Source: an uncultured Alphaproteobacteria bacterium (GTDB lineage: Bacteria; Pseudomonadota; Alphaproteobacteria; RF32; CAG-239). Taken from it: DNA of 64,000 nt. This document shows, piece after piece, positions 1 to 64,000 of this stretch. Position 1 is the first letter of the stretch; each line of letters begins with the position of its first letter. Under the pieces are notes generated by a model. The model was not told where the DNA came from and did not search any database. It saw only the letters and a program-made list of their open reading frames with translations. Both the position numbers and the translations under genes were made by a program. The stretch covers positions 62,001-126,000 of the forward strand of contig CALYAY010000003.1 of NCBI GenBank assembly GCA_944393695.1, in the 5' to 3' direction.

Positions 1-801
1 AACCTGGTCAAAATCCATTTCAAGATTAACCTGTGCCCGGACTTTTCCCGGCCCGACAGTGCGCTCCAACAAATTCTGCACCTGTTGGGACATTTTGCGT
101 TCCTGCTCCTGGTGCATGCGGGCATTGCGGTTGGAGATAACCACCGTGTCATTTTCTTCCCGGGTCAGAAGATTGCCGTTGCTGTCAACAATAGCCACAT
201 TTTTCACGTCAAGTTTGGGAACGGATGCCGCCACCAGTTTTTGCACGGCCTGGACGCTTTGCGCCGACAACGGTCCGTCAACCGTACGAATAACCACCGA
301 GGCACTCGGTGCCTGTTCTTCTTTGGAAAACATTTCACGTTTGGGCAAGACGAGGTGAACTCTTGCACTTTTAATGTTATCAACACTGCGGATGGTGCGC
401 GCCAATTCGCCTTCAAGGGCACGCAGGAGATTAACATTCTGAACAAAATTGGTGGATCCCAGAGCATCCGTATTGTCAAAAAGTTCATAGCCGACATTGG
501 AACCTTTGGAGGCCAGAGCCAATTCGGCCGTTTCGACACGCATTTTATTAACCTGGTCAACGGGAACCATGATTTCAGTTCCGTTGCGGGTCAGTTTGTA
601 TTCAACATTCGAGCTTTCCAGCCGAGCAACAATCTGCTTGGCATCCTCAAGTTCCAAGTCTGTATATAAAACGGCATAGTCCGTCGAATTGAGCTTTGTC
701 GCCAGATAAACAAAAAAACTGATTAAAAACAAAATAACAGCCCCGAGCGAAATCAGGCGTCCCGGCGACATGTTTTTTATGCTCTGAATAAAACTATTCA
801 C
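1..801 (-). CDS. fliF: Flagellar MS-ring protein FliF (N-terminal part, cut by window edge)
   Basis: FliF forms the MS ring of the flagellar basal body in the inner membrane and is the platform for the export gate and the C ring. The 267 visible codons contain an N-terminal membrane segment (about residues 16-35), then the YscJ/FliF ring-building region. Typical FliF phrases are seen: DYAVLYTDLELEDAKQIV, YELFDN.D.LG.TNF.QNVN, RALEGELARTI and ARVHLVLPKRE. The reading frame runs off the left edge, so the C-terminal half is missing. I chose a GTG start at 801 because it is preceded by GGGG at suitable spacing and gives the usual N-terminus. A TTG start four codons upstream is possible. Together with the FliK-like gene near 20.3 kb it suggests a flagellated cell. 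Confidence 0.95.
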   Translation of the reverse strand, partial: MNSFIQSIKNMSPGRLISLGAVILFLISFFVYLATKLNSTDYAVLYTDLELEDAKQIVARLESSNVEYKLTRNGTEIMVPVDQVNKMRVETAELALASKGSNVGYELFDNTDALGSTNFVQNVNLLRALEGELARTIRSVDNIKSARVHLVLPKREMFSKEEQAPSASVVIRTVDGPLSAQSVQAVQKLVAASVPKLDVKNVAIVDSNGNLLTREENDTVVISNRNARMHQEQERKMSQQVQNLLERTVGPGKVRAQVNLEMDFDQV

Positions 802-924
802 AAGTTTCCCCAATCTATATTTATAAAGTTCCCCTTTCCTTCTAAATAAAACATTATTTTTTATAAGTTAAATATTATTATCAGAATATCCCCACAAAAA
901 CACACTTCCGGCTTTTTTTCCGGA

Positions 925-951
925 ATAAAAAAGCAGGTTATGAAACCTGCT
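925..951 (-). terminator. Rho-independent terminator of the nitroreductase gene
   Basis: Read on the minus strand, AGCAGGTT and AACCTGCT form an 8-bp stem with a 4-base loop, followed by a run of six T. It lies just after the stop of the nitroreductase gene. Confidence 0.85.
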
Positions 952-961
952 CTTAAAAACT

Positions 962-1486
962 TTACCATTTTTCCCAATGAATGCGGGAAGCATCAAAGCG
1001 TTCCGGCTGTTTGGGCGTCTCGGCGGGATACCCCAGTACAACGATGGAAAAGGGCCGGACATTTTCCGGAAGTTTGAAATATTCTTTCAAAGCCGCTATC
1101 GGGCCGCTCATCGGCGCCGCACCGCACCAGCAGGCTCCAAGTCCAAGGGCATGAGCCGCCAGAATAACATTTTCGGTGGCGGCGGCACAGTCAATATCAA
1201 TATAGCTCCAGCCTTCTTTTTCACGGCTGAAGGAAAGGTCTTCACGGCCGCAAACCAAAATAACCGCCGCCGCATTTTCGGCAAAAAGCGCCGAACGCTG
1301 AACAACGCGGAAATGTTTGAGGATATCTTTGTTTTGCAGCACCAGAAACTCCCACGGACGCGTATTGTGGGCCGACGGGGCATATTCCCCGGCTTTAACC
1401 AGTTGTTCCAAAATCTCTTTCGGAACGGGCTTGTCTTCAAACTTTCTGACTGAACGCCTTGTCAGCAGGCCTTCCATTAATTCCAT
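962..1486 (-). CDS. Nitroreductase family protein
   Basis: An FMN-dependent NAD(P)H oxidoreductase of the nitroreductase fold, 174 residues, a normal size for the short members of the family. The N-terminal RRSVRKFEDKPVP segment is the family's phosphate/FMN-binding signature. APSAHNTRPWEFLVL is the second conserved block and GACWCGAAP lies near the C-terminal FMN site. The substrate cannot be read from sequence. The reductases usually act in the cytoplasm on quinones, nitroaromatics or flavins. The gene has its own terminator downstream. A 18-bp gap separates it from the unknown gene upstream on the same strand, so the two may be cotranscribed. Confidence 0.9.
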   Translation of the reverse strand: MELMEGLLTRRSVRKFEDKPVPKEILEQLVKAGEYAPSAHNTRPWEFLVLQNKDILKHFRVVQRSALFAENAAAVILVCGREDLSFSREKEGWSYIDIDCAAATENVILAAHALGLGACWCGAAPMSGPIAALKEYFKLPENVRPFSIVVLGYPAETPKQPERFDASRIHWEKW

Positions 1487-1504
1487 GATTAAAGTCTCCT
1501 TTTG

Positions 1505-2125
1505 TTAATTTACGCTCCGTTTCAGGTTTTCAATACGGGGCAGAACCGAATTTTCAATAATAAAATTAATCGCTTTTTCCGCCATGCGGTCGGTATGATG
1601 CACGGCCTCAAGTGCCGTGTCGATATTTTCAACCGCATCCAGTTTGTTTACCAAACTGCCGTAAACTCCTGCCAGATCGCTGAGAGAATCGATTATTTCC
1701 GCAATATACGCCGGAAGCTTTAAATTTTTCTTACCGCCCCAGAAACCCTCGACATAGCCGGCCTCAACCTCTTCATAACGCAGGCGGCATAAAAGTTTCA
1801 GTTCGTCTTTGGATGAAGCCTTTACCGGCGACAATCTGATGTCGTTTTGCCTGACCTTTTCAAAAATATTGTCCCACAAGCCCATGAAAAACTTAAAGAA
1901 AAGTTCGGCTTCGTTTTTGGTTTCAAGGCGGGGGCTCTGCCCTTCCGGCCAGAACGAAGAAATGACCTCGGCCGGACGCAGGTCAAGGTTCGGACTGCAA
2001 ACGGCCCCGGCAAAACGCATTTTTATGACGGAAAGCGGCGCCGGACAATTGTAGTGCTCCAGCAATTTGGTAAAACTATCATCACCTATATATTCATTTT
2101 GACTTTTCATTTTAAAATTCTTCAT
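1505..2125 (-). CDS. Conserved-looking hypothetical protein (206 aa)
   Basis: I do not recognise a family. The protein is soluble, without signal peptide or membrane segment, and is rich in Leu, Glu and Lys, which suggests a largely helical fold. The C-terminal half (about 120-206) reads like a helical bundle. The gene starts with ATG at 2125; a second ATG five codons later is possible. Its start faces the promoter region of the small lipoprotein gene, so the two are divergently transcribed from about 40 bp. It precedes the nitroreductase by 18 bp, so the two may share a transcript. Codon use and composition match the neighbours, which supports a real gene. Confidence 0.7.
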   Translation of the reverse strand: MKNFKMKSQNEYIGDDSFTKLLEHYNCPAPLSVIKMRFAGAVCSPNLDLRPAEVISSFWPEGQSPRLETKNEAELFFKFFMGLWDNIFEKVRQNDIRLSPVKASSKDELKLLCRLRYEEVEAGYVEGFWGGKKNLKLPAYIAEIIDSLSDLAGVYGSLVNKLDAVENIDTALEAVHHTDRMAEKAINFIIENSVLPRIENLKRSVN

Positions 2126-2148
2126 GTATAAGGATTATAGTTTATAAT
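2120..2148 (+). promoter_or_regulatory. Candidate sigma-70 promoter for the lipoprotein/argS transcript
   Basis: A perfect TATAAT at 2143-2148 lies 17 bp after a weak -35 (CTTCAT, 2120-2125). It is upstream of a GGAG ribosome site and the TTG start at 2167. The -35 is poor, so the call rests mainly on the -10 and the position. Confidence 0.4.
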
Positions 2149-2166
2149 GTAATGGAGTTTTTTTAA

Positions 2167-2484
2167 TTGGCAAGAGCTAATTTGTGTGTTTTGGGAGGAA
2201 TGTTGCTGCTGCTCGGGGCATGTTCGGCATTTTCGCCTTATGTCGACCGGAGAAGGAACGCGGGGGCGCCGCCGGAACAACTGTATGTCGGGCGTTCAAC
2301 GAAAACCAATCCCTCTGTCTGCTATAATATTCTGACCACCGATTATCCGGCGGTAAAGAAACTGGCCGATGATGAGTGTACCAAACACAAGACCGGCAAC
2401 TATGCCGAGCCCGTCAGTCAGGAAGCATTCAGCTGCAAACTGCTGCTGCCGGCAAGAATTAATTTCAAATGTATCACCAAGTAA
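2167..2484 (+). CDS. Small outer-membrane-type lipoprotein
   Basis: A 105-residue protein with a short N-terminal hydrophobic signal and a lipobox LLGACS, so it should be lipidated on the Cys and tethered to a membrane on the periplasmic side. The mature part has three more cysteines, which may form disulfides. I do not recognise a family. The start is TTG, supported by GGAG at the right distance and by the signal peptide beginning there; no better ATG lies in frame. The argS start follows 16 bp after the stop, so the two genes probably form one transcript. Confidence 0.75.
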   Translation: MARANLCVLGGMLLLLGACSAFSPYVDRRRNAGAPPEQLYVGRSTKTNPSVCYNILTTDYPAVKKLADDECTKHKTGNYAEPVSQEAFSCKLLLPARINFKCITK

Positions 2485-2500
2485 AGTATAGGATTTATTC

Positions 2501-4285
2501 ATGGATTTGTCTCTGGAAAAAATAATCAACAACAAACTGAGTCAGTGTTTTGAAAAGCTGGGATTGAACCCGCAATTTGCCGTGGTTAAAGTTTCGGACA
2601 GGCCGGATTTGAGCGATTTTCAGTGTAACGGTGCTCTGGCACTGGCCAAATCAGAACATAAAAACCCGCGGGAGATTGCCACTCAGATTGCCGCCGAACT
2701 TGAAAAAAACAGCGATTTTGCCAAAGTGTCGGTGGACGGTCCGGGTTTTTTGAACCTGACAATCAATGATTCCCTGCTGGCAAAAGTCATGGAGAACATG
2801 AGCGAAGACGAGAGGTTCGGCTGCGAAAAAGTAAGCACACCCAAAACCGTGGTGCTGGATTTCGGCGCTCCCAACGTGGCTAAAGAAATGCATGTGGGGC
2901 ACCTGCGTTCGGCGGTTATCGGCGAATCGGTGCAGCGGATTGAGCGTTTTGTCGGCAATAAGGTGATTTCGGACACGCATCTGGGCGACTGGGGAACGCC
3001 GATGGGGATGATTATCTCGGAAATTATGCTGATGCATCCGGAATGGCCCTATTTTGACGATAACAAAACTGAAGGCTTTCCCGAAAGCCTGCCCTATGAT
3101 GTGGAAGAGCTGACCGAAATTTATAAAAAGGCCAATGCCCATTGCAAAGAAGACGAATCTGCCCGGCAGCAGGCCCGGATTATCACTGCAAAATTTCAGG
3201 ACGGACATCCGGGATACCGCGCCTTATGGCAGCATTTGCGGCGGATTTCGGTTGAGGCGGTTAAAAAGAATTTTGACGCGCTTGACGTGCATTTTGATTT
3301 GTGGCTGGGTGAAAGCGACGCGCACCAGACCTGCTACGAGATTTTGAAACTGGCGGAGGAAAAAGGCATATCGGAAAAAGACGACGGCGCCGTCATCATC
3401 CGCCTGGATGAAAGCAACAAGCCCAAGCCGCCGGTTATTTTGCAAAAGTCCGACGGAGGTTTTACTTATCATACCACGGATATTGCCACGGTTAAAATGC
3501 GGGTGGATGATCTGAAAGCCGACGAGATTATTTATTTTACCGACAAGCGGCAAGCCCTGCATTTTGAACAGGTGTTCGAAGCGGTGGAAAAACTGGGAAT
3601 TGCACCGGGGGTTAAACTTCAGCATATCGGTTTCGGCACGGTAAACGGCCCGGACGGCAAGCCTTTCAAAACCCGCGACGGCGGCGTGATGAAGCTGGAA
3701 GACCTGATCAACATGTCTAAGGACAAGGTCAGAGAATCTGTTCCGGCGCCGGAAGAGGCAGAAGGTTTTGCTTCGGTTGAGGAAGCCAGAAAGTATATTG
3801 ACAATCTGGTTGAAGAAATTGCCGTGGCGGCGATGAAATTTCAGGATTTAAAGAACAACATTGCCTCCGGTTATGCTTTTGAAATCGACGATTTTGCAAA
3901 GTTTGACGGTAAGACCGGTCCTTATATTCAATATGCGGTGGCCCGCATCAACTCAATTATGCGCAAGGCCGAAGCCGCCGGAATCAAGCCCGGAAAAGTT
4001 ATTATATCCAACAAGGAAGAACGAGAGCTGGCTCTGAAAATCGCCCAGCTGAACACTATTATCATGCGTACGCATCATGACAAGGAACCGAGCATTATTT
4101 CGGATTATGCCTATACGCTGGCGCAGGCTTTCAGCTCGTTTTACAACGCAGCCTCAATTATGAATGCCGAAACGCCGGAACTGGCGGCCTCGCGCCTGCG
4201 GCTGGCCGTTTTGACCCGGGATATTCTCAAGCAGCTGCTTTACCTGCTGGGGATTAAAGCTCCGGAAGTTATGTTGAAAAAATAA
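2501..4285 (+). CDS. argS: Arginyl-tRNA synthetase
   Basis: Charges tRNA-Arg with arginine in the cytoplasm, using ATP. The 594 residues match the usual length. The N-terminal additional domain (about 1-110) is followed by the class I catalytic core with the HIGH-type motif HVGHLRS (about 132-138). GDWGTPMG comes next and then the KMSKS-equivalent loop near FKTRDGGVMKLEDL (about 387-400). The C-terminal DALR anticodon-binding domain begins around residue 470. The ATG at 2501 is the natural start. A strong terminator follows at once, so argS ends the small transcript that begins with the lipoprotein gene. Confidence 0.98.
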   Translation: MDLSLEKIINNKLSQCFEKLGLNPQFAVVKVSDRPDLSDFQCNGALALAKSEHKNPREIATQIAAELEKNSDFAKVSVDGPGFLNLTINDSLLAKVMENMSEDERFGCEKVSTPKTVVLDFGAPNVAKEMHVGHLRSAVIGESVQRIERFVGNKVISDTHLGDWGTPMGMIISEIMLMHPEWPYFDDNKTEGFPESLPYDVEELTEIYKKANAHCKEDESARQQARIITAKFQDGHPGYRALWQHLRRISVEAVKKNFDALDVHFDLWLGESDAHQTCYEILKLAEEKGISEKDDGAVIIRLDESNKPKPPVILQKSDGGFTYHTTDIATVKMRVDDLKADEIIYFTDKRQALHFEQVFEAVEKLGIAPGVKLQHIGFGTVNGPDGKPFKTRDGGVMKLEDLINMSKDKVRESVPAPEEAEGFASVEEARKYIDNLVEEIAVAAMKFQDLKNNIASGYAFEIDDFAKFDGKTGPYIQYAVARINSIMRKAEAAGIKPGKVIISNKEERELALKIAQLNTIIMRTHHDKEPSIISDYAYTLAQAFSSFYNAASIMNAETPELAASRLRLAVLTRDILKQLLYLLGIKAPEVMLKK

Positions 4286-4296
4286 GGCAAGAAGAA

Positions 4297-4324
4297 AACT
4301 CCGTCCGGTTGGGCGGAGTTTTTT
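4297..4324 (+). terminator. Rho-independent terminator after argS
   Basis: AACTCCGTCC and GGGCGGAGTT pair around a GGTT loop and are followed by six T. It starts 12 bp after the argS stop. Confidence 0.9.
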
Positions 4325-4349
4325 GTGCTGGATTGGATGCGAGGTTGGG

Positions 4350-6347
4350 TTAGAATTCAAGGACGGGACGAACGTCGTAGCTGGTATTCTTCGTGGTGTT
4401 GACGCTCAATCCGTAGTCGTTGCCGAAATACGATCCCCACACGCCGAAAAATGATTTCAACATGCTGTAGCTATAGTATATGGAAGATGACCAGTTATAG
4501 AAACCTGTTCCTATCTGAGTACCTCCAGCGTTAGTCATACCGATATTAACCAACGGTTGATTGTTGTAATATGAGGTAAATACACCTGGCGCCGGTAAGC
4601 ACCAGTCGCCTGCATTAGTTCCTTCAGTTTTGTATTCGTGTGCTGCCCAAGCTGCCGGATATTTACTCTTGTCTCCGGCAGCGATAATTTTCTGGGTATT
4701 GGTGCAGCTATTCAGGTCTTTACTTGCATTTTCATCACTGTCAAAGTTAGTTAAGCTCGAAATATCTGTGCCAATTGAGCTCCAATCGAGTGAGTTCCAA
4801 ATGTATTTGCCTACGCTATTCAGCGCTATAGCCTGGGCGCAATTGCCGTCATCGCTTTTGTAGACGACGACGGCGATGGGGGTCTTGCCGGAAATTCTTT
4901 GAGGGCTGCAGGTTCTGTCGCTATACAGAATATCACCAATGTTGCAGTTTTTGGCCGAGCCGTTGCATTTGCCCCATTCGGGTTTGGGTTCTTCTTTGCA
5001 AACATCGTCTTTCCATTCATAGCCGCTGGTGCAGGTGCAGGATTTATATTTTCCGTTGCAGGCTTCGCCGGAGCCGCCGGCGTAACCGGTTCCGGAGCAG
5101 GTGTATTTATAGGAACTTGGGCATTGTTCAGTGCAGGTTTGGGAACTTGAGTTCCAGTCGTAACCTGATTGGCAGCCAGATTTGTAATATTTGCCGGAAC
5201 AATCTTCATAGGTGCAGGTGAAAGGTACCGGACAAGAAGTCAGAGTTCCTTTGTATTCGCATTGTTTTGTACAAGTCTTGGTGCTTGCGTTCCAGTCATA
5301 GCCGGACTGGCAGCCGGATTTATACCAGAGGCCGGAGCATTCCTCGTAGGTGCAGGAGAAGGGTGCCGGACAGCTGGTTAGTGTACCGAGATTGGGACAG
5401 GGCTTGCAGTTGTCGTATTTCAGTTGATTGCCGGAGAGGCATGAGTTTGCACCGGTGTCGGGGCCCATGGAACCGCAGTCCAAGAAGCCGTCGCAGGGAT
5501 TGGGTTTTATCTTGTAATGTTCCTGACCGTCACAACCGGTACAGGCTTCGCCGTCTTGTACATAGCCCTCGGGGATACTCGTATTGTCGTATTCGGCACA
5601 GGTGTTGCAACAGGTGCCGTAAGTATTGTCATAAGAACATCTGTCATCACTTAATTGCTGGCCGGTGCCGCATTCATCGACGTAACCGGGGTTTAATTCC
5701 TGACAGGTGCGTTCGGTGTCTTTTTCACAAGAAGCGTATTTTCCGTTACAAGCTTCACCAACCCCGTAATAAGGCGGTTCGCAGGTCACATAATTTGAGG
5801 GACAGGTGGAAACACATTTTTCGAAATAACTATTATCATAAGGGCAGGTGTTGGAAGGTTCCTGCCCATCGGGACAGGATGTCTGAGTATATCCTTCCTG
5901 ACGGCAGCGTTCGGCATTGTCGAGGTCATAGTCATCGCCGTCTCCGGGTCCGCCGGGAGAACCATACCCGTCATCATCGGCATTATTGCCGGCAAATTCA
6001 TTCCCCGAACAGGCCGAAGTGTCTGTCACAAAACAGGTGGCGGCAAGTTTTATTTTATCACCCTGTCTTTTTTCTTCCCTCCCTAAAGATTTAGGGAGGG
6101 TAAGGGTGGGTTTGAAACCCTCTCTATCTCCCCCTAAGTTTTTAGGGGGAGTAAATCCAGCTAAATCTTCAAATGAAGACAACAACGTTTCATCCGGATG
6201 AGAGGTGTGTGTATAAGGTGTGTGGACAAATGTAATCGCACCCGGAGAGTTGAAAGATGTTAAGTTATGAATTGAAGCGGCGCTGCCGTTGGACATAATA
6301 ATCAATCCGGAAACGGACAGCATTAAAGCTTTAGATAGTTTCATCAT
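4350..6347 (-). CDS. Secreted modular cysteine-rich protein with C-terminal DUF1566/lectin-like domain
   Basis: A 665-residue exported protein of no named family that I recognise. Order of parts: signal peptide (about 1-24); a short linker; a segment encoded by a palindromic repeat (about 66-91, see the repeat entry); the motif CFVTDTSACSGNEF (105-118), shared with the proteins at 17.3 and 30.3 kb; an Asp/Gly-rich linker; many Cys-rich units of 30-50 residues (about 130-460) with themes such as GVGEACNGKYASC and two near-identical CTYEDCSG.YYKSGCQSGYDWN units; and a C-terminal domain (about 470-665) with GDWCLPAPG, NWSSS and the ending VRPVLEF. That last domain looks like the DUF1566/Fib_succ_major group with a C-type-lectin-like fold. 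The many cysteines fit a disulfide-bonded surface protein. Function unknown; adhesion or binding is only a guess. It ends convergently with argS. Confidence 0.85.
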   Translation of the reverse strand: MMKLSKALMLSVSGLIIMSNGSAASIHNLTSFNSPGAITFVHTPYTHTSHPDETLLSSFEDLAGFTPPKNLGGDREGFKPTLTLPKSLGREEKRQGDKIKLAATCFVTDTSACSGNEFAGNNADDDGYGSPGGPGDGDDYDLDNAERCRQEGYTQTSCPDGQEPSNTCPYDNSYFEKCVSTCPSNYVTCEPPYYGVGEACNGKYASCEKDTERTCQELNPGYVDECGTGQQLSDDRCSYDNTYGTCCNTCAEYDNTSIPEGYVQDGEACTGCDGQEHYKIKPNPCDGFLDCGSMGPDTGANSCLSGNQLKYDNCKPCPNLGTLTSCPAPFSCTYEECSGLWYKSGCQSGYDWNASTKTCTKQCEYKGTLTSCPVPFTCTYEDCSGKYYKSGCQSGYDWNSSSQTCTEQCPSSYKYTCSGTGYAGGSGEACNGKYKSCTCTSGYEWKDDVCKEEPKPEWGKCNGSAKNCNIGDILYSDRTCSPQRISGKTPIAVVVYKSDDGNCAQAIALNSVGKYIWNSLDWSSIGTDISSLTNFDSDENASKDLNSCTNTQKIIAAGDKSKYPAAWAAHEYKTEGTNAGDWCLPAPGVFTSYYNNQPLVNIGMTNAGGTQIGTGFYNWSSSIYYSYSMLKSFFGVWGSYFGNDYGLSVNTTKNTSYDVRPVLEF
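6077..6151. repeat. Palindromic element inside a coding sequence (copy 1)
   Basis: Two perfect 10-bp-arm palindromes with 4-base loops lie here: CCCTCCCTAA/TTAGGGAGGG (6077-6100) and CTCCCCCTAA/TTAGGGGGAG (6128-6151). Between them is a GGGTTTGAAACCC-type inverted repeat. The element is read without a stop as residues 66-91 of the cysteine-rich protein. The same palindrome cores occur in the intergenic array at 6.47-6.6 kb and inside the paralogue at 30.5 kb. Confidence 0.9.
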
Positions 6348-6382
6348 AATATCACCTGTCTGTTGTTGTCTTCACGAATCTT

Positions 6383-6411
6383 ATCATAACAGAAAGTTTG
6401 TAAATAATCAA
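6383..6411 (-). promoter_or_regulatory. Candidate promoter of the cysteine-rich protein gene
   Basis: On the minus strand TTGATT (6406-6411), a 17-bp spacer and TATGAT (6383-6388) precede a leader that is almost identical to the leader of the paralogous gene at 30.3 kb (AAGATTCGTGAAGACAACAA, then GGTGATATTATGATG). Confidence 0.55.
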
Positions 6412-6459
6412 TGTATATTTTAAATATAATGACGGGAAATCGGACGAGGATGAATGAAA

Positions 6460-6726
6460 CCCTCCCCAACCCCTCCCTAAGTCTTTAGGGAGGGGAGAAC
6501 TCGAAGAACGGAGTGACGCGGGAGAGGATGAGAAAGGTAAAGCTGATATTTAACCCCTCCGGCTCCCCCTAATATTTTAGGGGGAGAATAAGTTAGGGGT
6601 TTAATGTTTTAGGGGAGGATAAAAGGTAAAGCTGGTATTTGACCCCTCCGGCTCCCCTTTTGAAAGGGGAGAGGACAATAAGGAAGATCCCTTGACGTTC
6701 AGACTGGCGCTGAACGAGGGATGACA
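6460..6726. repeat. Intergenic array of palindromic repeats
   Basis: The roughly 400-bp gap between 6348 and 6744 holds no gene. Beyond the promoter it is filled with repeats. There is a CCCTCCCTAA/TTAGGGAGGG palindrome near 6471-6494 and a CTCCCCCTAA/TTAGGGGGAG palindrome at 6563-6586. A CTCCCCTTTT/GAAAGGGGAG palindrome lies at about 6651-6672 and a longer imperfect hairpin at 6686-6725 with arms around CGTTCAG/GCTGAACG. The phrases GGTAAAGCTG and CCCCTCCGGCTCCCC each occur twice. The first two palindromes share their cores with the in-gene elements. Confidence 0.85.
6634..6726 (+). repeat. 93-bp dispersed repeat, copy A
   Basis: This stretch begins GGTATTTGACCCCTCCGG and ends GAACGAGGGATGACA. 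It recurs at 31513-31605 in the same orientation; I see one mismatch (GAGGACAAT here, GAGGTCAAT there). It contains two hairpin-forming units. Confidence 0.9.
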
Positions 6727-6744
6727 GTTTTTTGTTTGAAAAAG

Positions 6745-7443
6745 TTATTTCTTTTTAAGAGTATCAGGTTCGGCGATGCCGCAGGAAATAACAAATTTAA
6801 GTCCTTCTTCAACCGTCATATCCAAGGGAATAACGTCTTTTTCCGGAACAAAGATTAAGAAACCGGAAGTTGGGTTGGGTGTGGTGGGAATGAAAATACT
6901 TAAAGTTTTATCTGACAATTTATTACTGACTTCACCCGTGGCATCGGCACTGACAAAACCGATAATCCAAATTCCCTTGCGGGGATATTCCAGCAAAACA
7001 CAACGGCGAAATGCCTGTTTTTGGGAAGAAAGAAAAGTTTCAAAAACCTGTTTGAGCAAAGAATAAATGCTGGAAATAACCGGCAGACGGCGGACAATCC
7101 AATCGCCCAGATGCAGGAAAAAGCGGCCAATAAAACCGGCAGCAAACATGCCGATTAAAATCATCATGAGGATTAAAACAATAATCCCCACGCCGGGCAT
7201 GGTGACCGGAATATTATAACGGCTGAGGAGTTCGGGCGGAATCAGGCGGTTTACCGAGCTGTCCACCCATAAAAAAATGTTATAGGCCATATAAAAGGTG
7301 ATGGATACCGGCGCGGTTACCAAGATACCGGTAAAGAAATAGGCCCGGATTTTGGCACCGAGTTTCATGAAAACGGCACGCTCCCGGTCAAGCCGGATTT
7401 TTTTGATGTTTTTTGCGCGTTTTTTCAAATCTGTCTTATCCAT
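6745..7443 (-). CDS. DUF502 family membrane protein
   Basis: A 232-residue inner-membrane protein of the DUF502 family, function not established. It has an arginine/lysine-rich cytoplasmic N-terminus, two membrane segments (about 36-60 and 82-112), then family landmarks LGDWIVRRLPVISSIYSLLKQ, FPTTPNPTSG-like (IPTTPNPTSGFLIFVP) and DMTVEEGLKFVISCG near the C-terminus. The start codon follows directly after the recJ stop, so it is very likely translated from the same mRNA as recJ and the OmpA-type lipoprotein. Such a recJ neighbour does not by itself reveal a role; DUF502 proteins are thought to sit in the envelope. Confidence 0.9.
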   Translation of the reverse strand: MDKTDLKKRAKNIKKIRLDRERAVFMKLGAKIRAYFFTGILVTAPVSITFYMAYNIFLWVDSSVNRLIPPELLSRYNIPVTMPGVGIIVLILMMILIGMFAAGFIGRFFLHLGDWIVRRLPVISSIYSLLKQVFETFLSSQKQAFRRCVLLEYPRKGIWIIGFVSADATGEVSNKLSDKTLSIFIPTTPNPTSGFLIFVPEKDVIPLDMTVEEGLKFVISCGIAEPDTLKKK

Positions 7444-9210
7444 TTAAGCCCTCATTATGTCTTCAATAATAAATTGCACGGAATTGCGTCCCTGCCAATT
7501 GTCACGATGCAAAACACCGACCACATGGTAAGACATTCCGCCGGGGTTGAGCATAACATGCCCAAGTTCGGTATCTGCCACACGAAAAGCGATGGCTTTG
7601 AGACTGCCGCCGTTGCTGCCGCTCAAAAAACAGCGGATATGCCCGCTGCCAACCAGCGAAGGCTTGTTAATGCGGACATTTGATAACATCAGCCGGGGTT
7701 CGCTGTTGCCGGCACCATACGGTTCCAGTTGTTCCAGCTGTCCGGCCAATTCGACATTGACCCCCGCCACATCAAGACCAGCGGAAATTTCAAGAACCGG
7801 CGTTATTTTTTCACTGCCGAGACGGGCCAAAACATATTCTCCGGCAAAACGGAAAAAATCTTCTATCCGGTCTTCATTCAAAGAAAAACCTGCAGCCATG
7901 GTATGACCGCCGCCTTTGGTTAAAATCCCCTGCTCTTTGGCGGAAATAATCAAGGCTCCCAAATCGACGCCGGGAACCGAACGCGCCGAACCTTTAACCT
8001 CATCGTCTTCAACCGACATGACAAAAGCCGGAAGATTGTAACGCTCTTTCAGCTTGCCGGCAACAATGCCGATAACCCCCTGGTGCCAGTCATAGCCGCT
8101 GACAAAGGCAATGGGATATTGCTGGGGTTTGCTCTCAAGCATTTCTATCGCCTGAAGCAAAACATAAGCTTCAATCTCTTTGCGCTGGTCGTTAAATTCA
8201 TTGAGTTTATCGGCCAGCAGAGCGGCCTCGGTTTCACTTGACGAACACAATAAACGACTGCCGAGATAAGCTTCTCCTACCCGGCCGCAGGCATTAATCC
8301 GCGGGCCGAGAACATATCCCAGATGAAAAGCCGAAGGTGCTTCGGTGATGTTTGATTTGTCAATCAGGGCTTTTAATCCCAGATTGCGCCGGCCGGCCAT
8401 GACCTTCAGCCCCTGGCGGACAAAAGCCCGGTTGAGCCCCAACAGGGGAACAACATCGCAAACCGTTCCCAGCGCCACCAGGTCAAGCAAAGCCATTAAG
8501 TCAGGAGCCGGACTGTTTTTGTAAAATCCCTGTTGGCGCAACTCGCGATTAACGGCAACAATGGTCATGAAAACCACACCAACCGCCGCCATGTATTTCA
8601 GATATTCATAATCATTTTTTTCATCAAGGCGTTTGGGATTTACGACGGCATAAACCGCGGGCAGCCGGCTTTCTGCTTCATGGTGGTCGAGTACGATTAT
8701 TTCAAAACCTTTTTGAGCGGCCGTATCCAAAACATCAAAGGCCGTGGTTCCGCAATCAAGGGTTAATACCAGATTGATGCCGGCAGCAGCGAATTCGTCA
8801 AAAGCCATTTGGCTGGGGCCGTATCCTTCATCCCGCTCGGGAATATGAACCTGAGGCATGATGCCGACGGCTTCCAGAAAGCGGCGCATGACCGAGGTGG
8901 AAGTTGCACCGTCCACGTCATAATCACCGATAATGCCGATTTTTTCGTGATTCATAACTGCCCGGGCAATGCGAACCGCTGCTTTTTGCATATCGCGCAG
9001 ACAAAAAGGATCGGGCATCAGGCGCTGCAATTTGGGTTCGGTAAAATCGGGAATGGCATCCGGAGAGATTTTTTTGCCGGCGAGAATCGACGAGACAACG
9101 GAAGAAAATCCATATCTTTGGGAAATCAGCTCAACATCGCGCTCGTTAACGGAAATAAATTTCCATAAATTTCCGCCCAAGGATTTTTGGTTTTCAATAC
9201 TGCCGTCCAC
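7444..9210 (-). CDS. recJ: Single-stranded-DNA-specific exonuclease RecJ
   Basis: A 5'-3' exonuclease on single-stranded DNA used in recombination and mismatch/base-excision repair; it is Mn/Mg dependent. The 588 residues match the family. DHH-superfamily motifs are present: GDYDVDGATS (about 98-107), LTLDCGTT, VLDHHEAES, then AAVGVVF. GPRINACGR, the DHHA1 region with GGGHTMAAGFS (about 440) and the C-terminal OB-like domain follow. It lies 16 bp after the OmpA-type lipoprotein gene and abuts DUF502, forming a three-gene unit on the minus strand. Confidence 0.97.
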   Translation of the reverse strand: MDGSIENQKSLGGNLWKFISVNERDVELISQRYGFSSVVSSILAGKKISPDAIPDFTEPKLQRLMPDPFCLRDMQKAAVRIARAVMNHEKIGIIGDYDVDGATSTSVMRRFLEAVGIMPQVHIPERDEGYGPSQMAFDEFAAAGINLVLTLDCGTTAFDVLDTAAQKGFEIIVLDHHEAESRLPAVYAVVNPKRLDEKNDYEYLKYMAAVGVVFMTIVAVNRELRQQGFYKNSPAPDLMALLDLVALGTVCDVVPLLGLNRAFVRQGLKVMAGRRNLGLKALIDKSNITEAPSAFHLGYVLGPRINACGRVGEAYLGSRLLCSSSETEAALLADKLNEFNDQRKEIEAYVLLQAIEMLESKPQQYPIAFVSGYDWHQGVIGIVAGKLKERYNLPAFVMSVEDDEVKGSARSVPGVDLGALIISAKEQGILTKGGGHTMAAGFSLNEDRIEDFFRFAGEYVLARLGSEKITPVLEISAGLDVAGVNVELAGQLEQLEPYGAGNSEPRLMLSNVRINKPSLVGSGHIRCFLSGSNGGSLKAIAFRVADTELGHVMLNPGGMSYHVVGVLHRDNWQGRNSVQFIIEDIMRA

Positions 9211-9226
9211 AGCTTATCCCTGATTA

Positions 9227-10132
9227 TCAGTAGCTGATATAAACTTCGGCACGACGGTTCAGGCGTTCACCCTCGGGCATTACCTCCAGATAAGCCGGGG
9301 CAGAATCGGAAAGAGCTTCAACGCTTATCCGGGATGCCGGCAGACCGGCCCGGCGCAAAGCTTTGGCCACAGCTTCGGCCCGGGCCTGAGATACCTTAAA
9401 ATTGGCCAGCTTATGCGTTACAATATCGGTATCGCGCGTGCGGCTGGAAGCATGACCCAAGACTCGAATCCTTCCGTTGTTTTGCTTGGCGATACGGACA
9501 ATTTCTTTAATCCGGCTCTGATAATCGTTATCAATAAACGAACTGCCGTTGGCAAAATAGAATGTATCCAAGCGGTAAGTTACACTGGGTTCAAAAGTTT
9601 CCGCTTCGGCCTGAGACTTAGAGGCAGCGTCCGGTTCTGTTGACTTTTTAGTATCAGAAGATTTCGGAGTTGTAAAATCAGCCGTGAGCAATTGTTTATC
9701 GTCTTTTTTGCTTTCTTTCAGAGACTCGGTTTTTACGGGAGTGGTTTGAGCCGGCGAAACTTTTTCCACAGAAGCGATAAATTCTTCATCATCAAGATAT
9801 TCGGGAATATTATCATCTTTGTCTTCGGCATAAACACCGGCTTTGGTACGGCGACGCAGTTCTTCCTGTTCACTGAGAATTTTGTCAGCCAGAGCCTTAT
9901 CCTTTTCATCGGCCACTTTTACTTCTTTGCCGTCATTTTTATATTTTTCTTCGTTCAAGTCAGGATCTTCGGCAACAACAGATCCTTCCGATATGTTTTT
10001 ATCGGAAGAAAGCCCCTCCCCGGCAGAAATGCTTCCGGGAGTTTCATCTGAAAAATCAGGAAAAGAAGCCGTCGAACAAGACGCCAGCAGCCAAACTATT
10101 CCCAACAGACCAAATTTTCTTAACAAAAACAT
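9227..10132 (-). CDS. OmpA-family (Pal-like) lipoprotein
   Basis: A 301-residue lipoprotein: signal peptide with lipobox LLASC (Cys about 19), a long acidic, low-complexity linker rich in Glu, Asp, Lys and Ser (about 25-185), then a C-terminal OmpA/MotB peptidoglycan-binding domain (about 190-301). That domain has FANGSSFIDNDY, VLGHASSRTRDTD, NFKVSQARAEAVAKAL and the ending RLNRRAEVYISY. It probably tethers the outer membrane to peptidoglycan. The linker is much longer than in Pal, so it is not a standard Pal. It heads the operon with recJ and DUF502. Confidence 0.88.
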   Translation of the reverse strand: MFLLRKFGLLGIVWLLASCSTASFPDFSDETPGSISAGEGLSSDKNISEGSVVAEDPDLNEEKYKNDGKEVKVADEKDKALADKILSEQEELRRRTKAGVYAEDKDDNIPEYLDDEEFIASVEKVSPAQTTPVKTESLKESKKDDKQLLTADFTTPKSSDTKKSTEPDAASKSQAEAETFEPSVTYRLDTFYFANGSSFIDNDYQSRIKEIVRIAKQNNGRIRVLGHASSRTRDTDIVTHKLANFKVSQARAEAVAKALRRAGLPASRISVEALSDSAPAYLEVMPEGERLNRRAEVYISY

Positions 10133-10264
10133 TGCAGAATCCTACCTTGATTTAAAAATTTCTTTTTTATTGATATAATAATAAATCAACCAAGACAAGC
10201 CTAAAAAACAATTAAAAACAAAAAAATATAAAAGGTTTGTAATTTTAATTTTTGAGGTTATACT

Positions 10265-10306
10265 ATGGAAAATGAAAATAAACGGCTTAAGGATTTCAGC
10301 TTATGA
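10265..10306 (+). CDS. Possible 13-codon leader ORF overlapping the Panacea-domain gene
   Basis: ATG at 10265 reads MENENKRLKDFSL and stops with TGA at 10304-10306, overlapping the ATG of the next gene by the classic ATGA. A GAGG ribosome site lies 7 bp upstream of its ATG, better placed than anything before the next gene except an AAGGA inside this mini-ORF. This suggests translational coupling. It could instead be chance, or the true N-terminus of the next protein lost to a frameshift. Confidence 0.4.
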   Translation: MENENKRLKDFSL

Positions 10307-10869
10307 CTTATCCGGCAGTAGAATCGTCCGTTGATGCGGCATATTGGTTTTTTGACAAGGCTTATGACACGCACCGGGAACTGGAAGACAATAAAATGCA
10401 GCATCTGCTGTTTCTGTCCCAGCTGATTTTTGCCAGCGCCTATAACCGGGAAATGCTGGTTCCGGCGTTGTTTGTTTGTGACGAGAGCGGTTTTTTTGAA
10501 CCTAATATCAAAAAGATTCTGGCTCAGGGAAGGCCTTTTATGCCGCGGTCAAAATTCAATTCCCGCATTAATGAATTTCTGGAAGAAATCTGGCATAAAT
10601 ATGCTTCCAAGACAGCATCCGAACTGGAAAAAATCGTGAAAAACACTCATGTCTACCGGGAAAATTATCATAAAGAACGGCCGACGCTGTTGGATTTCAG
10701 AATGATGACAGAATCTCTTGACCGGCACGGCAATATGCCGCACGCCGGAGAGACGGCCGGGGGCAGAAGCAAAGTCCTGTTGTCGCAAAACGGGCCGGTC
10801 GTTGTATCCCCCTGGCAGCCACGTAAAGTTTTGCAAAAAACATTAACACAAGGAGTTAAACATGTCTAA
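10303..10869 (+). CDS. Panacea (DUF4065/SocA-like) domain protein
   Basis: A 188-residue cytoplasmic protein. The region from about 10 to 125 resembles the Panacea domain, known from SocA and from many antitoxins. It has AAYWFFDKAY then MQHLLFLSQLIFASAYNREMLVP in place of the family's KLQKLLYF segment. The later FLEEIWHKYASKTASELEKI and its following Thr-His pair match the domain end. The C-terminal 60 residues are unlike the family. No obvious toxin gene lies next to it; the following gene encodes an exported DUF192 lipoprotein and overlaps by 8 bp. Its role is therefore open: orphan antitoxin, proteolytic adaptor as for SocA, or something else. Confidence 0.7.
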   Translation: MTYPAVESSVDAAYWFFDKAYDTHRELEDNKMQHLLFLSQLIFASAYNREMLVPALFVCDESGFFEPNIKKILAQGRPFMPRSKFNSRINEFLEEIWHKYASKTASELEKIVKNTHVYRENYHKERPTLLDFRMMTESLDRHGNMPHAGETAGGRSKVLLSQNGPVVVSPWQPRKVLQKTLTQGVKHV

Positions 10870-11410
10870 ATTATTAAAAATGCTGATGATTGCCCTGCTG
10901 GTTGTCAGCTGCTCAAAGCAGGATGAAAAAACGGCCGGCGATGAAGTTAATCTGACGGTTGTTTCGGCAGACGGCACCCGCAGCGAATTTGTGGTTGAAA
11001 ATGCGGTTACCCTGGAAGAACTGCAGCTTGGTCTGATGAATCGCGACAGCCTGCCGGCAGCACACGGCATGATTTTTAACCTGAAAGGATATCCAAAGGC
11101 TGCCATGTGGATGAAAGACACCAAAATCCCGCTGGATATGGTTTTTATCAATGACGGAAAAGTCGTATGGACTTTTGAAAATGCCAAACCTCTGTCAACG
11201 GATACCATTTTGTCTCCGGTTCCGGCAAATGCCGTTTTGGAAATCAATGCCGGCGAGGTCAAAAAATATAACATTAAACCCGGCGACAAAATTGAGCATG
11301 CTTTTTTTGACAACTCCAATCCGGTTGTTTTAGAAGCTTTACCGGAGGAAGATGCTGCTGCTTTACCGACAGAAGCAGGGAAAAAGCTTCAGCCCGCGGC
11401 AGTCGAATAA
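10862..11410 (+). CDS. DUF192 family lipoprotein
   Basis: A 182-residue exported protein: signal peptide with lipobox-like VVSCS (Cys about 18), followed by a DUF192 domain (about 30-145). Its landmarks are LGLMNRDSLPAAHGMIF, AAMWMKDTKIPLDMVFI and NAVLEINAGEVKKYNIKPGD. The family's function is not established; members are usually periplasmic. The C-terminal 30 residues are acidic and Ala/Pro rich. It overlaps the Panacea gene by 8 bp and ends at a strong terminator, so the two form one transcript. Confidence 0.9.
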   Translation: MSKLLKMLMIALLVVSCSKQDEKTAGDEVNLTVVSADGTRSEFVVENAVTLEELQLGLMNRDSLPAAHGMIFNLKGYPKAAMWMKDTKIPLDMVFINDGKVVWTFENAKPLSTDTILSPVPANAVLEINAGEVKKYNIKPGDKIEHAFFDNSNPVVLEALPEEDAAALPTEAGKKLQPAAVE

Positions 11411-11422
11411 AAACAAATTGTC

Positions 11423-11457
11423 AAAAATATCCCGGAAAAACCGGGATATTTTTTTTG
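11423..11457. terminator. Bidirectional terminator between the DUF192 gene and amiC
   Basis: AATATCCCGG and CCGGGATATT pair around AAAAA, with a T-run on the plus side and an A-run on the other. It lies between two convergent genes and can serve both. Confidence 0.9.
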
Positions 11458-11465
11458 TTAAATTT

Positions 11466-12719
11466 TTAGAAAAGTGAAGCGTGCTGCATGTTTTCAAAAT
11501 ATTTATTAATGGCGCGGGTGGTGGCCGTTGCCAGCTTGTTGCGGTAGCTTTGTTGTTTGAGCAGGCGTTCTTCCGTGCGGTTGGAAAGGTATCCCATTTC
11601 CAGCAAGACAGAGGGAACGTCCGGTGCTTTCAAAACGGCAAAGCCGGCAAAACGATGGGTGTTGTCTACCAGTTCGACTGAATTTTTCATTTCCTGAACC
11701 ATAAAGGTGGCAAATTCGGAAGAACGGTTCATACTTTCGCGCTGAGCCAGGTTGATTAAGATATCGGACACTTCCTTGGAATGCTCCACCAGATTAAGGC
11801 CGGCAATAACGTCTGCTTTGTTTTCCCGTTCGGCCAGAGCCGCGGCCTCTTTGTCGGAAGCCGTTTCAGAAAGGGTATAAACAGACAGGCCCTTGGCTTT
11901 GCGGTTGCGGGTGCTGTCGGCATGAATGGAGAGGAAAAGATCGGCATTATGCTTGCGGGCAATTTTTACACGTTCGCGCAAGGGGATGAAAATATCCGTG
12001 CTGCGGGTTAAATAAACTTTGTATTTTCCGGTCTTTTCAAGTTTTTTCTTGAGCTCTTTGCCCATGGCGAGAGTGATATTTTTTTCATACATACCTGAAT
12101 AGCCGATGGCTCCGGGGTCTTTTCCGCCGTGACCGGGATCCAAAACTATAATCTTTTTGGCATTATTGCGAACTTTCTTGGCAGTTTGGGACGAAGAAGA
12201 ATTTTTCCGGGCATAAGACTTCGGATTATCACTGCTGGTGAAAGCATGAGATGTTCCGAGCTTGGAATTAAATTCGCGCTGGGAGGCAATTGAAATGTCA
12301 ACAACAAAACGCCAGCCGAAACTGCTTTGCGGCGCCAGCATAAAAGCTTTTTTGATAACCGCGGGTTTTGCCAAATCAAAAACAATGCGCTTTCCGCCGT
12401 CAATATTGCCGACGCGGGAAGAAGCCACGATATTATTGCGGGCGACGTTTTTTTCCAGATTATTACTGACGTTTATCCCATAAACATCAACAACCAGCCG
12501 CGACGGTTCACTCAGTAAAAAGGCTTTATATTCAAATTTTTTATCGGCATCAAGCACTATACGGACACTGCCGACACCTTGTCCGATACGCAAAGCCGAG
12601 ACCGTGCCGGCTCCTGCCGAAGAAGAAAACAACAGAAAAAAAGTACAGACAACCAGCGGCGTAAGTTTCAGCAACACACGCCCGATTGCAGCACATATGT
12701 CTTTTCCCGGTATTTTCAT
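11466..12719 (-). CDS. amiC: N-acetylmuramoyl-L-alanine amidase (AMIN + Amidase_3)
   Basis: A periplasmic zinc amidase that cuts the bond between MurNAc and the stem peptide and splits septal peptidoglycan during daughter-cell separation. The 417 residues comprise a signal peptide (about 1-37), an AMIN domain (about 40-150) that targets septal peptidoglycan, a Ser/Lys-rich linker, and an Amidase_3 domain (about 190-410). Zinc and catalytic motifs are visible: LDPGHGGKDPGAIG, NADLFLSIHADS, and SVLLEMGYLSN with the catalytic Glu. An inserted helix of the kind that blocks the active site in EnvC/NlpD-activated amidases appears to be present (SDKEAAALAERENKAD). The symbol is by homology; the AmiA/B/C distinction is not firm. 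Confidence 0.94.
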   Translation of the reverse strand: MKIPGKDICAAIGRVLLKLTPLVVCTFFLLFSSSAGAGTVSALRIGQGVGSVRIVLDADKKFEYKAFLLSEPSRLVVDVYGINVSNNLEKNVARNNIVASSRVGNIDGGKRIVFDLAKPAVIKKAFMLAPQSSFGWRFVVDISIASQREFNSKLGTSHAFTSSDNPKSYARKNSSSSQTAKKVRNNAKKIIVLDPGHGGKDPGAIGYSGMYEKNITLAMGKELKKKLEKTGKYKVYLTRSTDIFIPLRERVKIARKHNADLFLSIHADSTRNRKAKGLSVYTLSETASDKEAAALAERENKADVIAGLNLVEHSKEVSDILINLAQRESMNRSSEFATFMVQEMKNSVELVDNTHRFAGFAVLKAPDVPSVLLEMGYLSNRTEERLLKQQSYRNKLATATTRAINKYFENMQHASLF

Positions 12720-13210
12720 CTCTTCCTCGTTGTTTATTATACGGCAGGCATTCTTACTATTGGGTTAATAAAAAAATATACATTACTTTATAAATTAATA
12801 TTGTGTTTTAAATCAAAATGTATATTCTAGATATCGGTTGTATGCTTGTGCCGTTTTGTATATGCTTTTTATCCAAATTTTATGAAACTTGCAAGGATAA
12901 AATTCAAAAAGGCATAAGAGCGAAGAGATATGCGCCATACAACAGAAAAGTTTTTTAGGGATGTTTCCCAAAGCGGAACAATAAATAAGCAAGCAATAAA
13001 AATCTATCCGCTTTGAAGCTGAAGAATGTTATAAAAAAGTAAAGGGCCGGGACTAAAAATAATGAATGAAGGCCTGTTGAAATTGTAAAAGGCAGAAAAC
13101 GCCCCTTTTCAGGGCAGGTGTTTTGATTGCCGGCATATCTGAAGGAAGCTCCCTGCAAAATATGAGTGTAAATTTTAATATCCGAAGTTTTCGGATGCGA
13201 GGAGTTTATT
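12720..13210. other. Long AT-rich intergenic region upstream of rne
   Basis: This 491-bp gap separates the divergent amiC and rne. I see no gene in it. It holds a perfect 10-bp inverted repeat, AATATACATT (12775-12784) and AATGTATATT (12817-12826), 32 bp apart. The GTATGC/GTATATGC phrases repeat near 12840-12865. The rest is presumably the rne promoter and a long 5' untranslated region. In other bacteria the rne leader mediates autoregulation by RNase E; I infer but cannot show that here. Confidence 0.6.
13180..13204 (+). promoter_or_regulatory. Hairpin and ribosome site just before rne
   Basis: ATCCGAA-GTT-TTCGGAT (13180-13196) is a perfect 7-bp stem with a 3-base loop. It ends two bases before the GAGGAG ribosome site (13199-13204), which lies 6 bp from the rne ATG. 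A stem so close to the ribosome site could affect initiation. Confidence 0.5.
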
Positions 13211-15832
13211 ATGGTTAAAAGAATGCTTATTGACGATACCCAGCCGGAAGAAACAAGAGTGGTCATCGTTAACGGAAACAAGATTGAAGACGTTGAGTTT
13301 GAATCAACCAGCCGTAAGCAAATCAAGGGAAATATTTATCTGGCAAAGGTTATGCGGATTGAGCCGTCATTACAGGCCGCCTTTGTAGATTATGGCGGGA
13401 ACCGGCACGGATTTCTGGCTTTCGGGGAGATTCATCCGGATTATTACAATGTGTCGCCGGAAGTTGTGGCCGAAGTTGAAAAAGAAGTTGACGAGCTGAT
13501 TGAAGCCAAAAAGCAATATCTGAAAGAAAAAGAAGCCGAACGTGAGAGAATCCGTGAAGAAAGAGCCCGTCGGCGGGAGGAAAGACTTAAAGAAGAAGCT
13601 CTGAGACAGGCTGCTGCCGAAGCCGCTCAGGCCAATGCGGAAACAGAAACTTCATCGGAAAATGAGGCTGTTTCCGATGAGGAAAAAGAAAAGACAACCG
13701 CCGGCGAATCCATGACGACAGAAAATCAGGATACCATTGAGGCTGAATCCAACATGACGGAGGCCGGAGAAAGCGATATCACCGAGCCGGCGGATAATAT
13801 TGCCGAAGCCTCTGAAAATAACATTCCGGCGACAGGAGAGACAGAAAACGCCTCCGGAGAAAGTGACGAAGAAACGCCGGTGTCCGCCGAAGAAGAAGTT
13901 TCTTCGGAAAAAAACAAAGGCAAAAAGAACGGCCGCAGGCACTACAACAAAGGTAAAAGGCGTTTTCATCGCAAAAGAACCCAGGCTTCCGGTGACGAAG
14001 TGAAAGTTTTGGCCGAAGCTGCAGCTTCCGATGAAAAAATCAGCAGCGATGATGTTGTTGATGATGAAGATGAAGATACCGGTAACGAGATTGCAGAATC
14101 GGTAAGTAATGCGGTTGAAGACGATTTTTCGGCAGAGGCCAATAATGATGCCGATGATGATGACGAGTGGGAAAATGATTTTGAGCTGCAAAGAAAGCTG
14201 CTATGCCTCAGAAAACTTTATCACCGCAGCGTTATTCAGGATGTTATCAAAGAAGGGCAGATTCTTCTGGTTCAGGTGGTGAAAGAAGAGCGCGGCAATA
14301 AAGGTGCCGCCCTGACAACTTATCTGTCACTGGCCGGACGTTATTGCGTGCTGATGCCCAACCGGATTAAAAGCGGCGGGGTTTCCCGTAAAATTACCAA
14401 TGCGGCAGACAGGAAACGCCTGAAAGGCATTATCCGGGAGTTGCCGCTGACTGCCGATATGTCGATGATTGTCCGGACGGCAGGAGAGGAAAAGACCAAG
14501 GCCGACATCGTACGCGATTATAATTATCTTATCCGCACCTGGAACAATATCCGAATTTCTTCTCTGCAAAATAAGGCCCCGGCACTGATTCACGAAGAAG
14601 GCAACCTTATCAAACGGGCTTTGCGCGATATGTTCAGCAAAGATACCAGCGAGGTGATTGTTGACGGAGAACAGGCTTATCATACCGCCCGGGATTTCAT
14701 GAAGATGCTGGCGCCGCAAAATCTGCGCCGCATCCGGTTTAACCGTAAGAATGAGCTGCCGCTGTTTCAACGTTTTCAGGTCGAGGCACAGCTGGATAAG
14801 CTGCATGATACCAACGTTCAGCTGGAATCGGGCGGGTATCTGGTGATTAATCCGACGGAAGCGCTGGTTTCAATTGATGTGAATTCAGGCAAGGCAACCA
14901 AAGAAAAAGATCTGGAAGAAACTGCCCTGAAGACAAATCTGGAGGCAGCAGACGAGATTGCCCGCCAGCTGAGAATGCGGGATTTGGCCGGTTTGATTGT
15001 GGTGGACTTTATTGATATGGAAGATCCCAAGAATAATCAGGCGGTTGAAAAGCGCATGAAAGAGGCAATGAAAGATGACCGGGCAAGGGTGCAGATTGCC
15101 AAGATGAGCTGTTTCGGCCTGTTAGAAATCTCGCGGCAGAGAATGCACTCTTCGTTCTTTGAAAGCAATTACAAGGTTTGCCCTTTCTGCCACGGCAAAG
15201 GGCTCATCCGTACGATAGAATCCAGTTGTGTTCTGGTTTTGCGCAGCATTGAAGAAGAGGGAATCAAAAACCGTTCCTCCCAGCTGAATATCTTTTTGCC
15301 GGCCGATGTGGCAATTTATATTCTGAATCAGAAACGCCAGGTGTTGAGCGATCTGGAAAAACGTTATAATATGACTATTATAATCAGTGCCGACAGCACG
15401 ATGAAATGTGTTGAGGACTTCAGAATCGAGCGGATTAAAGCTCCCAGAGCACCGATTTCACAACCTGTTGAGGCCAGGGTTTCGGAATATATTGAGGACA
15501 AACACCAGGATGCCGCCCGGGAAGAAAACGGGGAAGAAGCTCAGGCGGAAGCAAATGAGGAGAAGCCGGCCGAAGATAAAGAAGAAGGAAATAACGGCAG
15601 TTTCCGCCGCAACGGAAAGCGTGAACGCCGGGGACGTTTTGATCGCAGGGAACGTCGCCGGGGGAAAGGCAGTCGCAACGAAGGAAATGCCGAAGAAGAT
15701 AACAAAAAAGAAAAAAACGAGGCTGTTATTCTGTATAACAGCCATGAGGATATAAAACCTCAGCCCGAAAGTTTGAATGACGCCAAAGAGGAGGGCAAAA
15801 AAGAAACATGGTGGAGAAAACTTATCAGTTGA
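13211..15832 (+). CDS. rne: Ribonuclease E (Rne/Rng family)
   Basis: The main endoribonuclease for mRNA decay and rRNA/tRNA processing; it works as a tetramer and scaffolds the degradosome. It has 873 residues. The S1 RNA-binding domain starts at about 38 (GNIYLAKVMRIEPSLQAAFV) and is broken after GFLAFGEIHPDYY by an acidic, Glu/Ala/Asp-rich insert of about 250 residues (about 80-330). It then resumes at IKEGQILLVQVVKEERGNKG. This insert is typical of Alphaproteobacteria. Next come the 5' sensor, the DNase I-like catalytic region with SIDVNSGKATK and GLIVVDFIDM (catalytic Asp), and the Zn-link CPFCHGKG (about 656-663). The C-terminal tail (about 750-873) is charged with an Arg-rich patch, as expected for RNA and partner binding. 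Confidence 0.96.
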   Translation: MVKRMLIDDTQPEETRVVIVNGNKIEDVEFESTSRKQIKGNIYLAKVMRIEPSLQAAFVDYGGNRHGFLAFGEIHPDYYNVSPEVVAEVEKEVDELIEAKKQYLKEKEAERERIREERARRREERLKEEALRQAAAEAAQANAETETSSENEAVSDEEKEKTTAGESMTTENQDTIEAESNMTEAGESDITEPADNIAEASENNIPATGETENASGESDEETPVSAEEEVSSEKNKGKKNGRRHYNKGKRRFHRKRTQASGDEVKVLAEAAASDEKISSDDVVDDEDEDTGNEIAESVSNAVEDDFSAEANNDADDDDEWENDFELQRKLLCLRKLYHRSVIQDVIKEGQILLVQVVKEERGNKGAALTTYLSLAGRYCVLMPNRIKSGGVSRKITNAADRKRLKGIIRELPLTADMSMIVRTAGEEKTKADIVRDYNYLIRTWNNIRISSLQNKAPALIHEEGNLIKRALRDMFSKDTSEVIVDGEQAYHTARDFMKMLAPQNLRRIRFNRKNELPLFQRFQVEAQLDKLHDTNVQLESGGYLVINPTEALVSIDVNSGKATKEKDLEETALKTNLEAADEIARQLRMRDLAGLIVVDFIDMEDPKNNQAVEKRMKEAMKDDRARVQIAKMSCFGLLEISRQRMHSSFFESNYKVCPFCHGKGLIRTIESSCVLVLRSIEEEGIKNRSSQLNIFLPADVAIYILNQKRQVLSDLEKRYNMTIIISADSTMKCVEDFRIERIKAPRAPISQPVEARVSEYIEDKHQDAAREENGEEAQAEANEEKPAEDKEEGNNGSFRRNGKRERRGRFDRRERRRGKGSRNEGNAEEDNKKEKNEAVILYNSHEDIKPQPESLNDAKEEGKKETWWRKLIS

Positions 15833-17202
15833 AAGTTTTAACGCCCGGGTATTGGAAACGGAGGCTGGTGCAGGCATTGTTCCTGTTATCAGCCTTTGTG
15901 TTGTCTGCAGCAAATGTGCGGGCGGAAAGTATCAGTCTGATTGCCGATGAGGAAACGGAAAGCTTTCTTGCCGAAATTCTCCGGCCGATTTATAAGGCGG
16001 CGGGCATAAGATTTAACCGGAATAATGTTTATATTGTCAACGACAATTCTTTAAACGCCTTTGTGGCAGACGGCAATAATATGTTTGTCAATACGGGTAC
16101 GCTGATGAAGGCCGACAACTATAATCAGCTGTCGGGAGTATTGGCTCATGAAACCGGACATATCCAGGGTGGCCATATTCTGAGGCAAAAGCTCAAATTG
16201 CGCGGATTGCAGCAGGCCAGTCTGGTCTCATTGATTGCAGCCGGCGTATTGGGAGCCGTTTCCGGGCGGCCGGATGCCGGCATGGCGGTGATGCTCGGGT
16301 CGCAGACATCGGCTCTGCATAATCTGACGGCCTATCAGATGCAGGAAGAACGCAGCGCCGACGAAGCGGCGGTTAACCTGCTGGAAAAAACGGGGCAGTC
16401 TCCGGCCGGGCTGCGGGACTTTATGAAAAAAATCCAGCAACAGAACATGCTGTCGGGGATTGAGGAAACGCCTTATTTCCGGACACATCCGGTTACGGCG
16501 GAACGTATCGGCTTTATGAGTCAAAAGGCCAAAGAACATCCTTTCACGCCCAATGCGCAACGGGAAAAAGAATTTAAAATGGTTCAGGCAAAACTGACCG
16601 GTTTTCTGGCTGAGCCGAATGAGGTTTTTCAAAAATATCCAAACAAAGATAATTCGGCACCGGCCAGATATGCCCGGAGTATTGCCCTGTTCCGGCAGCT
16701 GAAAATCAAAGAAGCCGAGCGGCTGCTTAACAGTCTGATTGCAGATGAGCCGGAAAATCCGTATTTTCATGAAATGAAAGCCCAGATTTATATTGAAACA
16801 GGAAAAATCAAACCGGCAAAGCGGGAATATCAAAAAGCTTATGAGTTGAGGCCGGGAGCCGCCCTGTTTCAGATAAACCTGGCTCAGGCCATGTTGGAAG
16901 ATGAGCCTTCACCGCGGGAAGTCAGACAAATTATCAATCTGCTGAACAAGTCGCTGATACAAAAACCGGACTCTTATGCCTGGCTGATGTTGGCGCGGGC
17001 GTATGGCATGCAGGAAGATATGGCTTATTCCAATTACGCTTCGGCGGAGTACAGCCTGCGAATCGGAGCTTTGGATACGGCCGAAAGACAGGTGAAAGAA
17101 GCACTTAAAGCCAATCCGACGCAATCTTTGCGCCTGAAGCTGGAGGATTTGAACAAGAGACTGAAATCGTTGCGGCGGGAACAGCCGGCTGAAAGTTTTT
17201 AA
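15808..17202 (+). CDS. Periplasmic M48 metalloprotease with TPR repeats (BepA-like)
   Basis: A zinc protease and chaperone of the outer-membrane quality-control type (BepA/YfgC family). Of its 464 residues, about 1-40 form an N-terminal signal segment. The M48 domain follows with HETGH (about 113-117), the second zinc region EERSADEAAVNLLEK, and RTHPVTAERI. A TPR region runs from about 290 to 440. It overlaps the rne end by 25 bp in another frame, so it is probably translated from the rne transcript. The ATG at 15808 gives a basic stretch before the hydrophobic core; a later start is possible. BepA-type proteins help or degrade outer-membrane proteins such as LptD. Confidence 0.9.
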   Translation: MVEKTYQLKVLTPGYWKRRLVQALFLLSAFVLSAANVRAESISLIADEETESFLAEILRPIYKAAGIRFNRNNVYIVNDNSLNAFVADGNNMFVNTGTLMKADNYNQLSGVLAHETGHIQGGHILRQKLKLRGLQQASLVSLIAAGVLGAVSGRPDAGMAVMLGSQTSALHNLTAYQMQEERSADEAAVNLLEKTGQSPAGLRDFMKKIQQQNMLSGIEETPYFRTHPVTAERIGFMSQKAKEHPFTPNAQREKEFKMVQAKLTGFLAEPNEVFQKYPNKDNSAPARYARSIALFRQLKIKEAERLLNSLIADEPENPYFHEMKAQIYIETGKIKPAKREYQKAYELRPGAALFQINLAQAMLEDEPSPREVRQIINLLNKSLIQKPDSYAWLMLARAYGMQEDMAYSNYASAEYSLRIGALDTAERQVKEALKANPTQSLRLKLEDLNKRLKSLRREQPAESF

Positions 17203-17301
17203 TAAATTTGTCATAATTATAGTCTTTACTTTTTGATATTTATATTTTATTATAAAAATATGTGGATAAAATGTATGTATCATTACGAGAGGGCTATTAT
17301 C

Positions 17302-19644
17302 ATGACTATAAAATTTGCCTTGCTGCTTTCCGTTTCTGCCGGCGGGTTGATTGTTTTGTTATCCAAAACAGCAGATGCAGACTTAAAATCGCCATTGTTT
17401 GAAGATATAATTCCCCTCTCCGGTTCCCGGTATGCCAATGTTTGCTTTATTACCGACAGTGAAGATTGCCGGGGCAATGAATTTGAAACCTTTGAAAAAC
17501 CGATTATGCCGGCATTGTGTACTCCTCTGGAAGACGAAACGGACTGTGACTACGGGCGCGAGTTGGCGGACAACGGTTGCGGCGGAATGCGTTATGTCTG
17601 CAAATCGTGTATTCCCTTATCTGACGAAAGCGGCTGTGATTACGGAACAACGACAGCTTCTGACGGCTGCGGCGGCACCAGAACCGTCTGCAAGGAATGC
17701 GTTCCGCTGGCTGACCAGACTGACTGTGAATTCGGAACAACGACGGTTGATGACGGCTGCGGAGGTACGCGCAGAATATGCAAAAACTGTACACCTTTGG
17801 AAAGCGATGATCCCGCAAACTGTGAACACGGCGTTGAAAACGTGGATGACGGCTGCGGCGGTACTCGTACAATATGCAAAGGCTGTACCCCGCAAACCGG
17901 AGACGATCCGGAAAGCTGCGAACATGGTTTTGAGGTTGTTGATGACGGCTGCGGCGGAACAGTCATAAAATGCAACGGATGTTCGCCCAAACCGGACGTT
18001 TCGCCTTCAGACTGCATTTGCGGTGTTGAAAACGAAGATGACGGATGCGGCGGCACGCATATGGTTTGCAAAGCCGGTGATAACAACTGTCAGGGACAGG
18101 AAACACCCTGCGCGGAAGACATGGTTCAGGAAACCTGCACCGACTGCCTGGGAAAAACATTTTATAAATGTTATGATCCCGAAGATACGGAAAAAGCCTG
18201 TCCGCAAAAGGTTTATTGCGATCCCGAAACAAAAATCGGGGTTGAACCGTCGTGTACGGATTCCAAAGGAAAAATTTTTCATGAAAAATGCCTGGCAAAG
18301 GAAATCTGCAAACCGGACAGCGAATATGTCAATTATTACCAGTACAGCGCCGTCGGTGAAGATATTTTTCATCTGGACATGGCCGGATTATACATAAGCA
18401 ACCCGGCGACAGACAAAAACTTTGCCGATAAATTAAAAAGTATTGAGGCCCTGCCCGAAGAAGAACGAAAGTCACAACTGGCAGAACTTGAAGCCCAATA
18501 TTCCCAGATGAACGATCTGGAATATTATAAAGACAAATGCACCACGCAAGCCGGAACAGTTTATAAATATTACGGTCAATGTTCTCCCGGATACAAGCTG
18601 GCGGACGGAACAAAATCCCGTTGTTTTGATTATAAATATTGCGGCGGAGACGTTTACGGCGACGGAAAGACCTGTATCTGCGGCGGAAAAACATATTATG
18701 AAAACTGCAAAACAGACACCTGTTACGACGGAATAATTAATGTTCCCGGCAAGGGGACATGCGAAGGCTTCGTCGAAACGTCGGCATTTCATTATCAGCA
18801 CTTAGATGAAGGCTATTATCTGGTCGGGGAAAAATGTACCACGCTTACCGGAAAAGAAATAAACAATTATTGGAAATGCAACGAAACATCTCCGGACTGT
18901 GAAGGCAACATGCCGCCCTGCGCCGGATATAAGGATTGCGAAGGCTATACTTCCGGCTCAGGAAAAACCTGCACCTGCGGCGATAAAACATATTATGAGT
19001 CTTGTGGGGGTGACCAATGCGACGTAGCGCTTGAAGGATGTTCCATAACTTCCTCATATTGGCAAAATACCGGGCATTACTTGGTAAAAGAAGGCTGCGG
19101 CGGATATCGTTATTATGCATCATGTAATGCTAAATCACCGGATTGTGACGGGGTTATGCCGCCCTGTGCCGGAAAGAAAATCTGCCTGAGCCATCAAAAA
19201 GGCGTGGGGACGGCTTGTTCCTGCGGCGGCAAGACATATTACGACTCTTGTGAATCCGAAGACGTCTGCACGAAATCGGCCGATACAGAATGGGAAGATT
19301 CGACCATATTTACCACCGGCGGTGAATATAAAGTCAGAGAATATTGTACGGATCCCGACACCAATCGTACTTTATATTATCACGCCGCCTGCAACCATAC
19401 TAAAACCGATCTGTCCGGCAATACGGCTCCATGCGCCGGATATTTTGAAGGCTGCGAAACCGGATTGATGGCATCGGGCAAAACCTGCACCTGCGGCGGA
19501 AAAACATATTATGAAAACTGCCTCAAAGAATGCAACTATGAAGACACCGAGGAAAGCTGCCGCAGCCAGGGGCTGGGATTTGAGAGAAAATGCTACGGCT
19601 CAAGAGACGGCAAAACACAGATTTGGTATGGTGAATGCAAATGA
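17302..19644 (+). CDS. Secreted cysteine-rich repeat protein
   Basis: A 780-residue exported protein of no family known to me. I chose the ATG at 17302 because a GAGAGGG ribosome site precedes it and a signal peptide (about 1-26) begins there; an in-frame ATG at 17233 would add 23 unlikely residues. After the signal comes CFITDSEDCRGNEF (48-61), shared with the proteins at 4.3-6.3 and 30.3 kb. Then six tandem units of 30-33 residues (about 73-258) each end DDGCGGTR..CK. Further Cys-rich units follow, several with the theme GKTCTCGGKTYYENC. There are no membrane segments after the signal. The many even-spaced cysteines suggest a disulfide-stabilised rod at the cell surface. Unlike its two relatives it lacks the palindrome-encoded segment. 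Its stop overlaps the next gene's start. Confidence 0.85.
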   Translation: MTIKFALLLSVSAGGLIVLLSKTADADLKSPLFEDIIPLSGSRYANVCFITDSEDCRGNEFETFEKPIMPALCTPLEDETDCDYGRELADNGCGGMRYVCKSCIPLSDESGCDYGTTTASDGCGGTRTVCKECVPLADQTDCEFGTTTVDDGCGGTRRICKNCTPLESDDPANCEHGVENVDDGCGGTRTICKGCTPQTGDDPESCEHGFEVVDDGCGGTVIKCNGCSPKPDVSPSDCICGVENEDDGCGGTHMVCKAGDNNCQGQETPCAEDMVQETCTDCLGKTFYKCYDPEDTEKACPQKVYCDPETKIGVEPSCTDSKGKIFHEKCLAKEICKPDSEYVNYYQYSAVGEDIFHLDMAGLYISNPATDKNFADKLKSIEALPEEERKSQLAELEAQYSQMNDLEYYKDKCTTQAGTVYKYYGQCSPGYKLADGTKSRCFDYKYCGGDVYGDGKTCICGGKTYYENCKTDTCYDGIINVPGKGTCEGFVETSAFHYQHLDEGYYLVGEKCTTLTGKEINNYWKCNETSPDCEGNMPPCAGYKDCEGYTSGSGKTCTCGDKTYYESCGGDQCDVALEGCSITSSYWQNTGHYLVKEGCGGYRYYASCNAKSPDCDGVMPPCAGKKICLSHQKGVGTACSCGGKTYYDSCESEDVCTKSADTEWEDSTIFTTGGEYKVREYCTDPDTNRTLYYHAACNHTKTDLSGNTAPCAGYFEGCETGLMASGKTCTCGGKTYYENCLKECNYEDTEESCRSQGLGFERKCYGSRDGKTQIWYGECK
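17518..18075 (+). repeat. Six tandem coding repeats of about 93 bp
   Basis: Six consecutive units encode Cys-x-Pro..., a Cys-x-x-Gly pair, then Asp-Gly-Cys-Gly-Gly-Thr and a closing Cys-Lys. The DNA phrase GATGACGGCTGCGGCGG(C/T/A)AC recurs nearly unchanged in most units, so the array could expand or contract by recombination. Confidence 0.85.
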
Positions 19645-20186
19645 GGATATTTTTGATATGCGCAGGCGAGAGTATGTTATCGCCGCGGAATGTCTGCCAT
19701 GATCCCGAGGCAGGGCTGAGCGTTCAGGGCCAGGCTCAGGCTGCCGGACTAAGAAATATTTTGCAAACGGAATTTATTCCCGTGATTTTCAGCAGTCCGG
19801 ATCCGGCAGCCATGGAAACCGCACATATTCTGGCTTTGGGCAGCAGTGCCGCGATAGAAAGAATTGATGATTTTCAGGAATTGCGGCTTGGAATTGCCGC
19901 CGATTTGTCAGAAACGGAACAAAAGAAACTTTATCCGAAAATCTATCAAAGTCTGATTGAAGATATAAGCAATCCGGAATGGCATATCGAGTTTCCGGGC
20001 GGCGAAAGCAAGCAGGATGCCCTGGAGCGATTTAAGCGGGGTTTACAAGAAGTGTTTAATCTGGCCAAAACATATGAGAATGCCGCCGTGGTATCTCACC
20101 CGCTTTTGCTCCGCCTCTGGGCTTTTGACCAGATGCAGAATTCTTTATGGTGGGAGGCCTGCTCGTTCCGGGTAATCACAATTTGA
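19641..20186 (+). CDS. Histidine-phosphatase-fold protein lacking the catalytic RHG motif
   Basis: A 181-residue cytoplasmic protein with the overall pattern of the histidine phosphatase superfamily: MRIFLI..GES at the start, GLSVQGQAQAAGL, an acidic FQELRLG segment in the middle and VVSHPLLLRLW near residue 150. The nucleophile motif RHGES reads CAGES here (residues 7-11), so both the Arg and the catalytic His are replaced. It is probably not an active phosphatase, perhaps a binding or regulatory protein. The ATG at 19641 overlaps the stop of the secreted Cys-rich gene (ATGA), which implies translational coupling; an ATG two codons upstream is also possible. Confidence 0.75.
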   Translation: MRIFLICAGESMLSPRNVCHDPEAGLSVQGQAQAAGLRNILQTEFIPVIFSSPDPAAMETAHILALGSSAAIERIDDFQELRLGIAADLSETEQKKLYPKIYQSLIEDISNPEWHIEFPGGESKQDALERFKRGLQEVFNLAKTYENAAVVSHPLLLRLWAFDQMQNSLWWEACSFRVITI

Positions 20187-20298
20187 AAAAATTAAGGCAA
20201 AGAAAAAATCTTTAGCCGCAGCGTTTTGTTTTTAAATAAATTTTAAATCCGGGATGATAGGCTGGGTGAAGTTTTTAATACCGGAGTTTGTTTGACGG

Positions 20299-21969
20299 AT
20301 GGATGCTGTCTTTCCCACAATCGTTCCCGGAGAAGCCGTGTCTTCACCTCAGGGAAATCAGAATCCCGGCGGCGGGATAATAAACCTGCCGGCGGAAAAT
20401 CTGGGCAGTGTAAGCATTAACGATGTGCTGACGTTGCAGTTTATTCAAAACATTTCAACATCGTCACAAAGCGGCCAGCTTTCCGGACAAGGACTGCCGT
20501 CCGGAAGTAATGTTTTGCTGCGGGTGGAAAATCAGGGACAAACGGCAGAAATTCCGGTCGAAAACCTGAAACCCGACCGGCCGCTGAACCTGAGTGCAGA
20601 CACGATATTTAAAATCAAAATAACGGCGGTCGACGGCGACAATATCAGTTTTCGCTTTGTCAGCGGGGATAAAACGGGAGGGCAGACGCCGGCTGTTCTA
20701 CCCAATCAAATTCAGACGTCGGTTCAGCCTCAGACGCAGGTTCATTCGCCGCTGATGCGTCAGGAAGTACATCAGCCGCAAATGCCGCAAACAGCGCTTG
20801 AAACACCGGTCATTAATAATGCAGCCTCAACCGAAATAAACGTTTCTCTGGCACCGCTCAAACTGGCCGGTGCGGTGGAGCAGGTTTTGAAGCAGGCCGG
20901 CGCGGAAGCAAGCTCGGAGATCCGACAGATTATTGCAGCCCTGCCGGATGCCGAGATTGTATTTGAGGCACCGCGGCCGGGACATACCCCTGCCCCGCAA
21001 AATGCGGAAAATGATTTTATTGCTCATATCAAAAATTTGTTAAGTTCAAAAGAACCGGTTTCACAGATTGTTCAAAAGATTACGGAGGCTTTTATCTCTC
21101 TGCCGGAAAAAGGCATGCGGCTGACGGCGCAGACAACGGAATATCCGCTGACCTCTGCCCTGAAAACAAGTCTCGGGACGATTTTTCCCGAGGAGACGCT
21201 GAAGCTGCCGCCCGACATCCGGCTGGAGCTGCCGGTGGCGGAAGTAAACATCCGTCCGGAGGCAAAGCTGACCGATATATTCTCCCGCGAGTTATGGAAT
21301 TTTCAGACGAACAAACAAACTCCCCTGCCCGATCAACACAAACTGCCAAATCTGATAAATATTATGACCGAAAAAGGGCTGGCGGATAAAATTCCTACGA
21401 CAGGGGATAAAAACTTTATTGCGAATCTGGTCAATTTCATCAAAGCAGCCAAAACAGGTTCGCTGACTTCGTGGCTGGGAAAAACATCGGCGTCCGAGCT
21501 TTCGGCCACACCGGAAGGACGGGAGACATCTGCCGTTTTGCAGCAGTTTGTCGATACTTCGCACCGGGAAGCCGTCGGCTGGCGGATGATTGAAATTCCG
21601 GTGTTGAGCGGGGATGTTTTGTCCCGTATCCGACTGGCTGTCAAAAAACAACAGGATGAAGACGAAAAAGATAATACGCCGGCTTCCCGGACGGAGAGTA
21701 CCCGTTTTATTATCGAGAGCAATTTTTCGCAGCTGGGACAGTTTCAGTTTGACGGGCTGGCTTTTGAAAAGCAGCGGCGGTTTGATCTGATTATCCGGAC
21801 GTCTGCTGCTCTGCCCGACGATATTTATACCCATATTATGTCTTTATTCAAGACTACTCTGCATAATCTGGACTATTCGGGAACAATTAATATCAATTTT
21901 AAAGAAAAGTTTATCAAACCATGGGAAGATGAAGAAAATACAGTTTCACGAAAAGGGATTTTGGCATGA
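20299..21969 (+). CDS. FliK-like protein (possible flagellar hook-length control)
   Basis: A 556-residue protein without signal peptide. The N-terminal part (about 1-180) is rich in Gln, Ser, Pro and Asn and of low complexity. A middle region is Leu/Pro rich. The C-terminal segment (about 430-540) has SNFSQLGQFQFDGL and YSGTININFK, resembling the Flg_hook domain of FliK in spacing. FliK measures hook length and switches the export substrate. The match is by pattern only, and another envelope or export role is possible. Its stop overlaps the J-domain gene by 4 bp, so the pair is cotranslated. The window also begins with fliF, but no other flagellar gene is adjacent. Confidence 0.5.
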   Translation: MDAVFPTIVPGEAVSSPQGNQNPGGGIINLPAENLGSVSINDVLTLQFIQNISTSSQSGQLSGQGLPSGSNVLLRVENQGQTAEIPVENLKPDRPLNLSADTIFKIKITAVDGDNISFRFVSGDKTGGQTPAVLPNQIQTSVQPQTQVHSPLMRQEVHQPQMPQTALETPVINNAASTEINVSLAPLKLAGAVEQVLKQAGAEASSEIRQIIAALPDAEIVFEAPRPGHTPAPQNAENDFIAHIKNLLSSKEPVSQIVQKITEAFISLPEKGMRLTAQTTEYPLTSALKTSLGTIFPEETLKLPPDIRLELPVAEVNIRPEAKLTDIFSRELWNFQTNKQTPLPDQHKLPNLINIMTEKGLADKIPTTGDKNFIANLVNFIKAAKTGSLTSWLGKTSASELSATPEGRETSAVLQQFVDTSHREAVGWRMIEIPVLSGDVLSRIRLAVKKQQDEDEKDNTPASRTESTRFIIESNFSQLGQFQFDGLAFEKQRRFDLIIRTSAALPDDIYTHIMSLFKTTLHNLDYSGTININFKEKFIKPWEDEENTVSRKGILA

Positions 21970-23138
21970 GCGGAGAACAGCAATATTCTTCTGACGCTTT
22001 GGGATATTATGCGATTTTGGAGGCCGCACCGGATGCGGATATTCAAATTATCCGCCGGAATTACCGGGAAAAGGCCAAAAAGTGGCACCCCGATCATAAT
22101 ACTTTGCCCGAGGCAATGGAAATATTTCAAAAGCTGTCGGTTGCGCACAACGTATTGAGCGATGAAGACAAGCGCCTGACTTATGACCTGGCTTGTCTGG
22201 CTCACGACAAAGAAAATTTTCCCGATATATTCTCTTTAAAAATCTATACCGACGGCGCCGGAAAGAATACCCCCAATCTGAGGATTTTTACCCAGCAGGA
22301 TATTCGCGGCTGTCTGATTAAAAGCCGTTTCCGGGAATACCGGATTATTGCAACTTATAAAGAAGCAGTTCAGAAAATGTTGAAAATATCCGCTCTGAAC
22401 TGGCTGCTGGGCTGGTGGTCGGCGAAATCGGCACTAAAAACCGCCGGAGTGCTTAAATTTAATTACCGGCAGGCGGTTCCTGACGAGCGGGAAAACCTGC
22501 GGCTGCTGGTGCACAATGCCCTGGCTTTTGAACAGGAAAAGATGTATGCCGAAGCCCGGAGCAGTGCGGCTCAGGCATGGGAATTCGCCCGGCCGGAAGA
22601 AAAAGAACTGCTGAATAAATTTCTGGACAGACTTCCAAAAATTAAGGAAACACCCGTTCAAGCCTGGAATTATGGATATTTGCGCCGGATTCAGCTGATT
22701 GTTCCGGGCATAGCGGTCGGAATTGTCTTTCTGTTTATGGCCGGCGGGTTGCTGGGTTCTTTTGCGCCGGGGATATTCCGGAGGGGAAGCGACAAGATAA
22801 ATTATTATCAGGAAGTTGAGCTTATCGGCGGACGGGGAATCGATGATATGGTGGTGGCCAAAATTTTGGATATCCGGGATGATTTATCCAGCAGCCGGAT
22901 GCTCTTTCATCTGAAAACAGCATCGGCAAAAGTGATGTACGGCCCTTCGGATAATTTTGACGTTTTAACCGTGCTGAAGGACAAGGCAACCGTCCGGGTA
23001 ACGGGCATCAGTCCGGACAAGGCATGGCTGCGGATTATGCTGGATAACGGAGATGAGGGATTTGTTCACGCCGATGTTCTGGCAGAAGGAATCGGAGCAC
23101 CCATTCCGTCAAACAGCAAGATTTTCATACCAAATTAA
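21966..23138 (+). CDS. J-domain membrane protein with C-terminal SH3-like domain
   Basis: A 390-residue protein. An N-terminal J domain (about 11-78) with the HPD motif (WHPDHN) can stimulate an Hsp70 partner. A middle helical region contains two or three amphipathic helices. A membrane segment follows (about 240-265, IVPGIAVGIVFLFMAGGLL). A bacterial SH3-like domain (about 318-378) begins near SAKVMYGPSDNFDVL and ends with GFVHADVL. With the J domain in the cytoplasm, the SH3-like domain would be periplasmic and could bind peptidoglycan. It starts within the last codons of the FliK-like gene (ATGA overlap). It ends convergently with smpB, overlapping by 4 bp. Confidence 0.85.
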   Translation: MSGEQQYSSDALGYYAILEAAPDADIQIIRRNYREKAKKWHPDHNTLPEAMEIFQKLSVAHNVLSDEDKRLTYDLACLAHDKENFPDIFSLKIYTDGAGKNTPNLRIFTQQDIRGCLIKSRFREYRIIATYKEAVQKMLKISALNWLLGWWSAKSALKTAGVLKFNYRQAVPDERENLRLLVHNALAFEQEKMYAEARSSAAQAWEFARPEEKELLNKFLDRLPKIKETPVQAWNYGYLRRIQLIVPGIAVGIVFLFMAGGLLGSFAPGIFRRGSDKINYYQEVELIGGRGIDDMVVAKILDIRDDLSSSRMLFHLKTASAKVMYGPSDNFDVLTVLKDKATVRVTGISPDKAWLRIMLDNGDEGFVHADVLAEGIGAPIPSNSKIFIPN

Positions 23139-23629
23139 TATTTGGAATTTATCATAATGCGCTGCTTGTCACGAGACCAGTCTCGTTCTTTGATGGTTTC
23201 GCGCTTGTCATAATTCTTTTTGCCCCGGCCGAGGCCGATAAGCAGTTTTGCCCGGCCATGATCGTCAAAATAAAGCTTCAGGGCAACCAGGGTTGAGCCC
23301 TTGCGTGACAACTCGGAAATAATGCCGTTGATTTCTTTCTTTTTCAGCAAAAGCTTGCGGTCACGCTTTTCGCTATGGCTTTCATAGCCTTTATTGGCGT
23401 ATTCGGCGATAAACATGTTGCTGATAAAAAGTTCGCCGTTTTTTTCAATGCCATAGGCATCATTGATGTTTGCATGCCCCTGGCGCAGGGATTTGACTTC
23501 GGTTCCGGTCAGTTCCAATCCGGCGGTGAAAGTTTCTTCAATAAAATAATCAAATCCGGCACGGCGGTTTTGCGCGACCATGCCGTGAGAAATAAAATCA
23601 GATTTTGAATTTTTAGCTTTAGCCGGCAT
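23135..23629 (-). CDS. smpB: SsrA-binding protein SmpB
   Basis: Binds tmRNA and brings it to stalled ribosomes for trans-translation. It is 164 residues from the ATG at 23629, normal for the family. Visible landmarks: FISHGMVAQNRRAGFDYFIEE-type start, LTGTEVKSLRQGHANINDAY, YESHSEKRDRKLLL and the basic tail GRGKKNYDKRETIKERDW. A TTG four codons upstream is in frame, but the ATG lies one base after the bactofilin stop, as expected for coupled genes. No tmRNA gene was found in the window. It is the last gene of the M23/bactofilin/smpB unit. Confidence 0.96.
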   Translation of the reverse strand: MPAKAKNSKSDFISHGMVAQNRRAGFDYFIEETFTAGLELTGTEVKSLRQGHANINDAYGIEKNGELFISNMFIAEYANKGYESHSEKRDRKLLLKKKEINGIISELSRKGSTLVALKLYFDDHGRAKLLIGLGRGKKNYDKRETIKERDWSRDKQRIMINSKY

Positions 23630-23630
23630 T

Positions 23631-24086
23631 TTATCCAACAACCCTGGAAGATTTTCGGGAATGAGAAACTAAAGCCGGATTGACGGCAGCTGCCGTTTCG
23701 GAAGATGAGTTTTTGCGCGTACAATGGCCGTCGATGAAGGCTCCCGGCTCAATCGCTATACTGCAATGAGCGGCATCGCCGATCAGCTTGGCACTTTTGG
23801 CCACGAACAGAGAATCGACATCGGCCGTTCCTTCCAGCATGCCGTAAATATATAACTTCTGAACTTTGACATTTCCTTTAACGATACCCCGCAGACCGAT
23901 TACCAATTCATCGCAATCAATGTCGCCCAACAGACGGCCATCGACATGAATAATGCCGCTGCTGCTGAGATTGCCTTTGACCTGGGCGTTGTCGCTGATG
24001 ATGCTGGGTACGGAAACATTTTCATTGCTATGGCCCATACGGCGGGCAAATTTCAGATAAATCCAACGCTTCAAATTTTTCATCAT
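23631..24086 (-). CDS. Bactofilin
   Basis: A polymer-forming cytoskeletal protein of the bactofilin (DUF583) family, 151 residues. Its beta-helix repeats run from about 30 to 125: GNLSSSGIIHVDGRLLGDI, VIGLRGIVKGNVKV, then YIYGMLEGTADV and SAKLIGDA. The short N-terminus is basic and Arg-rich, and the C-terminal tail after about 130 is Ser/Ala rich. Bactofilins form patches that position peptidoglycan enzymes. It follows the M23 peptidase gene by 12 bp; bactofilin plus M23 peptidase is a recurring pair linked to cell shape, so a shape or envelope-growth role is likely. Confidence 0.93.
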   Translation of the reverse strand: MMKNLKRWIYLKFARRMGHSNENVSVPSIISDNAQVKGNLSSSGIIHVDGRLLGDIDCDELVIGLRGIVKGNVKVQKLYIYGMLEGTADVDSLFVAKSAKLIGDAAHCSIAIEPGAFIDGHCTRKNSSSETAAAVNPALVSHSRKSSRVVG

Positions 24087-24098
24087 TATTCTCCTCTA

Positions 24099-25325
24099 TT
24101 AAATTTTTGCCTGCATAAACGGCATGGGATCAACCGGAACCCCGCGGTATAAAATTTCATAGTGCAGATGCGGACCGGTGGAGCGTCCGGTGGAACCGAC
24201 TTCGCCAATCGGCTGATCTTTTACCACTTCCTCGCCTTTGGTAACATATATCTCGTTCATATGGGCGTATTTGGTCTTAAAACCGTTGCCGTGATCAACT
24301 TCTACCATTTTGCCATAGCCGCTGACAACTTCGGCACGTGTTACTTTGCCTTTAGCCTTAATGCGGATTTTGTTGCCGGTCATACTGGCCAGATCTATTC
24401 CCTTGTGAGTGGCCTTGCTCTTGCGGAAAGGATCAAGACGAGAACCGAATTTGGATGAAACCCAATAGCTCCAAACCGGCTTGCCGATCGGAGTTCGTTC
24501 AACAACCTGACGATAATAGTCCAGATCTTCCATGCTCTGAAAAATGGCTGAAACCTTATCATTAAGCTGTTTGTCATTTGAAAGCACGCTGTTGTCGGGA
24601 ATATAGGGGCCGCCGCTGGAGCGCTGTTTGTTAGACAAGCTGTTAAAATAAAGTCCTTTTTCTTTCAGAGCTTTATTAACCTCGTTTAAGGCCCGTTTCA
24701 TCTTGTCAACTTCGCGCGAGGACATGCTGTTAATCTTATCAAAAACCTCAAGTTCCACTTCCCGCATTTCAGAAAACTGACGTCCGAGATTTTCCAGTTT
24801 TTCTTTCAGTTCGTCGCGTTCGGAGGCTATAATATCCCGCTGGAGCAAAGCTTCGTAAAGACTGGCACGCTCGGTTACAACATCCTGGGACAGCCAGTCA
24901 TTTTCGCTGGTAATCTTATCAATTTTGCCGGCAATCATTTCCGCCTGTCGTTTATATTTTCCGGCCTTTTTGGCGTCTGTTCCCGGATTTTGGCTTAAGG
25001 CATCCAAAATCGTGCCGACGTTTTTGTTTAATGCCGCAAACTCGGTCATCAGTTCAACATAGGCTTCCCTTGTCTGGCCGAGCTGCTGTTCTTTTTTGGT
25101 AATGATACGGTCAGAACGATGATACATGTGATAGGAATAAGCACTGCCGCCGCCAACCAATAAAAACAAGCATAAAAAAATGACCTGAAGCTTTGGTGAG
25201 ATATTGAAAACCATAGCCCGTTTTTCGCCGCGAAAGATAATCTCCTTGGGCGAAAAGAAAGGCTTGCTTTCCGCATAGCGCGGCTTTGCCGGCAATGCTT
25301 CCATTTTTCTTTGTATTTTCATCAT
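24099..25325 (-). CDS. Membrane-anchored M23 peptidase
   Basis: A 408-residue peptidoglycan endopeptidase of the LytM/M23 family. It has a cytoplasmic N-terminus (about 1-42), one membrane segment (about 43-65) and a long coiled coil (about 75-240). The catalytic M23 domain lies at about 295-400: KATHKGIDLAS with the zinc His and Asp, then TKYAHMNEIYV and the HLHYE motif. All zinc ligands are present, so it should be active, in contrast to EnvC-type degenerate members. It is the first gene of the unit with bactofilin and smpB. Confidence 0.94.
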   Translation of the reverse strand: MMKIQRKMEALPAKPRYAESKPFFSPKEIIFRGEKRAMVFNISPKLQVIFLCLFLLVGGGSAYSYHMYHRSDRIITKKEQQLGQTREAYVELMTEFAALNKNVGTILDALSQNPGTDAKKAGKYKRQAEMIAGKIDKITSENDWLSQDVVTERASLYEALLQRDIIASERDELKEKLENLGRQFSEMREVELEVFDKINSMSSREVDKMKRALNEVNKALKEKGLYFNSLSNKQRSSGGPYIPDNSVLSNDKQLNDKVSAIFQSMEDLDYYRQVVERTPIGKPVWSYWVSSKFGSRLDPFRKSKATHKGIDLASMTGNKIRIKAKGKVTRAEVVSGYGKMVEVDHGNGFKTKYAHMNEIYVTKGEEVVKDQPIGEVGSTGRSTGPHLHYEILYRGVPVDPMPFMQAKI

Positions 25326-25421
25326 TGCTTTGTCTTAAAAAAAACTTTTTTTGTTGTTATAACAAAAAAATGTGAAAAATAACAGCTTTTTTTTCAAACA
25401 CGGGGAAAACCGGAAAAGTAC

Positions 25422-25745
25422 TTACTTAACATCATCATTATCAAGAATGATAAATTCATCGTCAGAAACAAAATTAAGCACCGTACGGGCACGTTCGTCC
25501 AACATGTCCAAATCAAGACTGCCCGAAGACAATAAACGAACCTTTTCTTCAAGCTCGTGTTTTTCGCGGCTGTAACGTTCGGCAAGCTGCTCGGCATAAC
25601 CGACTTCTTTGCGCAGGTGAAGATAACGCCGGAGTCCCCGCTCTCCGTTTATGGTATAAAAAACAAAATAGAAAAACAGCAAAACAAAGAAAATCAAAAC
25701 TCCCGATTTTTGTATCCTGTTTTGCAGTTCAGCCAAAATCCCCAT
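25422..25745 (-). CDS. ftsB: FtsB/DivIC-type septum formation initiator
   Basis: A small single-pass division protein, 107 residues from the ATG at 25745. That start is preferred because AGGGGA lies just upstream; the longer reading frame would use GTG. The order is short cytoplasmic N-terminus, membrane segment (about 14-34), and coiled coil (about 40-85), then a short C-terminal stretch with LDMLDERARTVL typical of DivIC. FtsB joins FtsL and FtsQ in the periplasm to activate FtsWI. It stands alone here; an acidic tail ends the protein. Confidence 0.85.
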   Translation of the reverse strand: MGILAELQNRIQKSGVLIFFVLLFFYFVFYTINGERGLRRYLHLRKEVGYAEQLAERYSREKHELEEKVRLLSSGSLDLDMLDERARTVLNFVSDDEFIILDNDDVK

Positions 25746-25857
25746 CAGTTCCCCTGAATTCACATAAAAAATTACTCAGACTCGTTTGCTTCTGTATTTT
25801 TTTATTGCAGCATATTTCTCTTAAAAATTGGTTAGCGCATCAAAAGTCGTCAGCCTC

Positions 25858-26418
25858 TTAAAGCATTAAGAGCAGGCAGATTAACAAAATGCCATAAAGG
25901 AGCAGGCCGCTCAGATACATGCCGGCAATGCGAAAATCAGCCTGCGAAGGCATGGCATTTTCGATGATAACGGTTTGCAGCAAAATATAAAAGACATAGC
26001 CCAGAATGGTCTGGGGAATATAAGGCAGGAAATAGCGGTTAAGATAAAAACCGACAGGCAACAACAGTAACGGCGCCAGAGCCGCGGGGACGGCATTGTA
26101 AAAAGTGATGTTGCGAAAACCGACGCTGCCCATGACATAATCACCGCTGAGAGGATCTTTTTTCGGAAAAACCGTAAAATTGCAGGGACGGGCATTCAGA
26201 AAAGCACCGACCAGAAAATGCATCATCTCATGGAGCAGGGTTCCCGGAATGTTCACCAGCGCACTGCTCCACATTCCGCGGTAAGCCGCATTTTTGACAT
26301 GCATTAATATAATCACCGAGAGAATCGTATAAAAACGATTATTGAAAAAACTCCGCGTCACTTCTTCGCTGCTTAGAAACAGTAATAGATTATCAAGGGC
26401 GGCAATAACGGTGTCCAT
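25858..26418 (-). CDS. M50-like putative intramembrane metalloprotease
   Basis: A 186-residue polytopic membrane protein. It has the zinc motif HEMMH (LLHEMMHFLVG, about 62-72) within a hydrophobic stretch and four or more other membrane segments. A later PSQAD phrase may stand in for the second M50 motif. This suggests a small site-2-protease-like or M50-like protein, but the usual NPDG-type motif is not clear. It starts 6 bp after the TetR-type regulator gene, so the two are probably cotranscribed and functionally linked. Substrate unknown. Confidence 0.6.
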   Translation of the reverse strand: MDTVIAALDNLLLFLSSEEVTRSFFNNRFYTILSVIILMHVKNAAYRGMWSSALVNIPGTLLHEMMHFLVGAFLNARPCNFTVFPKKDPLSGDYVMGSVGFRNITFYNAVPAALAPLLLLPVGFYLNRYFLPYIPQTILGYVFYILLQTVIIENAMPSQADFRIAGMYLSGLLLYGILLICLLLML

Positions 26419-26424
26419 TGTTTT

Positions 26425-27015
26425 TCAGCCCTTTTGCAAAACGGCAAGCCCGGCCATATAAGTGTTCAGCATAAACTTGCAAAGAGTTTTTTTGTTTATC
26501 ATGTTCAGGCCGTCGGTTATATTAGTGGTCAACATGGCACTCAGCGCAAACAGACACAACCACAAGACCTGGCGGGCCAGACGCCGGCGACGGGCATTCA
26601 GATGCGGACAAAGTGCGTCAAAAGACGGCTGCCAGAGGCTGACAACGCGAATGATGGCGGCAATATATCCCGAAGGTAAAAAAGTTGCCTGCTGGTGAAA
26701 ATTATAAAGCAAAAACCAGCGCTGTGAATTTTTTAAGACAAAAGCCACGAAAACATCGATGTAAGCATTGAGATTTTTATATGCAGAACGGGCCGGGGTG
26801 ATTTTGCTCATGGCGGCATGCAGTTCAATAAGCGTTTCAAGATTTACGGCACAGATGAAATTATCCATATTGCCGAACAAATTGTAAATCAGTCCGACGG
26901 AACATCCCGAAGCTTCCGACAGTTTGCGGGCGGTCAAACTTGTATATCCTTTTTCTTCCACCAGACGGCGCCCGGTTTGAAGCAGCTGGCGGCGGATGTT
27001 TTCCTTTTCACTCAT
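26425..27015 (-). CDS. TetR/AcrR family transcriptional regulator
   Basis: A 196-residue regulator. The N-terminal helix-turn-helix (about 5-50) reads RRQLLQTGRRLVEEKGY..LTARKLSEASGCSVGLIYN; the second half of the HTH and the LIYNLFGN segment are family hallmarks. The C-terminal ligand domain has conserved hydrophobic helices. ATG at 27015 is preferred over one six codons upstream because AGG lies 4 bases before it. It heads a two-gene unit with the M50-like protein and is divergent from the exported-protein gene at 27114, about 100 bp away. It may control both. Confidence 0.9.
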   Translation of the reverse strand: MSEKENIRRQLLQTGRRLVEEKGYTSLTARKLSEASGCSVGLIYNLFGNMDNFICAVNLETLIELHAAMSKITPARSAYKNLNAYIDVFVAFVLKNSQRWFLLYNFHQQATFLPSGYIAAIIRVVSLWQPSFDALCPHLNARRRRLARQVLWLCLFALSAMLTTNITDGLNMINKKTLCKFMLNTYMAGLAVLQKG

Positions 27016-27113
27016 TTTACCTGAATAAACCATTTGTAAATCAATATAATGATATTATTTATATAATAAATATGTTCAGTATTCAATTTTTTTGTTTAGA
27101 GGATTTGGATAAC

Positions 27114-27917
27114 ATGCTCAGAAAGTCCGCCGTCATTACTGCCGCCGTTTTGATTAATTTTGCCCTGCCGGCCGCCGCTACCGATGCCGAGCAGAATTTT
27201 TATCAGGATATTTTGTTTTCGGATGATTTGCAGCAGCAGGATGCCGAAAATGCCGCAAAATCAAGTGCCGTTGAGTTGTTGCACAAGGCTCCCGAGCTTG
27301 CCAATCCCGAAATTGAAGAAACCAACCTCCGTTATCAGGATGTTGAAAAACTGCAGGCAACATACGGAGCGGCGCCTTTCGGACTGGTCTGGGGCATGAA
27401 TGAAGACGATGTCAAAAAACTGGGAGTGAGGCTGCGGCCGGAACCAATGAAAGACTATGTCAACAGCTATGCTGCCAGCCGGCTGCCCAATATGCTGAAA
27501 GATTTTCAGAGGGTGGTTATCGTGTTCGGCGAAGAAAACAAGTTATGGCGGGTTATCGCCTTTGGCAATTTTATTACGGATGATACACCGGACGCCACCA
27601 AGACTCTGAAAGAATATAACAGGTATTATAATCTGCTAAGCAAAAAATACGGCAATGCCCAGCAATTTTTCACCCCGGGTGCGGAAAATCCGGATGAGAA
27701 ACAGCCGGAGCAAAACCAGACGCCGGAACAAACACCTGATTTGTTGAACAGACTGTTGAACGGACAGGCAACGCTTTACTCCACCTTTGAAGGGAAGAAC
27801 GTTGGCGCCTCGCTTTCGGTTAACGTTGACGGCAATAAACAAACTTATCTGGTGATTGATTACAAAAATTTAAAGATTCTTAATGAAAAAGAGTTAGAAA
27901 TTTTAGATGCGTTATAA
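27114..27917 (+). CDS. Exported hypothetical protein
   Basis: A 267-residue protein with a signal peptide (about 1-23, cleaved near AAATDA). I do not recognise the family. The mature part has a mixed alpha/beta look, with two stretches (PFGLVWGMNEDDVKKLG and TYLVIDYKNLKILNEKE) and a Gln/Pro/Glu-rich linker at about 175-205. The in-frame ORF is open far upstream, but the signal peptide and an AGAGGA site support the ATG at 27114. The mpl gene follows 24 bp downstream, so it is likely cotranscribed with the murein-recycling genes and may act in the envelope. Confidence 0.75.
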   Translation: MLRKSAVITAAVLINFALPAAATDAEQNFYQDILFSDDLQQQDAENAAKSSAVELLHKAPELANPEIEETNLRYQDVEKLQATYGAAPFGLVWGMNEDDVKKLGVRLRPEPMKDYVNSYAASRLPNMLKDFQRVVIVFGEENKLWRVIAFGNFITDDTPDATKTLKEYNRYYNLLSKKYGNAQQFFTPGAENPDEKQPEQNQTPEQTPDLLNRLLNGQATLYSTFEGKNVGASLSVNVDGNKQTYLVIDYKNLKILNEKELEILDAL

Positions 27918-27941
27918 AAAATTGAACTATCAGAGGCAATA

Positions 27942-29303
27942 ATGAAAAAAGTGGCTTTTTGTGCCGTATCAGGCAACGGAATGAGCGCTCTGGCTCAGGT
28001 TTTGTTAAAAAAAGGATATGAGGTTTACGGTTCTGACATCAGCTTTGACGAGGGGCGTGACAAGGCGAATCTGAAAGCGCTGACGGCAGCCGGGATAAAA
28101 ATTGTTCCCCAGGATGGCAGCGGTATCAGTGACGATATGGAATTTTTGTGCGTATCCTCAGCCATCAGTGATGACAATCCGGATATTCTGGCGGCAAAAA
28201 AGAAAAATATTCCGATAAAAAAACGTTCGGAACTGCTGGCAGAAATTTTTCACCAATACGAATATAATATTGCCGTCGGAGGCACCAGCGGCAAAACCAC
28301 GACAACGGCCATGATCGGTTATATTCTGGATAAACTGGGAAAGAAGCCGTGCATGATTGACGGCGGCATGTTGCGCAATTATGAAAATAATACCGGTTTG
28401 CCCAATTATATTTACAACGAGGGAAATATCTGCGTTATCGAAGCGGATGAGAGTGACGGCTCTATTCAGGGATACCATCCCTATATTGCGCTTATCAACA
28501 ATATTTCGCACGACCATGTGTCCATTGAAGAACTGGTCAAATATTTTACGGCTTTTGCTTCGCATGCACGCCATGGAATCGTTGTCAATGCCGACTGCCC
28601 GCTGGCATCAAAGCTTGAACATCCGAACAAGTTTACCTTTTCCATTCAGAATCCGAACGCCGGGCTGTATGCCTCTGACATTCATCCCCTGAACAACGGT
28701 ATTGATTACAAAATCGAAGGACGGAAATTCCGGCTTAACCTGGTGGGACGTTTTAACGTTTCAAACGCCCTGGCCGCCATCAGCGTCTGCATGATGATGG
28801 GAATCGACCAGTTTGAGGCGGCAAAAGCCCTGGAAGGCTTTACCGGTATCAAGCGGCGGCTGGAAGTGGCCGGTACAAATGCACGCAACATTACACTGAT
28901 TGATGATTTTGCCCATAATGCCAGCAAAATTGAGGCTTCTCTTGCGGCTCTGAAAGAATATCCGGGACGGCTGATTGTGATGTATCAATCGCACAAACCG
29001 TTTTCAGCCAGAACCACTGGCAAAGAAGACGGGGTTGTCTTTGGAAAAGTTCTTGATAAAAATGATATTCTGCTGATGCCGGAAATTTATATGCGGGATC
29101 CGGTTAAGGATGCGGATATTTCCGGAGCCGATTTGGTGCAATATGCCGTCGACAACGGAGTAAACGCCAAGTTTCTGGGTACCAAGGAAAAAGTGAGGGA
29201 ATTTATTTTGAAAAATGCCAAAGAAGGCGACCGCATCGTTATTATGGGAGCAAGAGACAACTCCCTTCCCGACTTCAGCCGCCAACTGCTTAAGGATTTG
29301 TAA
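27942..29303 (+). CDS. mpl: Murein tripeptide ligase (UDP-MurNAc:tripeptide ligase), Mpl type
   Basis: Joins the recycled tripeptide L-Ala-gamma-D-Glu-meso-DAP to UDP-MurNAc using ATP, so that old stem peptides re-enter peptidoglycan synthesis. It has 453 residues of the Mur ligase fold. The N-terminal Rossmann part begins with SGNGMSALAQVL, and the ATP site is GGTSGKTTTTAMIG (about 111-124). EADESDGSI, NNISHDH and the C-terminal DDFAHN / MYQSHKP region follow. MurC is the near relative; I prefer Mpl because the next gene is ldcA, which produces its substrate. ldcA starts one base after the stop. Confidence 0.85.
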   Translation: MKKVAFCAVSGNGMSALAQVLLKKGYEVYGSDISFDEGRDKANLKALTAAGIKIVPQDGSGISDDMEFLCVSSAISDDNPDILAAKKKNIPIKKRSELLAEIFHQYEYNIAVGGTSGKTTTTAMIGYILDKLGKKPCMIDGGMLRNYENNTGLPNYIYNEGNICVIEADESDGSIQGYHPYIALINNISHDHVSIEELVKYFTAFASHARHGIVVNADCPLASKLEHPNKFTFSIQNPNAGLYASDIHPLNNGIDYKIEGRKFRLNLVGRFNVSNALAAISVCMMMGIDQFEAAKALEGFTGIKRRLEVAGTNARNITLIDDFAHNASKIEASLAALKEYPGRLIVMYQSHKPFSARTTGKEDGVVFGKVLDKNDILLMPEIYMRDPVKDADISGADLVQYAVDNGVNAKFLGTKEKVREFILKNAKEGDRIVIMGARDNSLPDFSRQLLKDL

Positions 29304-29304
29304 G

Positions 29305-30198
29305 ATGTATTATCCGCTTTGTCCGGGAGATAAAATCGGGCTGGTTTCGCCTTCGCGCCAGGTGACAAAAGGAGAAATTGCCGCAGGGGTTGATTATCTG
29401 AAAAGCCTCGGGTTTGAAGTTGTTTTCGGGGAACATGTGTTTGACAGTTTTCGCTATATGGCGGGAACGGCTGAAAACCGCGCGGCGGATATTATGAAAT
29501 TTTATCTAGACAAGGAAATCAAGGCTATTTTTGCTACTTCGGGCGGAGACGGCTGTCAGTATGTGCTGCCGCTGCTTGATTTTGAGATTATACAAAAAAA
29601 TCCTAAGCCGTTTTGCGGTTTCAGCGATACGACAGCATTGCTTAACGCATTGACCGCCCGTACGGGGCTGGTCAATTTTAACGGTTTGACCCTTAATTAT
29701 GATTTCAGAAGCGGCCGGCTTAATCCGCAGCTGGATAAAGCCATAAAAACCGTTTTGTTTGGCAATGATTTTTGCTTTGCGGGCGGTGAATGTGTTAAAG
29801 AAGGAGATGCTCAGGGGATATTAATCGGAGGATGCCTCAGCCTGTTACGCAATTTGTGCGGTACGCCTTATTTTCCGGAGATGAGCGGAAAAATCCTGTT
29901 GATTGAAGACGTGGAAGAGCCGACGTATAAAATAGATTTAATGCTGCAGCAAATCAGCCAGAATCCCGGTTTTGACAAGATAAAGGGAATTATTTTCGGC
30001 AACTTTTTAGATTGTTCCGTGCGCAAAGAAGCAGACGGTATGATTGATGAAGTTATTGATTTTTTTGCTGGAGGTTTAGATGTCCCCGTTATCAAAAATT
30101 TTCCTTTCGGACATGAATTTGACCGGCGGCTTTTACCGCTGGGAGCGGAAGTGGAAATTGTCTCCTCTGCGGAGCAATGTTTAATCAGAGCCAAATAA
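29305..30198 (+). CDS. ldcA: LD-carboxypeptidase (murein tetrapeptide carboxypeptidase)
   Basis: An S66 serine peptidase that removes the terminal D-Ala from murein tetrapeptides in the cytoplasm, giving the tripeptide used by Mpl. It has 297 residues. Landmarks are GDKIGLVSPS at the start, SGGDG, the nucleophile Ser in FCGFSDTT (about 111-118), ILIGGCLSLLRNL, the catalytic Glu region LLIEDVEEPTYKID, and FGHEFDRRLLPLG with the catalytic His. All three catalytic residues are present. The ATG directly follows the mpl stop. Its terminator lies at 30220. The pair makes a complete recycling step. Confidence 0.92.
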   Translation: MYYPLCPGDKIGLVSPSRQVTKGEIAAGVDYLKSLGFEVVFGEHVFDSFRYMAGTAENRAADIMKFYLDKEIKAIFATSGGDGCQYVLPLLDFEIIQKNPKPFCGFSDTTALLNALTARTGLVNFNGLTLNYDFRSGRLNPQLDKAIKTVLFGNDFCFAGGECVKEGDAQGILIGGCLSLLRNLCGTPYFPEMSGKILLIEDVEEPTYKIDLMLQQISQNPGFDKIKGIIFGNFLDCSVRKEADGMIDEVIDFFAGGLDVPVIKNFPFGHEFDRRLLPLGAEVEIVSSAEQCLIRAK

Positions 30199-30219
30199 GA
30201 AAATTATTTTTATTTACGG

Positions 30220-30247
30220 CACCTGCCTGATTGGCGGGTGTTTTTTT
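30220..30247 (+). terminator. Rho-independent terminator after ldcA
   Basis: CACCTGCC and GGCGGGTG pair (one G-T) around TGATT and are followed by seven T. Confidence 0.9.
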
Positions 30248-30280
30248 GTTTAAATTATGGTCTTTTGATTAAAATAGTGA

Positions 30281-30309
30281 TTTACATCTGCGAATTTTTC
30301 TGCTAATAT
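30281..30309 (+). promoter_or_regulatory. Candidate promoter of the second cysteine-rich protein
   Basis: TTTACA (30281-30286), 17 bp, then TAATAT (30304-30309), followed by the leader AAGATTCGTGAAGACAACAA. The leader is shared with the paralogous gene at 6347. Confidence 0.5.
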
Positions 30310-30347
30310 AAGATTCGTGAAGACAACAACAAGACAAAGGTGATATT

Positions 30348-31424
30348 ATGATGAACAGTAGTAAAGCATTATTGCTTATTTCAGCATCAGGGCTGCTGCT
30401 TATGCCCTGCGGCATATCTTTGGCGGCTTATTTCCCACAGTCATCTCTTCCGGATGCGATTACATCTGTCTATAACACACACTTCACACACACCTCTCAT
30501 CCGAAAGAGACGTTGTTGTCTTCATGTGAAGATTTAGCTGGATTTACTCCCCCTAAAAACTTAGGGGGAGATAGAGAGGGTTTCAAACCCTCCCTTACCC
30601 TCCCTAACTCTTTAGGGAGGGAAGAAAAAAGACAGGATGATAAAATAAAACTCGTGGCGACTTGTTTTGTGACCGATACCTCGGCTTGTTCCGGCAATGA
30701 GTTTAGCGGCAATAATGCCGATGATGACGGGCATGGTGCTCCCGGCGGGCCGGATGGTGACTATGACCTTGATAATAAAGAACGTTGCAACAAAGAGGGT
30801 TATTATCTGACTTCATGCCCGGACGGACAAGAGGGTTCAGGTTTCTGCCCATATGACAGCACTTATTTCGAAAAATGTGTTTCTTCCTGTCCCTCTAATT
30901 ACGTTACCTGCGAACCGCCTTATTACGGGGTTGGTGAAGCTTGCGACGGGAAATATGCCTCTTGTGAAAAAGATACTGAGCGCGCCTGTCAGGAACTTAA
31001 CCCCGATTATGTCGACGAGTGCGGCACCGGACAGCAATTAAGTGATGACAGATGTTCTTATGACAATACTTACGGCACCTGCTGCAACACCTGCGCCGGT
31101 TACGATAACACCACCATCCCCGAGGGCTATGTGCAAGACGGAGAAAGCTGCCTCGGCTGCGACGGACAGGAACATTACAAGATAAAACCAAATCCCTGCG
31201 ACGGTTTTATGGATTGCGGCAGTATGGGCGGTGAGGCCGGGGCAAAGACTTGTTTGTCGGGAACAACCACCATGTATGACAATTGTAAGGCCTGCCCGAA
31301 CTTGGGAGAATACACCTCCTGTCCGAGTTGCACTATATGCCAGTATGAGGAATGCTCCGGTCTGTGGTATGCCACCGGCTGTGCCACGAATTGTACGGAT
31401 TATTGTGACTTCTGCGGCGGGTGA
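30348..31424 (+). CDS. Secreted cysteine-rich protein, short paralogue
   Basis: A 358-residue paralogue of the 665-residue protein at 4.3-6.3 kb. Signal peptide (about 1-27); palindrome-encoded segment (about 67-92); CFVTDTSACSGNEF (106-119); Asp/Gly linker; then the same series of Cys-rich units, including YVTCEPPYYGVGEAC and DECGTGQQLSDDRC. Identity to the larger protein is very high through about residue 330. The protein then ends in its own short tail, CTDYCDFCGG, instead of the repeated units and C-terminal domain. The stop is followed at once by a repeat array. A 278-residue secreted protein carrying the missing C-terminal domain lies 414 bp downstream. It may be a truncated copy or a deliberate short form. 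Confidence 0.85.
   Translation: MMNSSKALLLISASGLLLMPCGISLAAYFPQSSLPDAITSVYNTHFTHTSHPKETLLSSCEDLAGFTPPKNLGGDREGFKPSLTLPNSLGREEKRQDDKIKLVATCFVTDTSACSGNEFSGNNADDDGHGAPGGPDGDYDLDNKERCNKEGYYLTSCPDGQEGSGFCPYDSTYFEKCVSSCPSNYVTCEPPYYGVGEACDGKYASCEKDTERACQELNPDYVDECGTGQQLSDDRCSYDNTYGTCCNTCAGYDNTTIPEGYVQDGESCLGCDGQEHYKIKPNPCDGFMDCGSMGGEAGAKTCLSGTTTMYDNCKACPNLGEYTSCPSCTICQYEECSGLWYATGCATNCTDYCDFCGG
30547..30621. repeat. Palindromic element inside a coding sequence (copy 2)
   Basis: CTCCCCCTAA/TTAGGGGGAG (30547-30570), GAGGGTTT/AAACCCTC (30576-30592) and CCCTCCCTAA/TTAGGGAGGG (30598-30621) follow one another. It is read through in frame as residues 67-92 of the cysteine-rich protein, in the same orientation relative to the gene as copy 1. 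Confidence 0.9.
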
Positions 31425-31837
31425 GGGATTGCTGCTTATTCCCTCGCCCTTGAGGGGAGAGGGTTAGGGTGAGGGTGGAATGGAGAATGTAAGTCCGATG
31501 AATGAAGCGGCAGGTATTTGACCCCTCCGGCTCCCCTTTTGAAAGGGGAGAGGTCAATAAGGAAGATCCCTTGACGTTCAGACTGGCGCTGAACGAGGGA
31601 TGACATTGTTGATTTGTTTGACCTGGATCCTCGGGGCAAGCCCGAGGATGACATAAAAAAAGGGGGGGGAGGATGGCAGAGAAGAGAGGGGAAAACAGAG
31701 AGAAGAATCATGAAACCCACCCTGCCCCTTCCTGAGTTTTCAGGGAGGGAAAAGAAGAGGGGTAGAGCCCTAAGGCTTTAGGGCGAGGATATAAGGAGAA
31801 ACAAATATTATTAACAACTAATATAAGGAGAAAGGTT
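31425..31837. repeat. Second intergenic array of palindromic repeats
   Basis: This 413-bp gap holds no gene. In order: a CCCTC...GAGGG hairpin near 31443-31465; the 93-bp dispersed repeat (31513-31605); ATCCTCGGG/CCCGAGGAT (31627-31649), a palindrome known as a common dispersed repeat type in Proteobacteria; an A7G8 tract near 31654-31668; a CCTTCCTGA/TCAGGGAGG palindrome near 31727-31748; and GCCCTAA/TTAGGGC (31767-31784). The sequence ATATAAGGAGAAA then occurs twice, at 31789-31801 and 31821-31833; the second is the ribosome site of the next gene. Confidence 0.85.
31513..31605 (+). repeat. 93-bp dispersed repeat, copy B
   Basis: It matches 6634-6726 in the same orientation with one mismatch seen. 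Copy A lies upstream of a minus-strand cysteine-rich gene and copy B downstream of a plus-strand one, so the repeat did not simply travel with the gene duplication. Confidence 0.9.
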
Positions 31838-32674
31838 ATGAAGAAGATATTATTGGCAAGTGCGGGGGTAATGGTGATGAGTGCGGGGACGGTGTATGCC
31901 GCCTGTATTCCGACGCCGAGTTGTTCAAGTTTAGGGTATGAAAGTTCCTCATCCTGCGAAGGCGGGATTAAATGCCCCTTCGGCAATGCCTGGAACTGCA
32001 CTGTTATCAACAAAGTTAACGAAATCACCAACAAAGTGACTGAGCTTGAAAAAGTGATTGAAGAAGGAGGAACTTCTGGAAACAAAGGCGACACTTCAAA
32101 CTGCAAAATAGGTTCGATTTTCTACTCAGACTGGACTTGCTCTTCCGGCAGTCTGTCACCTGGAAAAACCCCAATCGGTGTGGTTGTCTATATAAACGGA
32201 GAAGGCCATGGACAGATTATGGCTTTAGGCAGCATTGGTTATTATAAATGGGGGCCGGATGATGTTGATATCCCGACCTTGACTAATTTTGACAGCGCTG
32301 AAAGTGCGAGTTACGACTTGAACAGCTGTGCTAATACCCAGAAGATTATGGCGGCAGGTGATAAGAGCACTTATCCGGCTGCCTGGGCTGCTCACGAATA
32401 TAAAACCGAGGGAACAGAGGCCGGAGACTGGTGTCTACCGGCGGCTGGCGTATTTACCTCTTATTATAATAACCAACAGCTGGTTAATATCGGTATGACG
32501 AACGCCGGGGGTGAACAATTAGGAACAGATTCCTATCACTGGTCGTCTTCTGAACTCAATAACTACTACGTATGGCGCTCGAATTTCGGTTACAGCTATG
32601 GGTTGCTCAGCGGTGGCAGCGGCAGCTACACTAAGATTGACAGCTACGAGGTTCGGCCGGTGCTGGAGTTTTAA
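31838..32674 (+). CDS. Secreted protein with DUF1566/lectin-like domain
   Basis: A 278-residue exported protein: signal peptide (about 1-21, ending TVYAA), a short Cys-rich stretch (about 22-50), a short coiled coil (about 50-70, NKVNEITNKVTELEKVIEE), then a domain (about 85-278) homologous to the C-terminus of the 665-residue protein. Shared landmarks are CKIGSIFYSD, GKTPIGVVVY, LNSC.NTQKI, GDWCLPA, NIGMTNAGG, WSSS and VRPVLEF. The C-terminal 35 residues vary most between the two. Function unknown; the fold is probably C-type-lectin-like, which suggests binding. It has a strong AAGGAGAAAGG ribosome site and its own terminator. Confidence 0.8.
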   Translation: MKKILLASAGVMVMSAGTVYAACIPTPSCSSLGYESSSSCEGGIKCPFGNAWNCTVINKVNEITNKVTELEKVIEEGGTSGNKGDTSNCKIGSIFYSDWTCSSGSLSPGKTPIGVVVYINGEGHGQIMALGSIGYYKWGPDDVDIPTLTNFDSAESASYDLNSCANTQKIMAAGDKSTYPAAWAAHEYKTEGTEAGDWCLPAAGVFTSYYNNQQLVNIGMTNAGGEQLGTDSYHWSSSELNNYYVWRSNFGYSYGLLSGGSGSYTKIDSYEVRPVLEF

Positions 32675-32677
32675 GAA

Positions 32678-32708
32678 AAAGCCCGGAAGAATCCGGGCTT
32701 TAATTTTT
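32678..32708 (+). terminator. Rho-independent terminator
   Basis: AGCCCGGA and TCCGGGCT pair around a 4-base loop and are followed by TTAATTTTT. Confidence 0.88.
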
Positions 32709-32717
32709 GCGGCTTTA

Positions 32718-33362
32718 TCAGCCATGAGCACAGGAAAGATTACATCTGAAAAGACAATAGACCTTTTGAAGCAAGCTCAGCTTGTGGTGTTGCAGGTACA
32801 AAGCTTTTTCATCTTCATAATCATCCTGGTACAACAGGGGCAGATTTTCCAACGCCAGTTCTTTGTTTACAAGGTAGTTCCAGACAAAATGATTGTCCTT
32901 CAAGGATTTTTTTGCCTTGAGCAAATCGGCTTCTTCGGTCCGGGTAAGGTGGTAACCATAGCCTTCAACCAACGTCAATATGTCATCCCGGTGGTTCAGT
33001 TCCGGCTGATTAATCACCCGGGTCATGAAATACCCGAAATTTCCCGGGAAAACGTTAAAACGTTTTGCCACCTCATGAAATTTGACACGGAGATAGCTGC
33101 CAATTACATCTAAATCCTTCGTCAGGAGCAAATCAATCATCTGATCATTCCAAAGATTGTAATTGAAAAGCAGATAGATTTTGATGCCGACGTCTTTTCC
33201 TTCCAGAAGATACGGCGCATACAGCCGGCGTTCTTCCGGTGAAAGAATCTTAAACATCCGGCTGCAGGAAACGACTATTCCCCGGGCGACGGAAATTTTT
33301 TCTTCATCCAGATGCGGAACTTCAGCTTTTGAAAAATTGCCGCTCATAACCTGAGTACACAT
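32718..33362 (-). CDS. Hypothetical protein (214 aa)
   Basis: I do not recognise a family. The protein is soluble, without signal or membrane segment, and rich in Leu, Tyr and Lys, with a likely all-helical fold. The ending LFRCNLSCAHG has two cysteines near the C-terminus. An alternative start at the Met six codons in is possible. It is convergent with the secreted protein at 31.8 kb and stands between two terminators, so it is a single-gene transcript. Composition is like the neighbours, which supports a real gene. Confidence 0.65.
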   Translation of the reverse strand: MCTQVMSGNFSKAEVPHLDEEKISVARGIVVSCSRMFKILSPEERRLYAPYLLEGKDVGIKIYLLFNYNLWNDQMIDLLLTKDLDVIGSYLRVKFHEVAKRFNVFPGNFGYFMTRVINQPELNHRDDILTLVEGYGYHLTRTEEADLLKAKKSLKDNHFVWNYLVNKELALENLPLLYQDDYEDEKALYLQHHKLSLLQKVYCLFRCNLSCAHG

Positions 33363-33389
33363 AATTATAAAGTTTTTTAAATTAATAAT

Positions 33390-33423
33390 AAGAAAACGGT
33401 GTTGAGTTTATCCCAACACCGTT
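33390..33423 (-). terminator. Rho-independent terminator after the clpB transcript
   Basis: On the minus strand AACGGTGTTG and CAACACCGTT form a perfect 10-bp stem, followed by a T-rich run. It lies 30 bp beyond the small gene that follows clpB. Confidence 0.85.
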
Positions 33424-33452
33424 AAATGTCAATCAATGATTTTGCAGAACGC

Positions 33453-33886
33453 TTAATTTGAAAAGCGGCTGGCAAAATCAAATTTGTTTTCACCGTTGAT
33501 GGTGGTGATTTTTTCATTATTCAAAATGGCCGGAAGCTCCTGAGTGCGAAAAACACTGCGTTTGTCTGCCCCTTTGACAAAGGCGATGACATCGCCGCTG
33601 GCCGAATCGATGAAGCGTTTGGAAGCAATTGACCAGATGTCGGCAATTTCATCCGAACTCAGGCCGCAGTCGCCGCTCATCAGCCCCATTTCAACCAGTT
33701 TGGCTCCGCAATCGGTGTGCTCTATCATGACACGCTCGGGATGTTGTTTGACGTAAGAAAAAGCATTGTCGCGGTTTTCTTTGGTGGGCAAATAGCTTAC
33801 ACTGTAAACCACGATGCTGTCTTTGGGCGTCGAAACATCATAATCCTGAGCAACACGAAAAGCCTTTTTGAATAATTCTGATTCCA

Positions 33887-33887
<1 letters not shown>
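33453..33887 (-). CDS. Hypothetical protein cotranscribed with clpB
   Basis: A 144-residue soluble protein of no family I know. It contains SVSYLPTKENRDNAFSYVKQ and HTDCGAKLVEMGLMSGDCGL with two cysteines, and a GDVIAFVKGAD strand near residue 100. The fold looks alpha/beta. Its ATG overlaps the clpB stop by one base (TAATG), and the terminator follows it, so it is made together with ClpB. A stress-related role is only an inference from that context. Confidence 0.7.
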
Positions 33888-36481
<2,594 letters not shown>

Positions 36482-36518
36482 TCCAACCACCTTCTTTGTA
36501 AAATCATTAACTTCTATT

Positions 36519-36548
36519 AATATAATAATTGCAGAAGGGGGAAATCAA
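36519..36548 (-). promoter_or_regulatory. Candidate promoter of clpB
   Basis: On the minus strand TTGATT (36543-36548), 18 bp, then TATATT (36519-36524). I see no clear heat-shock sigma-32 element, though the spacer contains CCCCCTT. Confidence 0.4.
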
Positions 36549-36555
36549 TATTTTC

Positions 36556-37734
36556 TTATTTTTTTTGTTCTGTTTTCTCTGCCGGAGCCGGAACAAGGTG
36601 AATCAAAGTCAGCTCGGAAGGTGCAAACAAACGCATGGACGGCCCCCAATAGCCGTAACCGTTGGAAACATAAAGCTTCATGCCGCGGACGTCATATTCT
36701 CCGGATAAAAATTTATTTACCTTTTTTACCAACAGATGAAACGGAAATATCTGACCGCCATGGGTATGACCCGACAATATCAAATCAACCGCCCGATTAT
36801 ACAAACCGGCAGCGTAATCCGGTGAATGAGAGAGCAAAAGTTTGTACTGGCCGTCTTTGCTGCCGGACATGGCGTCATACAAATTCGGGCGAAGCGTGTA
36901 AGGGCCGATGGCCGTTGTCCGGCTGTCAGGCACACCAGCAATATAAAGGTTAAACCCGGGAAGATATTCGCCGTAATTGTACAATACCTTATAACCGATG
37001 TTTTTGAACACATTTAACCAGCTATTGATTCCTGAATAAAATTCATGATTACCCAAAGCAAGATAAGTGCCGTATGTTCCCCGAAGCTTGGACAAGGCCT
37101 CAATTTGCGGCGCCATGGCCGAAGCCCGGTCATCAACCAGATCCCCGGCAATGACCACGACATCGGGACGCAGGCCTTTGACTCTTGCCACCAGACGATT
37201 GATGCGGGACAAAGGCGTGGTGCGATTGACATGAAAATCATTAATCAGAACAATATCCGCCGGTGCGGAAATTTTGTCACTGGCATAAGTGAGCTCAACC
37301 AGGCGGGGAGTTTTGTTGCCTTCATACAGAGCCCAGCCGGATAACCCCAAAGCCAGCGCCACCACTGCCAGATTGGCGCGGTCGAGAACATAAACATTCA
37401 TCGGATCCAGCAGAGGCGAGGCATTACCCATCCAGCGGGCGATGCGATAAGCGGCGAACCAGATGAAATCACGCAAAAGCAACAGACAGAGTAAAATAAA
37501 AACAAAGCCGAAGAGAGCATATAAGACATCAGAAAAGACGGCAAACGCTCCGGGCGTGAGCCATTGTCCGCGACGGGCCGCCCCGACCAGCGCCGGTGCA
37601 CACCATCCGGCAATGACGACTCCGGCAATCAATATTTTCCAGATTAAGCGGAAACTGCTGTAAGCGGCTAAAACCCTGACAGTGATTAAAGAACCGGCCA
37701 TAGCAACAACCAAAAACATAAATAAAAAGTACAT
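36556..37734 (-). CDS. Membrane-bound metallophosphoesterase (YkoQ/YaeI-like)
   Basis: A 392-residue protein. Four to five membrane segments fill the N-terminal part (about 1-145). A calcineurin-like phosphoesterase domain follows (about 155-380). It has NDFHVN in place of the usual SDxH, GDLVD (about 205), GNHEFY, LLLSHSPD and SGHTHGGQ. All metal-binding positions look filled. The domain should face the periplasm or cytoplasm depending on the count of segments. Relatives act on lipids such as UDP-diacylglucosamine or are uncharacterised; the substrate here is unknown. It sits between DUF4167 and clpB. Confidence 0.88.
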   Translation of the reverse strand: MYFLFMFLVVAMAGSLITVRVLAAYSSFRLIWKILIAGVVIAGWCAPALVGAARRGQWLTPGAFAVFSDVLYALFGFVFILLCLLLLRDFIWFAAYRIARWMGNASPLLDPMNVYVLDRANLAVVALALGLSGWALYEGNKTPRLVELTYASDKISAPADIVLINDFHVNRTTPLSRINRLVARVKGLRPDVVVIAGDLVDDRASAMAPQIEALSKLRGTYGTYLALGNHEFYSGINSWLNVFKNIGYKVLYNYGEYLPGFNLYIAGVPDSRTTAIGPYTLRPNLYDAMSGSKDGQYKLLLSHSPDYAAGLYNRAVDLILSGHTHGGQIFPFHLLVKKVNKFLSGEYDVRGMKLYVSNGYGYWGPSMRLFAPSELTLIHLVPAPAEKTEQKK

Positions 37735-37766
37735 ATTCTTTAATCCCTGATTTTTAATGTAAACTT

Positions 37767-38318
37767 TTATACTTCTGCGGCAGGTGCCGGTTCTGATACA
37801 GCGGCTGCGGCGACAGTCGTCCGGCGGCGATATACCCGTTTTTTGGGTGCGGCGGCCGGTTGAGAATCGGAGGCATCGGCATTTTCCTTAACCTCGATAA
37901 CCGTGAATTCTTTCTTTTCAACAGGAGCTTCAGCAATTATTTCGGCCGGAGAAACCGGTGCATCATGCAAAATATCATGATTGTCATTGTCCGGGGAGGA
38001 AGCCTCCTGAATTCCGGCAGGAAGAGGAATTTCCGAAGTCTGGGCATCACGGACGGGAGTTCCGCGCTGCTGCATTTTCTTTTCGTTAATGTCGGTGACA
38101 ATTTTGCGATAATGTTCGGCATACTGGCGGTAAACTTCGGCCGTCACATAATCATTATTGCTGAAAGCGTCTTTGGCCAGCTCATTGTAACGCTTAATCA
38201 AATCAAGCGCCGTGCCGTTAAACTTTCCGGCCGGACTGGTGCTGTCAAATTTGTAATTCAGAGAATAAATCTGGTTGTTATAATTGTTGTTACGATATCT
38301 GTTATTTATTTTTTTCAT
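37767..38318 (-). CDS. DUF4167 domain protein
   Basis: A 183-residue protein from the ATG at 38318. The open frame extends 14 codons further, but the family starts with a basic, Asn/Arg-rich N-terminus (MKKINNRYRNNNYNN) as here. The DUF4167 domain (about 1-80) has YKFDSTSPAGKFNGTALDLIKRY and AEVYRQYAEHYRKI. The rest is an acidic, Ala/Pro-rich tail ending with a short RRRTT patch. The family is nearly confined to Alphaproteobacteria and has no firm function; the basic N-terminus suggests RNA or DNA contact. Confidence 0.9.
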   Translation of the reverse strand: MKKINNRYRNNNYNNQIYSLNYKFDSTSPAGKFNGTALDLIKRYNELAKDAFSNNDYVTAEVYRQYAEHYRKIVTDINEKKMQQRGTPVRDAQTSEIPLPAGIQEASSPDNDNHDILHDAPVSPAEIIAEAPVEKKEFTVIEVKENADASDSQPAAAPKKRVYRRRTTVAAAAVSEPAPAAEV

Positions 38319-38463
38319 ATTTATACCACAATGCAGATAAAAACTTCTACAAGAAATCAATTAATCAATCATTTTGTTTTGGAAAATTATTCAAGTGCAA
38401 AACCATAATGTAAAACAAAGCACTTACGGAGGTTATAATACATAGAATAATTTTAATTGCAAA

Positions 38464-39285
38464 TTATTTTTTTAAAATTATGCAACGTTCAATTCCCGAA
38501 AGGTCGGAAAGGATGCTGACGGGGGTCAGACCGGCAGCGGCAAAAATGCCGGAAATCAGATGTGCCTGCCCCTGCCCGCCTTCCAGCAGAATAAACCCGC
38601 CATCGTTCAGCAGCGGCGGTGTAATTTCGGCCAGTCGCCGGTAATGAACCAAGCCGTCAGGCCCACCATCAAGGGCGAGCAAAGGATCATGGCAGCGCAC
38701 TTCCGCGTCAAGCCCGGCAATGTCGTTTGTCGGAATATAGGGCGGATTGGAAAGAATAATATCAAAACGGCGGCCGAGAATGTCCGGCAGATGATCATCA
38801 AACCATCCGAGATGCAGCAGGCTTGCACGGGCAGATACACCCAAGGCCCGGGCATTACGGGAGGCAACAGCCAGCGCCTTTTCCGAAATATCCGTTCCCC
38901 AGCCGGAAAGCTTGGGAAAATCAGCCAGAAGCGACAACAGGATACATCCCGAACCAACGCCGAATTCCAGCGCCGAAGAAAAGCCGTGTTCAAAAATCAG
39001 GCGGGCGGCAGCTTCTACCAGAATTTCCGTATCGGGCCGCGGGGACAAAACATCTTCGTTTACTTCAAAACTGTATTTGTAAAAATCACGCTTTCCCAAA
39101 AGCTTATCCAGCGGCCAGCCGTTGAGCCGGCGCGTTAGCATTTCATCAAGTTTTATCCTTTCTTCCGGCGAGAGCGGTTTTTCCGGGGATTTTATCACGG
39201 TTTCCTGCAAACGCCGGGCTTCCAGACGCGGCGAATCGACACGGCCGGACAAACGATGCAAAATATAATTAAAGGTATCGTCCAT
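38464..39285 (-). CDS. prmC: Release-factor glutamine methyltransferase PrmC
   Basis: Methylates the Gln of the GGQ motif in release factors RF1 and RF2, using SAM. It has 273 residues. An N-terminal helical domain is followed by a Rossmann methyltransferase with VLSPRPDTEILVE, the SAM loop ALEFGVGSGCILLSLL, and the substrate motif NPPYIP (about 174-179). In Alphaproteobacteria prmC usually follows prfA. Here it is 2 bp after the second degenerate EAL gene, and prfA is not in the window. That local change in gene order is noted in the findings. Confidence 0.95.
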   Translation of the reverse strand: MDDTFNYILHRLSGRVDSPRLEARRLQETVIKSPEKPLSPEERIKLDEMLTRRLNGWPLDKLLGKRDFYKYSFEVNEDVLSPRPDTEILVEAAARLIFEHGFSSALEFGVGSGCILLSLLADFPKLSGWGTDISEKALAVASRNARALGVSARASLLHLGWFDDHLPDILGRRFDIILSNPPYIPTNDIAGLDAEVRCHDPLLALDGGPDGLVHYRRLAEITPPLLNDGGFILLEGGQGQAHLISGIFAAAGLTPVSILSDLSGIERCIILKK

Positions 39286-39287
39286 TT

Positions 39288-40598
39288 TTACCTGATGCTG
39301 AACAACGTTTTTTTAGGCTGATTGGCCAGCAATCGCTGAATGTAGCGTCCCTGATAAAGGTTAATTCCCAGCGAATTGCCCACGTCAACGGCTTTGGGAT
39401 CATCAACGCGGCAGAGGATCATCTTGGCCCGTTCCGCACGGTTGACATAATCCATAAAATGTTTGTCCTCGTTGACCACATCAATAAAACTCGGGTGCCA
39501 GATGATTTTGATTAAATCGGCCCCGAGACTGCTGCGGTTGATATATTGCAGCTTGTCAACCGTAATGCCGTCAATACAGATTTTATAACCGCGGTACTGG
39601 GCAAAGGTTTTAGCCAACAGAAAGGCTTTGATGTCGCTGAAAATATCCACCAGCTGGACTTCCAGGACAATGCTGGAACGCATGGTCGTATTGATATTGT
39701 TGTCAAACTCAAGAAATTCGTCAGACAGGATGGTCGAAACATTCAGGTTTAAGCTGAAATTGCTGGTCAGGGCTCCGTCATCATGACGGCTGACATGAAC
39801 CAGTACCCGCTTGTCAAGCGTTCCGGCCAGCGCAAGAAACAGCCAGGGATTGGCCGTCAGATCGACATCAGGCAGAAGCATATCACGCAAATCGGCAATA
39901 GAAACAAATACTTCGTCAAACAAAACCTGCGGCGATGACTTGCCGATAACGGCGCAAACCGACTGCCGGCGGATGAGGCTGGAAAAATCGGTCATGGCCA
40001 AAACTTTTTGCACTTTTCCGAGCATGCCCGGGGTCAACTCGCGACGCAGCTTGCGCACGCCGGGATTAAAATATTTCCATTCGCCTTTTGAGCGGGAAGT
40101 CGTCTCTTTGTTGTTTACTTCGGTTTGAAGCGCCGCGTTTTTCATGGCTTCTTTAATGACAAGCTGTAACTCTTCCTGCTCGGTTTTAAGTTCGTAATAA
40201 CGGATAAAACCGGCCTGTTCCAGATCGATGACGTCTTTTAACAGAGGATCATCATGAAACATATAGCGCACTTTTATCAGACAGGCCAAAATTTCTTCTT
40301 CGGCCCGGATGTTGTAAAAAATAATAATGTCATCATTGGGCAGACCGAAAATTTCACCCCCGAATTTACGCGTCACATTTTCAAACATCTCAATCAGAAC
40401 CTGACGTGAGGTGGAGCGCAGGCTGTTTTCATTGAGCTTGTGCATGTAGATGTAAACCGCTTTGTATTGTCCCTGCTCGTTTTTTATTTTGGACAGATAT
40501 TCATTAATCTGAATATCTTTCTTGACTTCTTTTTTTACTTTGGCGGGGGCGGCATTTTTTTTCTCGGCAGCCGCACGATTGCGGGAAAATAAAAACAT
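39288..40598 (-). CDS. Degenerate EAL-domain protein, second of a tandem pair
   Basis: A 436-residue cytoplasmic protein. The N-terminus (about 1-35) is Ala/Lys rich. A first domain (about 40-130) has IFGLPNDDIIIFYN, the position of a GGDEF or related fold. A second domain (about 190-430) follows the EAL pattern: FSLNLNVSTILSDEF, a VLEVQLVDIFSD strand, DLIKIIWHPSF where active enzymes have a DxxKID motif, and NSLGINLYQGRYI where active ones have QGYxF. Catalytic acidic residues are missing, so cyclic-di-GMP hydrolysis is unlikely. It shares its layout with the next gene (40598-41884) and overlaps it by one base, so the two are coupled. Confidence 0.7.
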   Translation of the reverse strand: MFLFSRNRAAAEKKNAAPAKVKKEVKKDIQINEYLSKIKNEQGQYKAVYIYMHKLNENSLRSTSRQVLIEMFENVTRKFGGEIFGLPNDDIIIFYNIRAEEEILACLIKVRYMFHDDPLLKDVIDLEQAGFIRYYELKTEQEELQLVIKEAMKNAALQTEVNNKETTSRSKGEWKYFNPGVRKLRRELTPGMLGKVQKVLAMTDFSSLIRRQSVCAVIGKSSPQVLFDEVFVSIADLRDMLLPDVDLTANPWLFLALAGTLDKRVLVHVSRHDDGALTSNFSLNLNVSTILSDEFLEFDNNINTTMRSSIVLEVQLVDIFSDIKAFLLAKTFAQYRGYKICIDGITVDKLQYINRSSLGADLIKIIWHPSFIDVVNEDKHFMDYVNRAERAKMILCRVDDPKAVDVGNSLGINLYQGRYIQRLLANQPKKTLFSIR

Positions 40599-41884
40599 CA
40601 GTTTTCTCCCAGGATTTTTTCAAGACATTCTTTGGAGGTACATTCATCACGATACTGTCCCATCAGCAGACGGCGGCGTTTTAAGCATTCCTGAACCGTA
40701 CAACGGCTGTTATCGGGACAGGATTTATGAATCAATGCTGCTTCGATTTCATCCATATAGGGCCCCTGAAAAGAATTTATCCCGTAAGAAAGGCCCCACT
40801 TGAGCGCGTCGCCGTTGTCGCATTTGGCCAGGATAACGTTTTCGGCACCGAGAAGCCCGATGGTTTCTTTAAGGGCGGCATTATCCGTGTCGTATTCCAG
40901 CAAAGGTTCCCAAAAGATTTTTATCATATCAGGCGCCAGATGTCTGATATTCAGCATGCCGACGGAAGACGGATTGAGAGAATCAATCAAAAGACTGTGC
41001 CCGCCCTTATGCAAAATATCCAGAGCCTCATGATAAAGTTTCAGGTTGTTTAAAATATCCATAACCTGCACTTCGACAATAATCTTCTGCCCGGGACGGA
41101 TGTTGTTCTTGGCAAAATTAACAAACTCCCGCGAAAAAATGGAAGACAGATTCAAATTCAGACTGATGTGTTTTGGCCAGGTTTTCAGCTCGGCAGCAGA
41201 GAAAGCCGCCAGTGTTTTTTTATCAAGAACCTGTGACATATATTGAAACAGCCAGCGGTCGGCCACAAGATCGATATTATCGGCAAAATAACGGCTCAAA
41301 TCTTTTACCGCCACGAAAAATTCCTGCATGGCCACGGCAAAACTTTTATCGGGCATGATGCGCAGCACACTCTGACGTTTGACGATTTCGGAAATGGCAA
41401 TATCGTCCAACCCGGCAATGATATTTTCGACTTCGGAAGCCTGTACCGGGCGCTTGGACGGCCGGGCCGGTTCCGGCCGGAACTGTTGTTCCTGTTCCAT
41501 TTTGGAGATTTTATCATAGAAAACCATAAAATCACGCGGAAATTCATAAACCAAGGCAAAATCGCGGCTGTCATGCACCAAAAGCGGATCGGAAGCCAGT
41601 CCGGTGCGCAGCTTTTTGACGGCTTCATCGACAATATCCTGCGGTGTGTTTTTGCTTAAAATGGCAATATCCCCGTTGGAGAGGACAAACATAACGCCTT
41701 TGGTCGTTCCGACAACGCTGTCAAACAATTTGGCAATAATTTTTACAAACTGGGGATGACGGTTTTTGGGCTTGAGCTTGGAAATATTGACATACAAAAC
41801 CGTATAGCCGAGTGAATTTTTGGCCACGCGGTCAAGGGCATCAAGCAAAATTTTTTCCGACATTATGTTTTTTGATTTTATCAT
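40598..41884 (-). CDS. Degenerate EAL-domain protein with Cys-rich tail, first of a tandem pair
   Basis: A 428-residue paralogue of the protein at 39288. The first domain (about 20-110) has MFVLSNGDIAIL. The EAL-like domain (about 170-385) has HISLNLNLSSIFSREF, IIVEVQVMDIL, LLIDSLNPSSVG where DDFGTGYSS is expected, MIKIFWEPLL, and LSYGINSFQGPYMD. The Glu of EAL, the DD pair and the AEGVE Glu are all lost (AKCDN here), so it should be a binding protein or regulator at most. The C-terminal 45 residues carry five cysteines in CPDNSRCTVQEC and ECTSKEC, perhaps a metal site. It lies 42 bp after the kinase gene. Confidence 0.7.
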   Translation of the reverse strand: MIKSKNIMSEKILLDALDRVAKNSLGYTVLYVNISKLKPKNRHPQFVKIIAKLFDSVVGTTKGVMFVLSNGDIAILSKNTPQDIVDEAVKKLRTGLASDPLLVHDSRDFALVYEFPRDFMVFYDKISKMEQEQQFRPEPARPSKRPVQASEVENIIAGLDDIAISEIVKRQSVLRIMPDKSFAVAMQEFFVAVKDLSRYFADNIDLVADRWLFQYMSQVLDKKTLAAFSAAELKTWPKHISLNLNLSSIFSREFVNFAKNNIRPGQKIIVEVQVMDILNNLKLYHEALDILHKGGHSLLIDSLNPSSVGMLNIRHLAPDMIKIFWEPLLEYDTDNAALKETIGLLGAENVILAKCDNGDALKWGLSYGINSFQGPYMDEIEAALIHKSCPDNSRCTVQECLKRRRLLMGQYRDECTSKECLEKILGEN

Positions 41885-41926
41885 CTGGCTCCCATATTTG
41901 TTTAGCGGGATTATAACATTAAATCG

Positions 41927-42910
41927 CTAATTTTTTGCTAACAAACGCCGCAGGCATTTTTGCATTTCTTCCGGCCGCCAGGGTTTGGCTATAAAACCGG
42001 TTTTGCTGTCGGCAGATAAAATCTTTTTCAGCGCTGCCGGCTGCGGAAAAACGCCGCTCACAAATATAATGTCCAGCTCCGGGGAAAGGCTCCGCAGCCG
42101 TTTATACAACGCCAAACCATTATTTTGCGGCGGCATAATATCCAGCAGCGCCAACCGCAAAGAGCGGTTTTGTTTAAGACAGTCCAGAGCCAGCGCCTCA
42201 TCCGCACAGACAAAGTCCCGCCCGCCGCAACGCGTCACCACCTCTTTCAGCATTTCGGCCGATAAAACATCATCATCAAAAATCAGAACATCGACCACTT
42301 TATCGGACGGAAGGGGCAAATAAATATGAAAGCAGCTGCCCTGTCCGGAAGTTTCCACCCGCAGCGTGCCGCCGTTTTTTTTCAACATTTCCCCAACTGA
42401 ATACAATCCCAGGCCGTGTCCCGGTTCTTTTTTGCTGCCGACCCCGGCTTTAAAAATCAGAGGGAGCCGGTCAGGAGCAATTCCACGGCCGGTATCGGCA
42501 ACGCTCAGATGAAAATATTTTCCCGCTGCGACTGGCAGTAAATATTCCGCAGAAAGATTTGGCGGCAGAAAGACTTCGCCGGAGGCAACGGTTATCTGCC
42601 CGCCGGCAGGCATGGCCTCACAGGCGTTTTTTATCAGATTGAGCAAAATGTTATACATATCACCGGCTTCCGGCAGAGACGGACAGACTTTATCTCCGGG
42701 GATGGACAGCTTAATATTTTCGGGCAGGCTCCGGCGCAATCGTGCTTCAAAGTCTTCGGCGGCGAAAAAAGTCAGAAAATTGTTCAAATCATGACGGAGG
42801 ACTGCTTCACGCAAAAGGGCGCGGCGGTATTTCCAATGCCAAAAGCAGGCTATGGCCGCCAGTAAAACGACTATGGACAACAAAGCTATGTTTATCAGAT
42901 TTTCCGGCAT
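41927..42910 (-). CDS. Hybrid kinase/receiver protein with shortened dimerisation domain
   Basis: A 327-residue protein. It has one membrane segment (about 5-23), then an H-box RHDLNNFL with His40. Only about 15 residues later comes FEARLRR..LPENIKL, which normally follows a second DHp helix, so much of that domain is missing. The HATPase domain is complete: NLIKNACEAMP, VADTGRGIAP, GHGLGLYSV. A receiver domain follows (about 208-327) with IFDDD, LLDIMPP (Asp257), FVSG and AKPW (Lys309). No sensor domain is present. It could act as an unusual hybrid kinase, but autophosphorylation at His40 is uncertain. It is probably the first gene of a unit with the two degenerate EAL genes and prmC. Confidence 0.8.
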   Translation of the reverse strand: MPENLINIALLSIVVLLAAIACFWHWKYRRALLREAVLRHDLNNFLTFFAAEDFEARLRRSLPENIKLSIPGDKVCPSLPEAGDMYNILLNLIKNACEAMPAGGQITVASGEVFLPPNLSAEYLLPVAAGKYFHLSVADTGRGIAPDRLPLIFKAGVGSKKEPGHGLGLYSVGEMLKKNGGTLRVETSGQGSCFHIYLPLPSDKVVDVLIFDDDVLSAEMLKEVVTRCGGRDFVCADEALALDCLKQNRSLRLALLDIMPPQNNGLALYKRLRSLSPELDIIFVSGVFPQPAALKKILSADSKTGFIAKPWRPEEMQKCLRRLLAKN

Positions 42911-42976
42911 TTTTCCTCCCTGTTTTCAGATTAACCGCAGGGAAAGAAAAGTCAACCCCAAGCAGGGAAAAACTAA

Positions 42977-43004
42977 TTGATTTTTAAATATCTGCCGTTA
43001 TAAT
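42977..43004 (+). promoter_or_regulatory. Candidate promoter of the hydrogenase-family gene
   Basis: TTGATT (42977-42982), 16 bp, then TATAAT (42999-43004), 36 bp before the ATG. A GAGGAT ribosome site is present. I saw no clear FNR box. Confidence 0.55.
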
Positions 43005-43040
43005 GACGCCAAATTCAAACAATTAAGACGAGGATAAAAT

Positions 43041-44507
43041 ATGCTGCCCCAGAAAAACAATGTTTCGCCGTTCCGTTACCGGATTATTACCAAAGTTGCC
43101 GAAAGTTTCGTTAAAGACCGCTTTAAAAATGCCGACGGTATTCCGGCCGAGATTATGCCCGACGGGGCGATGTTTTATCACGGGGATATTGAAACCGACC
43201 GAGATATTATCAAAAAAATCGCTATGGCGGTGATGGGCTTTGTGCCGGCCGAGGAAGAAGGACACGAAAAAAGCCTGAATGAATACGGTCAGGAAGCCCT
43301 GAAAAGAGAAAAGCTCCTGCCAAGCAAGCTTTCGGTTATCGGAGCCGCTTGTGCCGCCTGTATGAAACAACAGCATGTGGTTACCAATTTCTGCCGGGGA
43401 TGTATTGCCCGGCCGTGCCAGATGAACTGCCCCAAAGGCGCCATCTCGTTTACGGAAGAAAACAAAGCTCATATCAATTCGGAATTGTGCATTAACTGCG
43501 GCATATGCTTTAACAGCTGCCCGTATAATGCCATTATCAAGGTTCCGGTTCCGTGCGAAGATTCTTGTCCGGTGGGGGCAATCAGCAAAGACGAAAACGG
43601 CAAAGAACATATTGATGCCGAAAAATGTATTTCCTGCGGAAAATGTTTGCGTTCATGCCCGTTTGGCGCCATTGTCGAGCCGTATCAGATGATTGACGTA
43701 TTGAAAGCCATCAAGGACGAGGGCAAAAAAGTGGCCGCTCTGCTGGCTCCGGCCGTTCTCGGGCAATTCGGCGGTACAATCAACAACCTTATCGGCGCCA
43801 TGAAGAAGCTCGGTTTTGCCGATGTGTTTGAAGTGGCTGTGGGAGCGGATATTACCACCCGCAAGGAAGCGGCCGAGCTGATTGAACGGATGAAAGAAGG
43901 TCAAAACTTTATGACCACGTCGTGTTGTCCGGCATATGTACGGGCAGCCAATACGGCCATTCCGGAAATCAAGCCGCATATTTCTGATACGCATACCCCG
44001 ATGTATTATACGGCAGAACAAGTCAAAAAAGAACATCCGGATTATGTGACGGTGTTCGTCGGGCCGTGTTACGCCAAGCGGGTGGAGGCCGAATCGGATC
44101 CTTATGTAGATTATGTAATTACTTTTGAAGAAATGGGTGCCATGTTTGAGGCGACCGGTATTAACGTGGCTGAGTGTGAGGCTCTGGAGTTTTCAAAAGT
44201 ATCCTGTTATCAGGGACGGCAGTTCCCCGTTACTGGCGGGGTGGCCGGAGCGGTTAAATCGCTGGCGGAAGATGTTATTGAGGTTCGCCCCGAATCCATT
44301 GACGGCCTGACCAAGGAAAGTTTGAAGCAGCTGAAACGTTATGCTTTGAAAGGCTGCGAAAATAATATTATTGAAGTTATGTGCTGCGAAGGCGGCTGTG
44401 TGGCGGGACCGGGATGTCTGGCAATGGCCCGCAAGGCGGCCGTCGCCGTTGACAAGTATGTCAAAGAAGGCGGTGACCTGAAACAAAAACTTGCGGAAGA
44501 AAAATAA
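43041..44507 (+). CDS. [FeFe]-hydrogenase family protein (group B-like)
   Basis: A 488-residue iron-sulfur protein. The N-terminal 90 residues are of unclear role. Four Cys clusters at about 110-225 resemble bacterial ferredoxin sites: CRGCIARPCQMNCPKGA, CINCGICFNSCPYNA, CEDSCPVGA and CISCGKCLRSCPFGA. The H-cluster domain (about 235-480) has the three signature motifs: TSCCPAY (about 293), VGPCYAKRVEAE (about 340) and EVMCCEGGCVAGPGC (about 445). All expected H-cluster cysteines are there, so hydrogen metabolism or hydrogen sensing is plausible. The maturation genes hydE, hydF and hydG are not in the window. An [FeFe] enzyme is not common in Alphaproteobacteria and points to an anaerobic niche. 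Confidence 0.88.
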   Translation: MLPQKNNVSPFRYRIITKVAESFVKDRFKNADGIPAEIMPDGAMFYHGDIETDRDIIKKIAMAVMGFVPAEEEGHEKSLNEYGQEALKREKLLPSKLSVIGAACAACMKQQHVVTNFCRGCIARPCQMNCPKGAISFTEENKAHINSELCINCGICFNSCPYNAIIKVPVPCEDSCPVGAISKDENGKEHIDAEKCISCGKCLRSCPFGAIVEPYQMIDVLKAIKDEGKKVAALLAPAVLGQFGGTINNLIGAMKKLGFADVFEVAVGADITTRKEAAELIERMKEGQNFMTTSCCPAYVRAANTAIPEIKPHISDTHTPMYYTAEQVKKEHPDYVTVFVGPCYAKRVEAESDPYVDYVITFEEMGAMFEATGINVAECEALEFSKVSCYQGRQFPVTGGVAGAVKSLAEDVIEVRPESIDGLTKESLKQLKRYALKGCENNIIEVMCCEGGCVAGPGCLAMARKAAVAVDKYVKEGGDLKQKLAEEK

Positions 44508-44542
44508 AAGACCATTCTTCCAGATTTTAGGAGACTATGCTG

Positions 44543-45844
44543 ATGAAAATCGGGATTATCGGAACGGGTTATGTCGGTTTGCCGACCGGTGTGGGGTTGG
44601 CGGAGCTTGGAAATGACGTCGTCTGCATTGATCGCGAGCATTCCAAAATTGACCGTTTGAAAGCCGGACAACTCACTTTGTTTGAAGAAGGACTGGCTGA
44701 ATTATTTGCCAAGAACACGGCATCCGGACGGCTTAAATTTACCACTTCCATGAAAGAAGGGGTGGAATCGGCCGATGTGGTGTTGATTGCGGTTGGAACG
44801 CCGCCGCATCCAGTTACCAAAGAAGCGGATATGAAGTATATTCATGCCGCAGCAACCGAGCTGGCCGAATATCTGACCGGCTATACCGTGGTGGCGACCA
44901 AATCAACTGTTCCGGTGGGTACGGGAGACGATGTGGAAACACTTATCCGCAAAAAAAATCCAACCGCTGATTTTGACGTTGTATCCCTGCCGGAGTTTTT
45001 GCGCGAAGGGTTTGCCGTGCATGACTTTTTTCATCCGGACAGAATCGTTATCGGAGCCAATAACGAACGTGCCTGCAATGTTATCAAAAAACTCTACCAG
45101 CCGTTTGAGGGAGAAGTGCCGATTTTGTGCGTCAACCGGCGTTCCAGCGAAACCATCAAATATGCCTCCAACGCCTTTTTGGCCATGAAAATTCATTATA
45201 TCAACGAGATGGCGGATTTTTGCGAAAAGACGGGAGCCGATATTTATGAAGTGGCTAAAGGCATGGGGTTGGATCAGCGTATCGGCAAGGCATTTCTGCG
45301 GCCGGGGCCGGGATTTGGCGGCAGCTGTTTTCCCAAAGATACCAACGCTATGGCATATATGGGGCGGCAAAACGGCGTCAACATGAGCCTGATTGAAGCG
45401 GTGATTGCCGGCAATGAGCAACGTAAAATGCAGATGGCGGAAAGAATTACGGCAACGGTTAAAGATATTCCGAACGCCAAAATCGCGGTCTGGGGACTGG
45501 CATTTAAGAACGGCACGGATGATTGCCGGGAAAGTCCGGCGATTTATATTGTCAACGGGCTGATTGATTCGGGTGCTGCAATCTGCGCCTATGACCCCAA
45601 GGCCATGGAAAATGCGCAACACATCCTGAGTGATAAAATCAGTTATGCTCCAGATATGTACAAGGCGGCGGAAGGTGCCGACGTGCTGGCGATTTTGACC
45701 GAGTGGGAAGACTTCAAAGCTGCCGATCTGTTGCGCCTGAAACAGGTTATGCGGACGCCGCAGATTGTCGACCTGCGCAATATGTTGTCCCCGGAAGATG
45801 CCGAAAGTGCGGGATTTGCCTACCACCGCATCGGCCGGAAATAA
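44543..45844 (+). CDS. ugd: UDP-glucose 6-dehydrogenase
   Basis: Oxidises UDP-glucose to UDP-glucuronate with two NAD+, a precursor for capsule and LPS sugars. It is 433 residues from the ATG at 44543; an ATG two codons upstream has a closer GGAG. The N-terminal Rossmann domain starts KIGIIGTGYVGLPTGVGLA. ATKSTVPVGTGD comes next, then SLPEFLREG. The active-site loop PGFGGSCFPKDT contains the catalytic Cys (about 257). The C-terminal domain has WGLAFKNGTDDCRESPAI. It is convergent with the polysaccharide operon, to which its product may contribute, and ends at a strong terminator. Confidence 0.96.
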   Translation: MKIGIIGTGYVGLPTGVGLAELGNDVVCIDREHSKIDRLKAGQLTLFEEGLAELFAKNTASGRLKFTTSMKEGVESADVVLIAVGTPPHPVTKEADMKYIHAAATELAEYLTGYTVVATKSTVPVGTGDDVETLIRKKNPTADFDVVSLPEFLREGFAVHDFFHPDRIVIGANNERACNVIKKLYQPFEGEVPILCVNRRSSETIKYASNAFLAMKIHYINEMADFCEKTGADIYEVAKGMGLDQRIGKAFLRPGPGFGGSCFPKDTNAMAYMGRQNGVNMSLIEAVIAGNEQRKMQMAERITATVKDIPNAKIAVWGLAFKNGTDDCRESPAIYIVNGLIDSGAAICAYDPKAMENAQHILSDKISYAPDMYKAAEGADVLAILTEWEDFKAADLLRLKQVMRTPQIVDLRNMLSPEDAESAGFAYHRIGRK

Positions 45845-45855
45845 ACCGCAAAATT

Positions 45856-45889
45856 CCCCCGGAAGTTTCCTTCCGGGGGTTGGTTTTTT
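45856..45889. terminator. Terminator between ugd and the polysaccharide operon
   Basis: CCCCCGGAA and TTCCGGGGG pair around GTTTCC, then TTGGTTTTTT on the plus side. It ends where the convergent operon ends. Confidence 0.88.
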
Positions 45890-46823
45890 ACTGACCATTT
45901 TTTAGAAATTTCAGCATTGATTTCAGTGATTTTCTTTTTTGCTTATACTGTTGGCGTTTTTCTCCCCAAGAAATTTTGCTCATCAGCCAATAATAAAAAT
46001 ATTTTCCCTTAGGATATTTTATTTCATCATCAGACAAAATAAAAGCGGCATTTAACTCTTTAATACGAATATTTTTATTTTTCTTAAGTTTAAATACAAA
46101 TATTGACAGGCAAAATTCACCTAAAAATCCCATAGTCCTGTATATTTCGTCTTTGGGAATTATTTTGTCGGCCGTTTGCAAGACTGAAAAACAAAACTCA
46201 GAGTATTGCATAAATAATTCCCGGTTCATGACAAACATATTACATAAATATTGTATGGAACCTTTTTCAAGCAGTTCTATTTCCGGCAGATAATCCGGCA
46301 TTACACGTTTTGCCACTTTAATAAAGGCGTCAAAATTTTTAATGTTTTGTTTAAGTAATTTGCCATATTGTTCCCGACAAGAGGAGCTGCCGATATTTTT
46401 TACGTCATAAGGTTTGATAACGATACAATCGCAATTTTGCAACTGTTGTCTTATGAGATTGTCATTAAGGTGTTTTAAATAATCATTGTTGATAAAAGGA
46501 ACAAAGTATACATTACTCTTAGGAAGCCAGCACCAATCAGGATTTCCCCGCCAGTCATCAAAAATAAAATGACGACGGTAATGCATAAAGCCGACATAAT
46601 CCGGATTTCCGATTTTATCATAATTTTTCCACACCCAGTATTGAGCGGAAAGCTCGCAATATTTTTCGTTTTGAGCGGAAATATTGTCGCCGCTGTCATC
46701 ACGAAGCATTCCTCCAAAATGAATATTTGTCAGCGCGCAGCCGGTTTGTATCGGCGTTAAAATATCCGATTTGATAATCGTGTGCTTATTTTTATAGCTT
46801 ACAAATATTTTAATATCGGTCAT
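45888..46823 (-). CDS. DUF4422 family putative glycosyltransferase
   Basis: A 311-residue protein of the DUF4422 family, found in capsule and LPS gene clusters and taken to be a glycosyltransferase. Landmarks are IFVSYKNKH at the start, PIQTGCALTN, ELSAQYWVWKNY, and YVGFMHYRRHFIF (about 77-89). No membrane segment is evident, but basic C-terminal residues could bind the membrane. It is the last gene of the operon, 6 bp after a GT8 gene. The DNA is noticeably AT-rich compared with ugd beside it. The same domain also occurs fused to GT8 in the gene at 48078. Confidence 0.88.
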   Translation of the reverse strand: MTDIKIFVSYKNKHTIIKSDILTPIQTGCALTNIHFGGMLRDDSGDNISAQNEKYCELSAQYWVWKNYDKIGNPDYVGFMHYRRHFIFDDWRGNPDWCWLPKSNVYFVPFINNDYLKHLNDNLIRQQLQNCDCIVIKPYDVKNIGSSSCREQYGKLLKQNIKNFDAFIKVAKRVMPDYLPEIELLEKGSIQYLCNMFVMNRELFMQYSEFCFSVLQTADKIIPKDEIYRTMGFLGEFCLSIFVFKLKKNKNIRIKELNAAFILSDDEIKYPKGKYFYYWLMSKISWGEKRQQYKQKRKSLKSMLKFLKNGQ

Positions 46824-46829
46824 TTTTGT

Positions 46830-48065
46830 TTATACTTTCAACATATCCTTTTTCAATTTTCTGGCATCTTTAATAAGGGCTTTAACATTATTATATTTTT
46901 GATTGTACTTTTGATAGCGCTTACCAAAAGCAAAAGCCTTTTTGATGGCATACCAAGATTTTTTTAATTTAAAACGCATTAAATGTTCAATAACAAACAA
47001 AAGTTTGGTATTATATTCATCTGCGGTAAACCGGTTGTTTATATTAGGAAAATGAACTTTTGCCAAATCATTGTTCCATTTTGAAGGCATCCTTAAGATA
47101 TTATCAAACAAAAGAATCTCATAAAACGGCGATAAACGTGCATATTTCCAAAAAATTTCAGAAAATTCATTGTGTGGATATGTATCACATTTAGGACCGG
47201 TCATATGCAAAATTTTAATATTGTGTCTTTGATTTAATATATTTTTGTATAATCTGTTTGGAAGAGGAGAAAACTCTTCAGGTTTCTTTATATGCAAACC
47301 ATAGTTCCATTGTATATCTAGATATTTAATTTTCTTATTAGCTATAATATTGATAATATCTTGATCTACAAACAGAGGTTTTTCAATTTCCTCTAATTTA
47401 TCCATACATTGTTGCGCAAAATGTTCTTGGTACATTTTCTCCGTATTCATTAACATGACGCCTGCCTGAATATATGAATTTGGTAAAATTTTAAGAACAT
47501 CTGAAAAATATATATCATAAGTATATGATAAATCTGGTATTTTTAACTTAGTTATTGCCCATAATAATATGCTAACATCATTGGTTGCAGCTAAAAAATT
47601 ATCTTCTAAATTTTGTTGGTATAATTCTGATATGTTATTATTTATAACTGTATCTGCATCTAAATAAACAACTTTTTTATAATTTTTAAAAATTTCACCA
47701 ACAAAAAATCTATAATAACTTTCTTTTGTTACTTGTCCTCGTAAATAAAAATTGCTAAACAGATGCCCTAAAATTTCTTGAAGATTTATGAAACGAATAG
47801 CAACATTAGGATAACTCTTTTCAATACTTTTTAATCTGTTTTTAATCTCTTCCGTAAGATCTGTTTCAAGAATATTAATATCATAATTAAATGTTCTATC
47901 TGAATTTTCAAGCAATGAAATGATTGAAACACTAACATATCTCGCATATAAATTTGAAGTAGAAAAAACAACAGGTATATTCTTCTTTTCAAACTGGGGC
48001 ATTATGTTTAGTTTGCTAAACATTTCAGAAATATTTATATTTTTAGATTCAAAATTGTTAGACAT
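46830..48065 (-). CDS. Glycosyltransferase family 8 protein
   Basis: A 411-residue retaining glycosyltransferase of the GT8 type that should add a hexose to an LPS or capsule chain on the cytoplasmic side. The core (about 30-320) has VVFSTSNLYARYVSVSI, the metal-binding DxD in VVYLDADTVINNN, IQAGVMLMN and ILHMTGPKC (the GT8 HFTGxxKPW position). The last 60 residues are Lys/Tyr rich. Alternative starts at internal Met residues near 8-20 cannot be excluded. The DNA is very AT-rich. Confidence 0.88.
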   Translation of the reverse strand: MSNNFESKNINISEMFSKLNIMPQFEKKNIPVVFSTSNLYARYVSVSIISLLENSDRTFNYDINILETDLTEEIKNRLKSIEKSYPNVAIRFINLQEILGHLFSNFYLRGQVTKESYYRFFVGEIFKNYKKVVYLDADTVINNNISELYQQNLEDNFLAATNDVSILLWAITKLKIPDLSYTYDIYFSDVLKILPNSYIQAGVMLMNTEKMYQEHFAQQCMDKLEEIEKPLFVDQDIINIIANKKIKYLDIQWNYGLHIKKPEEFSPLPNRLYKNILNQRHNIKILHMTGPKCDTYPHNEFSEIFWKYARLSPFYEILLFDNILRMPSKWNNDLAKVHFPNINNRFTADEYNTKLLFVIEHLMRFKLKKSWYAIKKAFAFGKRYQKYNQKYNNVKALIKDARKLKKDMLKV

Positions 48066-48077
48066 AACCTTATTCCT

Positions 48078-50021
48078 TTATATATTAATGATGTTTTTTA
48101 ATTTATTGCGATATTTTTTTCTTTGCACAGAAGTTAAGCAAATGTAAGACATAACCTTATAATATATTTTTCTTATATTTAATCCTCTTTGAGTTGCAGC
48201 CTTATATAGTGTACTAATTTCTGTTTCTATTTGATCAAAATGATTATTTATATTTGGAAAATGTATTTTTTCTAATTCCTGACGTAAAACAAAAACTTCA
48301 TTATTGCCTATCTCCGCTCTGACCATTAGTTTCTGATTTAACATATTTAAGATAATGTCTTCATAAAGTGGAGATTTTCGAGCATATTCCATATAAATAT
48401 AATAAAAAAACTTTTTGACATTTTTCCATGGTTTCATCGGACCTGAAAAATGTATAATTCCCGGATTTTGTGATGCCTGTTTCATTTTTTTATACTGCTC
48501 TAAAGGCATAGCTTTATAAATATTATCCCAATTGGCATCTGGAACAACATAATTCCAAGAAGGATCAATTTCCAAAATATTATTTTGAAAAAATGAATTT
48601 AATCCATCTTGTTCTTGAAATTGAAATTTATTACGACAAACCAAATCAAGCAATTGTGTCGGATAATTCTTTTGATTAAATTGAGTTATATCTATTAACA
48701 TTACTCCCGTATTCATATAAGAATACGGACTTTCTAATTTTAACGTTTCTAAAGCGTATTTTTTCATATTTGGATTAAGGTTCAATAACGCACCCCAAAC
48801 ATAATCATTTGCACAAGCTATTGGATAGCCATGCATAGGAATAGAATACAATAGCCAAGGATCTTTGTTAAAAATCAGATCAATATCACTGAATAAAACT
48901 TTCGAAAAATGCTCTAGAGCCAAGGGGGCTACCAATCGAAAGTAACATTCTTCCTTAAAATAATCTAAAGAAACATATAAATTTTTACCTTGCAAATAAA
49001 TATCTGGATTGCAAAAACGTATTGATATATTCTTTTTACTAAATTTTTTTATTAAAAGTTGCTTATTTAATTCTGAAATGGAATGCTCAAAAATTATAAT
49101 ATCGTAATTATGATTATCTGACGCATTTTCTACAATAGATGTCAGATATACTGACAAATATGGAACATATTCATTTGAAGATGAAACGGCTAATACGGCG
49201 TAATCTTTTTTAAAGTACGGTAACAAATTGGGCGTATATATTTTTTTTACATCTTGAAGAAAAGAAACATTTAATTTTCTTATTTTAATACCCTCTTGAA
49301 ACAGCTTCGTAAAAAATATTCCTGTTAATCGTTCACCTATATATCCAGGTAAGCGAGCCTCTTGAGAGGTATAGCCTGTAAAATCGATTTGAGGCATTAA
49401 TTCAAATAAAATATCAAACAACCAAGCGGCATATCTTTTAAATAATTCTTTGGTATAAATCCCCATACACCAAACATACGATTCATCAGAAGCATTGTAG
49501 CTATCAGCGGCTTCGGAATATTCCGGATATTTTTTCTTGAGAATACTAAGTGCTAAATCATAATATTTAACATCGTGCTCTTGCTTGAATTGCTCATATA
49601 CGTTTCCTATGTGAACAGGATTAGGAATTACACAATCAAAATTTTTTATATTTTTGATAACTTCATCATCATTTAATGAACATTGTTTTATATAATCTTC
49701 ATCCAGTTTTGGAAACACAACAAATCCCTTAGGATGTTTCTCCCATTCCTTATCGTTAAAAATAAAATGTCTACGATTATGCATAAATCCTATATAATCA
49801 GGATTACCTAATTTATCATAATTTTTCCATGCCCAGTAAACCGCTGTTAATTCACACAAAAAATCGTTTTTATCCGATATGTTTTTCTCTTCATTATCAT
49901 GCAACATATCATCAAAAATTACATCCGACAGAGCCACTCCTGTTTGAATAGATATAAAAATATCAGATTTTAGGGGAATCGAATAATTTTTATGAGTTAT
50001 TAAAATTTTAGCTTTTGTCAT
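48078..50021 (-). CDS. DUF4422-GT8 fusion glycosyltransferase
   Basis: A 647-residue two-domain protein. The N-terminal half (about 1-250) is DUF4422: ITHKNYS, SIQTGVALSDV, ELTAVYWAWKNY and YIGFMHNRRHFIF. The C-terminal half (about 275-560) is GT8: YAVLAVSSSNEYVPYLSVYL, the DxD in LFSDIDLIFNKDP, YMNTGVMLID and IIHFSGPMKPW. Each half should carry one transferase activity. The same two domains occur as separate genes just downstream (45888 and 46830). It follows the gene at 50030 by 8 bp. Confidence 0.9.
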   Translation of the reverse strand: MTKAKILITHKNYSIPLKSDIFISIQTGVALSDVIFDDMLHDNEEKNISDKNDFLCELTAVYWAWKNYDKLGNPDYIGFMHNRRHFIFNDKEWEKHPKGFVVFPKLDEDYIKQCSLNDDEVIKNIKNFDCVIPNPVHIGNVYEQFKQEHDVKYYDLALSILKKKYPEYSEAADSYNASDESYVWCMGIYTKELFKRYAAWLFDILFELMPQIDFTGYTSQEARLPGYIGERLTGIFFTKLFQEGIKIRKLNVSFLQDVKKIYTPNLLPYFKKDYAVLAVSSSNEYVPYLSVYLTSIVENASDNHNYDIIIFEHSISELNKQLLIKKFSKKNISIRFCNPDIYLQGKNLYVSLDYFKEECYFRLVAPLALEHFSKVLFSDIDLIFNKDPWLLYSIPMHGYPIACANDYVWGALLNLNPNMKKYALETLKLESPYSYMNTGVMLIDITQFNQKNYPTQLLDLVCRNKFQFQEQDGLNSFFQNNILEIDPSWNYVVPDANWDNIYKAMPLEQYKKMKQASQNPGIIHFSGPMKPWKNVKKFFYYIYMEYARKSPLYEDIILNMLNQKLMVRAEIGNNEVFVLRQELEKIHFPNINNHFDQIETEISTLYKAATQRGLNIRKIYYKVMSYICLTSVQRKKYRNKLKNIINI

Positions 50022-50029
50022 TTTTTACC

Positions 50030-51970
50030 TCAGATGTCTTTGTCCTCAAAGTAACCTCGTAACCCAACCGGATTAACTGATATTATTTTTATATGCGGAT
50101 AATTTTTATTAATAAAAGGAATAAAATACTTTTCTATAATTTCTATCTGATAATTTGCCGGATTTATGGCATTTTGTTTATTGTAGGCATAACCGGAACT
50201 GCAATCCCATCCTACGAGATATATCTTTTGCGGATTGGTATATAAAATAAACTGCAAGGCTGAAAATGGCGTTCCCAAAAAATTTCCTATAGGTTCACGT
50301 GATAAATCTTGTGCAATATTATTACATACCATATCTTCAATAATATACTGAGAAACATTTTGTGATTGGCACATAGAAAATGGTATTCTTTCTATACAGG
50401 ATTGAATTGTCGATAAATGATAATCCGGTATTATCCCATAAAATTTTTTACAATTGTTTCCAACGTACAAATTAGCATCACTATTAAGTGTTTCATTTCC
50501 TTTTTGATGTAAGGTGTAATCTTGAATAAACAGATAATCCAATTTTACATTATCAAGATATATTGCCCCATTAACCCCAACATGAATAGCATTGGGAAGC
50601 GGAGTGTATTTTTTAGCTGTTGGCCCTGTACACACTAAAACAACATCCTTTCCATTAAAAGCGTTTTTATATGGTAAAAACGTTGTCGGATGTATCTTTT
50701 GTGCTTCCAATATACATTTAAGATTTGCTATTCTCTCTACTAATTTTTTATTAAAGGAATTTTGCGCATTTAATAAACCTGAAATATAATCTATTTTTTG
50801 CATAAGTTGCTTAGAAATGTTTAGAAGTTCTTGCTTATCTGAAACAGTATTATTTTTGTTTAGCTGTTTCTTATAAACTGTAATTCCTAACAACTTAATC
50901 GACCTTAAAGTCGGCGTATTGCTTTTCTGTAATATTGTTTGCCCTAAAAAACTCAAGGTGTACTGTTCGCTTGTTATCGTTCGCTTTATTATTCTTTGCA
51001 TAAAACAATTAATATGTTGTTTTAGTTGTGTTTTATTTGTTTTGTCTGTATTTCCCTTTCTACTCTTTTTTATAAACAACGGAGTGTCTTTCCAAGATAA
51101 AACCAACACTTTTTGATTATCAGTAACATACTGTTGAAATTTTAAACTTTTATAAAAAGGAGTTAAGCGAAAATAAAATAAATACTCACTTTTAAACAAT
51201 ACTTTTGTTGTTGGATACCAGGGTTTTTCCGCCCCTGTATAGTGCATTACAAACGGATTTTCTAATATTTTTTTATATTGCTCTATATCTTTGGGCTTAT
51301 AAAAATTCATTTTTACAAATTTTTCATGATGAAAATTCCATGATATATTAATAGGTTGTATCAAATTGTGAAATGTATCATTTAAAACATCTTGATCACA
51401 AATTTGATAAGATAATCCGTTAAGAGAAATCTGCTTTTTTATTTGCTCAATATAATTTATTTGCCGAAGTTTCTTAGAATTTATAACAAGTACACCGCAA
51501 TTAAAATATAATTCCTCTTTTTTTTGCCATAACCTATTTGCGTGATATTCTGAACAGCCATCTTCAATTGCCCCGAAACAGCTCTTGGATATATCCATAT
51601 CATATAATTTTGCAATATCCGCTCGAACAATGGTATCTGAATCAATAAAAATTGCTTTATTGACTTGAGACAAAATATCCGGAATTAAAATACGGGCATA
51701 CGTCATTTTTGTAACATGCGGAGGTATTTTAATTCCCTCAAACATATCCAATAGTTTTTCATCAAAAGCAGGATACTCTATCGTGCAATCTTTAATTTTT
51801 TTTAGTTTTTCAAGCTTTTTTTTGTTGTTTGGTGTTATATTATAAGTCAGTATATAGAAATGAACGTTTCTGCTTCTATCCACATTACACAAAATAGATG
51901 CCATTGTTGTTGCACAATATGGGATAAACTCATTACTGCTAGATAATACTATATGAATATCATTCTTCAT
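50030..51970 (-). CDS. GT8 glycosyltransferase with C-terminal second domain
   Basis: A 646-residue protein. The GT8 domain (about 1-290) has IVLSSSNEFIPYCATTMASI, the DxD in AIFIDSDTIVRAD, YFNCGVLVIN and VMHYTGAEKPW. A linker with coiled-coil character (about 350-420) follows. The C-terminal domain (about 425-646) begins KDVVLVCTGPTAKKY, then HVGVNGAIYL and YLVGWDCSSGYAYN, resembling the Rossmann-type DUF115/sialyltransferase-like group. It may be bifunctional. Strong AT bias, like its neighbours. Confidence 0.82.
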   Translation of the reverse strand: MKNDIHIVLSSSNEFIPYCATTMASILCNVDRSRNVHFYILTYNITPNNKKKLEKLKKIKDCTIEYPAFDEKLLDMFEGIKIPPHVTKMTYARILIPDILSQVNKAIFIDSDTIVRADIAKLYDMDISKSCFGAIEDGCSEYHANRLWQKKEELYFNCGVLVINSKKLRQINYIEQIKKQISLNGLSYQICDQDVLNDTFHNLIQPINISWNFHHEKFVKMNFYKPKDIEQYKKILENPFVMHYTGAEKPWYPTTKVLFKSEYLFYFRLTPFYKSLKFQQYVTDNQKVLVLSWKDTPLFIKKSRKGNTDKTNKTQLKQHINCFMQRIIKRTITSEQYTLSFLGQTILQKSNTPTLRSIKLLGITVYKKQLNKNNTVSDKQELLNISKQLMQKIDYISGLLNAQNSFNKKLVERIANLKCILEAQKIHPTTFLPYKNAFNGKDVVLVCTGPTAKKYTPLPNAIHVGVNGAIYLDNVKLDYLFIQDYTLHQKGNETLNSDANLYVGNNCKKFYGIIPDYHLSTIQSCIERIPFSMCQSQNVSQYIIEDMVCNNIAQDLSREPIGNFLGTPFSALQFILYTNPQKIYLVGWDCSSGYAYNKQNAINPANYQIEIIEKYFIPFINKNYPHIKIISVNPVGLRGYFEDKDI

Positions 51971-51980
51971 TTTTTATAAC

Positions 51981-52955
51981 CTATCTATTCAGTTGAACCG
52001 ATATAATTCTCATATTTAACAGTGCTTCGTAATAGGGAGTTTGTCGCGCATATTTCCAAAAACGTAATTCACTTTCAGATTGCAAATCATGCAAAAATCG
52101 TTTAGATGCATAATGAAAAATTTTTGGTTTTTTTATGCTGAGCAAGTGGTTTTGTATTTCTTTATTATTTAACTTGTTTATAAAATCAGAATTCCCAAAA
52201 ATTTCTTGGTAATTCCATTCTGGCGAGATGATTTTTATACTATCTGATAAAATCTTATTATAAACATCCTGATCAGGATATAAAATAACAGTATCTTTAA
52301 TAAAGTCTAATGCTCTTTGAAAAAAATTTTTTTCTTTTAGCTTAGAAATATTAACTAAAAAAACACCGGTATTTATATAATTAAAACAATCTAATTTCAG
52401 TATATTATTGAAATATTCGCGAATAGGATATTCTTTATTGAGTGCGTTGCTTTGTACGGCATTAATCATTTGAAAATCAAGTGCCCCTGCAAAAGCTTTA
52501 TCTTCCATATCAATACGGTACAAATCTGCAACATCCTTTTCTATTATGAGATCCGCATCAAGAAAAATTGCTTTTTCATATGAAGGAAAAATTTCAGGAA
52601 TAAATACAGAATAAAAAGTTACTAAACCAGCATTTGAGGGTAATTTGTTCCTTTCCTTAAACGGTAAAAAATATTCAATATTTTTCTCAATAATGTTTGT
52701 TATGTTTATAAAATTCAAAGAGATATTGCGTGTATTACGAAACAATTCTTTAATATTTTCTTTGGAGTAATCCGTAATATTTGTTTCTAAAATATTTATC
52801 TCATAAAAGTTTTTTTCTGAGGAGTGTTGCTTTAGAGACACTAGTGTTGTGTACAAATAAGGTACATATTGATTGCTACAACCAAAAACAATAGGAATGC
52901 TTTTTTTTGAAATGGTTTTCTTATACAATTTGTTTAACGAGATTTTTGCATTCAT
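51981..52955 (-). CDS. Glycosyltransferase family 8 protein
   Basis: A 324-residue GT8 enzyme of usual length. PIVFGCSNQYVPYLYTTLVSL starts the domain; the DxD is in AIFLDADLIIEKD (about 131-143); NTGVFLVN and WNYQEIFGN follow. FHYASKRF stands where the HFxGxxKPW motif is expected, so the acceptor side differs from the other three. It follows the FAD oxidoreductase gene by 3 bp and is the first of the AT-rich glycosyltransferase genes in the operon. Confidence 0.88.
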   Translation of the reverse strand: MNAKISLNKLYKKTISKKSIPIVFGCSNQYVPYLYTTLVSLKQHSSEKNFYEINILETNITDYSKENIKELFRNTRNISLNFINITNIIEKNIEYFLPFKERNKLPSNAGLVTFYSVFIPEIFPSYEKAIFLDADLIIEKDVADLYRIDMEDKAFAGALDFQMINAVQSNALNKEYPIREYFNNILKLDCFNYINTGVFLVNISKLKEKNFFQRALDFIKDTVILYPDQDVYNKILSDSIKIISPEWNYQEIFGNSDFINKLNNKEIQNHLLSIKKPKIFHYASKRFLHDLQSESELRFWKYARQTPYYEALLNMRIISVQLNR

Positions 52956-52958
52956 TAT

Positions 52959-54221
52959 TTATACCTCCATTCCAGTTTTAAATGCTTGAAAGGTCCAGAG
53001 GTAATCCCATTTGCCAAAGCGGCCGATGCTTTCGATGCCGATTTCTTTGAGGTAATTTAGGATTATCTCGCGATTGTCATATATTCCATGGGTAAAGGTG
53101 ACGTTTGCATAGGGGTCAAAGCGAATGTCTTTAACTACAATATCAGCGTCATCAAACCCACAGATTTGTTTTAATTTTTCTGTCGTTTGTTCCAAAACCA
53201 ATTCTGCCGGTGGAACCTTGGCTTCATTGGCATAAAAAATTTCAGCTTGCAAAGAAGAGCAACCTTCCGGTACGTTGTCCGGTGATTTCAAGTTAGGCGA
53301 ATAAACCCGGGCCGGCGGAACATCCTCGTCATAAATGTAAAACCACAAATGTTGGGCAACATCCGGCCGGCGAAAGCCCAGAGAAACCTGATAGCCGCAG
53401 GTATAGCGCAGGTTTTGCGCCGCTTTGACGACCACGTCCGGAACATCAGGCAGCATGGCAATAATCTCCGGCAAAGGCAGAGAGGAAATCAAACGTTCGT
53501 ATCCTGTCCGGCTGCCGTCGGCAAATGTGACCTGTTTTTGCGCCGGATTTATGGCTACCGCTTTTTTGCCCAAGCGGATATCAAGCCCTTCGCGCACATT
53601 GTTTAAGATACTGCGGAAACCACCGCGCCGGGGATATTTCATGACTTTGGCATAATAAAAACATTTGTCCTGGCGTTCAAAAGCTCCGGTCAGAACTTCC
53701 TCCAGCGAAGGAGAACTCATGCGAATCCCGACCCATCTGGTTTCCATTTCCTGAGGCTGAACGCCCCAATATTTCCGGGTGTAGGCAAAGGGAAAGTGCT
53801 CGGCAAAATAATTGCCGTATTGAACGCGAAGCCATTCGGCGTAGTCTTTAATCGCACTTACTTCTTTTTGCGGACGGCGGACAAAATCAGAAATGATTTT
53901 GACCTTTTCTTCCGTGGGCAGCGGCGACAAATTGCTTTGTGCCGGATGCTTCAACCAATAGCCATGATAGTAGTTGACAGGGTATGGGACATGCTCAATC
54001 ATGCCTTCCGAACCGGCAAAAATTTTCTGCATATACTCATCGGGAGCAAAACTGAAATGCACAAAACGGTCAAAGCGAAACCCGTCAATGGTGAAATTTC
54101 CGCAAAGCCCGCCCCAGTCATTGTCTTTTTCATAAATGACCGAAGCGATGCCCTGCTTTTTCAGATGATAGGCAGCGGAGAGACCGGCTATGCCGCTGCC
54201 GAGAATGACATTATCCGACAA
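52959..54221 (-). CDS. FAD-dependent oxidoreductase (protoporphyrinogen oxidase/UGM-like)
   Basis: A 420-residue flavoprotein of the NAD(P)-binding amine-oxidase-like group, near UDP-galactopyranose mutase. The FAD-binding motif VILGSGIAGLSAAYHLK is at residues 5-21, then EKDNDWGGLCG. The C-terminal part has SIGRFGKWDYLWTFQAFKTG, where this group closes the FAD site. I chose the TTG start at 54221, since GGAG lies 6 bases upstream and the FAD fold begins there. The longer reading frame runs back into the dehydratase gene. The 11-bp overlap with that gene suggests coupling. It is often seen in polysaccharide clusters; substrate unknown. Confidence 0.82.
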   Translation of the reverse strand: MSDNVILGSGIAGLSAAYHLKKQGIASVIYEKDNDWGGLCGNFTIDGFRFDRFVHFSFAPDEYMQKIFAGSEGMIEHVPYPVNYYHGYWLKHPAQSNLSPLPTEEKVKIISDFVRRPQKEVSAIKDYAEWLRVQYGNYFAEHFPFAYTRKYWGVQPQEMETRWVGIRMSSPSLEEVLTGAFERQDKCFYYAKVMKYPRRGGFRSILNNVREGLDIRLGKKAVAINPAQKQVTFADGSRTGYERLISSLPLPEIIAMLPDVPDVVVKAAQNLRYTCGYQVSLGFRRPDVAQHLWFYIYDEDVPPARVYSPNLKSPDNVPEGCSSLQAEIFYANEAKVPPAELVLEQTTEKLKQICGFDDADIVVKDIRFDPYANVTFTHGIYDNREIILNYLKEIGIESIGRFGKWDYLWTFQAFKTGMEV

Positions 54222-55290
54222 GGTGTTCTCCGTGTTCTTCAATTTGTTTGACGCAGAAATCGTACATATCCCGGCCGCTGAGGGCTTCTTTGTACCAATC
54301 CACCGTTTTTTCAATGGCTTCCTGAAGGTTCCACTTGGCCTCCCACTGCAGCATGACGTAAGCCTTGGTGACATCAAGATTTAACAGGGTATTCTCATGC
54401 ACGGCATTGGGATCAGAGGCATCAACCACCCTGCCCTTGCCATAATATTCAACCAGGCGGCTGACAACCTCAAAGACGGTCTTGTTGGCGGAAATATGTG
54501 GACCGAAGTTAAACGAATCGGCGTATCTGACAGGATCTTCCATCAGTTTTTCACCTACCCGCAGATAACCGGACAAAGGCTCTAAAACATGTTCCCACGG
54601 ACGCGTGGCAATCGGATTGCGAATCTCGATGTCTTTACCGGCCTCGATATAGCGAATACAGTCGGGAATCAGACGATTGTCCGACCAGTCGCCGCCGCCG
54701 ATGACATTTCCGGCGCGGACACTGGCAATCGCCTTGCCGTGTTTGGCATAATCCTTCGGGTTAAAATAAGAATTGCGGTAAGAGGAAATCATCAGCTCGG
54801 TGCAGCCTTTGGAGGATGAATAAGGGTCATAGCCGCCCATGCGGTCAGTTTCCTTATAGCCCCAAATCTGCTCCACATTTTCATAGCATTTATCCGAGGT
54901 TATCATCACAACGGTTTTAACACAGTCGTGCAGGCGTACGGCTTCCATGACGTTCAAAGAGCCCATGAGATTGGTTTCATAAGTTTCTTTGGGATGCTCA
55001 TAAGCAGTGCGGACTAAAGCCTGAGCCGCCAGGTGAAAAATGATTTCCGGCCGGTATTTTTCTATGGTTGAGGAAAGGTGAACAAAATCACGGGTATCGC
55101 CGCGGACATCAGCATATAATTTATCATGCAGGTGACAGGCCTCAAAATTTCCCTTGTCGGAATAAGGATCAAGCGAATAACCGACAACTTTGGCGCCCAT
55201 CATGGTCAGCCAGATTGACAACCAGGATCCCTTGAAGCCGGTGTGGCCGGTAACTAAAACGGTTTTGCCGCGGTAAACGTCATTATACAT
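54211..55290 (-). CDS. rfbG: CDP-glucose 4,6-dehydratase
   Basis: Converts CDP-glucose to CDP-4-keto-6-deoxyglucose with bound NAD+. It is a 359-residue extended SDR. Landmarks: KTVLVTGHTGFKGSWLSIWL (about 9-28), FHLAAQALVR, TSDKCYEN (the Thr of the catalytic triad), YDPYSSSKGCTELM (YxxxK) and RAGNVIGGGDWSDNRL, typical of RfbG. Its ATG overlaps the end of the epimerase gene by 8 bp. It follows rfbF and the SDR gene in one operon. Confidence 0.95.
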   Translation of the reverse strand: MYNDVYRGKTVLVTGHTGFKGSWLSIWLTMMGAKVVGYSLDPYSDKGNFEACHLHDKLYADVRGDTRDFVHLSSTIEKYRPEIIFHLAAQALVRTAYEHPKETYETNLMGSLNVMEAVRLHDCVKTVVMITSDKCYENVEQIWGYKETDRMGGYDPYSSSKGCTELMISSYRNSYFNPKDYAKHGKAIASVRAGNVIGGGDWSDNRLIPDCIRYIEAGKDIEIRNPIATRPWEHVLEPLSGYLRVGEKLMEDPVRYADSFNFGPHISANKTVFEVVSRLVEYYGKGRVVDASDPNAVHENTLLNLDVTKAYVMLQWEAKWNLQEAIEKTVDWYKEALSGRDMYDFCVKQIEEHGEHLVG

Positions 55291-56179
55291 TATTGTTTCT
55301 CCACCAATTGATTGTTTTTATAAGCCCATCTTCCAGGGAATATTTTTGTTCCCAGCCGATGGATTTTAATTTTTCATTATTGCCGACCACCAGGTCATCG
55401 CCGAAAGCCGCGGGAATTGCACCCCATAATATTTGTCCTTTAAAATCAGTCAGTTCAGCTATTTTATTGACGATCTCACGCAGTTGAACCGGCCGCCCGG
55501 AACAAATATTGACAGCGCCCTGAAGCTCGCTTTCAAAAACATCGACAATGCCGCGGGCGGTGTCTTCAACATAAAGGTAGTCCTGAAATTTCAGACAATC
55601 GCTGACCCGGACATCCTCACCTTTCAGACAAGAGTTAATCACCGAGGGCATCAGGCGCTGCGGCTTTTCTCCCGGACCGTAGAGGTTGAAAATCCTCGGC
55701 CATTTGAACGAAATGCCGTTTTGTCGGCAAAAAACTTCAGCAATGTTGTAAAAGGCATTTTTACCATTTCCGTACAGTGTGCCGGGGTTGGTCGGGGTTT
55801 CGCCTTCTGACAGGTAACCGTATTTATATTCATATTCCGAACAGGTTCCGGCGCCGACAAAAGTCTGGCCACCATGGCGCTGAAAACTCTGTAATAAATT
55901 TAACGATGCCACAATCCACTCCATATTGAGGTTGGAAACATGGCATTTGGGGCCAACATACCAGGCCAAATGAATTAGATTTTCAAAATTATTCCGGGTC
56001 AGAAAATCTTCAACCGCGGCACTGTCAAGAAGGTTCATTTCATGCGGTATCAAACCGTTTGGCTCTGAGGAAAGCGGAGGATAGACCAGCGCATGAACCT
56101 CGTATCCGCGGTGCAGAAGCTCGGCCGTAACCTGGCTTCCGATAAAGCCTGTGGCACCGGTGAGCAGAACTTTTTTCAT
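55283..56179 (-). CDS. NAD-dependent epimerase/reductase (SDR)
   Basis: A 298-residue extended SDR from the ATG at 56179. The open frame begins earlier inside rfbF, but the family N-terminus VLLTGATGFIGSQV starts here. GTCSEYEY supplies the Ser/Thr and LYGNGKNAFY the YxxxK pair. IFNLYGPGEKP, the ending GGAxNIxSG-type GAVNICSGRPVQLREIV and the C-terminal WWRNN follow. Placed between rfbF and rfbG, it probably reduces or epimerises the CDP-4-keto-6-deoxysugar; it could give a CDP-6-deoxyhexose. rfbH, needed for abequose or paratose, is absent from the window. Confidence 0.85.
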   Translation of the reverse strand: MKKVLLTGATGFIGSQVTAELLHRGYEVHALVYPPLSSEPNGLIPHEMNLLDSAAVEDFLTRNNFENLIHLAWYVGPKCHVSNLNMEWIVASLNLLQSFQRHGGQTFVGAGTCSEYEYKYGYLSEGETPTNPGTLYGNGKNAFYNIAEVFCRQNGISFKWPRIFNLYGPGEKPQRLMPSVINSCLKGEDVRVSDCLKFQDYLYVEDTARGIVDVFESELQGAVNICSGRPVQLREIVNKIAELTDFKGQILWGAIPAAFGDDLVVGNNEKLKSIGWEQKYSLEDGLIKTINWWRNNNV

Positions 56180-56181
56180 GA

Positions 56182-56964
56182 CTAACTCTCCCAGATTTTC
56201 CAGGGAGCGGCATCGGCAGCCCACATTTTATTCAGATCTTCTTTGTCTTTCAGCATATCCATGGCATGCCAGAAGCCGGTGTGTTTATAAGAATTCAGTT
56301 TTCCGTCTTTGGCCAGATTTTTAAGAGGATCCTGTTCCCACATCATTTCTTCGCTGTCTTCGGGAATATAATCAAAAACTTCCGGTTCACAAACAAAGAA
56401 ACCGGCATTAATCCAGGCGCCGCTTTCTTTGGGCTTTTCCGAAAATTTAAGCACCGTGCCGTCTTCGTCTATACCCAAAGCTCCCCAACGTCCTTCCGGC
56501 TGATAGGCTGTCAAGGTGCACAATTTTCCTGATTTTTTATGATTTTCAATTAATGCCGGAATAGAAATATCCCCTACTCCGTCGCCATAAGTGAGCATAA
56601 AGGCTTCATTGCCGATATATTTCTGAGCTTTTTTTATGCGGCCGGCGGTTTTGGTGTTCCGGCCGGTATAAAGCAGAGTGACTTTCCACGGTTCACAGCG
56701 GTTGCGATGAACGGTAACTTCGTTGTTTGACAAATCAACCGTTACATCGGAATTGTTAAGATAGTAGTTAACGAAATAGTCTTTGATGACTTCTTGTTTA
56801 TACCCGGTAAGAATAACAAAATCATTAAAACCATAATGAGAGTATATTTTCATTATATGCCAGAGAATCGGCATCCCGCCAATTCCGACCATCGGTTTGG
56901 GGCGAACTCCTGTTTCTTCTCCCAATCTGGTTCCAAGCCCACCGGCTAAAATCAAAATTTTCAT
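56182..56964 (-). CDS. rfbF: Glucose-1-phosphate cytidylyltransferase
   Basis: Makes CDP-glucose from CTP and glucose-1-phosphate, the first step of the CDP-deoxysugar branch. It is 260 residues, normal for RfbF. The nucleotidyltransferase signature ILAGGLGTRLGEETGVRPKP is at residues 4-23, MVGIGGMPILWHIMK next, then FMLTYGDGVGDI (metal Asp) and EGRWGALGID. GAWINAGFFVCEPEV and FWHAMDMLKDK complete the RfbF pattern. Its ATG overlaps the stop of a 66-codon ORF by four bases. The SDR gene follows after 2 bp. Confidence 0.96.
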   Translation of the reverse strand: MKILILAGGLGTRLGEETGVRPKPMVGIGGMPILWHIMKIYSHYGFNDFVILTGYKQEVIKDYFVNYYLNNSDVTVDLSNNEVTVHRNRCEPWKVTLLYTGRNTKTAGRIKKAQKYIGNEAFMLTYGDGVGDISIPALIENHKKSGKLCTLTAYQPEGRWGALGIDEDGTVLKFSEKPKESGAWINAGFFVCEPEVFDYIPEDSEEMMWEQDPLKNLAKDGKLNSYKHTGFWHAMDMLKDKEDLNKMWAADAAPWKIWES

Positions 56965-57161
56965 AGCTTCTCCAAAAATTGTGTTTTAAACAACTGCCGG
57001 AGAAAAACTTTATACGGATATGCCCCGCTAAATTTACGGTGCAGCAAAGCAAATAATCCGACGGATAAAAAAATCTCCCAAAACATTTTTCTAAGAATTG
57101 TTTGGAGAGATGAGAAACCGTCAAATTCTATGTTGACAAGTGCATAAAACTTATTTTTCAA
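56961..57161 (-). CDS. Small ORF at the head of the polysaccharide operon, uncertain
   Basis: A 66-codon frame whose stop overlaps the rfbF start (ATGA), as in coupled genes. Its product is rich in Phe, Leu and Lys with one weakly hydrophobic stretch (FWEIFLSVGLFALL, about 28-41), so it may be a small membrane protein. I know no family. Only weak ribosome-site signal is seen. It could instead be the C-terminal remnant of a lost gene, given that a recombinase and several palindromes lie just upstream, or a chance frame. Confidence 0.35.
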   Translation of the reverse strand: MKNKFYALVNIEFDGFSSLQTILRKMFWEIFLSVGLFALLHRKFSGAYPYKVFLRQLFKTQFLEKL

Positions 57162-57172
57162 ACACTTACCTA

Positions 57173-57295
57173 AAATTTTCCTTGAGGAAAATTTATATTA
57201 TATAACCAAGTGCTTTTACCGCACCGAATCCGATTAAAGAGCTTCTCACGGCTCCGTATTCCGAGGAATACAACCCTGCGTATTATGACGTACGC
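57173..57295. other. Cluster of short palindromes between the operon and the recombinase
   Basis: Three palindromes lie within 125 bp: AAATTTTCC-TTGA-GGAAAATTT (57173-57194), GTATTCC-GA-GGAATAC (57256-57271) and GCGTA-8-TACGC (57278-57295). On the minus strand a TATAAT (plus-strand 57197-57202) directs toward the operon, with no good -35 seen. The 250 bp between the divergent genes hold nothing else that I can name. The palindromes are candidate recombinase or regulator sites. Confidence 0.5.
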
Positions 57296-57410
57296 CAAAG
57301 TTGTGGCTATCTTAGAAAAGTTTTTATGAATAATCAAGCTAAAAAATGAAATTAGCGGATAATCAGAACCTAAACAAATTTATACTTCATTTAACATTAA
57401 GGGGACTTTT

Positions 57411-58007
57411 ATGATATATGGTTATATCAGAGTAAGCTGTGATAAACAGACAACTGATAATCAACAATTTGAAATTATTAAATTTTCTAAAGAGAATAAT
57501 CTTAAAATCGACCGCTGGATCAAAGAAACAATCAGCAGCACCCAATGCTTGAACAAACGAAAGCTGTGGCGGTTACTGATGTCTTTGAAAAAAGGAGATA
57601 TTATGATTACATCAGAATTGTCTCGTCTGGGACGTAATCTGTTGCAGGTAATGAGTATTTTGAATTATTGCATGACCAAAGAAGCCCAAGTCTGGACAAT
57701 TAAAGATAATTACCGTCTGGGGAGTGATATTCAGTCAAAAGTTTTGGCTTTTGCATTCGGACTCTCAGCAGAAATCGAACGTAATTTGATTTCGCAAAGA
57801 ACAAGGGAAGCTTTGTTACGTCTGAAATCAGAAGGTAAAATTCTTGGCAGACCCCGAGGAAGTAAAAATAAATTTTCAAAACTTGAAGGAAAAAAAGAAA
57901 TTATTTCTGACCTGCTGGAACAAAAAATTTCCAAAGCACAAATCGCCCAGGATTTGAAAATCAGCCGCATGACCTTATATAATTTTTTGAAAAACGAGGA
58001 AAGCTGA
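57411..58007 (+). CDS. Serine recombinase (resolvase/invertase family)
   Basis: A 198-residue small serine recombinase like Pin/Hin or Tn3 resolvase. The catalytic domain (about 1-140) has YGYIRVSCDKQT with the nucleophile Ser9, GDIMITSELSRLGRNLLQV with the conserved Arg residues, then LAFAFGLSAEIERNLISQRTREAL, where the E helix starts. The C-terminal helix-turn-helix (about 150-195) has GRPRGSKNK and ISKAQIAQDLKISRMTLYNFL. Length and layout fit an inversion or resolution enzyme rather than a large integrase. AAGGGGA precedes the ATG. It is divergent from the polysaccharide operon and ends next to a tRNA gene. Confidence 0.93.
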   Translation: MIYGYIRVSCDKQTTDNQQFEIIKFSKENNLKIDRWIKETISSTQCLNKRKLWRLLMSLKKGDIMITSELSRLGRNLLQVMSILNYCMTKEAQVWTIKDNYRLGSDIQSKVLAFAFGLSAEIERNLISQRTREALLRLKSEGKILGRPRGSKNKFSKLEGKKEIISDLLEQKISKAQIAQDLKISRMTLYNFLKNEES

Positions 58008-58013
58008 TATAAG

Positions 58014-58037
58014 AAAACCTCCCTTCGGGGAGGTTTT
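58014..58037. terminator. Bidirectional terminator with TTCG loop
   Basis: AAAACCTCCC-TTCG-GGGAGGTTTT, a perfect 10-bp stem closed by a stable TTCG loop, with A/T runs on both sides. It can end both the recombinase gene and the convergent tRNA. Confidence 0.9.
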
Positions 58038-58039
58038 AA

Positions 58040-58115
<76 letters not shown>

Positions 58116-58137
58116 AAGGTTTTAATAATGATAATAG

Positions 58138-59499
58138 TTATACATCAAGTTTATTGACAATGTCAATAAAATGCTTGCCTCTTTCCATAAAGTTTTTATA
58201 GATTCCAAAACTCGGAGAGGTTGGCGAGAATAAAACCAGTCCTCCTTGTTGATTTTTAAGGATTTCCGAAGCGCTTTTCACGGCATCTTCCAAACTGCCG
58301 CCTTCGACCAGGACAAAATCAGAACGGGTGACATGCTTGCGAATCGCCTCGGCTATCCGAGGGCCGCATTGAAACAAAGCAAAAACGGCTTTAACTTTCG
58401 GATGAGTTTCGATATAGGAGGCATAATCGGTATAGTCTTGAACATTTTCCTCTCCCCCTGAAATCAAAACCATATCATCATCAAAACTTTTCATAGCTCC
58501 AATGGCGGCTTCCGGTGCGGTGGAAATACTGTCATTGATGAACGTAATGCCGTGTTTTACGGCAACTTTTTGCAGACGGTGAGGCAGAGGCTCAAAGTTT
58601 TGCAAATCGCGGGCGGCCTGTTTGATGTCCATTTTCAGATACTCCATGATGGAGAAAACGCCGGCCAGATTGTCCAGATTATGATCACCGCAGATTTTCA
58701 GATCATTAATGCTTAATATTTCACGGTCTCGGAACAACAGGTGCTTTCCTTCGGCGTGAAAAGCTTCCGGGATATCATAATTGACAATGTTTTTATCTGG
58801 GTAGTCCCTGATGTATTTTTGCAGTTCCGGATTGCGGGCGTTAACAAAACATATATCCCCCGGCTGCTGGTGAGCAATAAGATGCAGTTTATCGCGGCAA
58901 TAATTTTCATGGCTCTGATGCCAGACACTATGCACAAAGAACATATTCGTAAACATGGCAATGTGCGGCGATACACTCAAATCCGCCGCCTGATAGCTGG
59001 AGACTTCGGCGACGATAAAATTGTGGGGCTCGTCAACCAGCTCAATCAACGGGCGGCCGATGTTTCCGCCCAATCCGACATCATATCCCTGAGCCTGCAT
59101 CATATAATGAAGAGCGCTCACACTGGTGCTTTTTCCTTTTGAACCGGTAATGGCAATAATTTTGCACCGCGGTTGATTGAGCCTGATTTCGGAAAGGCAA
59201 AGATCGGTTGAGGAAGTAAAAAGTATGCCGCGCTTTTTTGCCTCAATAATCTCCGGCCGGTAAAGACTGACTCCCGGGGATTTGATAACCACATCCACCT
59301 TGTTTAAAAGTTCTGTCACATTTCCACCATAAAAAGACGGATAAGCACCGAATTCGTTGCTGACAGGCGTTTCCTTATCATTATAAATGATAACATTGTC
59401 ATCCAACTGCCGGCGACGAAGAAAGCGCAAAATGTCCTGCCCTTCCCGGCCCAACCCCCAAATCATAAGCCGGCGGTTTTTCAAATCATTTATCTGCAT
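58138..59499 (-). CDS. murD: MurD-type Mur ligase (UDP-MurNAc-L-Ala:glutamate ligase family)
   Basis: Adds glutamate to UDP-MurNAc-L-Ala with ATP in peptidoglycan synthesis. It has 453 residues. Landmarks are MIWGLGREGQDILRFL, the ATP loop AITGSKGKSTSVSAL (about 115-129), GGNIGRPLIEL, VAEVSSYQ, GDHNLDNLAG and LFSPTSPSFGIYKNFMERG. The usual TPDHLDRH segment reads FVHSVWHQSHENYCRDKLHL instead. That and the stand-alone location outside a division/cell-wall cluster hint at a MurD2-like variant, so the substrate form is uncertain. Its ATG overlaps the stop of the MscS gene by one base. Confidence 0.85.
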   Translation of the reverse strand: MQINDLKNRRLMIWGLGREGQDILRFLRRRQLDDNVIIYNDKETPVSNEFGAYPSFYGGNVTELLNKVDVVIKSPGVSLYRPEIIEAKKRGILFTSSTDLCLSEIRLNQPRCKIIAITGSKGKSTSVSALHYMMQAQGYDVGLGGNIGRPLIELVDEPHNFIVAEVSSYQAADLSVSPHIAMFTNMFFVHSVWHQSHENYCRDKLHLIAHQQPGDICFVNARNPELQKYIRDYPDKNIVNYDIPEAFHAEGKHLLFRDREILSINDLKICGDHNLDNLAGVFSIMEYLKMDIKQAARDLQNFEPLPHRLQKVAVKHGITFINDSISTAPEAAIGAMKSFDDDMVLISGGEENVQDYTDYASYIETHPKVKAVFALFQCGPRIAEAIRKHVTRSDFVLVEGGSLEDAVKSASEILKNQQGGLVLFSPTSPSFGIYKNFMERGKHFIDIVNKLDV

Positions 59500-61928
59500 T
59501 ATTTTTTTCCTTTCGCTTTTTTGGCGGCATAGAACTGGCTTTCCGTCTCTTTTGAAACTTCACTACCATGGTGAACAACCATTTGCGGGAACGGAATTTC
59601 AATTCCTTCTTCAATAAAGCGGCGGTTTATTTCAAAACGGACATCACTCGGCGTGACCCAGCCATCCCAGATATTGCTGACATAAAAACGCAATTCAAAA
59701 TCAAGACTGCTGCTGCCAAAATCCTGAAACAACACATAGGGAGCCGGATTTTTCAGAACACGCCGGTGGGAAGCTGCACATTCCAAAAGAATACTCTTTA
59801 CTTTTTCTATATCCGAACCATAGGCCACACCGACTTTAACACTGTAACGCGCCCAATTGTTGCCATGGGTCAGATTGACCAGCGAATTAGACAGAAGCGT
59901 GGCATTGGGAATAATAACACTTGAACGGTTAAAGGTTTCAACCTCGGTGGCACGGATATTGATTTGTTTGATTTTACCTTCTTCACCGTTGATTTTAACC
60001 CAGTCACCGACTTTTATCGGCCGTTCAAACAATAAGATAATCCCGGATACGAAATTGTTAACAATGTCTTGCAGACCGAGGCCGATACCAACGGACAAAG
60101 CACCGGCAATCAGGGCCAGACTGCTTAAATTTCCGCCCATGACAACCACCGCCAGCAACAGAGCCACCACAAAACTGACAAAGCCGAAACCGGAAGCCAA
60201 TGAATGTTTGATACCGTCATCAATTTCCATCTTGCTCAAAACATTGTCCACGATATGACGGCGCAAGGACTTCATTAAAGCCATGGTGACAAAAAAGGTT
60301 ACAATTCCCATCAGAATTGAAACAACGGAAATTTCGATATCCCCGACCTTAAATCCAAATAAAACTTTTTTGGCACTTTGCAGAAGCAAGTCAGTGGAAA
60401 CACCCCAAAGGCTCAACAAAATCAGCAAGGCCATAATGATAAACAAAGGATCAACCACCAAAGTCAGCCAAAAATCTATTTTACTGATGAGGCGGCGGCG
60501 CAATTTGAAAGTGCGGGCCCAGAAACGTAAAAGCAATACCCTGTGCAGGGCTTCGGTGACCGCCTTGCGCAGTATGATAAAGAAACCAATAATCAGACAG
60601 GAGGCAATAAAACGGTCAAAAATAAATGACGACAAACGCTGGTAACCAAATAAGGCCAGAGAAAAGACCCCGATGCAAAACAGCGCAATCAACAAGGTAA
60701 ATTTTATGGCCGGGCTGAGGGTTCCGTCATCTGCCGTTTCTGCCGTATCATCGACCGGAGAAACATCATCCCAGAGCAGGGTTTTGGCAATCAGGATAAT
60801 GCTCAGGGCTTTAACAGCGCAGGAAATGGCCAGAATATAATAAACCAGCTCCATGGAATAATTGCCTTTCATGGCAACAAATTCCAGATAAGCGCAAATT
60901 CCAATCATGGTGATGAAAGAATAAGCGACAAAGGTGAGCTTTTTGGCCTTGGGCGTTGACATCCTGACCAACCGCCATTCTTCATGATACGGGGTCAGGG
61001 TGACACGGGTGAATGCCCGGCCGATAATGATACCCAGCAAATAGTACAAACCGCCGTTAAAAACTATCCCGAAAAAACCGTAAGTCATAATCTTGGTATT
61101 AAAGGACCAGACCAGAGCCGCCCCGATCAGACTGGCGGGAATAATACCGTAAGCCAAAGCCACAAAAAACGCGGCAATCACTTTTTTGCTGTAGCGCAAA
61201 CGGTTTTCATCGTTATTTTTATAACCGAAGTGACGCATGATAAACAGTCTGAGGTAAAGACTGACGAGCAAGGTTAAGGCAACAACCAGAATAACCGGAA
61301 TGACATTGCTTCTGACCGCATCCTTTGACGATTTGCTTAAGTCCCCGTACCAATCGACCGGAGATTTGGCAATGTCCAGCAGCATGGCCAGAAATAATTT
61401 GTTGGCATTAAAGAAATTCTGAGGATAAATCAACGGGCTTCTTTTTTCCAGCAGTTTATCCAACAGTTCTGTATTGCGGATATTGATAATCAGGGTATCA
61501 AGTTCGTCAATGCGGGCCAGCAGGACATCAGCCTCGGACAAGCGGGCCCTCAGCAAAGAAGCTTCTTTGTTAAACTGGGCGCGTTTCTGGGCAATAACCG
61601 GAACTTCCGTAGTGCCGTCAGAAGGTTCCGGTCCTAATGCTTCTATGCGTTTTTCCACAAACTCAAGATCCTGCTCGACCCGTTTTTTATCATTGTTAAT
61701 TGAAGACAGCGTCGTGCTGAGCGTATTGATATATTCCGAAATAACCGATGAAGATATATTTCCGCTTTTCAGGTCTTTTTCGACCTTCACCAGATTTTTG
61801 TTGACGGCATTGTAATCCAGCTCAACATTTTCGGACGAAACGGTTTCAGCCTTTGTTTCTGCCGCACGGACATCCGGAGAAGCCGACATGAACGACAGCA
61901 GAAACAACAACAGGGAAAATATCTTCAT
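59499..61928 (-). CDS. Large mechanosensitive channel of the MscS family (MscK/MscM-like)
   Basis: An 809-residue inner-membrane channel that should open under membrane tension to relieve osmotic shock. I chose the ATG at 61928, where a GGAGAGGAGATAAAG ribosome site and a signal peptide (about 1-22) begin. A periplasmic coiled-coil domain (about 35-160) is followed by about ten membrane segments (about 195-600). The MscS pore and beta domain (about 600-800) has ALSVGIGLGLQDIVNNFVSG, FERPIKVGDWV and IIPNATLLSN. It starts 19 bp after the Usg-like gene and is coupled to murD at its end. Confidence 0.92.
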   Translation of the reverse strand: MKIFSLLLFLLSFMSASPDVRAAETKAETVSSENVELDYNAVNKNLVKVEKDLKSGNISSSVISEYINTLSTTLSSINNDKKRVEQDLEFVEKRIEALGPEPSDGTTEVPVIAQKRAQFNKEASLLRARLSEADVLLARIDELDTLIINIRNTELLDKLLEKRSPLIYPQNFFNANKLFLAMLLDIAKSPVDWYGDLSKSSKDAVRSNVIPVILVVALTLLVSLYLRLFIMRHFGYKNNDENRLRYSKKVIAAFFVALAYGIIPASLIGAALVWSFNTKIMTYGFFGIVFNGGLYYLLGIIIGRAFTRVTLTPYHEEWRLVRMSTPKAKKLTFVAYSFITMIGICAYLEFVAMKGNYSMELVYYILAISCAVKALSIILIAKTLLWDDVSPVDDTAETADDGTLSPAIKFTLLIALFCIGVFSLALFGYQRLSSFIFDRFIASCLIIGFFIILRKAVTEALHRVLLLRFWARTFKLRRRLISKIDFWLTLVVDPLFIIMALLILLSLWGVSTDLLLQSAKKVLFGFKVGDIEISVVSILMGIVTFFVTMALMKSLRRHIVDNVLSKMEIDDGIKHSLASGFGFVSFVVALLLAVVVMGGNLSSLALIAGALSVGIGLGLQDIVNNFVSGIILLFERPIKVGDWVKINGEEGKIKQINIRATEVETFNRSSVIIPNATLLSNSLVNLTHGNNWARYSVKVGVAYGSDIEKVKSILLECAASHRRVLKNPAPYVLFQDFGSSSLDFELRFYVSNIWDGWVTPSDVRFEINRRFIEEGIEIPFPQMVVHHGSEVSKETESQFYAAKKAKGKK

Positions 61929-61947
61929 CTTTATCTCCTCTCCGGTT

Positions 61948-62964
61948 TTAACGGGATGAAACAGATTTGGCAAACAATTTCATAACCTTAAAAGCATTTT
62001 CGGCCACGCCGACACGCAGATTATCGGCCACACACCAAAAGCTGAAGCCGCTGTCGACAGAGACATCCTGACGCAGACGACTGACGTAAATGTCGTCTTC
62101 ACCCTGGACATCGGCCAAAGAAACATAGCCGCCGTCAACATTTTTATCAAACACAACCACACCTTCGGTTTGTTTCATCAGCTTGCGGACATCATCGACA
62201 TCCACATCTTCGTCACATTCGACGTTAACATACTGAGCGGCACCGATAAACGCCGGTATGACGGCAAAATTGGCATGGACACGAATATCCCGGGCCAAAA
62301 TCTTTTTGGTTTCGGCATTAACGGCCCATTCAAAAGAAGTTTCATCACCGATAAATTCGCCCACCTGGGGAATCAGGTTAAAAGCAATCTGTTTGTGAAA
62401 GACCTTCTGATTATCTACCAAGCTCTCGTTCATGAAAATCTTGCGGGTCTGGTCAAAAAGTTCATCCATGGCTTCGCGGCCGTAAACGGATGTCGAGGCA
62501 TAGCAGTTTACCAGCAGGCGGCGGATATGATATTTGTCATCAACGGCTTTAAGCGGAACAAGCATCTGGGTAACCGCGGCAGAAGGAATCGAAACCATTC
62601 CCCGGGACGCCTGTTCAAGCCGTTCGTCATTAACGCCGGCAATTATCATCGGCACATCGCTTTCGCCGATAAAAGCGCCGGAAGTATCAATCACTTTGCA
62701 TCCCGAGGTCAAAGCTTTTCCGGCATAGCGTTTGGAAATTTCCGGGGTAACGGCAAAAACAGCTAGGTCAATGCCCGAAAAATCAAACCCTTCTAAATTA
62801 GAAACATCGAGTTCGTCATCCTCTCCGTAAGAAACCTGGGTTCCCAAAGGGGAATTGACATCTACGGCACATACGTCCACGGCTTTTATTCCGTCTTCAC
62901 TCAAAAAGCTTAAAATTTCGCGGCCGATACTTTCATGAACGCCGACAACTGCGATTTTAGACAT
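61948..62964 (-). CDS. Aspartate-semialdehyde-dehydrogenase-like protein lacking catalytic residues (Usg-like)
   Basis: A 338-residue protein of the ASD superfamily. The N-terminal Rossmann domain has IAVVGVHESIGREIL, and DTSGAFIGESDVPMIIAGVN is as in the family. Active ASD has PNCSTIQ; here residues 127-133 read PSAAVTQ, so the nucleophile Cys is lost (Ala129). The region of the active-site His (RVPVxxGH) reads IPAFIGAAQYVNVE, so the His is gone too. This matches the Usg type of non-catalytic paralogue. A true asd must lie elsewhere. Transcription runs into the MscS gene 19 bp downstream. Confidence 0.85.
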   Translation of the reverse strand: MSKIAVVGVHESIGREILSFLSEDGIKAVDVCAVDVNSPLGTQVSYGEDDELDVSNLEGFDFSGIDLAVFAVTPEISKRYAGKALTSGCKVIDTSGAFIGESDVPMIIAGVNDERLEQASRGMVSIPSAAVTQMLVPLKAVDDKYHIRRLLVNCYASTSVYGREAMDELFDQTRKIFMNESLVDNQKVFHKQIAFNLIPQVGEFIGDETSFEWAVNAETKKILARDIRVHANFAVIPAFIGAAQYVNVECDEDVDVDDVRKLMKQTEGVVVFDKNVDGGYVSLADVQGEDDIYVSRLRQDVSVDSGFSFWCVADNLRVGVAENAFKVMKLFAKSVSSR

Positions 62965-63049
62965 TATTAATCCTTTCCTTTTTTATTTGTTTAACTATAT
63001 AGCACAATTGTTTTTAAATTAATAATTTTTTCTGAAAAAAACACCGCTT

Positions 63050-63097
63050 TTTTTTAATAAAAAAACAAAACACCGGGCATTGAACATGTCCGGTGTT
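63050..63097 (-). terminator. Rho-independent terminator after rplS
   Basis: On the minus strand AAACACCGG and CCGGTGTTT pair around a partly paired 13-base loop, followed by T-rich sequence. It ends the trmD-rplS transcript. Confidence 0.85.
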
Positions 63098-63117
63098 TGT
63101 TTGATACAGATAAAAGA

Positions 63118-63516
63118 TTATTCTGCCGATTTGGCTTCATCCCTGGCTTTGGCAGCAGCGGACAAATCGTCGGCAATACGGGCCGAACGACCGCGCAACG
63201 CACGCAGGAAATACAACTTCGCACGACGTACCTTACCAATGCGGGCAACCTCAATTTTGGCAACATTGGGAGAATACAGCGGGAATACACGTTCAACACC
63301 TTCACCGAAAGAAATTTTTCTGACCGTGAAAGAAGAATTCAGTCCGTCATTTTTGCGGGCAATGCAAACGCCTTCATAAACCTGAATACGTTCTCTGTCG
63401 CCTTCTTTAACCTTGGTATGAACTTTCAGCGTATCACCCGGTTTAAAGTTGGGGATGTTTTTGCCCTCGGTGAGCTTGGAAATCTGCTCTTTTTCAATAT
63501 TTTCAATAATGTTCAT
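63118..63516 (-). CDS. rplS: 50S ribosomal protein L19
   Basis: A large-subunit protein at the interface with the 30S subunit. It has 132 residues. Landmarks are [22 protein letters not shown]-like start, [51 protein letters not shown], and LRGRSARI. It follows trmD by 38 bp on the same strand, the usual rpsP-rimM-trmD-rplS order, and precedes a terminator. Confidence 0.98.
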
Positions 63517-63554
63517 CAGTTTTACCCTTTTTAATTTTGTTTTATTTTATATAC

Positions 63555-64000
63555 CTAAACCTTTTTAGAATCAAGATATTTTTGATACAGATCAGGTCTT
63601 CTCTCTCTGGTTATTTCAATGGCTTTTTCCAAACGCCAGTTGTCTACGTTCCGGTGATGGCCGCTGGTGAGAACATCCGGAACTTTCCGCCCTTTCCATT
63701 CCACCGGCCTTGTGTATTGCGGATATTCCAGCAGATTGTTTTCAAAACTTTCCGTGTCAAGGGATTCCTTATTGCCGAGAACCCCGGGAAGCAAACGCAC
63801 CGCCGCATCCAACATAATCATCGCTGCCTGTTCGCCGCCGGTTAAAATATAATCTCCGATGCTTATCTCTTCGATTTCAAATTCTTCCAGCACCCGCTCG
63901 TCAATACCTTCAAAACGCACACAGACGACATTGAGGTTTGTCTCCCGGCTTAATCCGCGAACCAATTCCTGAGTGAGAGGTTTTCCTCTCGGGCTCATGC
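63555..64000 (-). CDS. trmD: tRNA (guanine-N1)-methyltransferase TrmD (C-terminal part, cut by window edge)
   Basis: Methylates G37 next to the anticodon and prevents +1 frameshifting; SAM-dependent with a trefoil-knot fold. The visible 148 codons are the C-terminal two-thirds. The knot region is recognised by LSPRGKPLTQELV-like MSPRGKPLTQELVRGL, ERVLEEFEIEEISIGDYILTGGE, LLPGVLGN, YTRPVEWKGRKVPDVLTSGHH and WRLEKAIEITRERRPDL. The frame is open to the right edge, so the Met near the edge is internal, not the start. Confidence 0.96.
   Translation of the reverse strand, partial: MSPRGKPLTQELVRGLSRETNLNVVCVRFEGIDERVLEEFEIEEISIGDYILTGGEQAAMIMLDAAVRLLPGVLGNKESLDTESFENNLLEYPQYTRPVEWKGRKVPDVLTSGHHRNVDNWRLEKAIEITRERRPDLYQKYLDSKKV

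Follow-up and report, generated by a model that had tools for sequence, protein, structure and literature searches.

In one family of secreted proteins, DNA that resembles junk has been turned into protein time and again, and a diversity-generating retroelement (DGR) mutates the far ends of these same proteins. The analyzed window comprises 64,000 nucleotides (positions 62001–126000 of contig 3) of a 1.75-Mb genome assembled as a 38-contig draft, in which the family numbers ~60 paralogues with no internal stops in any match of the protein search. The explanation that we prefer, with a probability of about 0.6, is in-frame capture resembling that of Rickettsia palindromic elements (RPEs) at one tolerant linker, followed by reshuffling among paralogues. 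Short palindromic and interspersed intergenic repeats would have repeatedly entered a single site of this Cys-rich family, namely the linker lying right behind the signal-peptide segment and ahead of the first conserved Cys. Inserts standing in frame and free of stops would have been kept, the palindrome cores being open in one of three frames, and would then have been copied, swapped, and extended among the paralogues via recombination or conversion. The outcome would be a spacer of variable length (17–145 codons) between the export segment and the Cys-rich body.

Two members of the family, P0001 and P0002, lie in the window. P0001 consists of an N-terminal segment, a repeat-derived linker, a Cys-rich domain, and a C-terminal region whose end is a variable region of retroelement type. 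The genes and their surroundings are organized as follows (window coordinates):

4350–6347, minus strand: P0001, a 665 aa secreted Cys-rich family protein (translation, family search).
4360–4443, minus strand: 3′ end of P0001 matching the retroelement template (variable region).
6036–6173, minus strand: linker of P0001, 46 codons, residues 59–104.
6077–6151, minus strand: two-hairpin repeat in the linker of P0001, classes a1+m+p, with hairpins at 6077–6100 and 6129–6150 (genome copies).
6174–6186, minus strand: right (coding) arm GTTGTTGTCTTCA of a long-range inverted repeat, directly before the linker of P0001 (covariation).
6362–6375, minus strand: left (leader) arm GTGAAGACAACAAC of P0001, predicted mRNA 5′ end.
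6383–6411, minus strand: putative sigma-70-like promoter of P0001, TTGATT-17-TATGAT (consensus match only; upstream conservation).
6455–6735: intergenic array of the same palindromes beside P0001.
17302–19644, plus strand: P0003, a distant relative with a CFITD motif, used as the empty comparator in the first-pass annotation.
30281–30309, plus strand: putative sigma-70-like promoter of P0002, TTTACA-17-TAATAT (consensus match only).
30317–30330, plus strand: left (leader) arm GTGAAGACAACAAC of P0002.
30348–31424, plus strand: P0002, a 358 aa secreted Cys-rich family protein (translation).
30512–30524, plus strand: right (coding) arm GTTGTTGTCTTCA of P0002.
30525–30662, plus strand: linker of P0002, 46 codons.
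30547–30621: two-hairpin repeat in the linker of P0002, with hairpins at 30546–30569 and 30598–30621.
31436–31796: intergenic array behind P0002, with the same palindromes and other repeats.
31838–32674, plus strand: P0004, a secreted protein behind P0002, whose C-terminus (32539–32672) is a retroelement variable region.

The 75-bp two-hairpin element is read through in frame as residues 66–91 of P0001 and 67–92 of P0002; translation confirmed exactly the coordinates and residues given for both by the first-pass annotation, and the palindrome cores of the coding copies do recur, as it had described, in the arrays adjoining the two genes. Its FED motif was found to be wrong for one of the two carriers, P0002 having CED. 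Each copy of the element is made of two hairpins of ~22–24 nt joined by a AGAGAGGGTTTCAAACCC-type sequence. The core CTCCCTNAANNNTNAGGGAG, allowing at most one mismatch, occurred 146 times on the plus strand of the genome and 0 times for a backward control. It is open in only one of the three reading frames, because the other two usually run into TAA or TAG. Searches of Pfam and NCBIfam assigned P0002 and P0004 to no family and gave nothing above the cut-off for P0001, and the structure prediction for P0001 from a two-row alignment had a pLDDT of 31, too low to be informative.

A DNA search of the genome revealed ~20 near-full copies of the 75-bp element, the best loci being in-frame copies in this one family. 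The place of insertion is constant: between the N-terminal signal-peptide segment and the conserved CFVTDTSxCSGNEF. Among the 50 members with a complete N-terminus and linker, on which the counts of linkers rest, 47 carried palindromic or interspersed repeats in frame, two were empty, and one (L059) had another insert. At least six kinds of repeats, most of them unrelated to each other, occupy the site. Some linkers contain a hairpin a1, a2, or a3 followed by m+p (the a2 class is designated AFY), and others a2 followed by tandem b hairpins and w. Kind C (TCACCCTCACCCGGAGC...) is without CTCCCT hairpins; kind D–E comprises TCATCCTCGG...CCGAGGATCC and CTGGATACTCC...GGAGTATGAC; further kinds are F (~195 bp), G, and H. 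Several linkers are composites in which as many as six or seven pieces are joined. Quite different N-terminal segments (VMSRIHQLYV... and MLKQKTILV...) precede the usual domain and linker repeats in the family members L135 (1815–2183) and L101.

The two empty members, L092 and L093, have a linker of 17 codons (xEDF[DN]K.DNK.IQLAA) versus 27–145 codons elsewhere, so the clean empty sites sought by the first-pass annotation exist in the same genome. P0003, which it had proposed for this role, does share the CFITD motif; it is a poor empty-site control because the N-terminus and leader arm that characterize the true family are both missing from it, and L092 and L093 serve better.

All these kinds of repeats recur outside the family: they were found, in intergenic DNA, in 20 regions away from the known members. 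Two copies in long frames at contig ends were apparent exceptions and proved to be further family members. A peptide search of the whole genome for in-frame copies in other genes yielded long open frames in this family only. The first-pass annotation had proposed a gene-invading palindromic element that should stand in frame in several unrelated genes; the in-frame carriage of intergenic palindromic repeats and the empty sites bear this out in part, but every in-frame copy found belongs to one family and one site.

Whether a copy lies in a gene matters for some repeat classes. Copies of a2-b-b-w contained a stop or frameshift in 2 of 12 cases in genes versus 21 of 24 outside (p = 6 × 10⁻⁵). 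Repeats F, C, G, and H are mostly open in the used frame even outside genes, so that the keeping of the frame indicates selection for some classes only. The inserts themselves are probably tolerated spacers rather than selected ones. The a2+m+p composite is nearly confined to the family, with one long copy outside, and this class may therefore have spread by recombination only. For repeat F, 23 copies were aligned, of which three lie in linkers and the remainder outside; they include L137, L146–L151, and L094, and most of those outside genes have an open core frame. A known RNA family was rejected, as none of the 10 loci scanned had an Rfam match at the gathering score; repeat F likewise had no match in the loci scanned.

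The relatives recovered by a RecJ scan are bins of uncultured Alphaproteobacteria or Pseudomonadota, one of them from reindeer. In two sister genomes, the same linker is filled with repeats different from those described above. Linkers of the related family in G009 hold VIARRTSSDEAIHN...SPRRINSPRDD and DLDVRVKPEHD type repeats, peptides that are translations of the DNA repeats GTCATTGCGAGG...AAGCAATCC and CTGGATGTCCGGGTCAAGCC...CATGAC; those of G007 contain an F-like repeat as well as a two-hairpin piece. The linker repeats of both genomes also occur outside genes there. The linkers of the members examined in G002 were short, and that genome yielded neither repeat set; members read in G001 and G008 likewise had short linkers. 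An old conserved domain was rejected, since the members in G002, G001, and G008 are without the linker residues. One linker acts as a trap for the repeats of the genome, whichever they are; this has happened with different repeats and in at least three species.

Export segments, linkers, and bodies form a mosaic, because linker class is decoupled from the N-termini and linkers are more alike than their flanks. Among pairs of N-termini with at least 95% identity, only 5 of 61 had the linker class in common, versus 16.6% of all pairs. Judged by N-terminus, nearest neighbors had the same linker class in 8 of 48 cases, against a mean of 10.6 after shuffling; judged by the domain, they did so in 19 of 48, where shuffling gave a mean of 10.8 and at most 21. 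Within the a1 and a2 (AFY) classes, linkers had a mean identity of 94–95%, versus means of 77% for the N-terminus and 82–83% for the domain, and the linker exceeded both flanks in 9/10 a1 pairs and 8/10 a2 (AFY) pairs. L010, L057, and L093 are 99.4–100% identical over 177 bp of N-terminal DNA, with a2+m+p, a2+b+w, and nothing, respectively, as linkers; 250 bp upstream, the DNA of L057 and L010 is unrelated. The left and right parts of linkers are exchanged at the hairpins as well: a1, a2, and a3 each stand before the same m+p, and a2 stands before m+p or b+w. Contig ends fall in many family genes of the 38-contig draft, so misassembly may account for some of the mosaic joins, but the pattern holds generally and recurs in the sister genomes. 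Recombination among paralogues is what presumably spreads the inserts. A clean target duplication was found neither in the comparison of L093, L003, L010, and L097 nor in that of L092 and L099, the hairpin ends being inverted repeats; no defined element end was demonstrated at the filled sites, and a Y1_Tnp transposase (PF01797; RAYT) was absent from the genome, while positive controls worked. These results give no sign of active transposition.

The same mosaic could be read in another way, in which the palindromes are kept as homology common to the linkers and the surrounding arrays, and the linker is a recombination joint, the seam of modular diversification. We consider this possible but unlikely. 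It agrees with the free combination of export segments, linkers, and bodies, with the exchange of left and right linker parts at hairpins, and with the clustering of palindromes at the family: of 87 listed exact sites, 72 are no more than 2.5 kb away from such a domain, versus ~15% expected (with the sizes of three contigs approximated). However, ordinary gene conversion among 60 paralogues also gives free combination, and the short-linker members of G002, G001, and G008 form a family without palindromes.

A 14-bp inverted repeat stands beside the linker: the predicted 5′ end of the mRNA is complementary to the last codons before the linker, which starts directly behind the right arm. The leader contained GTG[AG]AGACAA... 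in 50/50 members, with its complement in the codons directly before the linker, and the pattern GTGRAGACAAN{176,206}TTGTCTTC matched at ~50 places in the genome, at family loci, and at 0 in the control. The left arm lies ~7 nt behind a sigma-70-like –10 box and should thus be the mRNA 5′ end. Across this and the sister species, the arms change together (ACAAC/GTTGT, AAATGT/ACATTT, AAGC/GCTT, GGCAAAC/GTTTGCC, and GGAGATAAGT/ACTTATCTCC), and members of G009 and G010 have another arm pair, GGAAAGAAGTTTG/CAAACTTCTTTCC, or a part of it. On 23 distinct rows, the arms paired in 91.6% of cells, versus 78.7% when shuffled and 40–53% when slid, with 51 doubly changed cells versus 15. G–U pairs at internal arm positions tend to favor pairing at the RNA level. 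As the arms are present in short-linker species, they are probably older than the palindromes. An inverted export segment was not found in the assembly, the start codon facing the domain in 50/50 parsed members and at the pattern sites; a phase-variable inverton was rejected because the segment occurs there in one orientation only.

These arms bear on a reading as read-through of intergenic DNA: an export segment that was mobile or had been converted, comprising promoter, leader, and signal peptide, would have been placed in front of domain genes, and the DNA between the two, rich in repeats, would have turned coding. An arm does bound the N-terminal block, with the linker beginning directly behind it, and the block is 98–100% identical between genes with unrelated (~60%) DNA 250 bp upstream and differing linkers. 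Nevertheless, this reading is improbable: the DNA upstream of the left arm (the promoter region) is conserved in all members, so that the outer end of the exchanged block cannot be the arm, and the short related linkers of the sister species and of L092 and L093 suggest that the joining of the two parts preceded the arrival of the repeats.

One insertion into an ancestral gene followed by duplication, the simplest history according to the first-pass annotation, was found to be hardly probable. P0001 and P0002 (L001 and L004) do share the two-hairpin element at the same residue, but their linkers are 93.5% identical versus 67.8% for the N-terminal DNA and 78.9% for the domain. Linkers more alike than both flanks and a linker class not tied to the N-terminus speak against such a history, as do the occupation of the site by six or more kinds of repeat and the near-identical 5′ ends common to empty and filled members; being disfavored, it could be rescued for single linker classes only. 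A role at the RNA level, in which the hairpins are kept as mRNA structure by the leader-coding stem (e.g., stabilizing the transcript) and their translation is tolerated, is very improbable, for although both window leaders are predicted to fold into a long-range stem followed by linker hairpins (z = –7.4 and –6.4) and its covariation extends across the genus, palindrome-free species and members retain this stem, so the hairpins are not needed for it, and some repeat-bearing linkers (class C) are without CTCCCT hairpins.

The far ends of the family are the target of a retroelement. One reverse transcriptase (RVT_1) was found on contig 17, adjoining an Avd gene and an AAC-rich template:

G000 contig 17, minus strand of locus L134: reverse transcriptase at ~1130–2440, template at ~2440–2575, Avd at ~2690–3060.

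The Avd gene matched bAvd (PF22296) above the Pfam cut-off and NF033474 (DivGenRetAVD) below the NCBIfam cut-off. About 20 distinct variable regions in this genome and three in the sister genomes match the template; they are scattered over the genome, where they form the end of a family gene or of the gene following it, being fused in P0001 and located in the separate gene P0004 behind P0002. The variable region of L022 differed from the template at 16 of 40 A sites and at 0 of 83 other sites; over all 23 regions, including the three from sister genomes, A was changed in 44% and C, G, and T in 14–18%. A DGR genome usually has one or a few variable regions, and ~20 is many more. A survey of DGRs reports that most cellular targets are binding proteins, either exported or anchored in the membrane, and points out that it misses remote targets (PMC8144416); a secreted family with remote variable regions fits this survey.

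These parts might together serve modular diversification of surface proteins, through exchangeable arm-bounded export segments, palindromic recombination seams, and retroelement-rewritten ends. We regard this as a tentative and rather doubtful possibility; if true, a repertoire of ~60 secreted variable proteins would come from a 1.75-Mb genome. In any case, one family joins gene duplication, module shuffling, repeat capture, and targeted hypermutation, and it also has a conserved leader-to-coding RNA stem (or DNA inverted repeat) and unusually many retroelement variable regions. The linkers offer dozens of natural replicates on which to ask if such inserts act as spacers or recombination seams or are no more than neutral ballast.

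In-frame palindrome capture is best known from Rickettsia, where it extends over many genes. RPEs are interspersed palindromes of alphaproteobacteria, located both in intergenic DNA and in frame inside genes, and open in the used frame (PMC2229807, PMC10969869). The capture at one tolerant linker that we propose resembles them in that palindromic repeats are both intergenic and in frame within the same genome. It differs in that RPEs, ~150 bp long with a conserved peptide, occupy many unrelated and often conserved genes, whereas here at least six kinds share one site in one secreted family. Because in-frame insertion in unrelated genes was searched for and all copies lay in this family, we do not claim membership among the RPEs. 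Other MITEs fused in frame to ORFs are Correia/NEMIS, ERIC, and YPAL/RU-2, YPAL fusions giving putative exported proteins (PMC2229807). They are similar as small repeats in frame with ORFs; however, as described, they are scattered single fusions, whereas here one site is reused throughout a 60-member family. REPs are extragenic by name and definition. REP/BIME sequences are short palindromes in intergenic arrays (PMC3733652), and in this they resemble the present repeats; in contrast, the genome studied here is without the Y1 transposase, and a RAYT-driven REP was rejected on this ground. With DGR systems, the family has in common A-biased variable regions at its C-termini or in the following gene, with reverse transcriptase, Avd, and template on contig 17, whereas the linker repeats lie outside the DGR mechanism. 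Palindromes in frame are known from RPEs and other MITEs; the single site, its many repeat kinds, and its recurrence with different repeats set this family apart.

Follow-up and report, generated by a model that had tools for sequence, protein, structure and literature searches.

In our reading, to which we assign a probability of about 0.88, disulfide-rich stalks display lectin tips that are rewritten by a single multi-template, multi-target DGR, and the window (the whole 64,000-nucleotide stretch of DNA analysed here) holds two target genes and three Cys-rich members of this system. According to this model, one remote locus with Avd, a template repeat and a reverse transcriptase (RT) would copy an adenine-rich template RNA with errors at adenines, and the resulting cDNA would be pasted in trans over the 3′ ends of dozens of dispersed lectin genes. 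About 20 codons of the lectin face, mostly of the NNC/NNT type, would be randomised and the scaffold kept. The Cys-rich proteins would be exported and, stabilised by disulfides, would hold out the lectin tip as stalks or anchors, in some cases within one fused polypeptide and in others as the product of the gene just upstream. The tip may bind outward ligands such as glycans, host surfaces or other cells, and the payoff might be the tracking of changing ligands, or the evasion of antibodies or phages. We infer the current activity of the DGR, the surface location, the stalk role and the ligand.

Cys-rich and lectin genes of the window

The earlier note on this DNA described three genes for exported Cys-rich proteins without a named family, and all three are real. 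P0003 (positions 4350-6347, minus strand; 665 aa, 46 Cys, 6.9% cysteine) is a fused target gene, in which a signal-peptide-like N-terminus, the motif CFVTDTSACSGNEF at residue 105, and a Cys-rich region precede a C-terminal C-type-lectin-fold domain. P0001 (17302-19644, plus strand; 780 aa, 76 Cys, 9.7%) is a Cys-rich paralogue with the motif CFITDSEDCRGNEF at residue 48, and has no lectin domain. P0002 (30348-31424, plus strand; 358 aa, 33 Cys, 9.2%), with CFVTDTSACSGNEF at residue 106, is a Cys-rich partner of the putative stalk type and lies directly upstream of a lectin gene. As had been described, the pattern CF(V/I)TD..C.GNEF is common to the three proteins, and the G.G..C...GK.Y..C theme occurs in each in a loose form, two, four and two times in P0003, P0001 and P0002, respectively. 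All three N-termini are Lys-rich and hydrophobic and, judged by eye, resemble signal peptides, in agreement with the proposed export.

The lack of a named family was borne out by the profile searches. P0001 and P0002 gave no Pfam match up to E=1, and P0003 matched only RANK_CRD_2, with 19.2 bits, below the cut-off of 26.8. NCBIfam returned no match for P0002 and P0003, and a chance-level match only for P0001. An IMG/VR scan with P0002 gave no match. No NACHT-type domain was found in the window proteins with Pfam and NCBIfam; NACHT-type conflict sensors were considered and rejected, since the products look exported.

The earlier note missed that P0003 ends in a lectin-fold domain of ~200 residues, of which a stand-alone copy is encoded after P0002 by the gene at 31838-32674 (plus strand, 278 aa). 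Residues ~416-665 of P0003 match the product of this gene, an exported-looking DGR target composed of a signal-peptide-like start, a short Cys region, a predicted helix (residues 51-76) and a C-type-lectin domain (~94-278). Its AlphaFold2 model, based on an alignment of 19 sequences drawn from the window and named contigs only, has a mean pLDDT of 78.5, with values of ~90 or more over most of residues 90-278 and below 50 at residues 253-259, within the VR loop. The model superposes on the Bacteroides fimbrial protein 4eps with a Z score of 17.2 over 184 residues, and on the C-terminal domain of Legionella Lcl (8q4e) with a Z score of 12.2 over 121 residues, and other C-type lectins rank behind. 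The modelled domain has a C-type-lectin fold, like the Lcl C-terminal domain. The tip fold is common to the Lcl_C/DUF1566 adhesins (Legionella Lcl and the Bacteroides fimbrial tip proteins), whereas the window proteins fall below the PF07603 model for this family, with no match up to E=1; a target of the same family as ours, on a named contig (L156), passes PF07603 with 41.3 bits (cut-off 34.9). The stalk of Lcl is collagen-like, and the N-terminal Cys-rich modules of the window proteins would appear to be unlike it.

A single DGR in the source genome

The genome from which the window comes (the source genome; 1,749,866 bases in 38 contigs) contains a single reverse transcriptase by PF00078 search, a 438-residue ORF on contig C17, which is not the window contig. 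It is a full-length open frame with IGNLTSQ and YVDD, and therefore carries the (I/V/L)GxxxSQ signature in motif 4 that is given as the hallmark of DGR RTs (PMC3521204). Across 13 RT loci, IGNLTSQ is found in the source genome and 11 others, IGNLSSQ in one, and YVDD in all 13. Upstream of the RT is an Avd gene, which matches PF22296 with 59.6 bits (cut-off 40) and NF033474 with 63.7 bits, under the stricter cut-off of 80. The order of the element (L034) is Avd, template repeat, RT. The A-rich template repeat between the two genes encodes WSSSENNSNNAWNSNFSNDYGLNNNNNKNNSNEVRPVL, reported also as FWSSSENNSNNAWNSNFSNDYGLNNNNNKNNSNEVRPVLAF, and its core (~114-116 nt) is 35% A and encodes an Asn-rich stretch. 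A genome search with the template yielded 35 DNA matches at E <= 10, including itself, the last few being at chance level. In four DGR loci searched with Rfam, tRNAs were the only matches. With the RT motif, the Avd gene, the adjacent A-rich template, adenine-biased VRs, and C-type-lectin-fold genes that end in a VR, the system has the sequence hallmarks of a DGR.

The adenine-specific signature in the VRs

For each of the 52 lectin ORFs found in the source genome, the 3′ end was aligned with the template core (116 bases). The ten closest VRs individually show 1-6% mismatches at C, G and T versus 31-59% at A. When pooled, they are mismatched at 160/388 A, 8/310 C, 6/250 G and 14/209 T, or at 28/769 of the other bases together. 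Within their AAC and AAT codons, positions 1 and 2 changed in 150 of 298 cases and position 3 in two of 149, the choice of C or T being kept codon by codon. The pattern dissolves when a VR is used as a pseudo-template (mismatch fractions of.34 at A,.11 at C,.20 at G and.18 at T). In a one-sided Fisher test, 19 of the 52 VRs pass at 1% FDR and 33 fail against the only template found; over all 52, 714/1,909 A and 718/3,834 non-A positions are mismatched. The 33 failing VRs are older, derived from other templates, or non-targets.

The two VRs of the window are intermediate and not among the freshest. That of P0003, at its 3′ end (4360-4496, minus strand), differs from the template at 14/38 A and 10/76 non-A positions (p=0.0043, just outside 1% FDR), and that of the 31838 gene (32537-32664, plus strand) at 18/39 A and 13/77 non-A positions. 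Lengths also vary: the ten closest VRs show gap columns of -3 to +33 relative to the template, mostly in its AAC-rich part. Loss or collapse of templates would account for these differences, and so would triplet slippage; a study of a DGR reconstituted in E. coli mentions that AAC repeats can slip by multiples of three (PMC12875486).

Such a family might also have arisen as ordinary paralogous surface lectins, through duplication, recombination and positive selection, with the RT being unrelated. The lectin scaffolds themselves are indeed diverged, the best pair reaching 89% over the 300 bp upstream, and many VRs differ from the template also at non-A sites. However, selection fails to explain why third codon bases hardly change next to a 50% change at the first two positions, or why the pattern vanishes when a VR replaces the template. 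Further arguments against it are the position of the template, flanked by Avd and an SQ-motif RT, and one of the two cleanest VRs of the relative G006 (below), with mismatches at 20/40 A and 0/89 non-A positions. The paralogue explanation is already strongly disfavoured, and we give it a very slim chance.

The earlier note had inferred that these disulfide-rich proteins rearrange rapidly, which is not supported as the main mechanism of variation. The strong diversification that can be demonstrated is the templated, adenine-specific hypermutation of the C-type-lectin domain by the DGR, and phase-variable recombination among the Cys-rich units was rejected as the main engine. The variation in units that the note described does exist, in that the module number and the fusion state differ among members (zero to two lectin domains, fused or split).

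Cys-rich proteins and lectins as one arrangement

A search of the source genome with P0003 gave 167 matches, far above chance, and a search with the 31838 product gave 66 matches at E <= 0.001. The paralogue count that the earlier note called for reveals a large family: within the genome stretches retrieved by similarity, on which all ORF counts rest, 54 ORFs carry the CF(V/I)TD..C.GNEF motif. In the same stretches, a profile built from the lectin matches identified the 52 lectin ORFs, with 55 lectin domains, the template frame itself being excluded. Most of them end in W(S/T)SSE, a hypervariable stretch and VRPVLEF, and at least two (C7_28192 and C9_9038) lack the typical VR tail. The motif and the lectin domain are fused in 14 ORFs, and 36 lectin ORFs are stand-alone (<345 aa); 28 of these closely follow a same-strand Cys-rich ORF. 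Fusion and adjacency together indicate that the Cys-rich protein and the lectin belong to one arrangement, realised as a split pair or as a fusion. The family is large, unnamed, modular, Cys-rich and exported-looking, and it is probably located at the cell surface and outward-facing.

Another possibility would be that the Cys-rich proteins are unrelated cargo whose genes happen to lie beside those of the lectins, for example protease inhibitors, secreted toxins or proteins that bind metals. AlphaFold predicted no usable fold for P0002 (pLDDT 28.9, from an alignment of three sequences), and many Cys-rich ORFs, including P0001, have no lectin domain by profile. Unrelated cargo would not be expected to be fused to the lectin domain as often as is observed here, nor to precede most stand-alone lectin ORFs on the same strand, and the same pairing recurs in the named MAG contig L156. 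We therefore consider this explanation unlikely, and retain the stalk or anchor role for the Cys-rich proteins.

P0001 has one partial relative elsewhere in the source genome and, despite the common motif, is not a DGR target. This relative, the sole P0001-like one found in the genome, has as its neighbour an ORF of 811 aa that encodes two lectin domains (contig C7, 42420-46691; L101).

A count from the search matches also placed 17 of the source genome's 76 contig ends inside Cys-rich or lectin genes. Since repeats break draft assemblies, copy numbers are uncertain and templates may have been collapsed; the true copy number of the family is probably higher than assembled, the assembly having been broken by the family itself.

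Distribution and VRs in relatives

The RT was found in eight of the 11 genomes of the genus (G000-G010) and in 15 of the 56 genomes searched, the source genome included. All the genomes look like draft bins, those of the genus with 30-230 contigs, and the numbers of templates or targets read from them may be wrong or reduced by collapse. Counted as alignment pieces and not genes, the lectin matches in G000-G010 number 63, 48, 42, 39, 38, 95, 124, 73, 20, 46 and 35, and the Cys-rich matches, likewise as alignment pieces, 92, 60, 41, 11, 53, 30, 15, 32, 16, 55 and 28. In the three same-genus genomes in which no RT was detected (G004, G008 and G010), 20-38 lectin matches remain, so an RT need not be detectable for the family to persist. 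Outside the genus, lectin matches occurred in four of 19 other genomes (G011, G014, G016 and G017).

The adenine bias is most pronounced in G006, which has one RT and in which 35 of all 36 listed template-like VR places end in a VR-type tail. A first pattern extracted 25 VR cores, all of which are adenine-biased at p<0.01; ten further VR-type tails with a slightly different ending were recognised by eye only, and there is none at L339. The two cleanest VRs, aligned without gaps to two templates of one array, are mismatched at half of their A positions (20/40 and 19/38) and at none of the others (0/89 and 0/82). In G007, 12 of 14 VR cores (from 16 stretches) reach p<0.01 in a comparison with six of its seven templates, the unit starting RSSSE being left out. 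In G005, all three VRs sampled, out of ~27 VR-like places, reach p<0.01. The first 'template' used in the VR comparison of G001 is a real target.

A further class of VRs in G006, W.F.A.TSGSF.M....K...SVRPVL (L335-L370), comprises ~19 members by pattern, 12 of them of equal length, and no assembled template matches it well. These 12 VRs have 17 hypervariable codons, in which the entropy is 1.66 bits at the first position, 1.22 at the second and 0.10 at the third. Such a pattern is probably the footprint of an unseen NNC/NNT template, and the class seems to be derived from a template that is absent from the assembly, either unassembled or lost.

These comparisons bear on whether the DGR, once active, is now dead or nearly so in the source species, its targets being relics and its scale the product of a past expansion. 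The non-A differences in both window VRs would be consistent with decay, as would the persistence of the family in RT-less relatives and the state of the element in G005, where the RT and the Avd-template array are on different contigs and Avd appears to be truncated before the RT. On the other hand, the ten closest VRs of the source genome combine few non-A mismatches with many at A, its RT is a full-length open frame with the SQ and YVDD motifs, and relatives possess VRs with zero non-A mismatches. We regard a dead DGR as decidedly unlikely and favour an element that still rewrites its targets.

Tandem template arrays

In several relatives, the single template repeat is replaced by an array. 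G007 has seven tandem template units between Avd and RT, ~250-300 bases apart and differing in length and in fixed residues. G006 has three units, the second and third of which encode the same peptide, and G001 has two. Scanned with a template pattern, five of the 11 genus genomes gave templates, all of them at these DGR loci, and the backward control gave none. No template was detected in G002, G003, G004, G008, G009 and G010 by this pattern, which would miss templates that lack certain Asn/Lys codons or a VRPVLA-like end.

A conserved leader of ~110 bases precedes each template unit. RNAalifold predicted 26 pairs from 15 leaders, 11 of them with pair-keeping changes on both sides, which suggests that each template unit may be recognised as a structured RNA. 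Templates of different length are each matched by some target, and the choice among tandem templates would change both loop length and loop sequence in these relatives. We lean towards the view that the arrays constitute a repertoire system: the tandem cassettes, up to seven, with their own structured leaders and differing loop lengths and mutable codons, may be the blueprint library that a single RT uses to rewrite surface lectins at dozens of sites across the chromosome, so that loop length and loop sequence vary combinatorially.

The element of G005 is split, with Avd and two templates on C26 (L371) without an RT, and the RT on C30 (L281). This RT is preceded by an apparent Avd start (the first codons), fused or truncated against the RT. 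In G002 and G003 (L282 and L283), RT and Avd occur with no adenine-rich template found nearby; in each of the two genomes, Avd is immediately preceded by a VR-type tail.

Comparison with known DGR systems

A close known counterpart is the TvpA family of Treponema denticola, the remote DGR targets of which number two to seven per isolate (PMC4891356). Both systems have one RT with a template, dispersed surface proteins of the C-type-lectin fold (in our case predicted to be at the surface), C-terminal VRs and adenine-specific change. The scale is different, with 19 supported VRs among 52 lectin ORFs in the source genome and 35 VR-type tails in G006, and so are the tandem template arrays of the relatives and the Cys-rich partner or putative stalk genes. 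Many targets per genome, some apparently diversified in trans, are also described for Thiohalocapsa PB-PSB1, with nine DGR loci and 15 targets tied to NACHT conflict systems (PMC10907252), and for Trichodesmium erythraeum, with two DGR RTs and 18 loci of TR/VR homology (PMC8867640). Unlike these, the present system has one RT and exported-looking products, and its window proteins have no NACHT-type domain.

More than one template per DGR is not unprecedented. In a DGR survey, a single template served 216 of the 271 DGRs with several VRs, from which it follows that some had more than one, and the maximum was 91 TR-VR pairs with six TRs, called atypical, with few A-to-N changes (PMC6642488). A set of cyanobacterial genomes contained 121 diversified genes (PMC7517822). 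Roux et al. reported 36,611 targets; they describe VR regions located on C-type-lectin folds, and most of their cellular target clusters contain a signal peptide or a transmembrane segment (PMC8144416). Searches of the open-access literature, which included DGRs of this lineage, gave no account of the present system, of tandem arrays in which as many as seven distinct templates each follow a conserved structured leader, of so many adenine-biased VRs under one RT, or of the Cys-rich partner family.

The papers cited here deal with single DGRs with few targets, and a set of 15 targets spread over nine loci already counts there as exceptional (PMC4891356, PMC10907252). In the present system, there is one RT for dozens of dispersed targets, in genomes of less than 2 Mb, and relatives hold rows of alternative templates. 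How targets are selected in trans, and how some members stay constant, can now be tested, as can the effect of position and orientation on the rewriting rate, both of which are reported to tune it in the DGR reconstituted in E. coli (PMC12875486). The same holds for the way in which loops change in length, and for the benefit that many variable exported-looking lectins bring to an alphaproteobacterium with a small genome. The Cys-rich family without a name gains a concrete hypothesis for its role.

RTs 42-70% identical to that of the source genome were also observed in Bacteroidota, Patescibacteria, a Myxococcales bin and others, many of them beside Asn-rich template frames (L154-L220), a distribution that suggests horizontal transfer of this RT type. 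The closest named RT loci come from MAGs labelled uncultured Alphaproteobacteria, and a further one from roe deer caecum, which makes a gut habitat plausible for the source genome.
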